Origin: Circinella umbellata
Taxonomy: Eukaryota; Mucoromycota; Mucoromycetes; Mucorales; Lichtheimiaceae
Length of the DNA stretch: 64,000 bases
Direction: 5' to 3'
Assembly: GCA_025093555.1 (NCBI GenBank)
Contig: JAIWNF010000009.1
Span: forward strand, 833,501-897,500
Part shown: positions 1 to 64,000 of the stretch, one piece after another
Layout of the letters: every line of letters begins with the position of its first letter
Position numbering within the stretch: the first letter of the stretch is position 1
The notes under the pieces: generated by a model
Database searches by the model: none
The model's input: only the letters and a program-made list of their open reading frames with translations
Told to the model about the DNA's origin: nothing
Made by a program: the position numbers and the translations under genes

Positions 1-631
1 TGACAATCAAATGATAATCGACTTCCTGTAATAGTTACTTTGACCTTTACTAAACTTTTCGCTGAAACAGCATGCTTTTTTAACTGACTAAAATAACAAT
101 AACATTGGCAATAACAACAATAGTTCTTGGCGCGTCATCGATAAGATATGATGTACGTAGGTAAATTGAGTATAGAAACTTTAATTGTCAGCATACTATA
201 GATTTAAGGTTGCTGCTGGTTCCATGGTTATGCTAGCTGTTGAGCTTTTTGCTTCTACTCAATTGTTCAAAAAGCATCCCGTTACTTCTAAACTATTTTC
301 ATCTCTTTTTCTTTTTTTTACAAGTTGTTTTTTAATAATATTGATGATACAGTAGTAGAAGTATATATATGATTAAAAATAAAACACAACTAATAATCAC
401 AATCGTCTTTTCCATTTTTTCGTATAACCCCTGGATTGCGACTGAAATCTTTTCTAATAATACGATACGTAAATGATTTTACAAGAACTAATTACAAGGG
501 AATCTATCCATGTTAACAACCCCGATCTAATCATCGACCATGAACAATTCAGTAGTTTATCTTTCTTCCCCATACTTCTACTTTATATAATTTTGTAATA
601 TTATAAGAACGACAACAGCAACTATAAAAAG
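1..631. other. Intergenic, no gene seen
   Basis: AT-rich sequence upstream of the first gene. I see no open reading frame with coding character and no tail of an upstream gene. The last 100 bases probably hold the promoter of the small membrane-protein gene starting at 632. Confidence 0.5.
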
Positions 632-1200
632 ATGATGAGTGAAATGGAAAAGGGGTATGCCAAAGGAGGTAATAATAATATTCATACGTGGTTATTCGAG
701 AAATAGAAAGCTTATATATATACATTTATGCAAATTAAAGCGATCTTTACACTTTCTCAAATAACGGTAATAATGCTAATAATGCCACTTTTACTTATTT
801 ACATATAGGCAATGAAAACAGACCACAACCACCACAGCCACCACCTTCATATCAACAGCAAGAGCCAATATCAGATGGTGGAGGTTATAATTACAGTGGT
901 GAAGAACCACCACCACCACAACAAACATATTATCAGCCTCCTCCACAACAAACTGACTATGTTCCTCCACCTCCAACTGATCAACAGCCAGCTGGTGGCC
1001 GTAACCGTTTCGTTCAATTTTATGCTCCTGATAATAATCGATCCCTCGGTTTGAAACGTCGCTTCTGTACTACTATTTGCTGCTGCATTATTATCGGGCT
1101 TGTTGTAGGTCTTTCTGCAGGATTAACACGTCGCAGTTATTATTATGGTTACAATAATAATGGTTATAATAATGGCTATAATAATGGATATTATAACTAG
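632..1200 (+). CDS. Small single-pass membrane protein with Pro/Gln-rich head and YNNG-repeat tail
   Basis: Two exons, 632-668 and 809-1200, joined over an intron with GTAATA donor and ATATAG acceptor; about 142 residues. The short first exon gives MMSEMEKGYAKG. It is followed by a Pro/Gln-rich stretch (PPPPQQ, PPPQQTDYVPPPP), then RFVQFYAP and a basic LKRRF. A Cys-rich hydrophobic segment (TTICCCIIIGLVVGLSAGL) follows, then a Tyr/Asn/Gly tail with repeated NNGY units. This layout fits a type II or tail-proximal membrane protein with a disordered cytosolic head and palmitoylatable cysteines at the membrane edge; that topology is inferred. I do not recognise the family. The alternative is a longer 5' end if another upstream exon exists. 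Start chosen because 632 is the first in-frame ATG before a good donor. Confidence 0.6.
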
Positions 1201-3343
1201 AAAAAAGTCTTTATCATTATCATATACATTTTATACAATATATATTACTCGCCTTTTCTTATTATTATATATAAATATATAAATCCAACAATAGTAACAA
1301 TTAATAATTTTTTTTCCTCAAGCTTTCTGCTATAGTCACTCTTTTTTTTTCTTTTTTTAATTCATCTTACAATTTGTTTGCTTATAATGCATGGAGTGAG
1401 ATTGGGCATATAAACTTGGGTAAATATGTAACCCCCGATCTTAATTATATGGCGGGCTCTCGAGGTTGATGATAAAACCGTAAGCTCCTCTCTCTAAGTA
1501 CATGATTAGTTTTGGGGAAAGAGGACTAAGAAAGGAGGCAGGAAATTGAGTATCATACAGCAGCAATATTATGAGAGGGTTAATTTCTTCTATTATTTTA
1601 ACTATTGTAACCAAGAAAAATAAAAGGGATCAGAGAGAGAGAGAGAGAGAGAGGATTGTGATATTATGAAAAGATCAACGTTGTCTTCTAATAAACAGAA
1701 GTATACATTATGTAGTAAGTATATATTACTATATATATTATTTCTTTTCTTCTATTATGTATTTAAAATAGCCATGGAATTTTTTATTTTTATACAAGAT
1801 ATGTGCAATTGACTGTGAGATACATATAAAGTGATCCAGTGACTCATTATAATGAAGCAGATACAGTTTGATATCATAGGATTAAAAATACAATACATTA
1901 TAATAATATAATTCTCTTTACATGTACTCTTTGATCTAGAACAACTAATAGCGCGATTATGAAAAAACATGTTGGTAGATTTTGAACTGAACGATAACCG
2001 TGTTACGTATTTTATGTATGATGACATTATGCGATATGATAGTAGTATAACTGTTGTAGCAATGTAGCGGCAGCAGTAATAGTGGTACGTATACAGTATA
2101 ATGGGAATGTACATATATATATATATATATATAAAGAGAGAGAGAGAGAGAGAGAAGGATTAAAAGAAAGTTGTAAATCAAGGGGCAAGAAAGGGTGTCT
2201 CTGTCCCATAACGTGAGTATTACTACACTACGTATAAATCACATCTTTTTTTATCGATAAAGAAAAAAAACTATGAGGAGGTAGATAATAATTACTATAG
2301 CAGCAAGTAATAACAGAAAGAGCAGTAATACATGAACACAGACTCTAAAAACGAAATATTTTTAAAAAGACATAATTACTGATAATGTGTCTAAAATTCT
2401 TGCTTATATTAGTATATTAATAAACTATCTATGTAGAAAGAAAGAAAGGTTGTTATTAGTCTCAAATAACTATAGTAATAATAAGGGTATTATCACTTAC
2501 TTTGGTAGACATGATTCTATTTTTTCTAGGTTATGTTTATACAAAATAAAATAAAATAAATAAATATATTACTGTAGTTCACATGTTTTAAAGCATTTAG
2601 CAACACTTAGTAGTTAATCATAAACACGACCGAAAATCCTATTTTTGTTATTGCTCCCCGCGTATTCTAATATTATGCTACCAAAAAAAAAAGGAGAAAA
2701 ATAGCAAAGAAGAGAAGGAGAAGGATTCTTTTGTGAAAGAAGGAAGGAAAGAAAAAAAAAAGATAAAATGAAAACAGGGTTCTACTTTTTATTAATCATA
2801 TAATTTAGTTTATTCAAAATAGATGTTGTTGATTCTATTTCTTATTATATGTATGTATTCTTTCACCATCTCACACATAATAAGACTGATTTTGATTTGG
2901 AAGGGATTATTTTTAATAATATCGGTATTACAACGATAATGGGATGGAAAGTTATATTATCTTGAGTGTCTGTTAATAACATGAAAAAAGAATTTTATTT
3001 AATAGATGTATTAATAATAGTAATACTTTAATATTAGAATATCAGGGATCTTGTAATAATAAAGGGTCCTATTTCAGGAAACAAAAAAGATGATATATTA
3101 ACATTTTGTATTATCTCTTTCTCAGCTTCTCTTCTTTTTTCTTCGATGTGTGCGTGAGAGAGAAAGAGAGAGAGAGAGAACGAGGTAATAGAAAAAGGGA
3201 GATGTATTTTAAAAAAGAAGGAGTAATGTAATAGCGGAGCACTAGTTTTGTATCCGCACAGACATATTCTACTTTTATATATAAAAGAGTAACACAATAC
3301 TAATCACTTTTCTTCTCTTCTTATCTTGTATATAATAATAATA
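1201..3343. other. Intergenic, 2.1 kb, microsatellites only
   Basis: No coding frame I can support. It contains GA runs near 1635-1660, a TA run followed by a GA run near 2108-2155, and further GA-rich stretches near 3160-3180. The minus-strand open frames here are translations of these repeats and AT-rich DNA. Confidence 0.5.
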
Positions 3344-3769
3344 ATGTTTTTCTCTAATCGTGCTTCTATTTCACCAAGTGACAAGCCTATATGTTCATCT
3401 TCACCTTCTTCATTTTCTTTTACTACTAATGCAACTGGTGCTAACCGTCATAATAATATATCATCAACAACCAATAAAAAAAGTAAATTAACTCATCGTA
3501 TCTATCAACGTATTTTCTCACGAAACAAAAACAACAAGAAAAACAATAATTGTATTGTTCATTCTGATATTGAATCAACAACAACAACACCATGCTTATC
3601 AGCTTCTACTTCTGCTTCCTCCTTTTCTGATGATTTTTCTGGTTTCTCCATTTCCAAAAAAATGTCGTCAGAAACACAATCATCCAAGTCAAGTGAATTT
3701 GAGGCACTTATTGTTGACCATCCTTCTCGAACAGTTCGTGTTAGCCTTACCCCTGTGTGCGCTGCATAA
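3344..3769 (+). CDS. Hypothetical Ser/Thr-rich basic protein, 141 aa, intronless
   Basis: One uninterrupted frame from ATG 3344 to TAA 3767-3769. An upstream TTG at 3326 is in frame but ATG is preferred. The protein starts MFFSNRASISPSDKP. It has a basic middle (KKSKLTHRIYQRIFSRNKNNKK), a Ser/Thr-rich segment, and a hydrophobic, conserved-looking C-terminus (EALIVDHPSRTVRVSLTPVC). No transmembrane segment or known domain is seen. The ordered C-terminal 20 residues against a low-complexity background suggest a short binding peptide. That is inference, and I do not recognise the family. Confidence 0.55.
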   Translation: MFFSNRASISPSDKPICSSSPSSFSFTTNATGANRHNNISSTTNKKSKLTHRIYQRIFSRNKNNKKNNNCIVHSDIESTTTTPCLSASTSASSFSDDFSGFSISKKMSSETQSSKSSEFEALIVDHPSRTVRVSLTPVCAA

Positions 3770-4410
3770 AAGAAGATGGTTATGCTTCTAATAACTTTTT
3801 GAATATTACAACAAATACTACTACACTCTATTTTTCTTAAAAGAAAACCTGTTTTTGCCATATACATACATACAAAAAATTATCCCATCTCTTTTTTTCT
3901 ATCTCTTCATCCTGGTTTGATGAACTTATTATTTAGGCATTGATAACCCTTATTTATCACTATTACTACTAGCTCATACATAGATATTATACACAATCAT
4001 TATAATCTTTTTCTCTCTTGATTTTTTTTATTTGTTCTTATTGCAGTACTCCATTAATATACTTTCGCGCATCACAAACAAATTTTATACGTAAGCCCCC
4101 CTCTTAATTACTTTGGCTTCCTCTTTAATCTTTGTATATTATATATTTCTCTCTCTCTCTGTCTTTCTCTGTAACTGTTTTTTTATAATATGAAAATTAA
4201 CATAGATAATAAATAAAATCATATACATTTCCAATCAATTATAAATAGTAGGCACTATGTATTAATTGTCTGGCTAGAAATTTTGAAATTCAATTTTTGC
4301 CCCAATATAGGTGTGACGGACTTTTTAACCCAGCACCAAGAAACTTGTCTCGCTTTGTTCGTTTTTTAACCCAAACCGCTTTTTCTTTTTTTTAAATCTT
4401 CACCATACAC
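3770..4410. promoter_or_regulatory. Intergenic / SPT6 upstream region
   Basis: Pyrimidine-rich, with a CT microsatellite near 4148-4172. It should hold the 3' end of the preceding gene and the SPT6 promoter. Nothing more specific is visible. Confidence 0.35.
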
Positions 4411-7400
4411 ATGAGTGACGACGGCATTGATTTCTACGATTCGCGACCGGATCGAGAAGAGGACGAGGAAAATTCTGAAGAAGAAGGTGAACCAACTTAT
4501 GGTAATCAAGTATCTGACGAAGACGAAGAAGAAGAAGACGACGACGAAGAAGAAGCGCGAAAGGTAAATAATAATAATACTAATGGGGGAATCTTAAAAC
4601 ACACTGTTTCTGTTTTCATTTAATTGATTATGTTGTTTATATATAGGTTGCAGAAGGATTTATTGTTGACGATGAAGATGAAGAAGAGCATGATTCAGAT
4701 GGTTCACAAAAAGTTGCTCGACGTAGAAAAAGAAAGAAGATCGAAGATTGTACGTGTTTTTTTTTCTCTTATATATACTTTGAAAAAGAGAAGAATGAGA
4801 AATTACACAACTGAATTGTTTAATTAATTAAATTTATGATTTGATTATATAGATGACGAAGAATTGGATGAAGAAGATCTAGATTTGTTGGAAGAAAATA
4901 CAGGTTTGAAACTATCAAGAGAGGTAATTGTTACTCTGCTTTTATCATTTATTATTGATGATATATTAGACTTCATTTTTGTTCGTTTTGGTTTTGTTCG
5001 ATTATTAACATAACCCTTTTATATAATACGTTAGCCAAAGTTAAAACGATTGAAACGAGGTCGACAAGAAGAATCAGATGATCAGGAAGCTGCTGCAGAG
5101 AAATTCTTTTCTGATGAAGAACAATATGAAGAAGCTCAAGAAGAACAAGTAGAACAAGATCATTATGCACCACAATATCGACATCGACAAGTTTATGATG
5201 ATATGGATGATTTTATTGCTGAAGAAGATGATGAAGAAGGTGTTGAAGATGATAGAGCTGATTTATATAATCGTGAGGTACCTAGACGTGGTCGCGCTTC
5301 CAAAGATATGTTGGACATTTTACCAGAAGGATTGAGTGAAGAGTAAGTTTGGACAATACATATATATATATCAGCTATTATTAAGAGATGAGAAATTAGG
5401 ACTGACCGACTCCCAAAAAAATATTTATTTACTATAAAGTGTGTTAGCCGATATGTATGATATTTTTGGAGATGGAACTGATTACGATTGGGCACTTTAT
5501 GATGAAGAGGTATATATTATAAAAGACGAACGAAAATTGATTCGAATGGAAAGAAAAATTTGTTGATAACTGGTGATATTTCTCTTTGTATATATATAAA
5601 TTAGCCAACTGAATACGCTGAAGAACGAGCCGAACCACAGTTAGCTGATGTATTTGAACCAAGTGAACTAAAGGCTCGTATGTTAACAGAAGAAGATGAA
5701 GAAGTTCGAATGCGTGATATTCCTGAACGTTTACAAGTTCGTTATGCTGGAACACGTAAAACGTTTGATATTCCACCCAATGAAGATGAGATTCAAGCTG
5801 AAGCAACATGGGTTGCACGAGAACTTGGTAATAGTAAAGGCATCGATCAACCAACAGAAGCATTCCAAAGTGCTGTCAAACACGTCGTCTCTTTTATGGC
5901 TCGTGAATACTTGGAAGTACCTTATATATTCGATCATCGACGTGACTACTTCACTGAAGTAGATTCTGCTGGTGTCACGACCGAGCTTTTGACACATGAT
6001 GACTTATGGAAAATTTACGATCTCGATTTCAAGTACAACAGTTTTGCCAACCGAAAAACCGCCTTACGTGAATTTTTGTCCAAATGCGATATTTACGATG
6101 AATATACAAACAGTTTGATTGATAAAGCAGAAAAAATAGAAGAATTGAATGATATTGCAGATTATGTCAACCTCAAATTCGCTGATAATGTTAATTCATT
6201 ACAAAAACAAACAAAAGGACCCAAGAGACCAGCAAATCGATCATTATATGAAACGAGTTTACGAAACAAAGTCGCTGATTTTCTACCTGTAAGTAACTAA
6301 TTGGATATGTCGATTAAGGATGTGATATATATATAGTGAGAAAGAGAGAGGGGGAGAGAAAGAATTGAAGATTTGAGGTTTCTTTTTTCGATATGGGTAT
6401 CTAAAATGAGACTCTATATATTTATATATAGCGATTTGGTATTACAGCAGCACAGTATGGTGCCAACTATCTTGAAAATAGTCGTCGATACTACCCTGAA
6501 GATGCATTAGTAAGCCCGGAAGAAGAGGCTGCAGGTTTTGTAAGCTCTAGTTTTAGTGATCCGGGAAGAGTATTACGAGGTAAGTACTTAATTAGATGTA
6601 GAACGAAAAAGAAAAGTAAATATCTAGGTAGTGTCACTTATAGTGGTATCAAAAACACATATGTATAGCTGCACGGATGGTATTAAGTCAAGATATTGCA
6701 CATGAACCCGAAGTTCGAAAGGCGATGCGCCGAGATTGGGAGGCAAGGGCTGTTATTAGTGTCAAACCAACTGATAAAGGCTTTGATCAAATCGATGACC
6801 TTCATCCTATGCATGTAAGTATTCATATAGTGTTATTTAAAAAAAATTGGTTCTTTTGTATACATATGAAAACGAAAAAAGACATGGTACTCATTAAAAT
6901 GATATTTATAAACGGATGAATGTAACAATTACTAGCCATACAAATATTTACATGAAAAACCAATCTCAACTTTCAAAAATGGTGAATACTTGCTCATATC
7001 GAAAGGAGAATCTGAAGGTTTATTGACTGTTCATGTGAATATCGCCAATTACACTGGATGGTTCAATCAAATTTCCGAATATTATATGTCTGATGGATAT
7101 AGTGATTCAGCACAACAATGGAATCAACAACGACAAGAAGTATTACAGATGACTTTGTCAGAACATTTGATACCGTTAATGGAAAAATATATCAGGGAAA
7201 AATTACGTATTGAAGCACAAGAAGCAATCTATTATGCAAGCTACCAATCATTGATGTCCAAAGTGAATGTGGGACCATTCCGTGGTCCAGATGCGGATCG
7301 ATATAAGAATGGTATTCCACGCGTGATTACTATTTCTTCTGGTAACGGTGATCGTGGTGATCCCATTGTTGCAGTATTTCTTAATCATCGAGGTCGACTT

Positions 7401-9738
7401 GCAGACAGATTAGAAGTTCCAAGTTTACGTGACGAAAAATGTTCCAAACAAATGCTTGAATTCATTTCATCTAAACGGCCGAATGTGATTGGCGTTGCCG
7501 GGTTTACAGCTCAAACACGTCTTGTTTTCAAAAGTGTTCAGCTATTAGTCAATGATATCAACAAGTCTGATTCCAACTTACCAACCATTGATTTATTGGC
7601 AGTCGACGATGAAGCAGCACGTTTATATAAAAATTCAAGACGAGCACGTGATGAGTTTTACGAGTTATCAGAAGTGACACGTTATTGTATCAGTTTAGCA
7701 CGGCGTTTACAATGTCCTGTTCTTGAATACACTGGTTTGGAACGTGACCTTTTAGCTTTACGACATCACGAGTTCCAGAATCTCGTACCTGAAGATACAT
7801 TGCTAGTCCGTTTGGAACGTGCCTTGATTAATGTTGTTAATGATATGGGTGTTGATATTAATGCAGCTAGTACTTCACCTTACCTTGCCACAGCATTAAA
7901 ATATGTTTGTGGTCTCGGTCCTCGGAAGGCTCAAAGTATATTAAAGAAAATGGATGCTAGGGTAAACTTATTTTTATTTTATTTTACTCGATGTAAATGA
8001 GTCTATTTATGCATATGTACATATAGACTAGAGAACAAAAAAGAAAGGATTAGATATTAATGAGAAGTTTTATGTACATAACAAACCATTTTTTAGGGTG
8101 AACTCGAGAGTCGATCTGCATTGGTAACGAGAGGTTTAACTCCAGCAACTACATTCATGAACTGTGCTAGCTACTTGCGGATACGAAATGTTGATGATGC
8201 AGATATTTTGGATGATACTCGAATTCATCCACAAGAATACGATTTGGCAAGAAAGATGGCCGGTGATGCTCTTGAAATTGATGAAGATGAAATGGACGAC
8301 TATGAAACTAAAGTCATGATTGTCAGACGTGTTGTTAAAGAATACCCCAACAAGCTGAATGATTTGATTTTGGATGACTATGCAGTTGTTTTGAAGACTC
8401 AATACAATGCACCTAAACGACAAATTTTAGAACATATCAAACTTGAATTACAAGGACCTTATCACGATCGTCGTCAACGATATACTCGACCTACGATGGA
8501 TGAAACGTTCCGAATGGTCACAGGTGAAACTCGGGATACACTCCGCGAAGGATTCATCATACCTGTCAAAATTACTTCTCTTCGAGGGAAAACAGCAACT
8601 TGTCAATTGGATTCTGGCGTGGATGGCTACATTCACATTGACCAAGTATCCGATGATCGTGTTATGAACGTCGGGGAAGTATTAGAATTTGGCTCAACCA
8701 TCAATGCTAAAGTAGTAGGCATTGATAGAGAAAAGTTTGCTTTGACCTTAACTTGCAAGCCATCTAATACAAAACCTAATTCTGATCTTTCCTTACGACG
8801 AAAACAAAATGATGATTATTATGATTTACAAGGAGAAGCTCGAGAAATTGAACGGCGGCGTGCGATGCGAAAGAAACGAACTAAGACGCAACGCGTTATT
8901 AACCATCCATTATTCCAACAATTCAATTATATGGAAGCCGAAGAATATTTATCAAGTCGTCAACGTGGAGATCTTGTTATTAGACCCTCCTCCCGAGGCC
9001 CAGATCATATCGCTATTACTTGGAAGGTGGATGAAGGTGTTTTTCAACATATCGACGTAGTGGAAATTCGCAAGGACTCTTCAGTTTTTGCACCTGTCCA
9101 ATACAAGATTGGAGAACATGTTTTTGATGATTTGGATCAACTGATTGTTACTTATGTTGAAGCTATTGCTGCTAAAGCAGAAGAACTTATCTCTCATCCA
9201 AAGTACCGACCTGGTGGTCCCAGTGCTCTAAGTATGTTGTCAGCTTTTTTCTTTTTAAGGGAAGGAGTGGTTAATAAAGTTGTTAATTGGTTGTTATTTT
9301 TATTTATTTATTAGAATCACATTTATCATCACTCACAATGGCGAACCCAAGACTTTCAGCATATGGTTTCTGTCTTTCTGATCGTCCTGGATACTTTGAA
9401 CTTGGATTTAAATTGAACTCTAAAGCCCCTTCTGCTCATTGGGTAATTAATGCTATTCTTTATTATTATTTGGTTTTGAGAAAGATTTGAAACAAAAAAA
9501 AAGTGGGCTAACATAATTCGGACGCATGGGTTGTATAATATAGGCAATTAAATTACTACCTGATGGATATCGCCTTCGAGACACCTCATATCCTGTAGTA
9601 GGCGATCTTATCAATGGATTTAAACGGATACAAGCAAATGAAGCACAACAACGTCGACCCCGTCATCATGGTCATAGTGGCCACGGTGTTCATGGTGGTC
9701 ATGGGTACCATCATGGTCAACGACCTCCAAGACACTAA
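4411..9738 (+). CDS. SPT6: Transcription elongation factor / histone chaperone Spt6
   Basis: Twelve exons: 4411-4563, 4647-4749, 4853-4923, 5035-5342, 5440-5509, 5605-6288, 6432-6579, 6669-6814, 6936-7961, 8097-9231, 9315-9442, 9544-9738. They close in frame to about 1388 residues, within the usual Spt6 range. Spt6 travels with elongating RNA polymerase II and reassembles nucleosomes. Visible order: acidic N-terminus with DEDEEEEDDDEEE and DLDLLEENTG; core; YqgF/RNase H-like region near 690-810 (VITISSGNGDRGDPIV); helix-hairpin-helix (YVCGLGPRKAQSILKKM) near 885; S1 near 1050-1122 (CQLDSGVDGYIHIDQVSDD); tandem SH2 from about 1172 (HPLFQQFNYMEAEEYL, DLVIRPSS) and about 1285 (SAYGFCLSDRPGYFEL). 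The protein ends in a short His/Gly-rich tail. The start follows from the canonical acidic N-terminus; the acceptor before 5440 was chosen because it restores DVLADMYDIFGDG. Confidence 0.95.
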
Positions 9739-10209
9739 AAAAAGTAGTAATAGTAGTAGTAGTAGTAGTGTAAGAGAAGATAAAAAAAATTATTATCACA
9801 AATCCTCCTTCCAAAAACACAAAGTCATACACACATTATATTCACACACACATACACATACTCCCATACAAACCATCCATACACACAGCACCTCATTATT
9901 AAATTTACACGCAAAAAATTGATCTTTTGTTTTTTTTCTGAATATTGTTAAATAATATAAATATATATATATATAAAAATCTTGAAAAATTGAAAGAAAG
10001 GAAAAGAAGAAAAATTTATCTACAAATAATATGGTTGAGTTTATGGATTAAATATTATGATTACTGTTTTGTTATGGATATGGTTGGTTAAAGAGAATTT
10101 TTGAGGGAAGAACGGGGGGAATAAAAATTATAAATGGAAGTAGTGGGGGGGGTAGAATGCGGTTTGGTTACTTGATGAATTATTATATATGCTACTGTTA
10201 TCTTTACTA
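9739..10209. other. Convergent 3' intergenic region
   Basis: Lies between the ends of SPT6 (+) and the LIM gene (-). It has a short GTA run near 9743-9770 and a CA-rich stretch near 9827-9890. It probably holds both polyadenylation regions; no gene seen. Confidence 0.45.
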
Positions 10210-12214
10210 TTACAAATCTTGGAAATAAGTTTGACGTCTTTCAGATCTATTTTGTTTATCACGTGGACAATAAATGCGACCTTCTGACATGTAATAAACA
10301 TCTGTGATAAGGCATTGACAACGGTAGCAAGTAAAACAATGTGGATGAAAACGCCAACCTTCGGCTGTTTGGGCACAACGACCTTCAACAGGATCATCAC
10401 AACGTTTGCATAAAGAGTTGTTCATTTTATGATAATCGCGCCTACAATAAGGGGAATTTTTATAAACATAGAAACGATTGTTTGGAAACGCACAATGACA
10501 TTCCTAATGATAGAATTATATAGATAATATATTTAATACAAGTTATTAATTTTTCCTGTGTATCAATGGGGGGGAGGGGTCATAATAATAAAAAGATTCA
10601 CTTACATGGCAACGGAAGCAATGTTTATGCCATTTCCCTTTTAATTTGCCATCAGCAGCAGAAACAGCTTCTTTTTCTACAGCACGTCCACAAGCACGAC
10701 ATTTGGGTAAATACAATAAATTAAAATCAGGCCTACAAAATATTTTCCCTTTACGTTCGACCAGACCTGTCATTTCTGGATCAACGGGTTTGTTACAATG
10801 AGAACATCTGATGTGTTCTGGATGATAATAACGTCCTAATGCGCGTGTGGGACGAACGTGCGGGGCGATGGGTTGATGGCATGTAGCACAACTGGGACTT
10901 TGTTGAACCATCATGGTATAATCAATATCACAATAAATACGTCCTTGATATTCGAGTGGCTGACGTCTTGGATCCAATCGATTACGACAAGTAAAGCATG
11001 AATAACATTGAGAGTGATATAACTATCACGTGAAAAAATTTAGGATGTGTATATTTATATAATATTATAAGAAAGAAAAAGAATATATGATATTCAACAA
11101 TATTGGTAGCAATAGAGAGAATAAAGGCTTACATCATCATTAACAGGAATAGCATTTTCTTTGATAATATCTCGGTGACATCGTGCACATCGTCGTAAAG
11201 GTGGTAAAGGTGGAGAATTATAAAAATCATTTGCTATAGCTGCTCGTGGAGTAATTGGTGATGCTTCATCACTAGAAATCGAACGTGATGGTTGTTGTTT
11301 ATCATATTTATTGATAAGACTAGTTGGAGGGGCAGGAGATGTACTGTTTTTACGACTATACTGTGCAAAAGGAGGTGTAAAATCAAATACTGGTGAAAGC
11401 AATTCATCATCATCTGGGAGCCAGGTCCTATAATAAAAAAATATAAATGAACCAGTCAATAAATAAATTATCACTTATACGAGTTATTATTATTAATTTA
11501 AACTTACTTTTCTTGATAATTTGATTGAGTAAGTGACATCTAAAAAATGATATTATTGCAGATGATTGTTGTCGTTAGTTTATTATCATTTTTATTATTA
11601 CTTATTTGTGGTTTGAAAAAAAGATAAACAAACCTTTCTATCACATTCTTGTTGTTCATATGTTGATGGAGTTGTGATAGCATGTTCATAACCATTTGGT
11701 GATTGAATTGTTGTTGTTGTCTTTTTAGTATTATTATTTCCAAGCGTTGTTGCATTCTTAAAGGTATCTTTTGCTTTGCCTGTCCAAAATTGAAAATTGA
11801 ACTTGGATCCTGCGAAAAAAAATGAAAAAATCAGAACTTTTGTTTTACTTCTTCTTCTTCATGATAAAAAAATATGAGGGTTTTTTCATACCACTAAGAG
11901 GTGATGAGCTATCAAGACTTTTATTAGACTGTTTACGTGTACGAATAGTTGATGGAGCTATTTTTTATAGTACATGTATAATATAGTAAGTATCACAGTA
12001 AAATATGTTACTAAGAATAAAAATCAATTCAGATAATGTTTCACACGACTTTTATATATTACATACAAGTGTCAACAGCAAGAGGCGGTAATGGAGGCAT
12101 GGGTGGAGGTACTGAATCGCATACATGATCTGCTATTTCTCGAACATGAACTGCTTTACCACAATCACTACAGTTCACCGTAGGTAATATTTTGGAAATG
12201 CGTGTATCCGCCAT
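10210..12214 (-). CDS. Paxillin-like LIM-domain protein with four LIM domains
   Basis: Seven exons on the minus strand: 12214-12067, 11957-11892, 11809-11634, 11539-11508, 11427-11133, 11022-10606, 10503-10210. About 475 residues. The N-terminus has an extra Cys/His cluster (VNCSDCGKAVHVREIADHVC, residues about 13-32), then a disordered Ser/Pro-rich stretch. Four tandem LIM double zinc fingers follow: LIM1 from CARCHRDI (about 221), LIM2 from CATCHQPI (about 284), LIM3 from CRACGRAVE (about 346), LIM4 from CKRCDDPVEG (about 411). The LIM3 second finger is split between exons 6 and 7 (CFRCH then ECHCAFP). In the paxillin/Pxl1 family such proteins scaffold actin, Rho GTPase and septation or tip-growth complexes; that role is inferred here. 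Start at 12214 is the first ATG giving the N-terminal cysteine cluster. Confidence 0.85.
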
Positions 12215-13968
12215 GTTGAAATCAAGTTATATTATATAGATATATATAAGGCCTATATTTATAAACAAGTAACAATCAAAAAAAAAGGAAAGGAAAGGGT
12301 GTTTAAAAGTTTTAATGAGAAAGAAAGAGAGAGTGAGAGTGAGAGAGAAAAAAAAAAGATGATAATACTAAACTAGTACGAATGTAATTAAGCCTGTATT
12401 CATTAATATATGTTACACTGTTTACTTTCTTTTATCGATAAGTTTTGACTACTTCTCATATATATATAATATAATATACATGATATATAAATGAATGCAT
12501 ATACTTGATAATAATAAATTTACTTTATTTAAATACTAATTATAACATTAAATAAGTTATAATTGTTTACATATTCTTTTATTCTATCTTTTTGATTTGC
12601 AAGGAACGATATATAACAGCGGAAAATAAGAAGATATAGACCGAGCGATCTTTTTTATTTTTCGTATCACCTTTGTGTAACATTTGTTTCAAATTTTTGA
12701 ACCTTGGTTGTTTGTTTTAAGGGTCATCTAAACCCTAAATCATCCATTTTGTTTTTGTTTTTTTTTACCTTAGGTTATGGAGAACAAAGAAAAGAAGAGT
12801 AATACTAATATTTTATCATTCTTTTTTATGAAAAAAGTTTATAAGCTAAAGAATAAATAATTAAGCGTTCATATGATTAACTTTATATTCACTATTATTA
12901 GAAAGAAACAGAACATATGACATGAAAATTTGAAGTTAAAGTAAGGAAAAACGGATTATTATTATTTCTTTTTGTTTATCATAAAAAAGAGCAGATCGTC
13001 AAATTTCCTTTCTAGAAGTTCTAACAATCATTATTTGACAGTGTTGATTTATACTGTCGGTATGCTTTTAGATAATAGAAATTCATGTCATCTTTTAATA
13101 TTATATAATAAACCTTGCTATCTAGTACAAAATAAAAACATTAATATTTGATAATTAAACTACCTACCTACGTACGTAATCAACTAATTTCTTCTTAGTC
13201 AAATATAATACCTATTTACATGACAGAGATTGTTATTGTTATTGTATTAGTGCTATTATTATTATTATGGTACAGTGCAACGATATTATAACTGCAGTTT
13301 TAATACACCAAAAAAAGAACATTTGTATTACTCAACAATAACATTAGTTCTTTTTGTATGTATGTATGTTAGTGTGTGTGTGTGTGTGTGTGTGTACAAG
13401 TAATATGATTATTTTTAGACAAGTATTAGTCACTGTGTAAATCAAAAATGAAACTATACATTATATTACTGTACTTTTATAGACAAAATAAATACAACTT
13501 TTTTTTATTATCTTGCATACATTTACATCAACTTTCAATTTTTTCAGTTTTAGTTGCATGAATTCTTTTCGATCCCAAGAACAATCGAACATGCATACAA
13601 AATTTGTGGTAACAACTATCCAAATTCTCGGAATATCCTGGGATAAAATATCGTTCTGCCCGTCTATGACCAATGTAGTAATTTAAATAACAAGTTCTCT
13701 GGCTTTGAACTTTTTCAGTATAATATGTTACAACAGATATAATGCATGTGCGCTGCTCCCAATGTGGATCCCCGACAGAGCACGGTTAGCGCAAAAAAAA
13801 AAGAAGAGTTGCGAACATTACTTCATATCTCTAACTCATCTTCCATGGCATTTTCCCACTATCTATAACATTTTATAATCGTTTTTTCTTTACATGTTAT
13901 ATATTTTTTGCATTAATAGTTCATTAGCTGTTTAGTTTACTTTTTTTTTAAAAAAAATATTAACGGCC
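12215..13968. other. Gene-poor intergenic region
   Basis: Upstream of the LIM gene. It contains GA-rich (12320-12356) and TG (13371-13395) microsatellites. A minus-strand frame at 13461-13673 has some coding look (IWIVVTTNF, FDCSWDRKEF) but no recognisable family and no splice support, so it is not called. Confidence 0.4.
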
Positions 13969-14202
13969 ATGGATTATGAAGCAAGCTACCATAATGAAAA
14001 AGAAAATAAACTTCAAAGTCAATGGAGTGCTGAGTAGACCAGCTTAGCCAATCATTACAAAAAAGATTACATGGTTTCACCATTGCCTCATCGAATTACT
14101 TTTCCAGCGCAATACAGCCATAACTATGGAGACATTCAGAGGATTCCATGCATGATAATACTTCACGCTATTTTTATTTTCTTGCGGCGAACGAATTTGT
14201 GA
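13969..14202 (+). pseudogene. Decayed coding fragment of unknown family
   Basis: From ATG 13969 the frame reads MDYEASYHNEKENKLQSQW, meets TAG at 14035-14037, then continues open for 54 codons (TSLANHYKKDYMVSPLPHRI, TFPAQYSHNYGDIQRIP) to TGA 14200-14202. The amino-acid composition is protein-like on both sides of the stop, unlike surrounding AT-rich frames. I read it as a decayed exon, but chance cannot be excluded and the family is unknown. Confidence 0.3.
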
Positions 14203-14418
14203 CAATAGATATATGTTCGTAGTGTATGTGTGTGCACGTATGTATTTTAAACCATATGTATTGTGCGCATGATGTCACAAGAGCATAATGTATCATTTTT
14301 AGTTTTTTGAGGTGTTATTATTGCACTACAGTTTTCTTTTTATTTTATTTAACATGATGTAAATAAGTCCTTATTTTGAATTTAAGTACGTAAATATATA
14401 TATATATATATATATAAT

Positions 14419-14601
14419 GCAGAAGCCATTGCAGCCGTCGATACTGCAATCAAAAGCAATGACAGGCCAGAAACTCGAATGAACCGGCTCCGGATTAAAT
14501 TGAAGACCGGCTGTAACCAATGTTTTGGGTATAATCTAATAAGCAAGGCTAACGAACCGAAAAAAAGGGCTTACCATGTCGCGCTTAGCATGTGTATATA
14601 A
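14419..14601 (+). pseudogene. Isolated coding-like segment downstream of a TA repeat
   Basis: Directly after a TA microsatellite (about 14395-14416) the base composition becomes much less AT-rich. The plus frame starting at 14419 stays open to TAA 14599-14601. It encodes segments such as AEAIAAVDTAIKSNDRPETR and RLRIKLKTGCNQCFGYNLIS. No ATG precedes it in frame. It may be a relic exon of a mobile element or of a deleted gene. I do not recognise it. Confidence 0.3.
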
Positions 14602-15584
14602 TAAAAACTATATTCATACTGATGTAGTAATTTACATTTATTTATTTAATATTATTATTATTATTATCATTACTCTTGACTTAAATCATCTGATAAATGT
14701 TTATTTCATATAAAAATATAAATAAAGGTTACAAAAGAATAACCAAACAACAAGTAATGCTATTTTTATATAGTGAAGTGCTATGACTATAATAACAGGT
14801 AAACCGCTTCATTGGTGACAAATGATATTGCACGGTATAAGTTGTATTAAGGAGTCGTATACTATAAAAATAGAAACATGAAGTGAGGGAAAAAAAGCAA
14901 AGCAAATCTATATTGATTCACACGTACGCATACTTATGATACTATAATATCTAAACGTGCCACTAATAATAAATGATAATGGCTACCTACATAAGATTAC
15001 TAGATTTATTTTGCTTCATACGTTACAATTACAAAAGGAGTATCACATAATAAACAGCTGTAAAATACAATAATTTGTTTACCACCAGATAAATTTATCT
15101 TATCTGCATCAATCTTATTATTAACTGATATCAATATCAACAATATATTTATATTAATAATGAATTGGTTTTTGAATGCATAAAGGTTACAACTTTTATT
15201 ACACAACAGGTTTATGTGTATGTATATTTATTATAAGTTTATATGTGATGCAAGGGCTTTTTCTGGTTTGAACAAAAAAAAACATCGTCGAAGTACAACA
15301 GTAGCACGTGTGATATGTTGATACTCGATTTGGAATAAATCGTGATGGATTCTTCCTTTTTTTTAGTTTTTGGTAAAATAAAACAATAAATATTCTTTTT
15401 CTTGGCGTCTTTATATTATTTTTTGGTACTGGAACAATTATAGTATTTATTGTATTAAAGAAAGAATGTATATATCTATGTATAAAATAAAGTTCACCAC
15501 GTTGTTGGGTCCTCCGTTTAAAGGTAAGTTTGTGTTGATGTCGATGAAGATCGTTTAAGGAGGTAGAAATAAATAATATCAATA

Positions 15585-15626
<42 letters not shown>

Positions 15627-17259
15627 GTTCGTTAATATTTTTTTTATTAAACCTGCTGTTATGGTCATCACGACAATTATATAAGAATGTAACCATGGTA
15701 ACTAACAACAGGTTTATGATATGTTCATATGTAACAATTATCTTGTCAGGTTTTTTTAAGTAAAAGAATGACTTCAATTGAACATATATATAGAAATCTG
15801 AGACCCATTTCATTTTATCATGGTACTTTTTTTTTTCTTTGTGCAACATACTCCATGTGTAAAACGCATGAGTTGTTTACATATTTGACGAGAATTGAGT
15901 CTTATAGTTTGAAACGAGCAACAACAACATATAAACAACATATAAATATATAAATATCACGGTGCATTCATGAACAACGGGTATCAATACTCGTAGACCG
16001 CTGCTATAACAAACAGACCAAAGCTGATAAATTGTACATATATCCATATAAAATCAATTCATTGTTCATTTCTCATTAACGTGTTAATATATCGTTATAA
16101 AATGATGCTGCGTAAGATAGATCATCTTCATTAATAAATGTTTTATTTCTCACTTTTTTCTTTTCATCGTCCAACCCCCCTTTTTTCATAATATGCGGCG
16201 GCTATATAAAAATATGCATTTGGAGTTCGCCGCGTGATTATGATTATGTATGCATCCTAAAAATCAAATTCGCCTTGTTGGCTATTCTTTAGTGCATCGT
16301 GACGACGATAATGATGGTAAATCGATATTCTATTTATTATTCATCGACTAAGTTTTGAACCAGAATTCAAAAAAGATGATGCTGATGGGGGAGTCTTTGT
16401 ACCACAACAGTGACTTTTTTGTGTTCGCGGACTTGCTTATTAGCGTTTTTTACGCGATCAAAAAAGCTTCTCCTCGTTTTTTTCCCCAATATTATTGCTC
16501 TCACACAGACACAGACACAGACGTATTTACACAAACACAGAGCAAAAACCCAAGCGATAATAATTTCTTTTCCTCTAGGCCCCTTTTTTATTTTTTACTA
16601 TTTATTATTTTACTTCTGCAAAACTTTACTAATACTAACTTATCATATTAGAACGTATCGGCCGCGTTCACTTCCGACTTCTTTTTTTTTTTCTTCTTCT
16701 CTTTTCGTTTTCAAAGAGAATAAATCGTACCTTTCACAAAAAAAAACCCCCCCTTTTTTCAATATTATTTTAATTCATTGGCATCGTTGTCCATTCATTC
16801 CTTTCCAATAACATTTCATATTTCCTTTTTTTTTCCATTACCACTCTACAATTTAAAAAGTCTACATCAGAAAGGAAGAAAAAAAAGAAAAGACGATAAA
16901 ACGTAATTAGAGAGAGTCATCTCAATTTTACACTCGGGCCACCTAAACAAATATATAACTTTGTTTTTTATTTCTCTCTCTCTCTCTTTCCTTCTTTCTT
17001 TGTGTAATACACAAGTATATATAATCTTTATTTTATTTATTTCTGTCTTTATACTTTCCCTTCCTTTCTTTTTCTTTTTTTTCTCTTTCTCTCTCTCTCC
17101 CTCTCTCCCTCTCTCCCTCTCTCCTTCTCTCTTTTTCCTCATATTTATTCGCCAAGTTCTTCGGGTTACAAGAATTCAGGAAAAAGTTGTTTTGAAAAAG
17201 AAAGTTTAAGCAAAAAAGAAGGAAAAAAAACATAAGAAAAAGAAGAAGACAATCACTGT
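14602..17259. other. Gene-poor intergenic region with low-complexity tracts
   Basis: Contains an AAT trinucleotide run (about 15586-15625) and long pyrimidine-rich tracts (about 16970-17135), the latter just upstream of the kinase gene. Open frames here encode poly-Tyr or poly-Phe/Ser repeats and are not called. No gene seen. Confidence 0.45.
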
Positions 17260-17362
17260 GTGAGTATCATCATCCAAACAATCATAATTAAATGAAAAAA
17301 AAAAGTTTAAATCTTTTCTTTAGTTGAAAATCTAATTAAAATATTAATTTCTTCTTTTTCAG
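17260..17362 (+). other. Probable 5'-UTR intron of the DYRK kinase gene
   Basis: A GTGAGT donor at 17260 and a pyrimidine-tract TTTTTCAG acceptor ending at 17362 bracket an AT-rich segment. The first ATG after it is 17383. Inferred from signals only. Confidence 0.4.
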
Positions 17363-17382
17363 TGTTTGGATCCTTTAATTTC

Positions 17383-20300
17383 ATGTCATCATCGACGTTA
17401 ACAGGACCGTATATTACTGAGTCGTGGATACATATGCAACAACAGGGACATGGGTTGCAAAACAGAAAACAGGATAATAATCAATCTAAAATGTTAAATG
17501 AAGGAGGAGGTGCTGACGGACGCTATACTAAATCCACCGCCAGTTCCAGATCACGCGCTACTAATACAACTACAGGAGCAACAACAACTAATAGTGCATC
17601 TACTACTAAATCAGACGATCAACATCATCCTCAACCACGTTTAGGACCACGTAAAAGTATTAAAGAACTGATGCAACATATTTATGATGAAGATAATAAT
17701 GGAATTACTTGTAATGGTATATATGAGGCATTTGCACAAGTTGAGAATGAGCAACCTTCTTCCATAACTACAAATAATGCAATATCAAGACGAAAAAGTG
17801 TTGCACCTCAACAACAACAACAACAACAACAATCAACTGTTGACACAACTATACGATTCCGTAGAAAATCAACACGCAACGAAGAAGCAATATCTAATCG
17901 TACGAGGGGTGGTCTTACCACGGGAACAACAAATAACAAAACAACAACAACAACAACAGCATCACCACGGGTACGTGCGTTAAATACAAAGAAATCAAGT
18001 GATAGTGTCCGATCTTCCGGTACAGGGACTACACCAACAGCACGTAGGCGCCAATCCTCTATGATACGTAGACCCAGTGACACGGACAATGATGAAAAGA
18101 ATAAAAAGCAAAGTGCTGTCAAAACATTGGAGTCGGAAAAGGAACCCGGGAATGTTATACGGCTAACCGATGCCCTTCGCGACACACTTTTTGTGGAACG
18201 CAAACTTGCGCGTCAGGAACTCGGCCTGGCTTCCGACAGAGCATCACATGCTAACCTAAAGTCACCAATAACAACAACACAGGCAAACAGACCATCTAAT
18301 GTACGACGTGCTTCATCCAAACCAAATTTAGTGGAACAACGTCGTAAATCATATATTACTCCACGTTCTTCTGGATCTCCAGATGAAAAACAACAACAAC
18401 CATCCTCACGTTCACGCGCCGAACTCATCAGTGATGTCAAGCGGAGATTAAGTTTAGGCAAGGAAAAAATGCGAGATTTGGAAAAGACCTGTCATCACCA
18501 ACAACAAAATAATCAAAAGCAAACGGCCACTACTACTACAAGAGAACCACGAAGAAGAACGTTATCTAGTGGGTCCATATTAAAAACTGGATTAAAAGAT
18601 GATTATGGTCGACGAAAATCAACGGTGGCTGCAACATCAACAACAGCAGATGGAAATAGTTATATGAAACCAACTCTTGCAGACATGCGTCGTCGTTCAT
18701 CAACAACGAATGTTTCGACACAACTTCAACAAGAAGAAAAAGAGGAATCATTAATGATGATGGCAACAAAACGTCGATCAGCACTTGCATCATCGAGAGC
18801 TAGTAGAGAAACAGGAGCACAACCTACTAGCCGTGCAAGCAGTGCCAGTTCATCGGGCAAAGGAACTCCAGGGTCAGGGGATGACCATGATGCACGAAAA
18901 TCATCTATTACTTCCACGGCCGCACGACGCCGAAAGAGCCGAGGATCAATTTATGCTAGTGGTACTTCATCTACTGCGGGTGAAAATAATAACAGTACTA
19001 ATACTAATAATGGATCAACTCGTACAAGAAAGAAATCGATTGTCGCTATGGATGATTCTTCTTTACATATGCGCCGTCAACGGCGTCTTTCACGGACAGA
19101 AAGTCTAAAAGAAGGTGTACCTACCGATCCATCACTTAACGCTGCTATGGAATGGCGTAAGAAAAATCAAGATATATCTACAATTAATGTGAATCGACAA
19201 GCAAAGGGCTCTACAACCACTCGAAAGCGTGGCAAGGTATATATATATTTGTCTTTTATTTATCGTTATGACTAATTGATCATTAACCAAACTCAATATG
19301 TGTTTATCTATAACTGATAGACTTTACCAGGTAGTCTTGCAACCCCACCACCCATACAATCTCTTAATTTACCACCTATGAAACTGGAACCTATTCAAAT
19401 GAATATACCAACAAAACAACGGCAACGACAACGATCGGTGTCACCGACCCGCATTCCCAAACCATCCCGATCTTCGGCTCTCGGCACAACACCTAATACA
19501 GCTAGTGGCACCAGCAGTGAAGAAGAGTCTTCCTCAGCCACTAATAAAGTTCATGTTCCGTCAACAGGAGCTACACATACCCAAACAGGTACTACCGCAG
19601 CAGGTACTGCAGCAACAACTACTACTACAGGACGTGTGAAAAAAAGTAATCTTCTGGCATCCATGAATATGGATCGTCGAGCTTCACTTAAAACACCTCG
19701 TATCACACCTGCATCTCCACGAGATAATGCTACAAATGGTATTTCATCTGCTACAAATTCACCCCGTGCACGACCGATCCATACCCGACGACCCAGCGCA
19801 AGCAGCGCACGCAAACTGTCTCTGTCCATTGTAAATACTAAAAGCGGACTTTACGGCAGTCATGAAGATGGGTCGCCTTCTATCGGTCCTGTTCCGACAC
19901 GGACCCGAAAAATCAGCGCAACTAGTCTAGGAGCAACAAATCGATTGTATAGCGCTAATAATAATAGTCGAAAAAATTCAATTGCTTCTGCTACAGAACA
20001 CGAATCATTGGTTGATAAAGAAGTCAGCATTCGTAAGTTTTTATTTGTATATGTTTGTTTGTTTGTCTGTTCGTTTTTTTGTTTGTTGAAAAGGAACAAG
20101 AGGAAATGGAGTTAACTTTATGATGTAAAATATGAACTTTATATTTACATATACATTAGAGCGTCATCGAGCTATGAGTCTTCATGAACGACTCCAAGCC
20201 ATGGTACGACAACACAATGAAAATACACCCATAAAAGAGACTTATACAGCCGATATGCAGTATTCATTTATGCGTGATCGACGAGCACGACGAAGTCAAA

Positions 20301-22161
20301 CTTATGATATGGATAATACTATAATTGATGGTATCAATAGTGGTAACAATGGGGATGATGGTTCTTCGCCTAATACAACCTCACCAGCATTAAGGTCACC
20401 TAATCGTATCACTGATTCATTAATGTGGGAAAAGGAAATGGCAGAAATTGCTGCGGCTGGTATTCGTGGTCCAAAAAGTCCTACCACGGCTATAAAGTAC
20501 TATTCAGCTTACTTGTCCCTTTACGAGCGTAATGAGATTCAGGAATATACTCAAATTTATTTTATTGGTCATCAAGCTCAAAAAAACCCAGCAACACCTG
20601 ATCAATCCACATGTAATTACGGATATGATGATGAACGAGGAGATTATAACATTATTGTTAAGGATCATCTGGCCTATCGTTACGAAATCATTGATGTGTT
20701 GGGCCGTGGTTCTTTTGGTCAAGTTGTCAAATGTTTTGATCATAAGACTGGTATGACTGTGGCTATCAAATTGATTCGAAACAAAAAACGATTCCATGCT
20801 CAAGCACAGACCGAAGTTAAAATATTAAAAGATTTGGTTGAATGGGTAATGTATATAAAACCGAAAAGGGGTTATTATTATAATTATTATTATTATTCAT
20901 AACTCGTTTGTATGTTAATATGTATGGGGGGAACAGGAAAAAAAGAAGAAACATGATATTAATTCAATCAATTATACAGGATCCCCAAGATCAACATCAT
21001 AATGTCCGGATGACCGATTATTTTGTTTTCCGTAATCATTTATGTATTGCATGCGAGTGTTTAAGTATTAATCTCTATGAATTTATAAAGAACAATAATT
21101 ATCGAGGGGTTACTCTTAATCTTATTAAAAGGTAAATAAGAGTGATATTTACTTATATCGATATTCGGTTACACCTATGCATTATGAATTACATTACTAA
21201 TAATGCACCTTGTAATGATAATAATAGGTTTACTATTCAGTTACTACAATCTTTATGTCTACTGTTTGAACACGGTGTCATTCACTGTGATTTAAAACCG
21301 GAGAATATTCTTCTCAAACATCCAACAAAGAGTACTCTGAAAGTTATTGATTTTGGCAGCAGTTGTTTTGAGACTGATCGAGGTAAATATACATACCCCA
21401 ATTAGAAAAATGTAAAGATAAGCATGGAGGCCATGAAGTAATAAATATTGACTCCCATTATATTATCTTCATATTTATCTAGTATACACATATATTCAAA
21501 GTCGATTCTATCGGTCACCCGAAGTTATTCTTGGGATGTCTTATAATACGGCCATCGATATGTGGAGTTTAGGATGTATTCTTGCTGAACTTTATACTGG
21601 TCTTCCTTTATTCCCCGGTGAAAACGAACAAGAACAACTTGCATGTATTATGGAAATCCTTGGTGTTCCACATCGTTATCTGATTGAGCAAAGCTCACGA
21701 AGGAAACTCTTTTTTGATTCAAATGGCAATCCACGCATTATACCCAGTTCCAGAGGAAAGAAACGCCGTCCAGGCACTAAAACACTTTCCCATGCGTTAC
21801 ATTGTCATGACAACCAGTTTTTAGATTTTATTGAAAGATGTCTTTGCTGGGATCCTGAAAAACGAATGACTCCTGATGAAGCGTTATGTCATGAATGGAT
21901 TATGTCACGTCATAATAGTAAACAAGGACATTCACCTGTATGGTAAGTTGTTTATTATCATTATTAACCAAGTCTATTGGAGATGAGATTATTTGTTGTT
22001 GTTTTACAAGACAATAATAATAATACTAATTTTTTTTATTTATATTTGTTATCTATTATAATTATAATAGTACTGATTCACCAGCAAGCAATACTGATGA
22101 TAATGTAACAAAACATTTAGCAGTTGCAAATGCTGAAAAAAAGGCTAAAGCTGTAATGTGA
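17383..22161 (+). CDS. Dual-specificity DYRK-family protein kinase (class II, Pom1/DYRK2-like) with long disordered N-terminus
   Basis: Seven exons: 17383-19236, 19321-20032, 20160-20845, 20980-21131, 21228-21382, 21483-21942, 22071-22161; about 1369 residues. The first 850 or so residues are basic, Ser/Thr/Gln-rich and disordered, with many RRKS/RRxS-type sites and poly-Gln. A DYRK-homology box follows ([20 protein letters not shown], about 965). The kinase domain has Gly loop [14 protein letters not shown] lysine, catalytic [17 protein letters not shown], activation loop [15 protein letters not shown] with the autophosphorylated second Tyr, and [15 protein letters not shown]. The insert [13 protein letters not shown] and [18 protein letters not shown] are DYRK2/Pom1-like rather than Yak1-like. 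Family members control polarity, septation or stress growth; the exact role is inferred. Start is the first ATG after the likely 5'-UTR intron. Poly-Gln length probably varies between strains. Confidence 0.88.
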
Positions 22162-23560
22162 TGATATTTTATATTCTGTGTATACCATTTCTTTTTTTCT
22201 CTTACTATTATTATTCCTTTCTTTTTTACAAACAATTACTATTCCCCTTTCCCCTCTAAAAAAAACCCACACAACAAAACTGTCTTTCCTTCTTTTTCTC
22301 TCACTCTCCACCCAAAAAAAAAAAGAGAAGTATATTATTCCAGATTGGATTTTCACGAACGTGATTTGTTTTATTATTATTATTGATAATGATAATCAAA
22401 CTTTCCTGTTTTTTATATAAATTATGCATGATAGTAAATAGAATGACGATCAATATATATCACTTTTATTTTTTTAGGTGATGAAGTTGGTATATAATCA
22501 TGAGGTGATTGACCTATGATAAACATTTTTACTATTATAATGTGATCTACATACTCCCATTTTATATATAGACCGGTCACAGATCTATGAAAAAAGATAG
22601 AGTTAATAATCTTGGATCACGTATCAACAGATCGACTTCCCCTCTTTTAAAATAAACATAAAAGTCTACAATAATTATTTTCTTTCACTTGATATTGGGA
22701 TGTATTCCAAATTAATATGCACTTTCATACATAGTGATGATATGAGCATTTATTTATTACAATGTGTAGAATTATCAATTTAGGTATACGTAATACTCTT
22801 GTTTACCTGTACATGTCGCAATCATACCTTATTTTGTATCACCCTTTAGCTGATGAATCTTATGCAACATAAGTTTATCTAAAAATTATTTCAGTCATAT
22901 ATATTAATAATATATTTTTTTATAAATCAAACTTGCACCATTTTGACATATAGTGATTATTTGAGGTCACCACTTAATATCATTAGTCAAGGTTCATCTT
23001 TATAGTCTCAACATGTATAAATTTATCGTTATAATATTTATAACTATTACAAAGACTTTAATTTGCTATTAGTAATAAAAGATGATATTTTACACGCTGG
23101 TAGTTGTCAGCACAACAGTGTACTTCGCTTCTTCTCTTTTCTCACTTTCAAAATAACTCAATTTGTTACAAGTGTGTGTGTGTGTGCGTATGTGCGCTAC
23201 CCCAATCAATGCATCATTCTCCGCAGAGGAAAAAAAAATTTTCTCCTAAGGTCAGACCGCACTTGAGTGTTCCTCCTCTTTCGCTTCGCGCTTGCTATAT
23301 TGAAAGGTGTGTCTCGATTTTTTGATTTTTATAATTTGCCAATGCCACCACTACCCTTTTCAACTTGACGTCTTTTACTTTCCAGCAATTCGTCTTCATT
23401 CCACTTAATACATTTATTGGAATTCATAAATTTGTTATATATATATATATATATATTATACTACCCCTTTTCATTTATTTATTTTAACAATTTTTAAATT
23501 TCGGTGGCTTGGTGGTTTGGTTCTTTTGACCCCAACATGTATATTCATCGCGATGTGCGC
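22162..23560. other. Intergenic region
   Basis: No gene seen. It contains homopolymer A/T tracts, a short GT run near 23174-23187 and a TA microsatellite near 23437-23457. The last few hundred bases should be the promoter of NAC beta. Confidence 0.45.
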
Positions 23561-23605
23561 GTAAGCTTTTTATTTTTATACTTATACTTTTTGTTATACT
23601 TATAG
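23561..23605 (+). other. Possible short 5'-UTR intron of NAC beta
   Basis: GTAAGC at 23561 and TATAG ending at 23605 enclose 45 bases, nine bases before the start codon. A 5'-leader intron fits a highly expressed gene. Signal-based inference only. Confidence 0.35.
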
Positions 23606-23614
23606 AATAAAAAA

Positions 23615-24411
23615 ATGAACAACGATAAGCTCGCTAAGCTCCAAGCTCAAGTCCGTATCGGTGGCAAGGGTAAGTTTGACATTATTATTATTTTTTATTT
23701 AATTGTCATAATTTTTTGAGGTACCAATAAATTTTGTTAGTTCGAATTCAAGTTGTGAGCTAAAAATTAAAAAAAAAATATGTATACTCTAAAACATATT
23801 AGGTACTCCCCGTCGTAAGGTTAAGAAAGCTACCAAGTCTACTGGTGGTGATGACAGAAAGCTCCAAGGTGCTTTGCAAAAGTTGGGTGTTCAACCCCTT
23901 GGTGGTATTGAAGAAGTTAACTTCTTCAAGGATGATGGTAAGGTCGTTCACTTTGCCAACCCCCGTGTTCAAGCTGCTATCAACTCCAACACCTTTGCCA
24001 TCCATGGCCGTTGTGTCGAAAAGGAATTGACTGAATTGGGTAATGTATCTTGTTTTGTTGTCGATTAGTGGAGAAAAAAAAGGGGGGAAGAACATATAAA
24101 GGAGGGAAGCAGATAATGATTTGGATTAATTAATTATTTGATTTATATGACATACACTAATAAATAATTTATATACATACATCTACATGTATGTTTAACT
24201 TAATGTATTTATAGTTCCCGGTATTTTGAGCCAATTGGGTCCTGACTCTTTGGCCAGCTTGCGCAAGCTTGCTGAAGCTTACCAATCCGCTCAAGGTGGT
24301 GCTGCTGGTGGCGAAGATGATGATGAAATCCCTGACTTGGTTGAAAGCTTCGATAAGGCTGAAGTTGAGGATAAGGCCGAAGAAAAGGCTGAGGGTGAAG
24401 CCAAGGCTTAA
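23615..24411 (+). CDS. EGD1: Nascent polypeptide-associated complex subunit beta
   Basis: Three exons: 23615-23669, 23803-24039, 24215-24411; 162 residues, the usual length. NAC beta pairs with NAC alpha at the ribosomal exit tunnel and guards nascent chains from mistargeting. The N-terminus has the ribosome-binding basic motif (GTPRRKVKK, split by intron 1). The NAC barrel follows ([50 protein letters not shown]), then an acidic Glu/Lys/Ala tail. Codons are strongly biased to C endings (ACC, AAC, CCC, GGC, AAG), unlike the regulatory genes nearby, which fits high expression. The start is the only ATG before the conserved N-terminus. Confidence 0.96.
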
Positions 24412-25135
24412 AATAAAAGAATTGCATAATTAGGCATTTTGTTTTTTTTCTCATCTCTCTCTCTCTCTCTCTTTGTTTTCTTTTTTTTCGTCATGATTGG
24501 AATAATAATAAAAGAGGGCTGTATTTTTTTTTGAGTATTATCTCTGTTTATGTTTTTCTTTTCTTTTATGTGTTGCGATAAAGCACCTGTTAATAATTAA
24601 AAATAGTATTAAGTTACTAATAATAATTAATAATATTGAGCGACGGTTCTATTTCAGTTATATACAAAACATATTAAGGGGGCTTTATATTGGTTGTTTA
24701 ACAAAAGAAGAAATCGAGAATGTAACCCTTTTGTTCTTTTATTGTAACAATGGTTGTTGATATACTTATTATTATTACTACTCCTGGGACACATGGTTTT
24801 TACATTACTTATTAATCTGATAATAACCATAATAATCATAAATAAGACCGCATTTGCTTTACTACATTACTTATTTATATCCTTCATCACTTAATATAAA
24901 GGGCATTAAATAAAAAACTATAAAAACCCTTCGGATCACAATTGTTTCTCTTTTTTTTACTTTTATTATACTTCTTCAAAACCAACAAAAAAAAGAGAGA
25001 GCAAAAAAAGAGAAACCCCTTCTCTATTACACATATTTACTCTCCACCTAATAAAATAAATAACCCATTCCAATCCTTCTTTTTATCAATTATATCTTTT
25101 TATTATCAATTTCACTTTCTTTTTTCGTTTGTATA
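24412..25135. other. Intergenic region
   Basis: Holds the NAC beta 3' end (CT run near 24452-24472) and the AT-rich upstream region of the microprotein gene at 25136. No gene seen. Confidence 0.45.
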
Positions 25136-25396
25136 ATGTTTCATAACTATAATTTACTTTCTCTCTTTTCACAACGTCTTGGAAACTCTCTGGAAAATGA
25201 TCATTATGAACAAATTGACGAGGCTCGCCAATGGTATTATTGCTTAGCGTGTGATGTTGGATTCGGTTCACGTGATAGACATCAATGGCACCTTGAAGTA
25301 TGTCCTGGAACTAGAAACTGTTCCCATAGCAACAGCCATCAACATGGAAACCACAAAGACACCCATCAATTATCACCTATGATTCAGCAACACTAG
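25136..25396 (+). CDS. C2HC/C2H2-type zinc-finger microprotein, 86 aa, intronless
   Basis: ATG 25136 to TAG 25394-25396. The centre reads YYCLACDVGFGSRDRHQWHL followed by EVC. This is a Cys-x2-Cys-x12-His-x3-Cys spacing typical of a single classical-type zinc finger, with the aromatic residues such fingers carry. The N-terminus is Leu/Asp/Glu-containing and the C-terminus is His/Asn/Ser-rich with several HxH pairs. The small size and single finger suggest a protein- or metal-binding adaptor; the function is unknown. Coding character is supported by the intact finger. The alternative is that this is one exon of a longer gene, but no donor is needed. Confidence 0.6.
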   Translation: MFHNYNLLSLFSQRLGNSLENDHYEQIDEARQWYYCLACDVGFGSRDRHQWHLEVCPGTRNCSHSNSHQHGNHKDTHQLSPMIQQH

Positions 25397-26048
25397 ATCT
25401 CATATACAAAAAATCACACAACTCCATACAAAAGACAAAAATTAGAATCATTTCAGCTGTAATAGACGCATACATACAACTTATATACATACTACATATT
25501 TACGTACATTATTTTCATTAGCACCATTTTTTTTTTACATTTCAATTGCATATTTTCTTTCCTTCATTAATATAGATCAAGCTTTTATTTTTTATTTTTT
25601 ATAACATTTTATTGTATTTGTTGATCAATTTGGATCATATAACATATATCATTGCGAGTTAAAAAATAAAATAGAAAATTATAACAAAGCTTTTTTTTTA
25701 TACAGATAAGGTTTAATTTACTGATTTCAAAGTTACTATACAAATTTGTGTGTGGGAGGATTTGTGTTATGTGGGTGGAACATAAAGAGCGGGGGCGGCT
25801 TTTTCTTTCAACCTTTTTTTTTTTTTTTGCGGCGGCGACGACGAGGGCAATGAAGATATTTGTACTTGCTGAAAATATGATATGGTAATAATAAGCTTTG
25901 TAATTGTTGGCCGCTTTTTGTTGGCCGTCGTGCCTTGCAAAAGAAAGGGAGATGGTCTTGATACAATAGAGAAGTGTTTTGCTTTTGTAACGTTGGTATC
26001 CACCGGATTAAAAATATCGAAGTTTGTTTATCATAATTGTAAAAGATA
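25397..26048. other. Convergent 3' intergenic region
   Basis: Between the zinc-finger microprotein (+) and the Ecl1-like gene (-). It has poly-T and a GC-richer GCGGCGGCGACGACG stretch near 25829-25845, probably untranslated region. Both strands show short frames without coding support. Confidence 0.4.
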
Positions 26049-26433
26049 TCACGTGTCCATGATGGAGAGGACAGGCGAGTTGGGTGGTGATGGAATATAT
26101 GAGAAAGATTGATGCTTGGCATGGTTATTGTTGTTGCTGTAGCTGCTGTTGTTACGCTCACTACCATAACATCCAAGTAAAGGCGAGGATGGAGGTGACA
26201 ATGGAGTACTTGGGAATTGATAAAATTTGTCTTGTTGAGTAGTAGCATCTTTATTTGCACATTCAGTGGAACAGTATAACTATTGGGTATAATAATAAAT
26301 TTAGGTGGTTAGATAAATTACATAAATGTAAACACGTGAAGAATAAAATAATAATTGACAAGTAATAATTGTATATACATACGTTGTCTTCAATAGAGTG
26401 ACGGTCACAGATAATACACCAAGAGAGATCCAT
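26049..26433 (-). CDS. Ecl1-like zinc-binding microprotein, 93 aa
   Basis: Two exons on the minus strand, 26433-26383 and 26279-26049, spliced by a GTATGT donor and an AATAG acceptor in phase 0. The joined N-terminus reads MDLSWCIICDRHSIEDN plus LYCSTECANKD. This is a CxxC...LYCSxxC arrangement matching the zinc-binding Ecl1/Ecl2/Ecl3 family, known in yeasts as extenders of chronological lifespan. The rest is Ser/Pro-rich (STPLSPPSSPLLGC, YIPSPPNSPVL) with SP sites that could be phosphorylated. The intron splits the zinc site between its two CxxC halves, so single-exon gene finding would miss the gene. The family call rests on the spacing and the LYCS motif; the role here is inferred. Confidence 0.7.
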
Positions 26434-26467
26434 GTTGAAAATGTATTTATATATATATAATAAGATA

Positions 26468-26507
<40 letters not shown>

Positions 26508-27566
26508 TAAGTGTGTATGAACAAAAAAATAAAAAAAAAGATGATAAAGGTCTTCTCTTTTTATATGTCCCTAAAAGAAACTTTAAAAGGAGCGGAAGGG
26601 CCACCTATGGCAGCACCCCCCAAAAATCGGAGTAAAAATGAAATAAAAATTACTCACAATTGACAATACAACAAACCTTCCATTTTAGTGAACGTGTGAA
26701 GTTGAAATCATTTTTATTCGCTCAGTTTTTTCATCATAACATCGAGCTATTAGAAAGCATGGGATTTACATCTATTACTACAGTCCATATGCTTCCAGTA
26801 TTTTCTTTGCTTAACCATTTTAATGACCACGTTTCTTAAAAGTACACAAATTATTTGACTGACACTTTTTTACATAATTTTTCCCGGTTAAAGCTTGACG
26901 AGATACTTTCTTAAAAAATTCACACACTATGATTCCGAGGGATTCACTAATGGTTTTTTTTTCAATATCCGCGGTCAAATTTTCTATGAATAACATTCAT
27001 CAACTTTTTTCTTGCCCCCAGGGAGTCATAAGCTTGCTTCTGGCCAATCAGGTATCAATAGAGATAGCTTGACTCACCGGACCAGATTGCGCCATTATTA
27101 TTTTTTTTCGTTTTGACACATAAAAAAAATAATTATCCACAATCTTAAAAAAATTCATCACTGCCGATCTTTTCCTCTCTTTCCAAACCCCCCAAATTGT
27201 TCAATAATGAGTACGAAGATAAAAGAAGGGGCGTGCACGCGTCTATCCGGACCCACTTTTAACTGGATGGGTTGTTATTTTTCCCTTCCCAACTCACCAC
27301 TTTATCCGTAAATCCTAATACGATCATTAAATAAAATATATACAGAAGCGATTGCTTTACGTTTTTTCTGATTTTTTTTTTCAGTAATACAACGGTTATG
27401 CATATGTAAATATATATTTGTATATATAGGGAAAGATTATCTAACCCAAGGAAATAAGTGAGATTGGACAAGGACAAAAGAGTAAAAAGAAGTAAAGAAA
27501 AAAAAAGCAGAATTACGATTTCTTTTTGTAAGGTTGGAGGGGTATATCGAATGTATGAATAATTAA
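26434..27566. other. Intergenic region with TAG-triplet microsatellite
   Basis: Contains a TAG run (about 26470-26507) just upstream of the Ecl1-like gene and an otherwise gene-free stretch up to the AKR1 stop codon. A CCAAT box and its reverse complement occur near 27044 but their use is unknown. Confidence 0.4.
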
Positions 27567-30460
27567 TTAAACATCCATGGATAATTGTGGCTGTGGTGAT
27601 GTTTTTTGAGGATTATTAAGCTGGTGAGTATCATATATTTCAAACCAATTAAACTTTCCATCTTGTCCATCTGACCAAAATTCGATACAGTTTGTCCAGC
27701 AGCCTTGGTCAAAAACATTGCCTCGGCTAATGCCTGGTCTTCGGGATCGCTGTTTGTGTAATGCTCTTGCCCCTGCAAATAGTTGTAAACATGGACAAAA
27801 TCCACTATGTGAATGGCCAGCCCCATGTGCATGACCATGACCATGATTATGGTTATGATGATGTCCTCCTCCTTCTCCTTCTCCTGCAGCACTGGGACCA
27901 TCACTGCCAGCTATTCCACCACCAACTGCCATTTGTGTCATCATACTTGAATCGTTTTGGTTCATGTATGAATACCTATGTGCATTTGCACTTTCATTGG
28001 TTGTAGTGGCAACAGCAATTTGGTATGTTTGTACACATAATAAGCACACAGACCAAGATAATTGTAACGAAACCCAAAATGTCAATGCCATTGTCCATGA
28101 ATCATATGCAAAATAACCACATACAGCTTCACCAAGAAAACATGTTGGACTTTTTTCACCTAACGTAGATGAAGCTTGTGTCGCATAATCTGTAAAAAAA
28201 AACAATAACAAACCCCAGTTTGTTTATTATTTAGATCAGTAAAACAAAACAATACCTTGTACCACGGATATACCACTTTTTTTAAATTTTCCCTATCCAC
28301 TAAAATTTAACAAGGACCTTTATACATACATTCAACAACAAGTACCAGAAATGATACAATGGCAATCACCATGTTATATACAAAAATCATAAACGGTCGA
28401 TGGTTTTGAACACCAATACAATTGAAGATCCAAGGACAATGACTAATATTTTTTTTTGTAAACCATTAATGTACCTTGAAAGAAACGCATATTAATATTA
28501 TTAAGATCATTAATTTCTTTTTCACTTACTGATCAAATCTGGCAACGCATCGATTACAAACTTTACAATGCTTAGATCGCAATGGCTTCTTCGCTAAGCA
28601 TGTCATACAGAAGTGTCGTATATCCAATTTTTGTTCTTCCGCCAATTCAAATACATTAGATTGTTGAGCTACTCGAGATAATTTATTATCGATAAATCCA
28701 GGATCAGCAACGACAGCTCGATAGAAAGCAACCATGGCAACAACAAAACTCGTAATGAAAATGAGATTCGCTAAAAGCATATGTGATGTACCTATATATA
28801 TATTGTAAATCACCATTAATAACTTCACACTGTCACATCTTCACCACTTTGAACATATACACACTAAATCAAGAATATATATTTACCCATAACGATTACA
28901 CGCAACCAAGTAACTATAACCCAAAATGCCGAAGCTTGAAATATGCACGAAAAATAAGGTGTTTTCCATAGTGCATCATGACTTGGTGCTGGAATTAAGT
29001 ATTTAATAATACTAACATGCATTGCGACAAATTGAAGCAAAGCAAACGGTAATCCCACATACCACGGTAAAAGACTAAATGTCTTAAGCGCAGATCCAAG
29101 AGTAATAAAAGGTAAAAAGTAAACAATGGTATTAATCGTTCGCTATGTAGGAAATCGGTTAGTATATAGTACTTTTCCAAACCCTATCCAGCTTTCCTCT
29201 TTTCTGTTCAAATCTCTCTCTCTCTTACACACTTTCTCTTTCTCTTTCTCTTTCTCTCACCTTTGACATTGGACGACCTTTGGAGCCAGGATATCGTCCA
29301 ACTCTTGATTGCATTGTAGGATTCCCTTCAGCCATAACATCAAATTCCAATACGGCTCGATTCCATACTCTTTCCAATTTTTTTTCATGTACAAAATCCA
29401 TAACCGATTTACCCGATTGATCCTTTGCATTTACATCAGCACCATATTCAAACATCTTCCGCACACACATTTTATTGCCTCTTACAACAGCCCAATGTAA
29501 TGGTGTCAATTTTGAATTATCTACAGCCGAAACATTGGCACCAAATCGTAACAATAAATCAGTGGTTAATGCTTCACCTTGATATGCAGCCCACATTAAA
29601 GGTGTGTGTCCTCCTACATTATCTGCTGCATCCACATCCATGTCCAAATACAATAAATACATAACAAGGACAGCATGTGAGGAATGTACAGCGAGGTGAA
29701 GAGCGTTAAATCCTTGACCATCTTTAAGAGAGGGATTAGCACCTTCTTTAATCAAGCGATGAACAGTATATAATTTGCCATTCCTATTTGTTGTTATATT
29801 AAAAAATTATAAGTATTTCATTCATGTTACATCTCCTTTTCCGTTCGTTGCTGTTTACTTTGTCAAATAATAATAATAATACTATTATTAAATATACCTA
29901 GTAGCCCAATGAAGTGCTGTTGCTTGTAAATCGCCACCAGGTTGATCAACAACAGCGCCTCGATCGATCAAATACTTTACACATATATCATGGTTGTTAA
30001 GAGATGCATAATGAAGTGCCGTGACGCCTTGTGAATCCACATCATTGACTGTTGCTTTGTTATTTTCGAGTAAATATTGTATACCATGAAACGATCCCCG
30101 TTGTGCCGCTTCAAAAATCGTCATCGCTTTTTATTTTTATGTATATATTAACGATTATGTCAACGAGACAATGATAAGTTTTGTTTCATTAGAGCTCAGA
30201 TATTCTTCTTGTTCTCCCTCTTGTATACATTTTCACATACACGTTAGTACTCAAAAAATATTGTTCTTACCTTCAGAACTGTCATTTGTTAATTGTGCTG
30301 TAGCTTGATCACCCGACACACCAGTTACCGGTTGTGCAGTAGATGATTTATTGGTTGAAGGAAATTGTGAAACATTATTATCGTCTTTTTCTTCTTGCTG
30401 TTGTTCAGATAACAAAGGTCGCTTATCTTCTCGGTGCTGCTCAGCGTCTGCGTCAGACAT
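27567..30460 (-). CDS. AKR1: Ankyrin-repeat DHHC palmitoyltransferase, Akr1-like
   Basis: Seven exons on the minus strand: 30460-30271, 30126-29898, 29783-29261, 29142-28887, 28791-28530, 28442-28330, 28189-27567; about 731 residues, normal for Akr1. It transfers palmitate to cysteines of client proteins at Golgi/endosomal membranes. After a Gln/Glu-rich head come five to six ankyrin repeats (about 65-300; GVTALHYASLNNHDICVKYL, TPLMWAAYQGEAL, TPLHWAVVRGN). Four or more transmembrane segments surround the Cys-rich domain (HFCMTCLAKKPLRSKHCKVC, CVARFDHHCPWIFNCIG). The catalytic DHHC lies across the exon 5/6 junction at about 485-488. The C-terminal cytosolic tail carries an unusual His/Gly/Asn-rich patch followed by FCPC. 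The start gives MSDADAEQHRE. No break was seen. Confidence 0.93.
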
Positions 30461-33346
30461 GTATTCTTCTTCGTTTTTTTTAAAAAAGAAAGTGAAAAAG
30501 AAGAAAGGTTGAAGAAAGAAAGTGTGTGAGAAAGAGAGAGAGAAAAAAAAAGCCAAGCAAAAAAAAAAAGGGTAAAAGATAATATTAATAATAATTGTTA
30601 TATGAACAGAGTGTGTAGCGGCTAAGCATTCAAAAACCTTAAAATAGCGGTTAAATGGCTCATGCTTTGAATTTTTTAACAGTAAAAATCGCTACTTTAC
30701 AGCTCATATCAAGCTCTTTGGTTTGGTGAGTTCGATAAGTACTATCACTACTACTGCTCGACCCGTATATACTTTTGTTCTTATCATATTACTTTCTGGA
30801 TACGCATATTTTACATAACGATCACCATAGAAAATGCTGAACTGTTTTCACTGGAACATTTGAAGTAAAATACCCTCATAATTGCATGCTAAACAATGCT
30901 CTTATGACTTCAGTTGGGAGTGCAATATAGTCTACAAATGTCTAACGTTACTAATATTCTTATCCCTTTGAACTATGATGACAAACTCTTAAAAATAATG
31001 ATAGGTGTTTTGGAAACGTTAGAACTGGTAGCATTATTGGATGCACCTACTGCCACACACGCGAAAAATATATATTATCTATATACTTACAGTGAACTTT
31101 TCTCATCACTTGGTAGTGCATTACGTACGTACACAGCGGCAATTGTTTAATTTATAAACATACCATATTATACATACTCTCTCTTTACAAACATAGTCTG
31201 GTTTGCTCTCAAAATAAAAGAGTATTTGGTCCGGGTAGTAGTCAGTTTTTTTTGCTGAAAATGGTTTCACATTTGACAACACGATAGGAGGCGTAAATAA
31301 AGGTTCGTACCTCAAAGCTACTACATACTTGATAATAGTGCCGCTGAGAATGCTGAGCCATAAAAACATACCCATCTTATTGAAATACACAATCAGAAAG
31401 GATTAATGGCCAAGAGACATGTGTTATTTTACAGCAGGCGAGAAAGAACAAACATATAATCATTTTTCTTATCAACCAATAAGGTAGCCACCAATTATGT
31501 TGCTAAGCTACTACTAATCTTATTTCAAACTATCTTTCTCCTTCGAAGATCGTTTTTTAAAAGAAAAATGCATTACACAATAACAATGTTTCCTCTTTAT
31601 TGTGAATCGAACGGCATGAATTGTTATATGAGATTGTCAGCTACTTGGCTCAAATACGACTGTAAAATGTACAAAAAGGTTAAACAGTTACTGAGGATAG
31701 CAACCGACGACGTTTAAAGAATAGGCCAAATTATTTACTTAGTGATAGCTCTATCATTTGGTTTACGTAAGCTTTGTATCAACCCTTTATGAGTACGTAA
31801 AGTGGACTGTTAGACAATAGCTTATTTCTCTTCTATTTATGAAAAAAATACAGGACGACTATAAAGTAGATATTTTAAATTTCTTCTGCATTCTTTTTAT
31901 ACACGTTAATATAATTTGAAGAAGTATAAAGAAAAGCTTTCAGTACTGTTATCAAAACCAAATCTAGAAGCTCCAGAATTAGGATTGATGAAGCAATATG
32001 GTTATTGTCTACAAAGAGAGTCCCTGTTAGACGTATTATATATAAAACTAGTAATAGCATTAGAAAACTTAAAGCCACTTTTATTGACTAATAGGATTAT
32101 ACAACTATACCTGTTAAAACATAATGACATACAATGATTGCAACAACCAAGCCTAGTGACATATGCACAAGTCATAACCTTGTGAAACAAGAGATAAAAA
32201 AGCTTTTGATGTATTGAGGATACCGACAGAAGACTCTATGACTTACATCATATAATAGTATTGGTTAAGTTTTTTATAATATCCTATGATCCCTAGCATA
32301 CATATTAAAAAAACCTAATGGATTATTATCTACCACTTATTTCATCTATTAAAAAAACCCGTTACAGAAATTATGCTATATTTATTGCCGTCAAACAGCG
32401 GCTTTAAACAGGCATATATGTTTTCTATTTAAGGTCCGTTTAGACACTCCGAATAAAAAAAAATTTGATATAAAATATGGAGGACTGGGAAAACAAGTGT
32501 TTTTTTCTTCTTTAAAATTTAATGAGGTTCTTTAGCTGGTGTGTGATTTGAATATATGTATATCTTTTATATGTATAGATCGTTTCTGTTCCACATTTTT
32601 TAGTCACTCTAAACCTCAAATAACAATTCATGCTTACAAGACAACGGTTGATGATTTTTTATTCTGATTCTTCTGTTCACTAGTAGGCGTATATTTATCA
32701 TTTTTTTGATTTTAAATATTTTGTATACCTTAATAAAATAATAATAAAAATGAAAAAAAAAAAATTTGCCTCACTCAGAAAAATGTTATATGTTAAAAAG
32801 AAACCTTAAAATATTGAATTTTACAAGTCCGTCTCAACTATCACATTTTTGTTGGACGGGGTACTTCTCATTGCCCCTTCTTTTTTTCTTACAATTTTCC
32901 CTTTCGCGCAAAAAAAAAGACTACTAGGCTTTTCGCTCTTATTACTATCACTTCCGCATAAATATAAAACTATAACCTCCCTTTCTAGGTAATATAAAGG
33001 CTTTATAAAAAAATAAGGCGTTGCTCCTTAATGTGACCACACTTGATATTATAAATAGCACCCCTTTTTGTTTCGTGTGTGAGTGTGGTTGTGTATGCGT
33101 GTATATATTCAGTTGGTTGAGTTGTTGAGGGGGAAGGATGTTTTTATGGTTTGTGGGTTGGGAAGTGGGTGGCGACATTATGACTTACCTTTTCAATTCG
33201 AAATAAAACTGACCTACATTCTATTTTCCCTTTCCCTTTTCTTTTCATTTTTTTTTATTTTACGTGGTGTAATATACATATTATATTTTTAGCTCGCGCA
33301 TCTCTTATTTCTCCTTCTTCTACAATCCCGCCACCATACAGAAATC
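30461..33346. other. Divergent 2.9-kb intergenic region with weak coding relics
   Basis: Separates the starts of AKR1 (-) and SEY1 (+). The open frames at 30914-31150 (+) and 31916-32137 (+; GLMKQYGYCLQRESLL, VIALENLKPLLLTN) look more protein-like than average. They lack splice or domain support and may be remnants of a mobile element. The rest is AT-rich. Promoters of both genes must lie near the ends. Confidence 0.35.
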
Positions 33347-36300
33347 ATGAGCAATAACGACACAACAACCACAACTATAACAAAACAAGATGGTATTAAT
33401 GGCATCAAATCATGGGATGAAGATACTGGTTTGATTCCTCGTCTTCAAATTGTAGACGAAAACCAACTTTTTACGTATGTATCCTTTTATTTGTTTTTAT
33501 TTTTGTCACGTCAGCAGAATGGATAAGACTGACATATTATCACGTGCATTTTCACATTTATCTTTTTTTCGCCTCTTGCTTATTCTGAACCAACTATTAT
33601 ATTATCTTTTATTAGTGAAAATTTACCGAGTTATATGGAAAAATGGTCACTTGCAGAAGCAGGATTTCAATATAATGTTGTAGCTGTCTTCGGTTCACAA
33701 AGCACTGGCAAAAGTAAACGACAAAGGGGAAGGGGGGGGAGCAAGCAAGATCTGTTAGGAAATAGGGATGATGATCATATTGGGAACTGTTTTTTTTTCT
33801 TTGCTAAATTGTATTTAATAATATTATATGCATATGTTAGGTACCTTATTGAATCGATTGTTTGGTACTTCATTCGATGTGATGGATGAAAATCAACGTA
33901 GTCAAACTACTAAAGGTATTTGGATGTCCCGTGGTCGAGGAATGCATGTACTCGTGATGGATGTTGAAGGTACAGATGGTCGAGAACGTGGTGAAGATCA
34001 AGATTTTGAACGTAAATCTGCCTTGTTTTCCATGGCAACAAGCGAAGTTATTATTTTGAATTTGTGGGAACATCAAGTGGGTCTCTATCAAGGTGCAAAT
34101 ATGGGTTTGCTTAAAACTGTTTTTGAAGTCAATCTTCAACTCTTCCAAAATCAAAAAGGGTAAGAAAGTAATCAGAATAATACTTATTTTTAAGCACAAT
34201 AATACATTTAAACATGTATTCTCATACATACATCTATTTTTATTAATATATATAGGAAAGAAAAGACTTTGATCTTGATCGTCATTCGTGATCATGTTGG
34301 TGCTACCCCATTGGAAAATTTAGCCAAAACTATTCAAGCAGATCTCGAAAAAATTTGGGATAGTTTACCCAAGGTAATATATAAATAATAGCCAATTTTC
34401 AAAATATAAGCGGTAAGCTAATATAAATATATATCCATATAGCCCGAAGGCTTGGAGGATTGTAAAATTCATGATTACTTTGATTTCATGTTTACTGGAT
34501 TGCCCCACAAAATCCTTCTTCCTGAAAAATTCGATGAAGAAGTAGCTGTACTTCGTCATCGATTCAATGATCCCAAAAATCCAAACTACGTTTTCCGCCC
34601 TCAATACCACAAGCGTATTCCCGCCGACGGTTACCATGTTTATGCATCAAGTATTTGGGACAAGGTTTTATCCAACAAAGATCTAGATTTGCCAACTCAA
34701 CAAGAACTCTTGGCACAATATCGATGTGATGAAATCTCAAATGTATAAAAATCAATCGATTCATTTTAACTTGTAGAGGCAATAAGAGGGGAAGAAAACA
34801 TATACTAATAAGGGACATTATAATTAATTTTTTTTAGACTGCATTCGAACGATTTACCGAACGGATAACACCATTCAAAACACCTATTCTTGAAAAAGCA
34901 CAAACAATCCCGGATTTAGGCAAACAAATGCAAGAAATCCGAAGTGAAGCATTGGAAGCATTTGATAAAAATGCATCAAGATACCATAAAGGAGTTTATG
35001 AAAAGAAAAGAAAGGAGATGTTGGCTAAATTGAATACACAACTTAATGTATTCTTTGTTGGTCAATTGAAGAATTTACACAAGAAGGCTATCACTATGTT
35101 TGAGGAGAATCTTAAGGTCGAATTGAAAAAACCTTCATACAACTTTGCTGAAATTGTGGATAGCTGCTTAAAGGAAGCAGATAGTCTTTTTATAACTGCT
35201 GCTAAAGGTAAAATAATGCAAACATCTTTTATCTTATTTTTTTTCTAAATATGAAAAAAAAACTTAATATGCATCATTATTAATTACCTTCTTGGTTTAT
35301 TAGACATGGTTCTTGCTGATACAGATTGGTCATATACTCATGAACATAGTCAGCTTGAAGAAGATTTTGCGAAGGTATCCGCACAAGCTCGCGCAGATGA
35401 ATTTAAGAAGATGAGCAAACAATTAGCAGTAAGTTTTTATTCTTACTATTCGAGTATATCTTTTATGGGAATATCTATTAACTAGTCATCTACTTGCAAC
35501 ATTAGAAACAAGTCGAAAATGAGCTTTCAGAACCAGTTTCATTACAATTGAATAATCCCAACGAAAAAATTTGGCACAACATTATCGAAGCTTACAAGGA
35601 AACTGTTGAACATGGACAAAAGACTTTGGTTGATAAGGCGAAGAGTATGTAATCCTTTTTATTTTTACTTGAAAAGCTGGTGATGGTGATGTATATATCA
35701 ATCGGCCCCGAATACAGTTTTTTAATAAGGAAGAAAAAAAATGTAATTATAGGCTTTAATTCATCCGATGACGAATTGGAAGAATCGATACTTGGATTGA
35801 AGCGACAAGCATGGCTTGTATTGCGTAAAAAGGTGGATGAGGAATTGGCAGATAATATGCTTCTTTTGAAATTGCGTTCAAGGTAACACTTTTTCCAAAA
35901 AAAAGATGGATGGACACAAATATTATTATCTATTAACATGTGATTATAAAACATTTGCTCGTATACATAGATTCGAAGAAAAGTTCCGTTATGATGAACA
36001 TGGTCTTCCTCGTGTATGGAAACCTGAAGATGATATTGACAGTTATTTCCGCAAAGCACGAGATGAAGCACTTACATTGATTCCTTTGTTTTCCAAGATT
36101 AACCTGGGTGACGACGAAGGATTTGATATTGAAAGCGACGAAGACTTTGATTTTAAACATTCGTTGACGATTTTGACTGAGGCCAAACAAATTGATATTA
36201 CAAATCGATTCAAGAGAGAATCAGATGCTTTTTATTTGGAAGCAAAACGATCGGTTGTATCAACGACAGCAAAGATACCCAGTTGGCTTTTAGTTGTGCT

Positions 36301-36592
36301 TATTGCATTGGGCTGGAACGAGTTTATGGCCATTCTTAAGAGTCCTATTTATCTTATTTTGTTTGTTTTCTGTATCACATTCGGTTACATTATCTACGCA
36401 TTGAATCTTTGGGGTCCCCTTGAGCGTATCCTTACAACAATATTTGGGGAAGCAACAAAAATGGCCAAAGAACGTATGGTAGAAGGCATGGAAAAAGTTA
36501 AAGAACAACAACATCACTTACAACAAAAACAAAGCAGTAGCGGCGCTGATGCTAATGATAATGTTGAGATGAAATCGTTCAAGGGTGAATAA
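33347..36592 (+). CDS. SEY1: Sey1/RHD3/atlastin-type dynamin-like GTPase for ER membrane fusion
   Basis: Ten exons: 33347-33474, 33616-33713, 33841-34159, 34256-34373, 34443-34742, 34838-35207, 35304-35428, 35506-35644, 35753-35882, 35971-36592; about 782 residues, as expected. It drives homotypic fusion of ER tubules. The GTPase domain has P-loop [11 protein letters not shown] (split by intron 2), the switch region [28 protein letters not shown] as G3, and VIRDHVGA. A long helical bundle follows. Two closely spaced hydrophobic segments (about 680-727; [32 protein letters not shown]) make the hairpin. The short cytosolic tail is amphipathic, Gln/Lys-rich and ends KSFKGE. The start codon follows the short Thr-rich head [10 protein letters not shown] before the conserved [16 protein letters not shown]. 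Confidence 0.96.
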
Positions 36593-37782
36593 ACAATTTT
36601 TTTTTACCTACCCATTAAATAACCTTCATATATACATACATATATAAAAACTGTGTTTGATTATTCAGAGATATATTATACATAAACAACCCTATTCCTC
36701 CTTTTCTTTATTGTCAATATCTTTCATTCTTGTGTATAATATATATATATATTTAAACTTTTTTCATATAAGTAAAACACTTACAAGTTCGCTCGATAAT
36801 TATTCCCAAGCCACATGTTTGATCTTTTTTTGGTAGCCTTGCATTGTATATAGGTAGAAAAGCATATAAATTGTTATAAAGACATAGGTCTATACCTGGA
36901 TACAACAATAATAATCCATACATTTGTTTCACGTCATAATATTACTGTTTAGTATCGGGTTCTACAATCACAGTGCTTGAAAATTTTTCTTGTTTTTCAG
37001 GTTTTAAAATTTTTTTCGTTTTCTTATTAGCTTAATGAAGATATCTTTTCAGATAAAATGACCACGATAAGGTTGTTGCCAATTCCGTCATAACTGTAGA
37101 ACAGCTAAAAGATTACGGCAGGCATAGGAATTTACCGCGTGGGTCATTATAGGTTGAGTACCAAGAAGACCTTTCACCGAACAACCCGAAGGAAGCTCAA
37201 GGCTATACAATCTAATTAGTCCTATAACAATCCGTTCGTCTTACTGTAAAAGAAATAGTTACGCAAATTTAATGTTATGACCCAAATCCCAGAGGATTTA
37301 GTCTCGCGCACTATAACCGACCAGTGTGATAAAGAAAAAAGAAAAACGATTGCTCGTTCATCAACCCATATTTATATTTGTTGAAACTTTGTGACCTGCA
37401 AAAAAAAGTTTTTACCGACATTTTTACAGCTATCCAATCATTTTCGTTGTTTCACCCTTCACAAAACTATTGACCCTCCGTCTCTACTCCCCCTCCTCTT
37501 CATTATCCCTTTAATGGTATCTGAACGTTACGAGATAAAGAAAAAATTCATTATGTTGTTGTCAGGAAAGAATAAACAACAACAGCGAAAGCATTGTCGT
37601 TCCTTTTTATTTTTTAAAAGTAAATAAATATGAAGACTTCAAATGTGTATGTATATATATGTGTGTATTTTTTATTGTATATTATGTGGATGTACGCGTT
37701 GATGTGTATGTGTATCGGACTGTATTATGGCGTTTGGTGTTATGGGAGTTCGGTTACTGGAGGAAAAATAAAAAGCAACTAT
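36593..37782. other. Convergent intergenic region
   Basis: Between the 3' ends of SEY1 and the small mitochondrial-protein gene. No gene seen. A stretch near 37060-37350 is less AT-rich than its surroundings but shows neither tRNA boxes nor an open frame. Confidence 0.4.
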
Positions 37783-38204
37783 CTAGAGAGCAGCTTGTTG
37801 CTTAGCGATTTCTTCAGCACGTTCTCGGTTCTTGAGCAACAAATCCTTCTTGCCCTCAATGAGAGAATTCTGACGATCGATAGCTTGACTGAAAAAGTAA
37901 CCAGCACCACCGAAAACAGCAGCAGCGACAACATGAGTGCTAGGGTCTATAATTTAAAAATATGCATTGTTTTGTTTTATTTTATTTTTGCATTTTAAAG
38001 ATTGTAGGACAAACAACATTGAGTATTCGGATCGTTGTATATATAACATTTTCTCTTTCATTTTTAAAGAAAATCAAAGAATCAATTTAATTCTGTTCAT
38101 TTTAACGTACTGGAGAAAATTGGACGCTTTTGAATACCCAAAGCATATGTACGGACGAGAACACCGAAGGCAGCAAAGCCGGAAACGCTGGTAAGAACGC
38201 TCAT
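37783..38204 (-). CDS. Small mitochondrial inner-membrane protein, possibly a complex I accessory subunit, 85 aa
   Basis: Two exons on the minus strand, 38204-38111 and 37946-37783, joined in phase 1; 85 residues. The protein starts MSVLTSVSGFAAFGVLVRTY, continues GIQKRPIFSNPSTHVV, then has a hydrophobic GAGYFFSQ segment. It ends in a charged helix (RQNSLIEGKKDLLLKNRERA). One N-terminal and one central membrane-type segment plus a charged helix resemble small accessory subunits of fungal NADH:ubiquinone oxidoreductase (the 14-kDa type). I am not certain of the exact subunit, and another respiratory-complex protein is possible. C-ending codons dominate, as in other highly expressed genes here. 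The start is the only ATG before the conserved-looking region. Confidence 0.65.
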
Positions 38205-38578
38205 GTTTAATATATGAATCGAAATGGACTACCGTTTCTTTATTATTTCAAGTAAACAGCTGTTTTGCCTTACTATGAGCCCGAGGAATTTCAACGGAGT
38301 ATCAAAACAATTTTTGATGACGTTTCCTTATCATAACATAGCAGCCATGCCATATAGCTGTAAATTTGTTGCCATGGCAACAAAAAAAGGCAATGTTAAA
38401 TCACTGTTGTCAAGGCAACTATGCTAAACTAATAATTAAACAGTACACGTAGAAAGAATTCCTTTATTATTATTGAGTCCTTTTGGCCAACTTTATAAAT
38501 AATTATAACTTTATTATGTAAAAAAAAACCGTGAACAATAATGTGTAAGTATAATCCAATATTTAAAAAGAAATCTTA
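38205..38578. other. Short intergenic region between two minus-strand genes
   Basis: Holds the promoter of the small mitochondrial-protein gene and the 3' end of the hydratase gene. A repeat of the type GCCATGGCAAC/GTTGCCATGG occurs near 38345-38385. No gene seen. Confidence 0.4.
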
Positions 38579-40106
38579 TTAACGACCCTTAAAAACAGGC
38601 TTTCTCTTTTCTTTGAAAGCACGAAGACCTTCTAATCTATCTTCAGTAGGAATAAGTTGTGCATAATATGCTTGTTCTAATTCAAGTCCGGTGTCACTAA
38701 TTAAATATCCCAACAAAAACAGTTGTAAGTATCTAAATTGACACTTATATCCTTCAATGGAAATTTATTATATATGAATATGAGAACTTACATATCAACT
38801 TGAGCACCCATGTCTACAGCGCTTTTAGCCATCTTGATAGCCAACGGTGCTTGGGGTAAGATTGTCTGTGCAACTTTTACAGCTTTCTGGATTCCACTTG
38901 TTTCATCGACATAGTTGACAACACCTTTATTTATTTTAGAAATATGAATTTAGCTTTTCTGATATATTGATAACTCCTTCTTATATTTTTCATTTTCAAA
39001 AGAAAAAAATTACCATATTCATAAGCTTCCTTGCTACTTAAAACTTTTGCAGTAAAAATTAATTCTTTGCTTTTAGAAGGGCCAATTAGTCGTGGAAGTC
39101 GTTGTGTACCTCCAGCACTAAAAATTTAAAATGTTCGTATGGTGTATGAATAAATCCATTTTTTTTGTTAGATGTCAAATTTGGTCCCTTTCTTCTTACC
39201 CTGGAATAATTGCCAATTTAGTTTCAGGAAGACCAATCTTTGCGCCAGGACCAGCCACACGCATATCACAAGATAAAGCCATTTCTAATCCCCCACCCAA
39301 TGCAGCACCATCAATTGCTGCAATAGTAGGAACAGGCAATGTCTGTTTTTTATGTGTAGATTAGGTATTGACAGATAAGCATGACATATTTCATTTGTCC
39401 TTTGTATACAGCTGCTTAGGGTAGTTGAATAAAAAATAAAACGTATTAAGGGTATTACCTCCAGCTCGCGGTAAGCTTGCCGTAAATTGTATAGAAATTG
39501 AGTAACTTGAGAAGGACTCATGGTAGCTCGTTCCTAGTAAAGAACACAATTTCATTCAGCATAGTTGTCCAAAAAGAACTGAGTGTAATTAGGGCAGTTG
39601 ATGTATGCTCTTTTTTCCTTTTTATCTCTTATTATTGTGACAAATAAAATAGTTACCTTAAGATCAGCACCGGCACAGAATACACCATTGACCAAACTTT
39701 CAATAATCAACACGCGTGGCTGTTCACTAATAATATAGCCATATATGTTGTCAGTAATAATTGAAAACTACCAGTGGTTTAGAAAGAATATCCATGGACT
39801 AATTTTATTCTATAGCCTATTTACAGTACTACGTAAGCTAGATATATTTGTATACCTGCTAAAACGGATCTGAGCCAAAGCATCACGGAATTCACCAAGC
39901 AATTTGACAGAAAGAGCATTACGTGCTGCTGGACGATCAAGTTTAAGAATGGCGATTCCTTCTTGTTCTCCTTTCAAAAGTTCAATATACGCGTCTTTTT
40001 TTGCTCCAGCTTCGGCATGAATGTTACGTAAAAAGATATTTGTAGTATTTCGAGCAGTAAAAATAACGGGCCGTGTTAAAAGACGGGTAGTCGATTGAAG
40101 TAACAT
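38579..40106 (-). CDS. Mitochondrial enoyl-CoA hydratase/isomerase family protein, methylglutaconyl-CoA hydratase (AUH)-like
   Basis: Seven exons on the minus strand: 40106-39856, 39726-39657, 39533-39459, 39342-39200, 39117-39014, 38924-38792, 38696-38579; about 297 residues. The N-terminus is a mitochondrial presequence ([20 protein letters not shown]). The crotonase fold shows [21 protein letters not shown] as the first oxyanion-hole segment, [27 protein letters not shown] as the second, and [24 protein letters not shown] with the catalytic Glu. The GADLKER and [17 protein letters not shown] motifs fit AUH-type hydratases of leucine breakdown better than short-chain enoyl-CoA hydratase; the precise substrate is inferred. 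The C-terminus ([13 protein letters not shown]) is canonical. In leucine catabolism it would hydrate 3-methylglutaconyl-CoA in the matrix. Confidence 0.9.
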
Positions 40107-41103
40107 AGTTTTATCGTATGTGTTTCGTGTAATAAAGATGTAAAGAAAAATAAAAAAAATCGTGTGGGGAAATCGAAAAGGGGATGTGTGATTCTGTATG
40201 CAAAATGAGCCCAGCGTGGGAAAAGACAAGGTCATACAGGGTCCGACTGTGCCTCCATCTAGACCCATTTTCAAACCATATTCCTTTATTATTAGTAACA
40301 CCATTTTGTATATATGATCAGTCTAGCATTTGACAAAGGCAATCATACATTGCTTTTTTAACTGGTATCTGAAGGAAAGATAGTAAAAATAAGTCTCATC
40401 GGCACGCACTGTGTATTTATGTAAATATCACACTGCGGGATTAAAATCACTGATAGTTTATGGATCATCCAAAAAAATCTATTACCTTTGAAAATCTACG
40501 AAAAATCTCTAAGAATCTTTATCTAAATCTTGTCTTAAAACGTTTATTTTCTAAACTAAATGGTTTATCATGTCTATTTATTTTGTTCCTGTCATAAAAA
40601 AGCATGGAGGGTTGATAAAATGTATATCTATAAAAGCTCTGATAATCTTTGAAATCTATAATGCTGCTGGGTTGCAAGTAAGTCCGCGTTTTCGTGTTTG
40701 CAACAACAGAAAGAGGCTGGCCAAGTGACTTCAAGTATAAACCTTTCTTTTTCCGAGCTTTGCAATTTCCGATGACGATACCACATACAAACTTTTACTG
40801 TCGCACTTGTAAGGGTATTTCTTCAAAAAAAACATGATAAAGATAACTGACCTAATAAAATGCTCAGCAAACAGAGCAAAAAAAAGTAGACAATGGGAAC
40901 GTGAAAAAGGAATCTTCATGTAAATCGACGGCGACTTGAATCATTGATGGAACACAATAAATATGTAAACTACAGAAAATTTTATGCGTGTCTCTTTTTA
41001 AAAGAAAGAAGGTGATGTTTTAGCTTCTTTTTTTCGCTTGGTTACTAACTCTTTATTACTTCGGTTCCAGTAACGGAAACAAAATTGTTAACGCATACAT
41101 TTA
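40107..41103. other. Intergenic region
   Basis: Upstream of the hydratase gene, leading into the mobile-element island. Open frames here (for example minus 40519-40734) have no recognisable family or splice support. Confidence 0.4.
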
Positions 41104-41566
41104 TGGCGCGTATCAACCACTCTACGCACATAATCAAGCAAAATTATTTTTGGTAAAGGAAGACTATTATGTTGGTTCACGTAAATATGACATATGCTGT
41201 AGTAGATATATAATCCATATGCCTTCTGGCAAACGGATACGATGTAAACTTAGATTTTATAAAAAATTACGATTAAAAATCAAAAAATGCAACAGAAATG
41301 GCAGTGGAAATTTAAGCCGCATACTTTCATTCTACAACCAATTATGAAAGTGATGAGAATTTATTTAGTATTGAAATATCAAAGTATAACGTGCAAAACA
41401 AGAAGGACAACAAAAAAAAAGCTAATAACGAGAAGGTTAGCAACACAAATGGCAATAACGGAAAAGATAATTACAAAAAGACTGGTAAGAGATATACGAC
41501 AAGAATCTCCAAGAGAATGAGAAAAGGTAGTAAAAAGGGGAAGTATCAAAACGGTAATAGCATATA
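41104..41566 (+). pseudogene. Degenerate Lys/Asn-rich coding relic
   Basis: From ATG 41104 the plus frame reads MARINHSTHIIKQNYFW then stops. A frame from about 41312 stays open to TAA near 41564-41566 with a strongly basic, low-complexity protein (NYESDENLFSIEISKYNVQN, then NKKDNKKKANNEKV and GRISKRMRKG-like blocks). Several stops fall between the parts. It may be a decayed gene with a disordered basic tail or chance in A-rich DNA. I do not recognise it. Confidence 0.25.
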
Positions 41567-42227
41567 AAGAAAGTTCGTCTGCTAAGAAACGTGTTTCCTC
41601 TCAAAAAAAAATCGGTAATACAAGTGACAATGCTAAAAAGCAGTCTGTGATTTTAGATCTAAAAAAAAGTAACATAGTTAGAGCTCAAAGTAGTAGTACA
41701 AATATTTGATCCGTGTAGTTTTAGGAACTATATGATGTGGTAATAAAGATTTATAAATAAATACAACAAAAATGAATTATTTAGAACGATATAACGACAT
41801 TTATTTGTCACATTGAATTGGTTTATTTATACTTTATATAATGAAAACAGCCATGTCTGAAATAAAAAAAGGGGGATACGTAGTGATTATTTTTATATGT
41901 TGATCTGGCATTGTTGTATCTTGTAGTGCTAAAATGCCGTGATTCATGGTGTTGTAGTGTTGTTGTTGTGGCCGTGTTTTTGGTTGGACTCACCTGAGGA
42001 GGTGTTTCCTGTTGAAACTTATTATTTCATTTCATAACAACGACAACAGCAACAATAATAATAACAATAGTAATATATTGCTTTTTTTTTATCATGATTC
42101 CTCCCATTTAGCTTCTATCTATTATTTATCAAGCTATTTTATTTTCTAATTTCTCTAGTGACAATTTTTTTATTTCTCATGAACATTATTATGTACATGT
42201 ATAATAAACTTTTTAATTTTAATATTA
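41567..42227. other. Intergenic region
   Basis: AT-rich sequence, probably including the former 3' untranslated region of the broken dehydrogenase gene that ends at 42228. No gene seen. Confidence 0.4.
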
Positions 42228-43050
42228 TTATAAAACACTAGGTACAATCCTTGGATCAATACCGTTCTTAATGCTCTGCATTAAACGAATTTTAACGTCC
42301 GTCTTACAACGGGTCGTATAATTAACCTTTGCAACGACAATACCATGTTCAGCAGTAACTGATCCATTATGTTTAACTCTAAACAAAAGTAGTAAAAAAG
42401 AAAAAAGCAATTAGCATAGATTTTTTTTCTTTTGGTATATATACAATAACAATTTATTCTCTCTAGCAAAATTTACAGATCCTTCCACCGCCTCTTTTTT
42501 TTTTACAAGACTTACAGGTCCAATCGTGAAGACGTCAAACGAGAGTATAGTGAATGTGGTCTTTTTGATAATGACGACGTAAATAAAAATGTCATTGGTT
42601 TCGGTTACGTTGGTGATGGCGTAAGTTTTTATTATTATTATTTTAGTTGTAATATATATCTAATTATTTACACTTTATAAACTATAATAGAACTTACATA
42701 TTATGGCAAATATTCCTGATCATGATTATAATGTTCAATAAGATATGGATAAATTTGTTCAACCAGCTGGTATAGTAACTGAACATCTATCGCAACATCA
42801 TATGTCATAGCGGTAGCTTATGAAACAATAACTTCAGGGATACGTTCATGCTGTTAGCATAAAGCAGGAGTCTATGTTTATAATATAATAACAATTCATA
42901 AAGAGAGAGGATGACAGAGGACATCATTAATAAGAACAAAAGATAGACTATCGGTTTACTAGTTTTGTGGTTTTTTTAATTACCTGCCTTTTATCTTGTG
43001 CCATTACACCATCTTGAGCAACATTCTTTCCCATAAGTGGTGTAAAATAT
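42228..43050 (-). pseudogene. Broken D-2-hydroxyglutarate/D-lactate dehydrogenase (FAD-linked oxidase) with two exons inverted
   Basis: Minus-strand pieces: 43050-42984 (NVAQDGVMAQDKRQ, GTAATT donor), 42850 to about 42740 (HERIPEV, one stop TAA at 42818-42820, then TAMTYDVAIDVQLLYQLVEQ), and the last exon 42378-42228 (VKHNGSVTAEHGIVV to VPSVL and stop). Between them, on the plus strand, lie 42518-42620 (NREDVKREYSE, VIGFGYVGDG) and 42691-42738 (NLHIMANIPDHDYN), with good splice sites. In intact enzymes the order is ERIPE, YDLS, GYGHLGDGNLHLN, then GSISAEHG. Inverting about 42400-42740 restores that order, so an intragenic inversion broke the gene. The N-terminal FAD-binding half is absent; mobile DNA begins at about 43085. 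The family is D2HGDH/DLD2, oxidising D-2-hydroxyglutarate in mitochondria. Confidence 0.72.
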
Positions 43051-43084
43051 GTAGTGTTTAACGAAATTAATTAAAACATATAAA

Positions 43085-43192
43085 ACTAAATCTGATCAAC
43101 AACTGTTGGGCCATTCACTATCTCCCGCAATATAAGCATCTGTGTTATTCACAAGAGTAAAAGTAATATTTTTTAGGATGGATGAGTTTCTT
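43085..43192 (-). pseudogene. Half-copy (N-terminal side) of the nuclease/transposase-like gene
   Basis: Read on the minus strand this segment resembles the start region of the gene at 43868 (FTLVNNTDAYIAGDSEWPNS then SDLVL) with a premature stop, at visibly lower identity than the two arm copies share. It abuts the dehydrogenase fragment. The other half of such a copy lies at 49908-50190 in the opposite orientation. Confidence 0.45.
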
Positions 43193-43213
43193 ACATTTTT
43201 TTTAAACCCAATG

Positions 43214-43860
43214 AAAAAAAAAGGTAGCTTTGTAACCTTTGTAAACTCTGACAAAGTTTACAAGTTTACAAGTTTACAAAATGCGTGCATATTATTGGCT
43301 ACCAAAATAACCAGCAGAAAGTTAATTTCGTCAGCAGTTTACAAAGTTTACAAAGTTGACAACAGCTACCAAATGCATGAAGAGGTTGCCATGTCGACAA
43401 ATATGAAGCTTTTACCAATACTTCATTTTCTACTTATTAATAGCATTTATAATAGTAATAATATAGAATACTATTCTTCTTTTAGTGTTTATAGTAAAAA
43501 GTTAAAATAAGAACAAGATCATATTGTCAATACTTTATATCTAATACGTATATTCAAGTCTTTTTTAAATATTTGTAAACAAGTAAATTTTTATAGATGC
43601 TAGTTTATATTTGAGTTATCTGAGACGAACGATTGATGTGTGCTATATGACAACAATACACATTTTTGAAAAAAAGTTGACCAAGGTGTTTTTAGTTTTG
43701 CTAATAATGTTCTTTTAATATTCACTATTGTAACCTTTGTCAATTTTGTCAACTGCTGACGAAATTAACTTTCCGCTTGCTTACTTTGGCAGCCAATTAT
43801 ATGTAAACTTGTAAACTTTGTCAGAGTTTACAAAGTTTAGAAAGTTTACCTTTTTCTTTT
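43214..43860. mobile_element. MITE with long terminal inverted repeats, left copy (about 647 bp)
   Basis: The two ends are inverted copies over at least about 130 bases. They contain repeated GTAAACTT/AAGTTTAC units, AAACTCTGACAAAGTTTAC, TTGGCTACCAAAATAACCAG and AAAGTTAATTTCGTCAGCAG. The interior is non-coding AT-rich DNA. Flanks are AAACCCAATG and AAAAAAAATG, perhaps a decayed target duplication of 9-10 bp. Long TIRs and this duplication size suggest mobilisation by a Mutator-like transposase; that link is inferred. Confidence 0.65.
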
Positions 43861-43867
43861 AAAAAAA

Positions 43868-44798
43868 ATGCAACTTTCACTGTGCCCTGGTTCTGACCTA
43901 ATGGCAAAAGGCATTACAAGAAACACATCAGTCATCAAGATTATTACTTCAGCGCTCGTCAATGGCACAGATGATTATAATATTGGAGATAGCGAATGGC
44001 CTAACAGTTGCCGATCAGATTTAGTGCTAGAGCCAAAATCTTTATCTACTGGCTTATTACCTCCTATTATAATCAAATTTCAGTAAGCCATTGACTATAC
44101 CTTTATAAAACGCACTATTCAGTATAGTTTACAAGCTTATAAACAATATAAGACTAATCCTATTATATTGATTATCTGTATGAACACCTTGTCTAGTGAT
44201 ATTGAACAATCTATCAAACCAAGTGACATTCTAGGTTGCCATTTATACCTATATCATGGCTGGGCTGACAAATGTTTAATAATGTCTAAGAAAAATCTTA
44301 AATACATTGCCACCATCCGAAAATGCTGATCCTTTTGTCACATTTGGGTTATTCTTGGCTCAAACTACTGCTATTACTGATATTCCTTGCAAAAATGATA
44401 TATTAAATCATTTAAAGAATCTTGCTTTCAACCATTATATGAGCTTAATTAGAAATTAAAGTCATCTTGTTGATTTTGTAAAAGACCTTCTCAACAACTA
44501 GGAAAAACAATATGATGATCTTTCAAATCTCATATCTCAAGAAAACTCATCAAATGCAATACAACAATTGATTAAGAATGCTCAAGAGAAACAACGGGGA
44601 ATAAGATGAAAATTTGATGAGTTGGATGATATAAACCTTACTCCTGCTACCACTTCTGTACCTCTCAACACGTCTCCCACAGCTTCACCTTCTACTAATA
44701 CATCGTCATCATCATCAACATCTCCACATTCTAATAATACATCTTCATTATTATCAACAGCTTCACCTTCTCCTTCTTCTTATCCATCAGGAGGCTAA
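43868..44798 (+). pseudogene. Decayed putative PD-(D/E)xK nuclease/transposase-like gene, left-arm copy
   Basis: From ATG 43868 the frame reads MQLSLCPGSDLMAKGIT, VIKIITSALVNGTDD, GDSEWPNSCRSDLVLEPKSL and LLPPIIIKFQ, then TAA at 44084-44086. Beyond the stop the same frame continues (AIDYTFIKRTIQYSLQAYK, NPIILIICMNTLSSDIEQ, CHLYLYHGWADKC) before further stops and shifts, and ends in a Ser/Thr/Pro-rich tail to TAA 44796-44798. The D...ExQ-like pair (SDLVL, then IIIKFQ) and the predicted alternating strands fit PD-(D/E)xK nucleases of the kind often annotated as transposases in Mucorales. The family assignment is tentative. The right-arm copy shares the structure but lies in reverse. Confidence 0.5.
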
Positions 44799-45224
44799 TT
44801 GATATTGATATAATCTAATTGAACAATAAATTTATTGATTTACTATTCTTTTCTTTTTCTTTTACGTTACTACTACCACAATAACAACAAACCCTTAACA
44901 GGCTTTTTATGTTCTTATTTATATATATTAAAAAACAAATATTTGTAATACAAATATCGTTTTCTAGAAATAAAAATATATAGAAATAAATGATAAAATA
45001 ATTTATCAAATTATTTGTAGCTAATTATTTGTTTATTTTTTAATATATTTAATATTTCAAAAGGTTCAATTGAACCTCAAAATTTATTTTTTATTTATTT
45101 TTAAACTTTCACATATTAATCAAAAATAATAATTTAATTATTTCTGACATATAATTAAAATAAAGATCCAAAAAAATTAGTTTAAAAAAAAAGTTTAAAA
45201 ATAACATTTTTAATTCTTTTGCAG

Positions 45225-45258
45225 ATGCGATACATCTGAATCTTTAAAAGATTCTAAA
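45225..45258. other. Pair of adjacent hairpins
   Basis: GATG-CGATA-CATC is followed directly by GAATCTTT-A-AAAGATTC, an eight-base perfect inverted repeat. Two hairpins side by side in otherwise AT-only DNA resemble a small double-hairpin element. Visible in the sequence; function unknown. Confidence 0.5.
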
Positions 45259-45274
45259 GTAAGAAAATCAGTGA

Positions 45275-45450
45275 TTTTATTTGTTTTTTAATATATATAA
45301 ATAAGAACATAAAAAACCTATTAAGGGTTTGTTGTTATTATTGTTATTATGGTAGTAGTGAAGTAAAAAAAAAGAAAAGAATAGTAAATCAATAAAATTT
45401 ATTGATTCAATTAGATTATATCAATATCAATTAGCCTCCTAATTGTTATT
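45275..45450 (-). repeat. Third copy of the 3' tail of the arm gene
   Basis: Same orientation and nearly the same sequence as 47275-47410, and the reverse complement of 44791-44960. It ends in AATATCAATTAGCCTCC, where TTAGCC is the complement of the gene's last codon and stop. Only the tail and 3' flank are present, so it is a truncated duplicate. Confidence 0.6.
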
Positions 45451-45582
45451 TATTTTATTAAGTCAAATTTACATATAAATTGCATATAAACTAAAATATA
45501 TTAGGAAGAGAGCTAACTGGGGTTGAAATAATTCATTTCAACTGATATAATCTTTTTATTTTTATAAAAATAAAAGTTTATT

Positions 45583-45635
45583 AATAAGAATCAGCTTGCT
45601 ACTGCAAGCTTTCACCCTTTAGGGTAATTCTTATT
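45583..45635. ncRNA. Compact three-way junction / double-hairpin element
   Basis: A nine-base perfect closing stem (AATAAGAAT at 45583-45591 with ATTCTTATT at 45627-45635) encloses two perfect hairpins: AGCTTGC-TACT-GCAAGCT (45593-45610) and ACCCT-TT-AGGGT (45614-45625). A further perfect hairpin GTTGAAAT-AATTC-ATTTCAAC lies just upstream at 45522-45542. The two GC-richer hairpins with short loops are like the double-hairpin elements known from mitochondrial DNA of lower fungi. Whether it acts as RNA, DNA or a mobile unit is unknown; the ncRNA label is provisional. Confidence 0.5.
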
Positions 45636-46018
45636 GATATTTATTTTATAATATATTTAATATTTCAAAAATAGAAATATATAAAAATAAATAATAATTT
45701 AAGTTCTAAATTATTTTGTTTATTTTGCAATATATTTAATATTTCAAAAAGTTTAAGAATTATATTTTTTATTAAATTATAATTTTCACGTGTTAATTAA
45801 AATGATTATCTAATCATTTTTAACACATAATATAATTTAAAAATTAAAAAAATAACTTCTAAAATAAAAAATTTAACCAATTTTTAATTCTTTCTAATTT
45901 TCTGAAGATTCCAAAAGCATGGATTAAGTATAGAACATAGGGTTAATTAAAACGCAGCAATTAAAAAATTATTTTGCATATTTTAAAATTTGAATTTTAT
46001 TAATTTAAAAAAATAAAA

Positions 46019-46468
46019 ATGACAAAAAGAGAATATATCAAAACATCTCCAATTGAAAGAAAAAAGAAAAAGATAATTAATAAAAATAAAGAAATTATAG
46101 AAAGTGAAATTGATAAAAGTGTAAATTATAAAGAAGAATATTATAAAGTTAAGGAATGGAATGAAATAGTTTTAAATACATATCAACAATATAATATAAC
46201 ATTTATAAATGAATTATATTTTGCATTGAATTATTATAATAAAATATTTATTAATAAAAATGATAAAAATAAATTTATGAATAAACAAGATTATTTTTTA
46301 TTGAATTATAAAAAATTAGAATATAAAATAAGAAAGATTAAAATTAAGAAATTAAAAAAAGAGTTTGATAATCATATTAATAAAATAAATATTCTTGACG
46401 AAAAATTAAAAGAATTAGAAAAAGATTTTAATATTTATTATAATAATAATATTACTATATGTAAATAA
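46019..46468 (+). CDS. Unknown Lys/Asn/Tyr-rich ORF, 149 aa (loop ORF 1)
   Basis: ATG 46019 to TAA 46466-46468 without introns. The protein is extremely rich in Lys, Asn, Ile and Tyr. It starts MTKREYIKTSPIERKKKKII, has an aromatic middle (TFINELYFALNYYNKIF) and a likely coiled coil at the end (KIRKIKIKKLKKEFDNHI, DEKLKELEKDFNIYY). Codons are almost all A/T-ended, unlike the host genes in this window. The stop is followed immediately by the ATG of ORF 2, an arrangement unusual for a nuclear fungal gene and normal in organelle, bacterial or viral DNA. I do not recognise the family. A chance open frame of this length is possible in AT-rich DNA, but such DNA is rich in TAA/TAG, which makes it less likely. 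Confidence 0.55.
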   Translation: MTKREYIKTSPIERKKKKIINKNKEIIESEIDKSVNYKEEYYKVKEWNEIVLNTYQQYNITFINELYFALNYYNKIFINKNDKNKFMNKQDYFLLNYKKLEYKIRKIKIKKLKKEFDNHINKINILDEKLKELEKDFNIYYNNNITICK

Positions 46469-47065
46469 ATGTCATGTAAAACAAAAGTTGGAAATGACAT
46501 TTCTTATTGTAAAAATTATTTACCACAATATCGTGAAAAATGTAATTATATATGCAATATAAATAATAAAACTGACGGATTATATTATAATAAAAAGTAT
46601 AACATTTTTAATTATTGTAAAAATTATGTGCATGAAATATTATATTTTGATCATTATTGTAAAAATTATAAGCTAGAAGATATATTTTATATTATTAATA
46701 AAAATGATAAATTTTATAAAACAAAAAAAGCATTAAGTAATAGATATTATCTAAGTATAAAAAAAGATAATGAACTTTATAATAATATAGAAAGTATAAA
46801 TGAATTACAAGAGAAAGAAATTTTAGAATTTGCAGGATATGATACAAAAGATTATAATGACTTTACAAAATATAACTTATATAACAGAATTAAAAGAAGT
46901 ACAGAATTATTAGAAACTTTCAACAAAAACTTAGAAAATATAAAAATAAAGTTTTCTTTTTATACATATATAAGTAATATACAATTTAACTCTTTTAAAA
47001 AAACTTTATATAATATAATAAATATTAATGAATTTGATAATATTTTAAAAATAGCAACATTATAA
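46469..47065 (+). CDS. Unknown Cys/Tyr/Asn-rich ORF, 198 aa (loop ORF 2)
   Basis: ATG 46469 directly abuts the ORF 1 stop; TAA at 47063-47065. No introns. The N-terminal half has repeated Cys motifs: MSCKTKVGNDISYCKNYL, REKCNYIC, NYCKNYVHEI and DHYCKNYKLEDIF, with YCKN occurring three times. Such spacing could bind zinc, and CKTK-G...C is loosely like small viral zinc-ribbon proteins, but this is weak. The C-terminal half is helical and charged (LYNRIKRSTELLETFNKNLE) with a hydrophobic end. The conserved-looking Cys repeat argues against a chance frame. The function is unknown. An in-frame hydrophobic segment follows the stop (47066-47149). Confidence 0.58.
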   Translation: MSCKTKVGNDISYCKNYLPQYREKCNYICNINNKTDGLYYNKKYNIFNYCKNYVHEILYFDHYCKNYKLEDIFYIINKNDKFYKTKKALSNRYYLSIKKDNELYNNIESINELQEKEILEFAGYDTKDYNDFTKYNLYNRIKRSTELLETFNKNLENIKIKFSFYTYISNIQFNSFKKTLYNIININEFDNILKIATL

Positions 47066-47149
47066 ATATATTATATAGCATTTCTTACCTTAATTGGACC
47101 TCTTGCTTCAATATTATTTAATGTCCCTATATTGAACCTTTTGAAATAT
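47066..47149 (+). other. Hydrophobic frame continuing after ORF 2
   Basis: In the same frame as ORF 2 but after its stop, the DNA encodes IAFLTLIGPLASILFNVPI and LNLLKY before TAA at 47147-47149. It has no ATG. It could be a lost C-terminal membrane segment, a separate mitochondrial-type start (ATA), or chance. It crosses the start of the right arm at 47131. Confidence 0.3.
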
Positions 47150-47402
47150 TAAATATATTAAAAAATAAACAAATAATTAGCTACAAATAATTTGATAAAT
47201 TATTTTATCATTTATTTCTATATATTTTTATTTCTAGAAAACAATATTTGTATTACAAATATTTGTTTTTTAATATATATAAATAAGAACATAAAAAGCC
47301 TGTTAAGGGTTTGTTGTTATTGTGGTAGTAGTAACGTAAAAGAAAAAGAAAAGAATAGTAAATCAATAAATTTATTGTTCAATTAGATTATATCAATATC
47401 AA

Positions 47403-49183
47403 TTAGCCTCCTGATGGATAAGAAGAAGGAGAAGGTGAAGCTGTTGATAATAATGAAGATGCATTATTAGAACGTGGAGATGTTGATGATGATGACGATG
47501 TATTAGTAGAAGGTGAAGCTGTGGGAGACGTGTTGAGAGGTACAGAAGTGGTAGCAGGAGTAAGGTTTATATCATCCAACTCATCAAATTTTCATCTTAT
47601 TCCCCGTTGTTTCTCTTGAGCATTCTTAATCAATTGTTGTATTGCATTTGATGAGTTTTCTTGAGATATGAGATTTGAAAGATCATCATATTGTTTTTCC
47701 TAGTTGTTGAGAAGGTCTTTTACAAAATCAACAAGATGACTTTAATTTCTAATTAAGCTCATATAATGGTTGAAAGCAAGATTCTTTAAATGATTTAATA
47801 TATCATTTTTGCAAGGAATATCAGTAATAGCAGTAGTTTGAGCCAAGAATAACCCAAATGTGACAAAAGGATCAGCATTTTCGGATGGTGGCAATGTATT
47901 TAAGATTTTTCTTAGACATTATTAAACATTTGTCAGCCCAGCCATGATATAGGTATAAATGGCAACCTAGAATGTCACTTGGTTTGATAGATTGTTCAAT
48001 ATCACTAGACAAGGTGTTCATACAGATAATCAATATAATAGGATTAGTCTTATATTGTTTATAAGCTTGTAAACTATACTGAATAGTGCGTTTTATAAAG
48101 GTATAGTCAATGGCTTACTGAAATTTGATTAAAATAGGAGGTAATAAGCCAGCAGATAAAGATTTTGGCTCTACAGAGGGTCCCCGTTAATTTCATATCC
48201 GTTAATTTTCACACCTCAATAACTTCACCAAAAATCAAGGAATGGTAAAAATAACATAAGAAAATTTTCACATCCCCCTTAATTTCACTTTCACAGCACT
48301 TAGCGGCATTGAATTCTTAACAGGTATGTAAATAAAAAAAAATTATGTGATAAATATAAGGATTGTAATTAAATTAGTATATAGGATAGGTTAGTTTTTT
48401 TATTACGCCATTTACATGTCTTTTTTAAGAGTTTATTCAATGTTTATTCTCTTCTTGTTTTTCTCGCTTTAAGCCTTTAGATATCGTACTAATATCAGGT
48501 GCCTTAAACAACTTGAATTCATTTTTAGCCCATAATGCTAGTGATCGGTTTGTTATTATGGTTCGTGGGTTAAGTCTTTTTTTTCTCAGCCAGAATACTA
48601 TACTGTTCAGCTGTCAAGCCAACGTTAGATTTGGTTACTGTCATTTTGTTTTAGTATACTGTATATAGAGCAGAGATATAGAAAGATGGAAAAAATGGAA
48701 TAATATAATAGATAAATTATATCTGCATCTCTTGGGGACTATATGTAGCTTTTATTTTTTTTAAAAAAAGTCATAGATATGCTCAAATAAAAAAAGAAAT
48801 AGTTCCAAAAATGCATTAAGACGATCATATGATATAGAAATAAGTTATTAATTAATACGTATTTTGATACATTAAAAGATACTGTATACAGTAGTAAGCT
48901 GAAGTATTCAATATATGCACATTCTTGAAAAAAAATTTCATAGTATCCGTTAATTTTCACACCCCTTTATTTTCACAAAAAAATTGGGAAATGGCCCTAT
49001 AAAATTAACAGGGACCCTCTGTAGCACTAAATCTGATCGGCAACTGTTAGGCCATTCGCTATCTTTAATATTATAATTATCTGTGCCATTGACGAGCGCT
49101 GAAGTAATAATCTTGATTACTGATGTGTTTCTTGTAATGCCTTTTGCCATTAGGTCAGAACCAGGGCACAGTGAAAGTTGCAT
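47403..49183 (-). pseudogene. Decayed putative PD-(D/E)xK nuclease/transposase-like gene, right-arm copy, split by an insertion
   Basis: Minus-strand copy of the gene at 43868-44798. ATG lies at 49183-49181, with MQLSLCPGSDLMAKGIT and NGTDNYNIKDSEWPNSC at the start. The frame is interrupted by the insertion at 48174-49021, just after SDLVL. The remainder runs from 48171 to the stop TAA at 47405-47403 with the Ser/Pro-rich tail. The stop after FQ and the later frame breaks are shared with the left copy, so the gene was already dead when duplicated. Family call as tentative as for the left copy. Confidence 0.5.
48174..49021. mobile_element. 848-bp TA-flanked DNA element (Tc1/mariner-pogo type, non-autonomous)
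   Basis: The ends are inverted: CAGAGGGTCCCCGTTAATTT at the left and, read inward, CAGAGGGTCCCTGTTAATTT at the right. It sits between duplicated TA (48172-48173 and 49022-49023). The left arm keeps the empty site, so the borders are certain. A direct repeat TATCCGTTAATTTTCACACC occurs at 48196-48215 and 48944-48963. No transposase frame is present inside. The CAG-starting ends and TA target fit pogo/Fot1-like elements. Confidence 0.82.
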
Positions 49184-49190
49184 TTTTTTT

Positions 49191-49886
49191 AAAAGAAAAA
49201 GGTAAACTTTCTAAACTTTGTAAACTCTGACAAAGTTTACAAGTTTACATATAATTGGCTGCCAAAGTAAGCAAGCGGAAAGTTAATTTCGTCAGCAGTT
49301 GACAAAATTGACGAAGGTTACAATAGTGAATATTAAAAGAACATTATTAGCAAAACTAAAAACACCTTGGTCAACTTTTTTTCAAAAATGTGTATTGTTG
49401 TCATATAGCACACATCAATCGTTCGTCTCAGATAACTCAAATATAAACTAGCATCTATAAAAATTTACTTGTTTACAAATATTTAAAAAAGACTTGAATA
49501 TACGTATTAGATATAAAGTATTGACAATATGATCTTGTTCTTATTTTAACTTTTTACTATAAACACTAAAAGAAGAATAGTATTCTATATTATTACTATT
49601 ATAAATGCTATTAATAAGTAGAAAATGAAGTATTGGTAAAAGCTTCATATTTGTCGACATGGCAACCTCTTCATGCATTTGGTAGCTGTTGTCAACTTTG
49701 TAAACTTTGTAAACTGCTGACGAAATTAACTTTCTGCTGGTTATTTTGGTAGCCAATAATATGCACGCATTTTGTAAACTTGTAAACTTAAATTTGTAAA
49801 CTTGTTGTAAATTTGTAAACCTAAACTTGTAAACTTGTAAACTTTGTCAGAGTTTACAAAGTTTACAAAGTTTACCTTTTTCTTTT
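49191..49886. mobile_element. MITE with long terminal inverted repeats, right copy (about 696 bp)
   Basis: Reverse-complement counterpart of the MITE at 43214-43860 at the same position in the arm. It is longer by an extra run of TAAACTTGTAAA-type units near 49785-49830. It ends in TTTACCTTTTTCTTTT and is flanked by CATTTTTTTT and CATTGGGTTT. Confidence 0.65.
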
Positions 49887-49907
49887 CATTGGGTTTTAAA
49901 AAAATGT

Positions 49908-50190
49908 GCCCTGCTGGTCAGATTTAGTCCTAGACCCAAAATCTTTTTCTATGGGCTACTTACCTCTTATTATAATCGAATTTCAGTAGGACGTTGGCCA
50001 TACCTTTATAAAACGCGTCATTCAATATAGTTTACAAGCTTACCAATGATCCTATTATATTAATTATTTATATGAATACCTTGTCCAGCAATATTGAACA
50101 ATCTATTAAACAAAGTGACATTATTGGTTGCCATTCATACCTGTATCCTGGTTGGGCTAATAAATATCTAATAATGCCTAACCCAGCTCC
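49908..50190 (+). pseudogene. Half-copy (C-terminal side) of the nuclease/transposase-like gene
   Basis: The plus frame resumes at SDLVLDPKSFSMG and LPLIIIEFQ, then a stop, then DVGHTFIKRVIQYSLQAY and a decayed remainder (NTLSSNIEQSIKQSDI, GCHSYLYPGWANK). It is more diverged than the arm copies, and its ExQ motif is IIIEFQ rather than IIIKFQ. It matches in extent the part missing from 43085-43192, so the two halves probably came from one copy split by the inserted palindrome. Confidence 0.45.
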
Positions 50191-50500
50191 ACAACAGAAC
50201 TAGAACAAAAGGAAAATGAAAAGATTATTGCAAAAGAAATCCTAACCGACATTTCATCCATATATGAACCCTTAAATGAAACAGTATTTAAATCAAAAGA
50301 AAAAGTTGGTCAAGATATTTCAATAGTTACAGAAACTAAACAATCACTATCACAACCCCAAGAAAAGGTAAAACGGCTAGTAATAATTTAACATCAATTT
50401 TTTTTTGATTACTCATATGTGGAGAGTGGGTTGATTAATGTGATAGAAAAAACCTCAAGAGACATCCAAAGAGGTACTCACACCACCAAAGCTTACTTAA
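50178..50500 (+). pseudogene. Orphan C-terminal fragment of an unknown two-exon gene
   Basis: Exon-like segments 50178-50367 and 50447-50500 join across a GTAAAA...GATAG intron in phase 0 and end in TAA. They encode a charged, disordered tail (ELEQKENEKIIAKEILTDIS, SIYEPLNETVFKSKEKVGQD, SLSQPQEK joined to KKPQETSKEVLTPPKLT). No start is present; the 5' part seems to have been replaced by mobile DNA. Family unknown. Confidence 0.4.
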
Positions 50501-51120
50501 AATACAGTATTAACTTAACAAGAAAAACGGCAATCACTTCGGGTTTGAAAACTCTTCCAAGTAGTTACCATCTATAATGATATTGAAATGGTATTGCTGT
50601 TGTTACTGCTGCATTATAAATTTATAGGTATATGTTATAGCTGACTTTTCTGTACTTTCTAATACCATTGGAATATTAAGAAAAACTGTCTTTTAGTAAG
50701 TGGCAATATATTATGCAGACTATGATAATAGATACATTGTAGCCGGTTTCAGATGCTGTTTTTTATTTATCTCATTACAGAAGTTAATCATTTATCTAGT
50801 CACCAATAGATATCTCTTATAATCTAACTAACACAGAATGTTTTGATCATACATATGTCCATTAGCAATACTTCAAGTTGGAGCGATACTACTCCAATTA
50901 AGTTTTTACTTTATGTAATCTCTCCTATCTACAATGATGCAACTGTTTTCTGAAGTAGTCTGAAGAATGCCTAATACCGATATGAAGATAATATATTAAT
51001 TGATATGTTGAAACCGTGTTATTATCATTGGTAAGATCAAGAAAACAGTATCAAAATGTCAAATAAATAGATGCTTTGATTCTGTTAAGTTTTATTGTTT
51101 AATAAGATAATTAACAAACC
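50501..51120. other. Non-coding region
   Basis: AT-rich DNA between the orphan fragment and the tandem repeats. No coding frame or repeat recognised. Confidence 0.35.
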
Positions 51121-51815
51121 AGCGAATTAGAAAAAAATCACCATTTTAATCAAATACCTAATCCAAAAGTCTATTATCTCTTTTTTTATGTATAATTATT
51201 CGAACACGCTGTACTAATACGTAACCAATAATAATCAATACATGCTTATATTATATACTGTATGTTAGTGGACTAGGTTTTACACTATCAGATAAACTGT
51301 CAGCAATGCCATTCAGAACCGAAAAAAATAATCGCATGCATATGCACTCATAATTTTTTTTAAAAAACGAAAATTCGCGCTAATAAAGCCGTTTTAATCA
51401 AATACGTAATTCAAAAGTATTACCTCTTTTTTGTGTATAATGGTCTAACATCTTGATACTAATAACCAGTAATAATCAATACACTATAATATATTTTAGT
51501 AGACTAGTTTTTACATTATCAAACAAAATTGTGAACAGTGTTATTCAAAAGTGAAAAAAAAAAAGTCGCACCTATAAGGAGCGCTGTTAATGGAATATCC
51601 GTGTAACCATAGAGATCATCTCTCACTTTGACTGTTTTAATCGAATAATTCAAGAATGATTATCGCTGTTTTGTGGATAATATGTGACCAAGTTAGGTAA
51701 CAGTAATGAGCAGTAACGATTGATATATTTTATATTATTTATTTTAGTGTGTATAACAGTTTCAATGGTGTAAAATTAACTACGACTAATATCATTCATA
51801 AAAAACTATTACAGA
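51121..51815. repeat. Three diverged tandem units of about 245 bp
   Basis: Units begin near TTTTAATCAAATACC (51144), TTTTAATCAAATACG (51393) and TTTTAATCGAATAAT (51634). Each continues with TTTTTTxTGTATAAT, a TAACCAxTAATAATCAATACA-like segment, TAGTxGACTAG and a run of A. They lie directly upstream of the MULE transposase and may be its subterminal repeats. Confidence 0.5.
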
Positions 51816-52000
51816 AAAAAAATTGTATACTACAGTTTCTTGATGAAGTGGTTTGGTAAGAGAAGTCGTACTGGTAGTTATGGCAAGATTTGAATTGTTC
51901 GCGTATAAACCTCGATTTTTATTGGCTGGGTACTTAGAGTAGAGACAGTATTAATATTTATTTATTTATTTTATTTTTATACATTATAATCAATACATAG

Positions 52001-54279
52001 CGTTTTGTATGCCAACATGCGGATCCCCCTCGAGGAGAAACCTCATTTTGTTGCAATTGTCAAGCAGGATTTACTGCCTTTGTTAATAAAGACAGTGAAG
52101 ACAAGAACATGATCACAGTACAATACGGGTGTAAGCATACTGGTCATGAACCTGGCAGCAACATAGATAGAACATCTGGTACACTCCCTCGCTTTGTGAT
52201 GGAATTTATCCAAGCTCAAGTGGAGAAAAGTCTTACCTGGAGAAATATTAAGCATATGCTTCGTCTTGACAAGGATCTCCTTGGAAATATCGTGGATAGC
52301 GAAGACTGTGACCAATTGCCACAGTCAGTGAGAATCGATTATCAACATGTCTATTATGCGATAAAAATCCATCTTAGACGGCAATCCCAATTTGATCCCT
52401 CGATGGTAATCAGACTTAACAAATGGGGGGCTAAAATATTGCAAGAAAGAGAATATTACACTTCGAAAAAATCTTGATAGATTTGAAGAGGGCATTTTTT
52501 TTGCCTTTATGTCACACTGGCAATTGAAGGTAAAACAATTGATTTAAATGAAAAGAAATTATACATGTACCTGAACAAACATACATTCTTTACTATATAG
52601 TTGTTGAAGGAGAACGGGGATCTCGTCTGTCTTGATTCTACTCATAAGACTTGTGTGGATGGTGCCAAACATGACTGTTATCTGTATACTCTTGTAGCAA
52701 GATGCACGACTACTGGCAAAAGCAAGCCTTTGGGGTGGATGATCACCAACTCGCAAGCTCAATATCCTATCTTGTATTGGCTTAAATGGCTGAAGGATGA
52801 GCATGGATATATTCCATCGCGTGTTATGATTGATGCCTTTGATACAGAAATTATTGCTATCACTAAGGTATATAATTATGTACATGATGATCCATCCACC
52901 AACATATTCATCGACAAAGTGAAGATACTTATCTGTCACTGGCATGTCTTTCGAGCATGGAAGAAAAATATTTTGACCAAGCTCATTGTCAAAACATCCA
53001 ACCTACCAAAAAACTTTGAGGGAAAAGAAAGCCATGCGCGACCATGCGCTATCTCTAATGATGAATATGATGAGAGCTGAAACACCCCTCGACTTTGACC
53101 TTGAACATGAAAAGTTTGAGACCTGGTGTATTGATGCTGACGACGAATGGGATAGTAATCGTTTGTATTTATACTTTGAAAGAGAATTTCTTTTTAAACG
53201 TGAAAAATGGAGCCAAGCGTGGCGTATCGTAAGTAATTAATTACATTTACATTATAAATTGTTTTAAACACATTCTGTAGCTTACCATGTATATAAAAGC
53301 ACCATCACCACGTAAATAGAAACAATTACATAGAAAGCTGGCACTGTCACCTCAAAGAAGTATACTTTCCAAGTTTGCGCAGACAGCGTGTTGATGTTCT
53401 CGTGTACATTCTTTGGAGTCTTGTTCTTCCGGACCTGATGCAAGACCATTTGTGCACAGTGGCCGAGTTCAAGCTTCGTCGAATGAATAAGGCAGAATGA
53501 GCACGACTTGCGCGTGTCAATGAGTTGAATGGTAAGATTGTGTTTCCAACTGTGTATTCAATGCGTACTGTTTTACATGTTTCTTATATGAATCATAGAA
53601 GAAGAAGCATACGCCAAGATTGTCGGTCAAGAAGGCAATATCATCAAAGTACTTTCATTCACTGACCCTAATAAAAGTACTGTATATGATGTTGTGATTA
53701 ATATCGACGACGATTTTCTTGAATCATGTACTTGTCTTGATCAACAGACAAACAACTCGCCATGTAAACACATGTATCTGGTACGTATTAGTATATGTTT
53801 CCTCCACATAGCACTAGTAATAACTTTTTATATAAATAAGGTCAATCGCGTCTTCAACATTAGTGTGATCCGTCCCCAAGCATCATCATCATCTTCTTCT
53901 TCTTCTTCTTCTTCTTCTTCTTCTCTTCCTCTTCCCCCTCCTTCCCCTTCTGCGTCACAGCAACAACAACAACCACGACTTGATGTTATGGACACCGATT
54001 CAGAAACAGGTGGAGATCTGTCACAAGAAGCTCTAGACAGGTATAAATCAAACAGAAAATACACTAGTGGAACAACAAACAATTTAATAACATTTACGTA
54101 TATATAGATTTGTCAATTCTTTTGAGTTGCTCAAGATTGAGGCTGAAAAAACAGGAAATAAACGTGTACCTGTTGCAGTCATAAATCGACTTGCAACACA
54201 ATTTCAAGAAGCCACGAACGAGATGAAAAGTTGGAACAGCTCAACTTCTGGACCTTCAAGAAATCAAATACGTTATTAA
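52001..54279 (+). pseudogene. Mutator-like (MULE) transposase pseudogene with SWIM zinc finger
   Basis: Exon blocks from 52001: N-terminal zinc region (FCCNCQAGFTAFVNKD, YGCKHTGHEP); MULE DDE core (LVCLDSTHKT with first Asp, VMIDAFDTEIIAI with second Asp, CHWHVFRAWKKN); RNNYIESWHCHLK; SWIM finger SCTCLDQQTNNSPCKHMYL near 53720-53780; poly-Ser/Pro tail; end NQIRY and TAA 54277-54279. Breaks: frame change at a poly-A run near 52467, another near 53020, and TGA at 53498-53500. A typical fungal MULE cuts and pastes DNA with 8-10 bp target duplications, so it could be the source that moved the long-TIR MITEs nearby; this is inference. The first exon (perhaps ATG 51880) is uncertain. Confidence 0.82.
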
Positions 54280-57200
54280 ATAAACCTTTGAATATTATTG
54301 TGTCAGATGCGTAAAATGGATTCTTAAATATTTTATTTTTTTGGTGAGATTCGTGGAAGTGGAAAGAGTGAAAAAAAAAATAAACATAAAAAATATTACA
54401 TCACCAGATCAATGTATTTCAATAACTGCAATTGGTTGCTGCGTCATATATTACAAAATATAAAATAAAGACAAAATTCGCAAGGATGGGGATCTATTAG
54501 GGATATAGCCTTATATATACCGTGGAACAGTCTATTGACTAACGCTTAAAAATGAAGACATAAAATAACGTCTACTTCGCAGGGCTGTGTACCTCGATTC
54601 AAGTCATAATTTGCCTCATATCTGTATATGAAGAGTTTCTTATTAATAACAAGGACAATCAAACTAACCTTGATAATTGGACGGATATACTATCGCAACA
54701 TGAAATCTTGGAAGCCATTATGAGAATTATCGACATAACATGGATATATAGCGCATGAAGAGTTAGAAAAGATATTGATAGAGAACCGAGATTATCAATA
54801 TACTATGTCGTATTTTTTACGATTATCATATCGAGCCAACTGGAGCACAGGAATTTAAATCTTCCCTGCACCAACAAGATAAAATGTGCATACATCTTTC
54901 TATGGGAATATCCCATTCCAATCTATAAATATTTTGACGCAACTAAATCTTCGATACCCATTTTATGGTTGAAAGAGATATATGAGCTCACTACAAGAGT
55001 ATATTTTGGAGCTTATCGTATGTTCTCCATATATTAGTAAACGATACGTTTTTGGTTACCAAAAATAAAAAAATTTCACGTAAGATTGTAAGGCAGTTAA
55101 ACAAATCTAATATGGAAAAGAAATAAACCATATACATGATAAATAGTTAGCTGGATTCTTTTTATTCCAATGATCTAGTATTAATGGGATTGATTGCTTG
55201 CATGAGCCTTTTTTTAATCTACTTATAAATTATGCACTTTGTGCATATAATATAGGGAGGATGGTGCTATCAGTCCTGTTGATCAAATAAAATGCACCAC
55301 TCGATATTGAAAGCCAGAATGAAATACTATTGTCTCCCATCACGAGGCATATAAGGGAAGTGGAGGCTATTTATGCCATTTACAGTACATAAGATACATG
55401 AGATTGTGGCACTGATATCAGTTGGATTTTCTATTAAAATTACCAAAAAATATTTATTCCATTATCTGTAAATATAAGGAGTATTTTCAATGGTTTCCAA
55501 GCTGGAATTGTCAAGCGATACTGCCAAACCATATGTCACCTTTACAAAGATCCAATACACAATCAAGAACATCCTTGGATTCTCGGTTAACTTTGGCTCT
55601 GTCGTTCAATGTTATCCATCTTTACATTTTGCCACAGCATAAATCACATTATTGACCACAGCGATCAATCAGGGACTGAGGGTCGATCTTAAATCCAATA
55701 ACGTTTGTTGATTCGGAGTATTAATTAATTTTATGTTGTGTTCATACGAAAAGGTTGATTCATGTGTTTTAATCCGAATATTACTATTCTGAAAGAGTAT
55801 TTGAAACAAAGGAAGCCAAACGTTCTCAATGCAGTCGTATAATGACACATCTTCAGCCGTTTTCTTTTCAAATAGATAACGATAATTACTTTTATAATAA
55901 TGAATTGATGTAAGCTGGTTGCTTCGCGCTTTGACTGCAAGAAAAAGTGTATTAACAAATATTTTTAGTAATATTTTCTTACATACGTACCGTAAATTTT
56001 ACATTTATCGGGGATGTAAGGCTTTGATCGTTTCAAACAGTCTACACTCGAATCACTCGAATCATCAAGGCCATATTCACGCTGTTCGTAAATCCTATAA
56101 TATCCCAACATATTAGTATTTTAAGAATCTTACAGAGAATATGATGATATGTACCTAGATTAACCAGCTTATTAGTTTATTTCAGAATAGGGCATTTGAC
56201 GTACCAGCATGAGTCAGGATTGCAATAAACGGCTCAATTAAGATGAACACAATGATGCCCCAACAATACACTATATAGACTTGTATTACTGTATTATCCT
56301 TCTGAATCGATTGATTACCAATAGCTAAAAGTCATAATCATCTACTACCACGTGTAAAGATTTATATTGACAGAATCGAAAACTGATTGTGTTTTTCTCG
56401 AAAAGTGCGACGCGTATGTTCAAACAAAATATTTTGTACGAGAACAGTAATACTTGACTAGCTCTCTGTCACTGGTCACAAGATGTTTTCTATTCTCTAA
56501 ACTTCTATGAGCTGCATCCTACAAGTATGCCGAGTCTTAAGATATATTGAATTAAAACCAATATATATACTATTGTATGCACAGACGTATAGATCCAGAA
56601 AAATACAATATCTGATTACTATAGCAAGTTAGATTCATAGAATTCTTATATATGTGTACTAAAAGTCTGGGGAGAAAGGTGCTGCATGTGCATTTTACAT
56701 TCAATAATCGGTTACCTATACCAGAGAAAAGTTATAATCAATTTATAGCAATATAAAGTACAAACAAACCAAAAAAAACTATTAAAACAATAGATGATAG
56801 ATGTATATGAAGAAACCTTTCTTCTTTAGTTTAGCTGTATCTCATTACCCCCCCCCAATTTATAATTTTATGTTACGCAAGGCTCTGTTCCATAATGTAA
56901 TAAGGGACCGACCAATATAAATTTTACAGTTATTTTTAACATCATTTATATAACACAAACAATATTGAAGCAATTTAACTGACATTCATATATATATATA
57001 TATATACAATTAGACATCTCAACAAATATATAAAATTGGTTCCTTTTCGTATGATATATTGTTTAACTGTGCAATCAGCATACATTAAAAAGAGGAAGAT
57101 ATCAAGGTAGCGGGAGCGGGGATATAAAATTTTCAAAAGATGAGAGGGGAAGAAAAAGAAGAAACCCAGGAAGCGACTCATGCAAGTGGCTTTCTGTAAT

Positions 57201-58301
57201 AATAAATAAAAACTTTGTTTAATAATAAAAAGATATATATATTTTGTGAAAACATGTGCCAGACTTAATAAGGAACCCTGGTGAATGAGTAATTGTATCC
57301 ATTAGCAAACATACTGTGATAGTCTCTGGAAACGAGGTGCTGTATGATATAAATGCATCTAATTATAGTTTTGTAAAGGATAACAGTACGCATGTAACCA
57401 AAAAGTATTCCAGAGCTTATCATCATTAAGCCTAAAAAAAACAAAACGTATAAAGTACGTATAAGAGAAGTATTAGAGCAAAATATGACCTGTAAAAAAG
57501 ATTACCTCTTTTTTATGTAGTACGAGCTATTATGATTATGTGTTGCGTGCTATAAAAAAGTTCTGTACTCATTTTCATTTAACTGAAAATTACCACATTT
57601 ATCTACATAACAAAGATGGGGCGATCTCTTCTCTAAAACCACTGCTTTATAATAAAAAAAACATTTAAGATACCTATGTATAGAGTTGATGAGGGGTGAT
57701 GTATACTAATCTATATAGATTTTAAGGGACAAAAAAATAGTACTGTATCACTCGGCTCCCAAATTTTATATTTTTTACTAAAAAAAAGAAACAATAGAGA
57801 TACTTCAAACAAAGGAAACCAGGAAGCTAATATTGCTAGTAAACTAAGTTCAAGGCACCGTAAATAGCTACTTTACAGAGAAAAGCCGAAAAGAATTGCA
57901 ACGATGTGCCTGTTTAATACAAAAGCTTATAGGCAGTGGGTTTTCGACTTTATGTCGCAAAAATAAAAAAAAAGAGCAAACAAGCGGACACAAAAAAAAA
58001 AGATTTGAGCAATAAGGAACGTTTCCACGAGGTGTGTTACTCCATCGTTTATGAAAGCGGTACTTTAGTCGGACTACGTATTAAGCGGGCAGTTTGTATT
58101 TTTGGCCACACCCAATTTGACTTGTGCCACCACTTTATATTTATACTCTTGGTAACCTCGTTATTAACCTTGTCTTTTTTTTACTTCGTTTTGGCTCTCT
58201 TTTTTACTCCTCTTCTTTCTCTTTTTCAACTTTCCACTCCTTTTCTCGTCTTCCCTTAGTTCATCTTTTTTTTTTCACAACCTTTTTTCCACTCATCAAT
58301 A
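54280..58301. other. Gene-poor region, possible decayed mobile DNA
   Basis: No intact gene. A minus frame near 55520-55610 (NDRAKVNRESKDVLDCVLDL, CKGDIWFGSIA) is coding-like but isolated and flanked by stops. A TA microsatellite lies near 56990-57006. The last 300 bases are pyrimidine-rich and should be the promoter of the secreted-protein gene. Confidence 0.4.
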
Positions 58302-58941
58302 ATGCGTTTATCAAAGTCTATTTTCTTGTCGGCTGTTGTTCTCGTCGCACTCGTTCAAACTGCCCTTGCTAGCATTTATTCTCAACTTCAGTTTATGAAG
58401 ATTGAATCGCCTCGCGACGGTCAAGACGTTAAGGCTGGTAGCCAATTGACTGTTAAATATGTCATGCAACCTCTTATTGATGGTAAGTTTTTTATATAAC
58501 TATTATTTTTGATTATTATCGATTCCATCCAATAATGTACATTGACATTAAAATATCTAAATTATAATCTTTTATTTCTTTGTAGAGCAAACTTCCCCTG
58601 GTAAGGCATTGGGTTTGGATATCAACTTCCATCGCCGATCTGGTAACAAGAAGCAACAACAACTTGGTTACATTCACAAGAAGTGGTAAATATTACTTCA
58701 ATAAAGGGAAAGAAGGATAAATTAGATGTACTTGTTACATTTATTAATAAATAATATTCATTGTTATTATAGCCCCGTCGCTGCTAAGGCCGATAAATAC
58801 GTTACCTACACAAAGAAGTGGACCGTTCCCGAAAATACTAAGCCCGGTTCTTATGCTATTGATTTCGTTGAAAAGGTTCAATTGAGACGTACTCAAATCA
58901 CTTCTACTGAAACTGTCAAGATTAACGTTATTGATGATTAA
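58302..58941 (+). CDS. Small secreted protein, Kre9/Knh1-like beta-sandwich type, 149 aa
   Basis: Three exons: 58302-58482, 58586-58685, 58773-58941. The N-terminus is a signal peptide (MRLSKSIFLSAVVLVALVQT, cleavage likely after ALA). The mature part has a single immunoglobulin-like beta-sandwich pattern: IESPRDGQDVKAGSQLTVKY, GLDINFHRRSGNKKQQQLGY, KWTVPENTKPGSYAIDFVEK and ETVKINVIDD. The P..G..V..G..L.V.Y opening and the PENTKPGSYAIDF segment resemble secreted Kre9/Knh1-type domains of fungal cell-surface proteins. There is no GPI signal and no Ser/Thr-rich stalk. The role, perhaps at the wall, is inferred. C-ending codons suggest good expression. Confidence 0.75.
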
Positions 58942-59666
58942 ACGCATTCTATAATAACATTATAAAGCAGAAAATCTAACTTATCATTCCCTTAACTCTA
59001 ACTCGCAGCCACATCCTTTCCATCCTATCAAAAAGAAGCATTTTGTTCTTTATTTATTATCCATCCATAACAAATACCAAAATATAATATAATATAATTG
59101 GTTGTAACTTTAAACCTATCTTTTTTTTCTTACTAAAATCAATAATGAAGCTTTGAACCTTTTTTTTCATCAGTTAATGATCTGTTTCTCTACTCGTTTT
59201 CTTCATAATTACAGTATAAAGATTTTTTTTACAATAACTATTATAATTTAATAACAAAGTTCTCACTCTTCCTTTCTGTTTCTTTTCCAAACACCAACCA
59301 TAACAGCAATAATAATATTCATAATAATACCCATAATCATAATTGAACAAAAAACAAATATGTATGCATAAATATAAAAAAGAATATTTAGTCCAAAGCA
59401 TAGGTCTTATTTTCTTTTAATGATAAAACAAATACAATGGTCTAATTACAAAACCCTTCCAAAATAATCAAAAGGTCTTCAAGTAGGTTGTAACGCGTGT
59501 ATTATTTTTTTTGATTCGTTACAGTTATTGTTTATTGTGTTTTATTGCAAGAGTACGTCGATTTGGTCATATCGTCAAAAAAAAGAATGTTGAAAATGAT
59601 TATTGTTTTCGTTGATTGTTGTTGTTGTTATCGTTAAGTTGCTTTTATCGTGATTCGACCGACATT
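58942..59666. other. Convergent 3' intergenic region
   Basis: Between the secreted-protein gene (+) and the COX subunit gene (-). AT-rich with short repeats; no gene seen. Confidence 0.45.
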
Positions 59667-59837
59667 TTATTGGCTCTTGTTAGCCTCGAGCTTGGCGTAG
59701 TAAGCATCACGACGGGCAACGTTGGGAAGACGGTACAATTGCCAATAAGCGTAACCACCGGCTGTACCAAGGGTCAATGCAATGGTGATATCTTTAATAA
59801 CTTGCTTACGAAACTTGCCAGTGATGGGAGCAATCAT
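59667..59837 (-). CDS. COX9: Cytochrome c oxidase subunit VIIa (yeast Cox9 type), 56 aa
   Basis: Single exon, ATG 59837-59835 to TAA 59669-59667. The protein begins MIAPITGKFRKQVIKDITIA, continues LTLGTAGGYAYWQLYRLP with one membrane helix, then NVARRDAYYAKLEANKSQ. The APITG...D(I)..A start, the single transmembrane helix and the R(R)DxYYAKLE matrix-side helix are those of the small fungal Cox9/COX VIIa subunit of complex IV in the inner mitochondrial membrane. Fifty-six residues is the normal size. It is transcribed head-to-head with the ribokinase gene over 356 bases. Codon choice is biased as in other highly expressed genes here. Confidence 0.9.
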   Translation of the reverse strand: MIAPITGKFRKQVIKDITIALTLGTAGGYAYWQLYRLPNVARRDAYYAKLEANKSQ

Positions 59838-60193
59838 TGTTAAATTTCTTGTTTATCGAAAATGTAAAAGAGCAGGGTTAAAAAAGCTATTTGAAAAAAT
59901 TATCGAATGTTGTTGTTACGTTTTTTTTCCAGCTCAGAATAGGTGGGTCTTTTCGATTTGAAATGGTGACGCCACCAACACCCACCGCTACCGAAAAATT
60001 CAATAACTGAGTTGATTTCCCTTTATAATTGACTCTCTCCACTTTTTCTGGAATTGAAAGTTAAGCGAAAAAGCGCATTAGGTGAGAGCGCAAGTAACAT
60101 AAAAAAAAAAGGGTCTAAAAAAACTGTAAAACTTCCCGTTTCTTCCTTTTTCTCTCTTTTCCTCTTCTATTGGAAAGTAAAAATAAAAACAAA
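59838..60193. promoter_or_regulatory. Shared divergent promoter of COX9 and ribokinase
   Basis: 356 bases between two start codons facing away from each other. The middle (about 59975-59995) is GC-richer (GACGCCACCAACACCCACCG) and may carry regulatory sites. The pyrimidine-rich part near 60130-60170 is probably the ribokinase start region. Inferred from gene layout only. Confidence 0.5.
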
Positions 60194-61517
60194 ATGAGTG
60201 GCAAGATTCTTAACTACGGTTCATTTAACATTGACCAAACGTTTACTGTCCCCCATATTGTGAAGACTGGTGAAACTCTTTCCGCAACTGACTTTAACGC
60301 CCGTCCTGGCGGGAAAGGTAATAAACGCATTGATCAGCTTTTCCGCTGTTTATTTGGTTTTTTTCCCACCATCAAAAAATAGATAGTTTATTCAAAAATT
60401 GATTTTATTTCACTACTGTTTATTACACCTCTAAACTTTTAGGAGCCAATCAATCGGTCGCTATGGCAAAGGTATGAAATGGTAATATGTAGATATACTG
60501 GAACAACTACATTTAACATTAATTAAAATGCATATCATCGTTATATAGGGTGGTGGTGCTGTCTATCACGCCGGGGTGCTTGGTAACGATGCTCATTGGG
60601 TGAGTATTTACAGTTTAACTTAAGATAAATGAGCTTATACATGTTTTTTTCTGGTAGTATATTAACTTTTTTTTATTTATTCACTCGTTATAGATCAAAG
60701 ATTTTATGGTTGAAAATGGCGTTGATATGTCATTTACTAGGATTTCCGAAACTGAGGTAAATATAGGGCTTTAGAATAACTTCAATTATATATTATATAT
60801 ATTGGTTGATTAGCTACTGTGGTGATTTAACGTTTTATGATTTCTATTGGCTCTATTTCGAAGGGCAACGGTCGTGCATTTATTCAAGTCAGTTCTGAAA
60901 CGGGTGATAATTGTATCGTTTTATATCCAGGTACCAATGCTAAATATACACCACAAGATGCATCAAAAGTCTTAGAATCATTCGGTCCTGAGGATTGGAT
61001 TGTAATGCAGAATGAAATCAGTTGTGGTGGTGAGATTATGAATTTGGCAGCCGAGAAAGGTAAGTCAACATATTTGAACTAAACAAATCTTTAAGTAAAG
61101 AAGTAAAAAAAGCGAGAGAGAGAGAGAGAGAGAGAGAGAAACCTAATTTTATTTACACATTATTGTTATTTTTACTTTGGTATAAAAGGTCTTTCAGTGT
61201 TATTTAATCCTGCACCCATGACCCCTGGTATTGTGAATGAATTTCCAATGGATAAGGTTGCTATCTTGATTGTCAATGAACACGAAGCCGAGGATTTATA
61301 CCGAGATTTAGGTGGTCAAAGTAAGGGTAAAGGAGGGTTGGATCTTGCTGCCGAGTTGCTAAAGAGGTTTCCCAAAATGCAAGGTGTCGTGGTAACTTTA
61401 GGTGGTGATGGTGTCATTGGAAAGTTTAGACAAGAGGGGGATCGTATGCGTGATTTCATAATTCCATGTCGAAAAGTAGATGTAAAGGATACTACAGGTG
61501 CTGGTGATACTTTTGTT

Positions 61518-61578
<61 letters not shown>

Positions 61579-61800
61579 ATATGTGATGAAATAAAAACAG
61601 GCTACAATTATATTGACTTCTTTTTATACTAGGGATACTTTTTGGCATCATTTGTTCGTTCAATAGATAAAGATTACTTTACAAGAATAGAATATGCTTT
61701 GGAGGAAGCTAATGTTGCTGCATCGATTGCTGTACAACGTTTAGGTTCAATGAACTCAGTACCAACCCTTGATGAAGTCAAGGCTGTTTTGAACAAATAG
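60194..61800 (+). CDS. RBK1: Ribokinase (PfkB family)
   Basis: Seven exons: 60194-60317, 60443-60471, 60549-60599, 60694-60756, 60864-61059, 61189-61517, 61633-61800; 319 residues. It phosphorylates ribose to ribose 5-phosphate in the cytosol. The N-terminal signature RPGGKGANQSVAMAK spans the first intron. GNDAHW, GNGRAFIQVS, NEISCGGEI and LFNPAP follow. The C-terminal PfkB signature DTTGAGDTFVGYF, split by the last intron, includes the catalytic Asp near 258. The sixth intron holds CT and TA microsatellites. The acceptor before 60864 was chosen because it restores the frame into GNGRAFIQ. Length and motifs are normal. Confidence 0.93.
61518..61632 (+). repeat. CT/TA microsatellite within a ribokinase intron
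   Basis: A GTAAGT donor leads straight into about 18 CT dinucleotides and then a TA run (about 61522-61578). A matching GA run lies in the preceding intron near 61112-61140, so the two introns could pair in the RNA. Confidence 0.6.
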
Positions 61801-64000
61801 CACCAACCTTTCTAGTATACGTTGACCTAAGGTTTTTCTTTAAAAAAAATCTTTGATTTGAAAATTCATTGCTATATATATATTACTGTAAAACACAACA
61901 CATATAACAGTCAATGACACTACTAGTTTATTCTGTTTATTGAAATAATTGTAATTGGATATTTATTTTGTATAATTTTCTCTATGAAACCTTTGTCTTA
62001 ACTTTTTTATTTTATATTTTTGGTGAAATAGAGGTTATTTGTATATGGTTGCAATAGCTTTAATAACATCACGTCTTTGATACAGAATATATAAAAAAAA
62101 CAGGAAGAAAAATTATTCGTACCTCGAGCATCGTATATCTGAAAAAATCATATTTTTATGTAATATAAAAATAGAAAAGATAAAAAATGCTCATCTTAAT
62201 TTAGATGCCATGTCTACTGTTGCATGTGCTAATAATAAGGTAGAGTAAAACCATTTTTACGGCTATTGGACACCGCAAGATTTTGGCATACTAGTGTCGG
62301 TTAAAGAGATAGACTATAAATGCGAATAAGACTCAAACTGAATTTCGTGAAAATACAAGAAAGAAGAACAAAGAAATTTATAGATGCTATGAAGTTGAAA
62401 AAAGTGAGATAGAGGTTGGTCTATCTTTCCCAGGATTAATATCAAAATTAAACTTTGTATGAAAATCCCTGTAGAAAGCTACTCTATAATGGTGTTGTTA
62501 AGCTTACATATATGCAGGATTTTTAGGTCCATAAAAAGTGAAGCCACATGGCATTTAATAATAATGGTGATGGTCCCAATCCTGCAAATTGGCTGGTTGC
62601 CTATTTTATATAGAACAGTACCCCCTTAATTTTTTTTCCATCCTTGTGTCATAACCTGAAGATTAAAAACAGCAAAAATAATACTATATACATGTGTATA
62701 TAAAACGATCACTACGTATATTTCAAATAAAAGCCTTATTGTTATTAATATTACTAATATCAAATAAGATGTTATACGTATTTATACATATAAAATAAAA
62801 TGATATGTATGTAAGGACAAAGAAAAATTGCAGCGAGAATTTTATTACTGTGGACTAAATAGAAATTTTTCTACTAAATAACAACGAAATAATGCTGGGA
62901 TAACAAACCATGTCAACGGGAACAAGGAAGTAACAATCCGGGTTCAGTTAGCTAAACATTTTTTTGTTTTATTATTACGTATGTTGCAAAAAGAAATACA
63001 TAATAATATTTTGTAAAACGTAAGTACCTATTGATTTCGCCTTCAATTTTTGTTATTGTCGTACCAAGATATTGATCTGCGTCACGTTAGGTCATTAATA
63101 CGCTTTGTTTAATAAGGTAACAGTATACTAATAGGTATTACAAACAACAGTCATCGTTAAGTCAAACACGCTGGAACCCAAAGTTAAAAAAGACATTTTT
63201 TTTCAAGTAGCGTACTATAACTATCGTCAACCATAATCACCGAATAAAAAAAAAACGAAAAAATTCTTAATAATTGTTACATTGGTTATTTGTAAAACTT
63301 TCCATTTTCAAAATATGAATCCTTTTTTATATGTACGGGCCTGCCTGCCTTTGTATATGGTGCACAAAGAGAAACGAAACATTTTTATAATTATAAGATT
63401 ATTAAAAAGAGATTTACCGAACGACAACGACAACGACAAAAACGGGTAGATATATTTATATTATTAAATAAGTATGTATGGGTGTTATAATTATCTAGTC
63501 TTATGACTATTTATCTATTATATATAAGATATTAATGAAAAACAATCAAATGTCGAATGGTAATATTAAGTGCTTTTAAGGCTGTATAAAAATTTCCACA
63601 ATCCAGAAAAGTAATCTTTAATTAAGACGCCTTTTAGCAACATATGGTATGTTATACAACAACAGTAGGTTATAGCCTTTAGCCATCACGTTAGCTCTTA
63701 ATCGTGTGTATAAGTCTTCCGTGCTTTGTGCACTGCAACACAACATCTCGTGCGTGTTAGTCTAGAAAAAAAATCTACATCCGCGCGCTTTTTTTATGCG
63801 ATTTGTTGCTAACTGCCTTTTTTTGACTTTTTTTATAATATCCCCGCCTGCCACTGCCATGGTCCTAGTACTTGTTGGTGAATGTTGAATAATTAGGAAT
63901 AATTACTATCTAACTTTACAGCTATATCATTGCTCGAATTGTATTTAGTAATTAGTATATTATAATAACATGAAAAGGATTATGTAGTAATATTAAGAAT
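61801..64000. other. Gene-free 3' end of the window
   Basis: AT-rich DNA after the ribokinase gene. I find no coding frame, RNA gene or repeat family. Fragments near 62400-62600 and 63640-63870 are less AT-rich but show no frame. Confidence 0.45.

What the first reader, a model, noticed from the sequence alone, without database searches (positions are those of the whole stretch)
43193..49915. Large nested inverted repeat carrying a dead nuclease-like gene tail-to-tail
Two arms of about 1.9 kb, nearly identical in reverse, flank a unique 2.06-kb loop. Both arms carry the same broken gene and the same MITE at the same position; only the right arm has the 848-bp element. This gives an order of events: the gene decayed, the MITE inserted, the arm was duplicated in inverted orientation around the AT-rich loop, and the TA element inserted last. 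It could be a composite element or the product of hairpin-mediated rearrangement.
Basis: partly seen in the sequence, partly recalled or inferred. Interest (0 to 1): 0.8.

Follow-up and report, generated by a model that had tools for sequence, protein, structure and literature searches.

The report
Fold-back inverted duplication around AT-rich transposons
In the genome of a mould (Circinella), a dead gene was copied backwards around a knot of very AT-rich mobile DNA, most likely by faulty repair of a DNA break that folded back on itself; it is a clear case of a known kind of rearrangement, with an unusual mobile-element gene in its loop.

Summary
The inverted repeat is real. Arms 43262-45070 and 47131-49789 differ by 10 substitutions in 1,809 bp plus one 848-bp TA-flanked element in the right arm only; the loop is 2,060 bp. 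The host is almost certainly Circinella umbellata. It is not a composite transposon: no second copy of the whole outer arm was found, and no target duplication is seen in the flanks (by eye). The 'MITE' is the upstream region of a head-to-head gene pair; it ends at the start codon and was found only here as a whole. The left arm is the original: an AT-rich fold-back element (44789-45448) spans its inner edge intact, and the right arm holds only half. The inner junction lies 1 bp from the centre of a 16-bp palindrome and cuts the end of an element with 8-bp target duplications, carrying a gene of no known family. The outer junction lies in promoter-like DNA similar on both sides. Best explanation: a break near that element end, fold-back priming, copying of the left arm, capture at the homologous promoter. 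Five other inverted repeats with arms of 2 kb or more lie near AT-rich elements; causation is not shown.

The parts
43262..45070 (+). left arm, the original copy: upstream region, pseudogene b, first half of AT-rich fold-back element
   Evidence: the fold-back element continues across 45070 into the loop
47131..48173 (-). right arm, inner part: inverted copy of 44028-45070
   Evidence: 99.5% identical over 1,043 nt; differences listed
49022..49789 (-). right arm, outer part: inverted copy of 43262-44029
45071..47130 (.). unique 2,060-bp loop (spacer), about 15-17% G+C
48174..49021 (.). 848-bp Tc1/mariner-type MITE, target TA at 48172-48173 and 49022-49023; only in the right arm
   Evidence: 40 places found in the genome (lower bound), 30 of them spanning the whole query; empty site in the left arm
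44789..45448 (.). AT-rich fold-back element (ends AGGAGG...CCTCCT, arms 89-94% complementary) lying at the truncated 3' end of pseudogene b
   Evidence: members elsewhere; gene relatives continue past this point
47131..47412 (-). half copy of the fold-back element in the right arm
45062..45077 (.). 16-bp perfect palindrome AGGTTCAATTGAACCT, its centre (45069|45070) 1 bp from the inner edge of the left arm
45921..47130 (+). AT-rich element with GG-starting 22-bp terminal inverted repeat; its right end is cut by the right arm (47131-47133 fit both sides)
   Evidence: left end; complete ends and 8-bp target duplications in other copies
46019..47065 (+). gene of the AT-rich element: 347 residues interrupted by one in-frame stop at 46466-46468; cysteine-rich protein of no known family
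45563..45909 (.). second, diverged AT-rich core with a three-way hairpin (about 45577-45635)
43868..44788 (+). pseudogene b, fungal family of unknown function
   Evidence: tblastn homology runs to about 44708
43081..43194 (-). gene fragment a (residues 17-54 of P0011)
49912..50176 (+). gene fragment c (residues 48-138 of P0011)

Best explanation
This is an interstitial inverted duplication made by fold-back repair. Shown from sequence: the left arm is the template (the AT-rich fold-back element runs intact across its inner edge; the right arm has only half). The inner junction joins position 47130, inside the right terminal repeat of an AT-rich element, to the inverted sequence beginning at 45070, 1 bp from the centre of a 16-bp palindrome, with 3 bp (ATT) in common. 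The outer junction (43262|49789) lies in GTAAAC-rich promoter-like sequence that is similar on both sides. Inferred: a double-strand break at or near the element's right end was resected; the 3' end annealed back to its own strand at the palindrome; synthesis copied 1.8 kb of the left side; the new strand was captured by the other broken end through the homologous promoter upstream of fragment c, leaving the 2.06-kb AT-rich stack as the unduplicated spacer. Later a mariner-type MITE entered the right arm.
For: Arm alignment and single insertion; intact versus half fold-back element; element ends in other copies, showing what is missing at the junction; palindrome at the junction, one of 9 perfect palindromes of 12 nt or more in 2,345 bp; outer ends similar but not identical beyond the recent arms; no second full copy of the outer arm. 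A 2,060-bp spacer falls in the 766-70,466 bp range (median 3,428; 21 sequenced junctions) of the unduplicated spacers that Hermetz et al. used to infer fold-back (PMC3907307, passages); fold-back at inverted repeats near induced breaks is shown in yeast lacking Sae2 or Mre11 nuclease (PMC10622511, passages).
Against: Three bp of junction homology is weak: 14% of random joins in this AT-rich stretch have 3 or more. The palindrome coincidence was noticed after the fact, and the 141-nt stretch around it folds no better than shuffled DNA (z 0.17; 108 of 200 shuffles as good), although the small hairpin is in the predicted fold. The break at the element end is inferred. The promoter of fragment c is closer to b's own promoter (98% over 59 nt) than to a's (90% over 63 nt), so which homology captured the strand is unclear. 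Fragments a (residues 17-54) and c (48-138) are nearly complementary pieces of one gene, which could mean that the whole block was also inverted. No unduplicated allele or outgroup locus was seen.
Confidence: 0.6

Rival explanations
1. [quoted passage not shown] an inverted triplication may have collapsed to the present form.
For: Same end product: inverted copy, spacer, small homologies. Fragment c is in direct orientation to gene b, as the third copy of a triplication would be. ODIRA is proposed as a common origin of inverted copy-number variants (PMC10766186, abstract and outline only).
Against: Fragment c is only 81-85% identical to b over at most 281 bp, far older than the arms, so no recent triplication remains.
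Confidence: 0.22
2. The structure is a mobile composite or long-terminal-repeat element, the arms being its terminal inverted repeats.
For: Long near-identical arms with a gene in the loop; some other loci with the loop gene also have long inverted arms.
Against: No second full copy of the outer arm half; the flanks outside the arms are different gene fragments, with no target duplication seen; the inner junction cuts two other elements.
Confidence: 0.04
3. Assembly or read artefact (palindromic chimera).
For: Fold-back reads are a known artefact of some long-read libraries (PMC12870357, passages).
Against: That paper's tool defines such reads by a second segment mapping back within 200 bp on the other strand; here there is a 2,060-bp spacer, 10 substitutions, and an 848-bp element in one arm only.
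Confidence: 0.05
4. An old palindrome kept similar by arm-to-arm gene conversion, so that 0.55% divergence does not date the duplication. This modifies the age, not the origin, and is compatible with the best explanation.
For: 7 of the 10 substitutions lie within 300 bp of the 848-bp insertion, where heterology would hinder conversion (binomial p 0.019; permutation on mean distance p 0.024; post hoc).
Against: Only 10 differences; clustering found after the fact; the four distances tried gave p from 0.01 to 0.09.
Confidence: 0.3

Closest known systems
Fold-back inverted duplications with a disomic spacer (Hermetz et al. 2014, PMC3907307, passages; yeast system of PMC10622511, passages)
   Same: near-identical inverted arms, unduplicated spacer of a few kb, short homology at the inner junction
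   Different: interstitial and small (1.8 kb) with a second junction in homologous sequence, not a terminal deletion or dicentric; spacer is a stack of AT-rich transposons
Intrascaffold palindromes of Folsomia candida (11 of 15 blocks) and Adineta vaga (17 cases) (PMC5490193, passages)
   Same: recurrent inverted blocks in one genome, possible arm-to-arm conversion
   Different: those are blocks of collinear genes; these are small, lie near transposons, and asexuality is not shown here
Merlin / IS1595 DNA transposons (PMC8101967, passages)
   Same: most ends of the loop element start with GG, it has terminal inverted repeats and 8-bp target duplications; Merlin transposase matches are common in this genome (53), and one of them (C128:316684-317022) lies about 0.56 kb from a copy of the same terminal repeat (C128:317583)
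   Different: the loop element's gene is not a DDE_Tnp_IS1595 protein; the terminal repeat was not found in the eight Merlin loci held, L046-L053
Tc1/mariner-type MITEs
   Same: 848-bp element: TA duplication, terminal inverted repeats, 40 places found
   Different: nothing notable; autonomous partner not sought

Membership tests
Fold-back inverted duplication with spacer | near-identical inverted arms around an unduplicated spacer | tested here: met
Fold-back inverted duplication with spacer | short inverted homology where spacer meets inverted copy | tested here: inconclusive
   3 bp; 14% of random joins reach 3
Fold-back inverted duplication with spacer | dependence on a double-strand break | not testable with these tools
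   needs a genetic system
Composite or long-terminal-repeat transposon | target-site duplication outside the arms | tested here: not met
   flanks compared by eye in the alignment; they differ
Composite or long-terminal-repeat transposon | further copies with the same arm ends | tested here: not met
   of 17 matches only 2 span the query, both at this locus; C57 matches only the gene start (79%)
Merlin transposon (loop element) | GG termini and 8-9-bp target duplication | tested here: met
   of 6 copies looked at, 3 perfect 8-bp duplications (C156, C176, C151), 1 with 7 of 8 (C68), 2 not determinable (C28, C127); exceptions to GG: one end each of C156, C176 and C28 starts with AG
Merlin transposon (loop element) | encodes a DDE_Tnp_IS1595 transposase | tested here: not met
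   no such Pfam hit for the window's two ORFs or for the five family proteins scanned
Tc1/mariner-type MITE (848-bp element) | TA target duplication with an identifiable empty site | tested here: met
   away from this locus, only a 52-72-bp inner stretch recurs (9 places)
PD-(D/E)XK or other nuclease (arm gene) | recognised nuclease domain | tested here: not met
   no Pfam match above cut-off in 72 aa of b or in the 333-aa C57 paralogue; a divergent fold is not excluded

The most novel reading that the evidence does not exclude
AT-rich, hairpin-rich transposons of this fungus (the fold-back family and the elements with 8-bp target duplications) act as recurrent hinges or break sites that drive interstitial inverted duplications, so that one element system keeps generating large palindromes across the genome and carries a gene family not recognised elsewhere.
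Probability: 0.18. Interest if true: 0.65.

Novelty: new member of a known kind. Interest (0 to 1): 0.38.

Why it matters
The fold-back inverted duplications that I read about come from human disease and yeast genetics. A fungal genome with several young examples, junctions still readable and mobile elements at or near the hinges, would let one test whether particular transposons promote them. The locus also shows how a 'MITE inside a dead gene' can be a misreading of an inverted gene pair. The loop's gene family (nine relatives in a search of 5.8 billion proteins; no Pfam match above cut-off, no solved-structure match at E <= 0.001) is a separate open question.

Tried and rejected
Rejected: composite transposon; MITE inside the gene; nuclease label. 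Rejected after test: the idea that every AT-rich core is flanked by inverted copies of locus-specific DNA. In the 10 core regions compared (two of them overlapping), the arms are mostly shared between loci, so these look like fold-back elements in their own right; about 130 bp per side at one C153 copy and about 60 bp in the window are not shared. Also against a simple 'AT-rich hinge' rule: the inverted repeat at C200:770-784 kb has a 3.9-kb spacer of ordinary G+C with the AT-rich Merlin in its arms.

Led nowhere: viral-contig search with the loop protein family, 56 pattern matches and 0 relatives; plasmids with the second half of the loop gene, no match; Rfam, 2 matches in 9.5 kb, both far below gathering scores; structure prediction, mean pLDDT 61.6 and pTM 0.37, too poor to use, and of 61 PDB matches none at E <= 0.001; a second, profile search gave no new relatives.
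Full report
Where it is. The window is G000:C200:833501-897500 of a 50.8-Mb assembly in 210 contigs. A paralogue of the arm gene on contig C57 (846,436 bases) is 100% identical to a protein named from Circinella umbellata whose contig is also 846,436 bases long, so the host is almost certainly that fungus (Mucorales).

The observation. The inverted repeat is as described. Left arm 43262-45070 and right arm 47131-49789 align end to end with 10 substitutions in 1,809 bp and one 850-nt insertion, which is an 848-bp element plus a duplicated TA. The loop is 2,060 bp. Outside 43262/49789 similarity falls to about 90% with a 47-bp indel. In a self-comparison of the whole window (E <= 1e-10, 100 bp or more) every inverted pair lies within 43,085-50,181.

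The 848-bp element. Its ends are CAGAGGGTCCC...; TA lies on both sides; the left arm is the uninterrupted site. The genome search listed 44 matches at 40 places, this one included; 30 of the 40 span the whole query, and the listed copies other than the window's own are 83-95% identical over most of their length (only 40 of 181 candidates were scored, so this is a lower bound). It is an ordinary mariner-type MITE (the label rests on TA and inverted ends, from my knowledge), inserted after the duplication or kept out of the other arm.

The 'MITE'. The segment 43193-43867 ends where the protein reading of the arm gene begins: P0011 residue 1 aligns at 43868. On its left lies a fragment of the same gene in the opposite direction (43194-43081, residues 17-54). 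The two sides are an old inverted repeat (43085-43365/43725-44025, 68% overall with blocks of 78-88%). As a whole it was found only here; 9 other places share only a 52-72-bp inner stretch. So I read it as the upstream DNA of a head-to-head pair, not an insertion.

The arm gene. It is a pseudogene (in-frame stops and frame changes) of a family with 14 proteins in the search, one of them the C57 paralogue itself; 9 of the 14 carry names: Circinella umbellata, C. minor, Hesseltinella, Thamnidium (2), Cunninghamella, Helicostylum, Lichtheimia and Zychaea, all Mucorales to my knowledge (only Circinella was looked up). In the own genome, 37 matches to one 81-residue piece were listed, those at this locus included. 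No Pfam domain reached its cut-off. tblastn homology runs to about 44708; the frame ends at about 44799, just inside the AT-rich fold-back element; relatives continue with a conserved C-terminal part.

The loop. It is a stack of AT-rich mobile DNA: the second half of a fold-back element (44789-45448; 96 matching pieces to its core in the genome, this locus included), a second diverged core (45563-45909), and an element from 45921. Copies of this last element elsewhere show 22-bp terminal inverted repeats and 8-bp target duplications: GTGATTCT at C156, AAAAAATC at C176, AAATACTG at C151, and 7 of 8 at C68; C28 and C127 could not be judged. Most ends start with GG, as in Merlin; one end each of C156, C176 and C28 starts with AG. 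The terminal repeat occurs 29 times in the genome with up to 2 mismatches, the window's included; the reversed control pattern gave 0. The element carries a gene of 347 residues with one in-frame stop. The protein family has nine relatives in the database, on contigs of 1.4-2.8 kb that are probably metagenomic. It has invariant cysteines, no Pfam match above cut-off and no convincing solved relative (best E 0.11).

Polarity and junctions. The fold-back element is whole across the left arm's inner edge but only half in the right arm, so the right arm is the copy. At the inner junction the element reads AATGTCCCTATATT and then passes into the inverted arm; the C156 and C176 copies read CCCTGTATT and on to CTATACTTGATC. 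Three bp (ATT) fit both sides. The left edge lies 1 bp from the centre of the 16-bp palindrome AGGTTCAATTGAACCT, one of 9 perfect palindromes of 12 nt or more in 2,345 bp. In random joins within this stretch, 14% share 3 bp or more, and the 141 nt around the palindrome fold no better than shuffled DNA (z 0.17), so neither point proves the hairpin. The outer junction lies in GTAAAC-rich promoter-like DNA that is about 90% alike upstream of fragments a and c; b's own promoter is closer still to c's (98% over 59 nt). Fragments a (residues 17-54) and c (48-138) look like two parts of one gene, which may record a further inversion of the whole block; this I leave open.

Mechanism. A break at the element end, fold-back of the resected strand, copying of the left side and capture at homologous promoter DNA explain these points. 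The spacer length fits published fold-back cases (PMC3907307, passages), and fold-back at inverted repeats near induced breaks is shown in yeast mutants (PMC10622511, passages). The break itself and its cause are inferred. Seven of the 10 arm differences lie within 300 bp of the 848-bp insert (p 0.019, post hoc; four distances tried, p 0.01-0.09), a hint of arm-to-arm conversion elsewhere, so the age is uncertain.

Is it alone? No. Of eight other contigs fetched because they resemble the loop (C156, C127, C176, C28, C76, C112, C142, C153), three hold inverted repeats with arms over 2.5 kb: C156 (3.6-kb arms with about five differences around an AT-rich core of about 0.2 kb, with a further 1.9-kb outer part at 99.3%), C127 (4.6 kb, 99.8%, spacer 12.8 kb) and C176 (at least 2.6 kb, 99.35%, spacer 6.9 kb). 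C112 has two of about 0.3 kb at 97-99%, C76 one of 0.25 kb, C28 two under 0.16 kb, C153 palindromes at 71-85%; C142 has none listed. Two more loci, chosen because paired hits suggested it, also have them: C151 (nested) and C200:770-784 kb (at least 4.8 kb, 99.3%). Among 53 Merlin matches, the three same-contig pairs within 20 kb that cover the same profile span are all in opposite orientation; one further close pair, on C67, is in the same orientation with slightly different spans. As a rough control, 1 of 19 other held loci (about 64 kb in all, some overlapping or duplicated) has an internal inverted pair of 100 bp or more, a 210-bp palindrome at 84%; two of those 19 (L048, L049) are parts of the two arms of the C200:770-784 kb repeat, too short to show it. 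Among the mariner-type MITE copies one direct near-identical block pair also turned up (L030/L031, 2,630 bp at 100%), so direct duplications exist too. The loci were not drawn at random: this is an association only.

Novelty. The rearrangement is a new member of a known kind. I found no paper on it: searches on palindromes, inverted duplication and Rhizopus; fold-back, template switching and fungal genomes; inverted repeats and Mucorales; Merlin and Mucoromycota; Circinella umbellata; and inverted segmental duplication listed none on this genome's inverted repeats. I saw only the listed rows (for example 15 of 105 and 10 of 2,807 papers), in a library that lacks most subscription papers.

Noticed in passing
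window 46019-47065; L035:5238-6170: Gene of an AT-rich element (about 15% G+C): cysteine-rich protein without Pfam match above cut-off, nine database relatives on short contigs. An apparently one-gene transposon whose gene is not a recognised transposase.
   Followed up: partly
window 45577-45635: Three-way hairpin: 86-94% identical over 104-140 bp in 6 of 8 short genome stretches fetched for it (the other two align over longer stretches at 71-76%); DNA fold z-score about -5 on both strands. Pairing was not tested for covariation; one copy has a changed stem.
   Followed up: partly
L054/L055 (C151:321001-336000): Alternating inverted array: a self-palindrome (326106-330574, 97.6%) centred within an AT-rich element, further inverted pairs at 99% and more, and a 5.8-kb direct repeat at 99%.
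   Followed up: partly
L033/L034 (C156:524241-537084): Near-perfect palindrome, arms about 5.5 kb in all, with a spacer of about 0.2 kb; its left arm holds a 1.6-kb segment that the right arm lacks.
   Followed up: partly
C178:304439 and 309760: Inverted pair of equal-scoring matches of the arm gene family, each in an open frame of 340 codons, 5.3 kb apart.
   Followed up: no
window 43081-43194 and 49912-50176: Gene fragments a and c are nearly complementary parts of one gene on opposite sides of the palindrome, with about 11 bp in common (by eye): possible inversion of the whole block.
   Followed up: partly
L035:5-3477: Helitron-type N-terminal domain (PF14214) in an open frame of 495 codons, followed by further open frames, beside the C127 inverted repeat.
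   Followed up: no
C128:316684-317604: A Merlin-type transposase match lies about 0.56 kb from a copy of the loop element's terminal repeat: a possible autonomous partner; the stretch could not be fetched.
   Followed up: no
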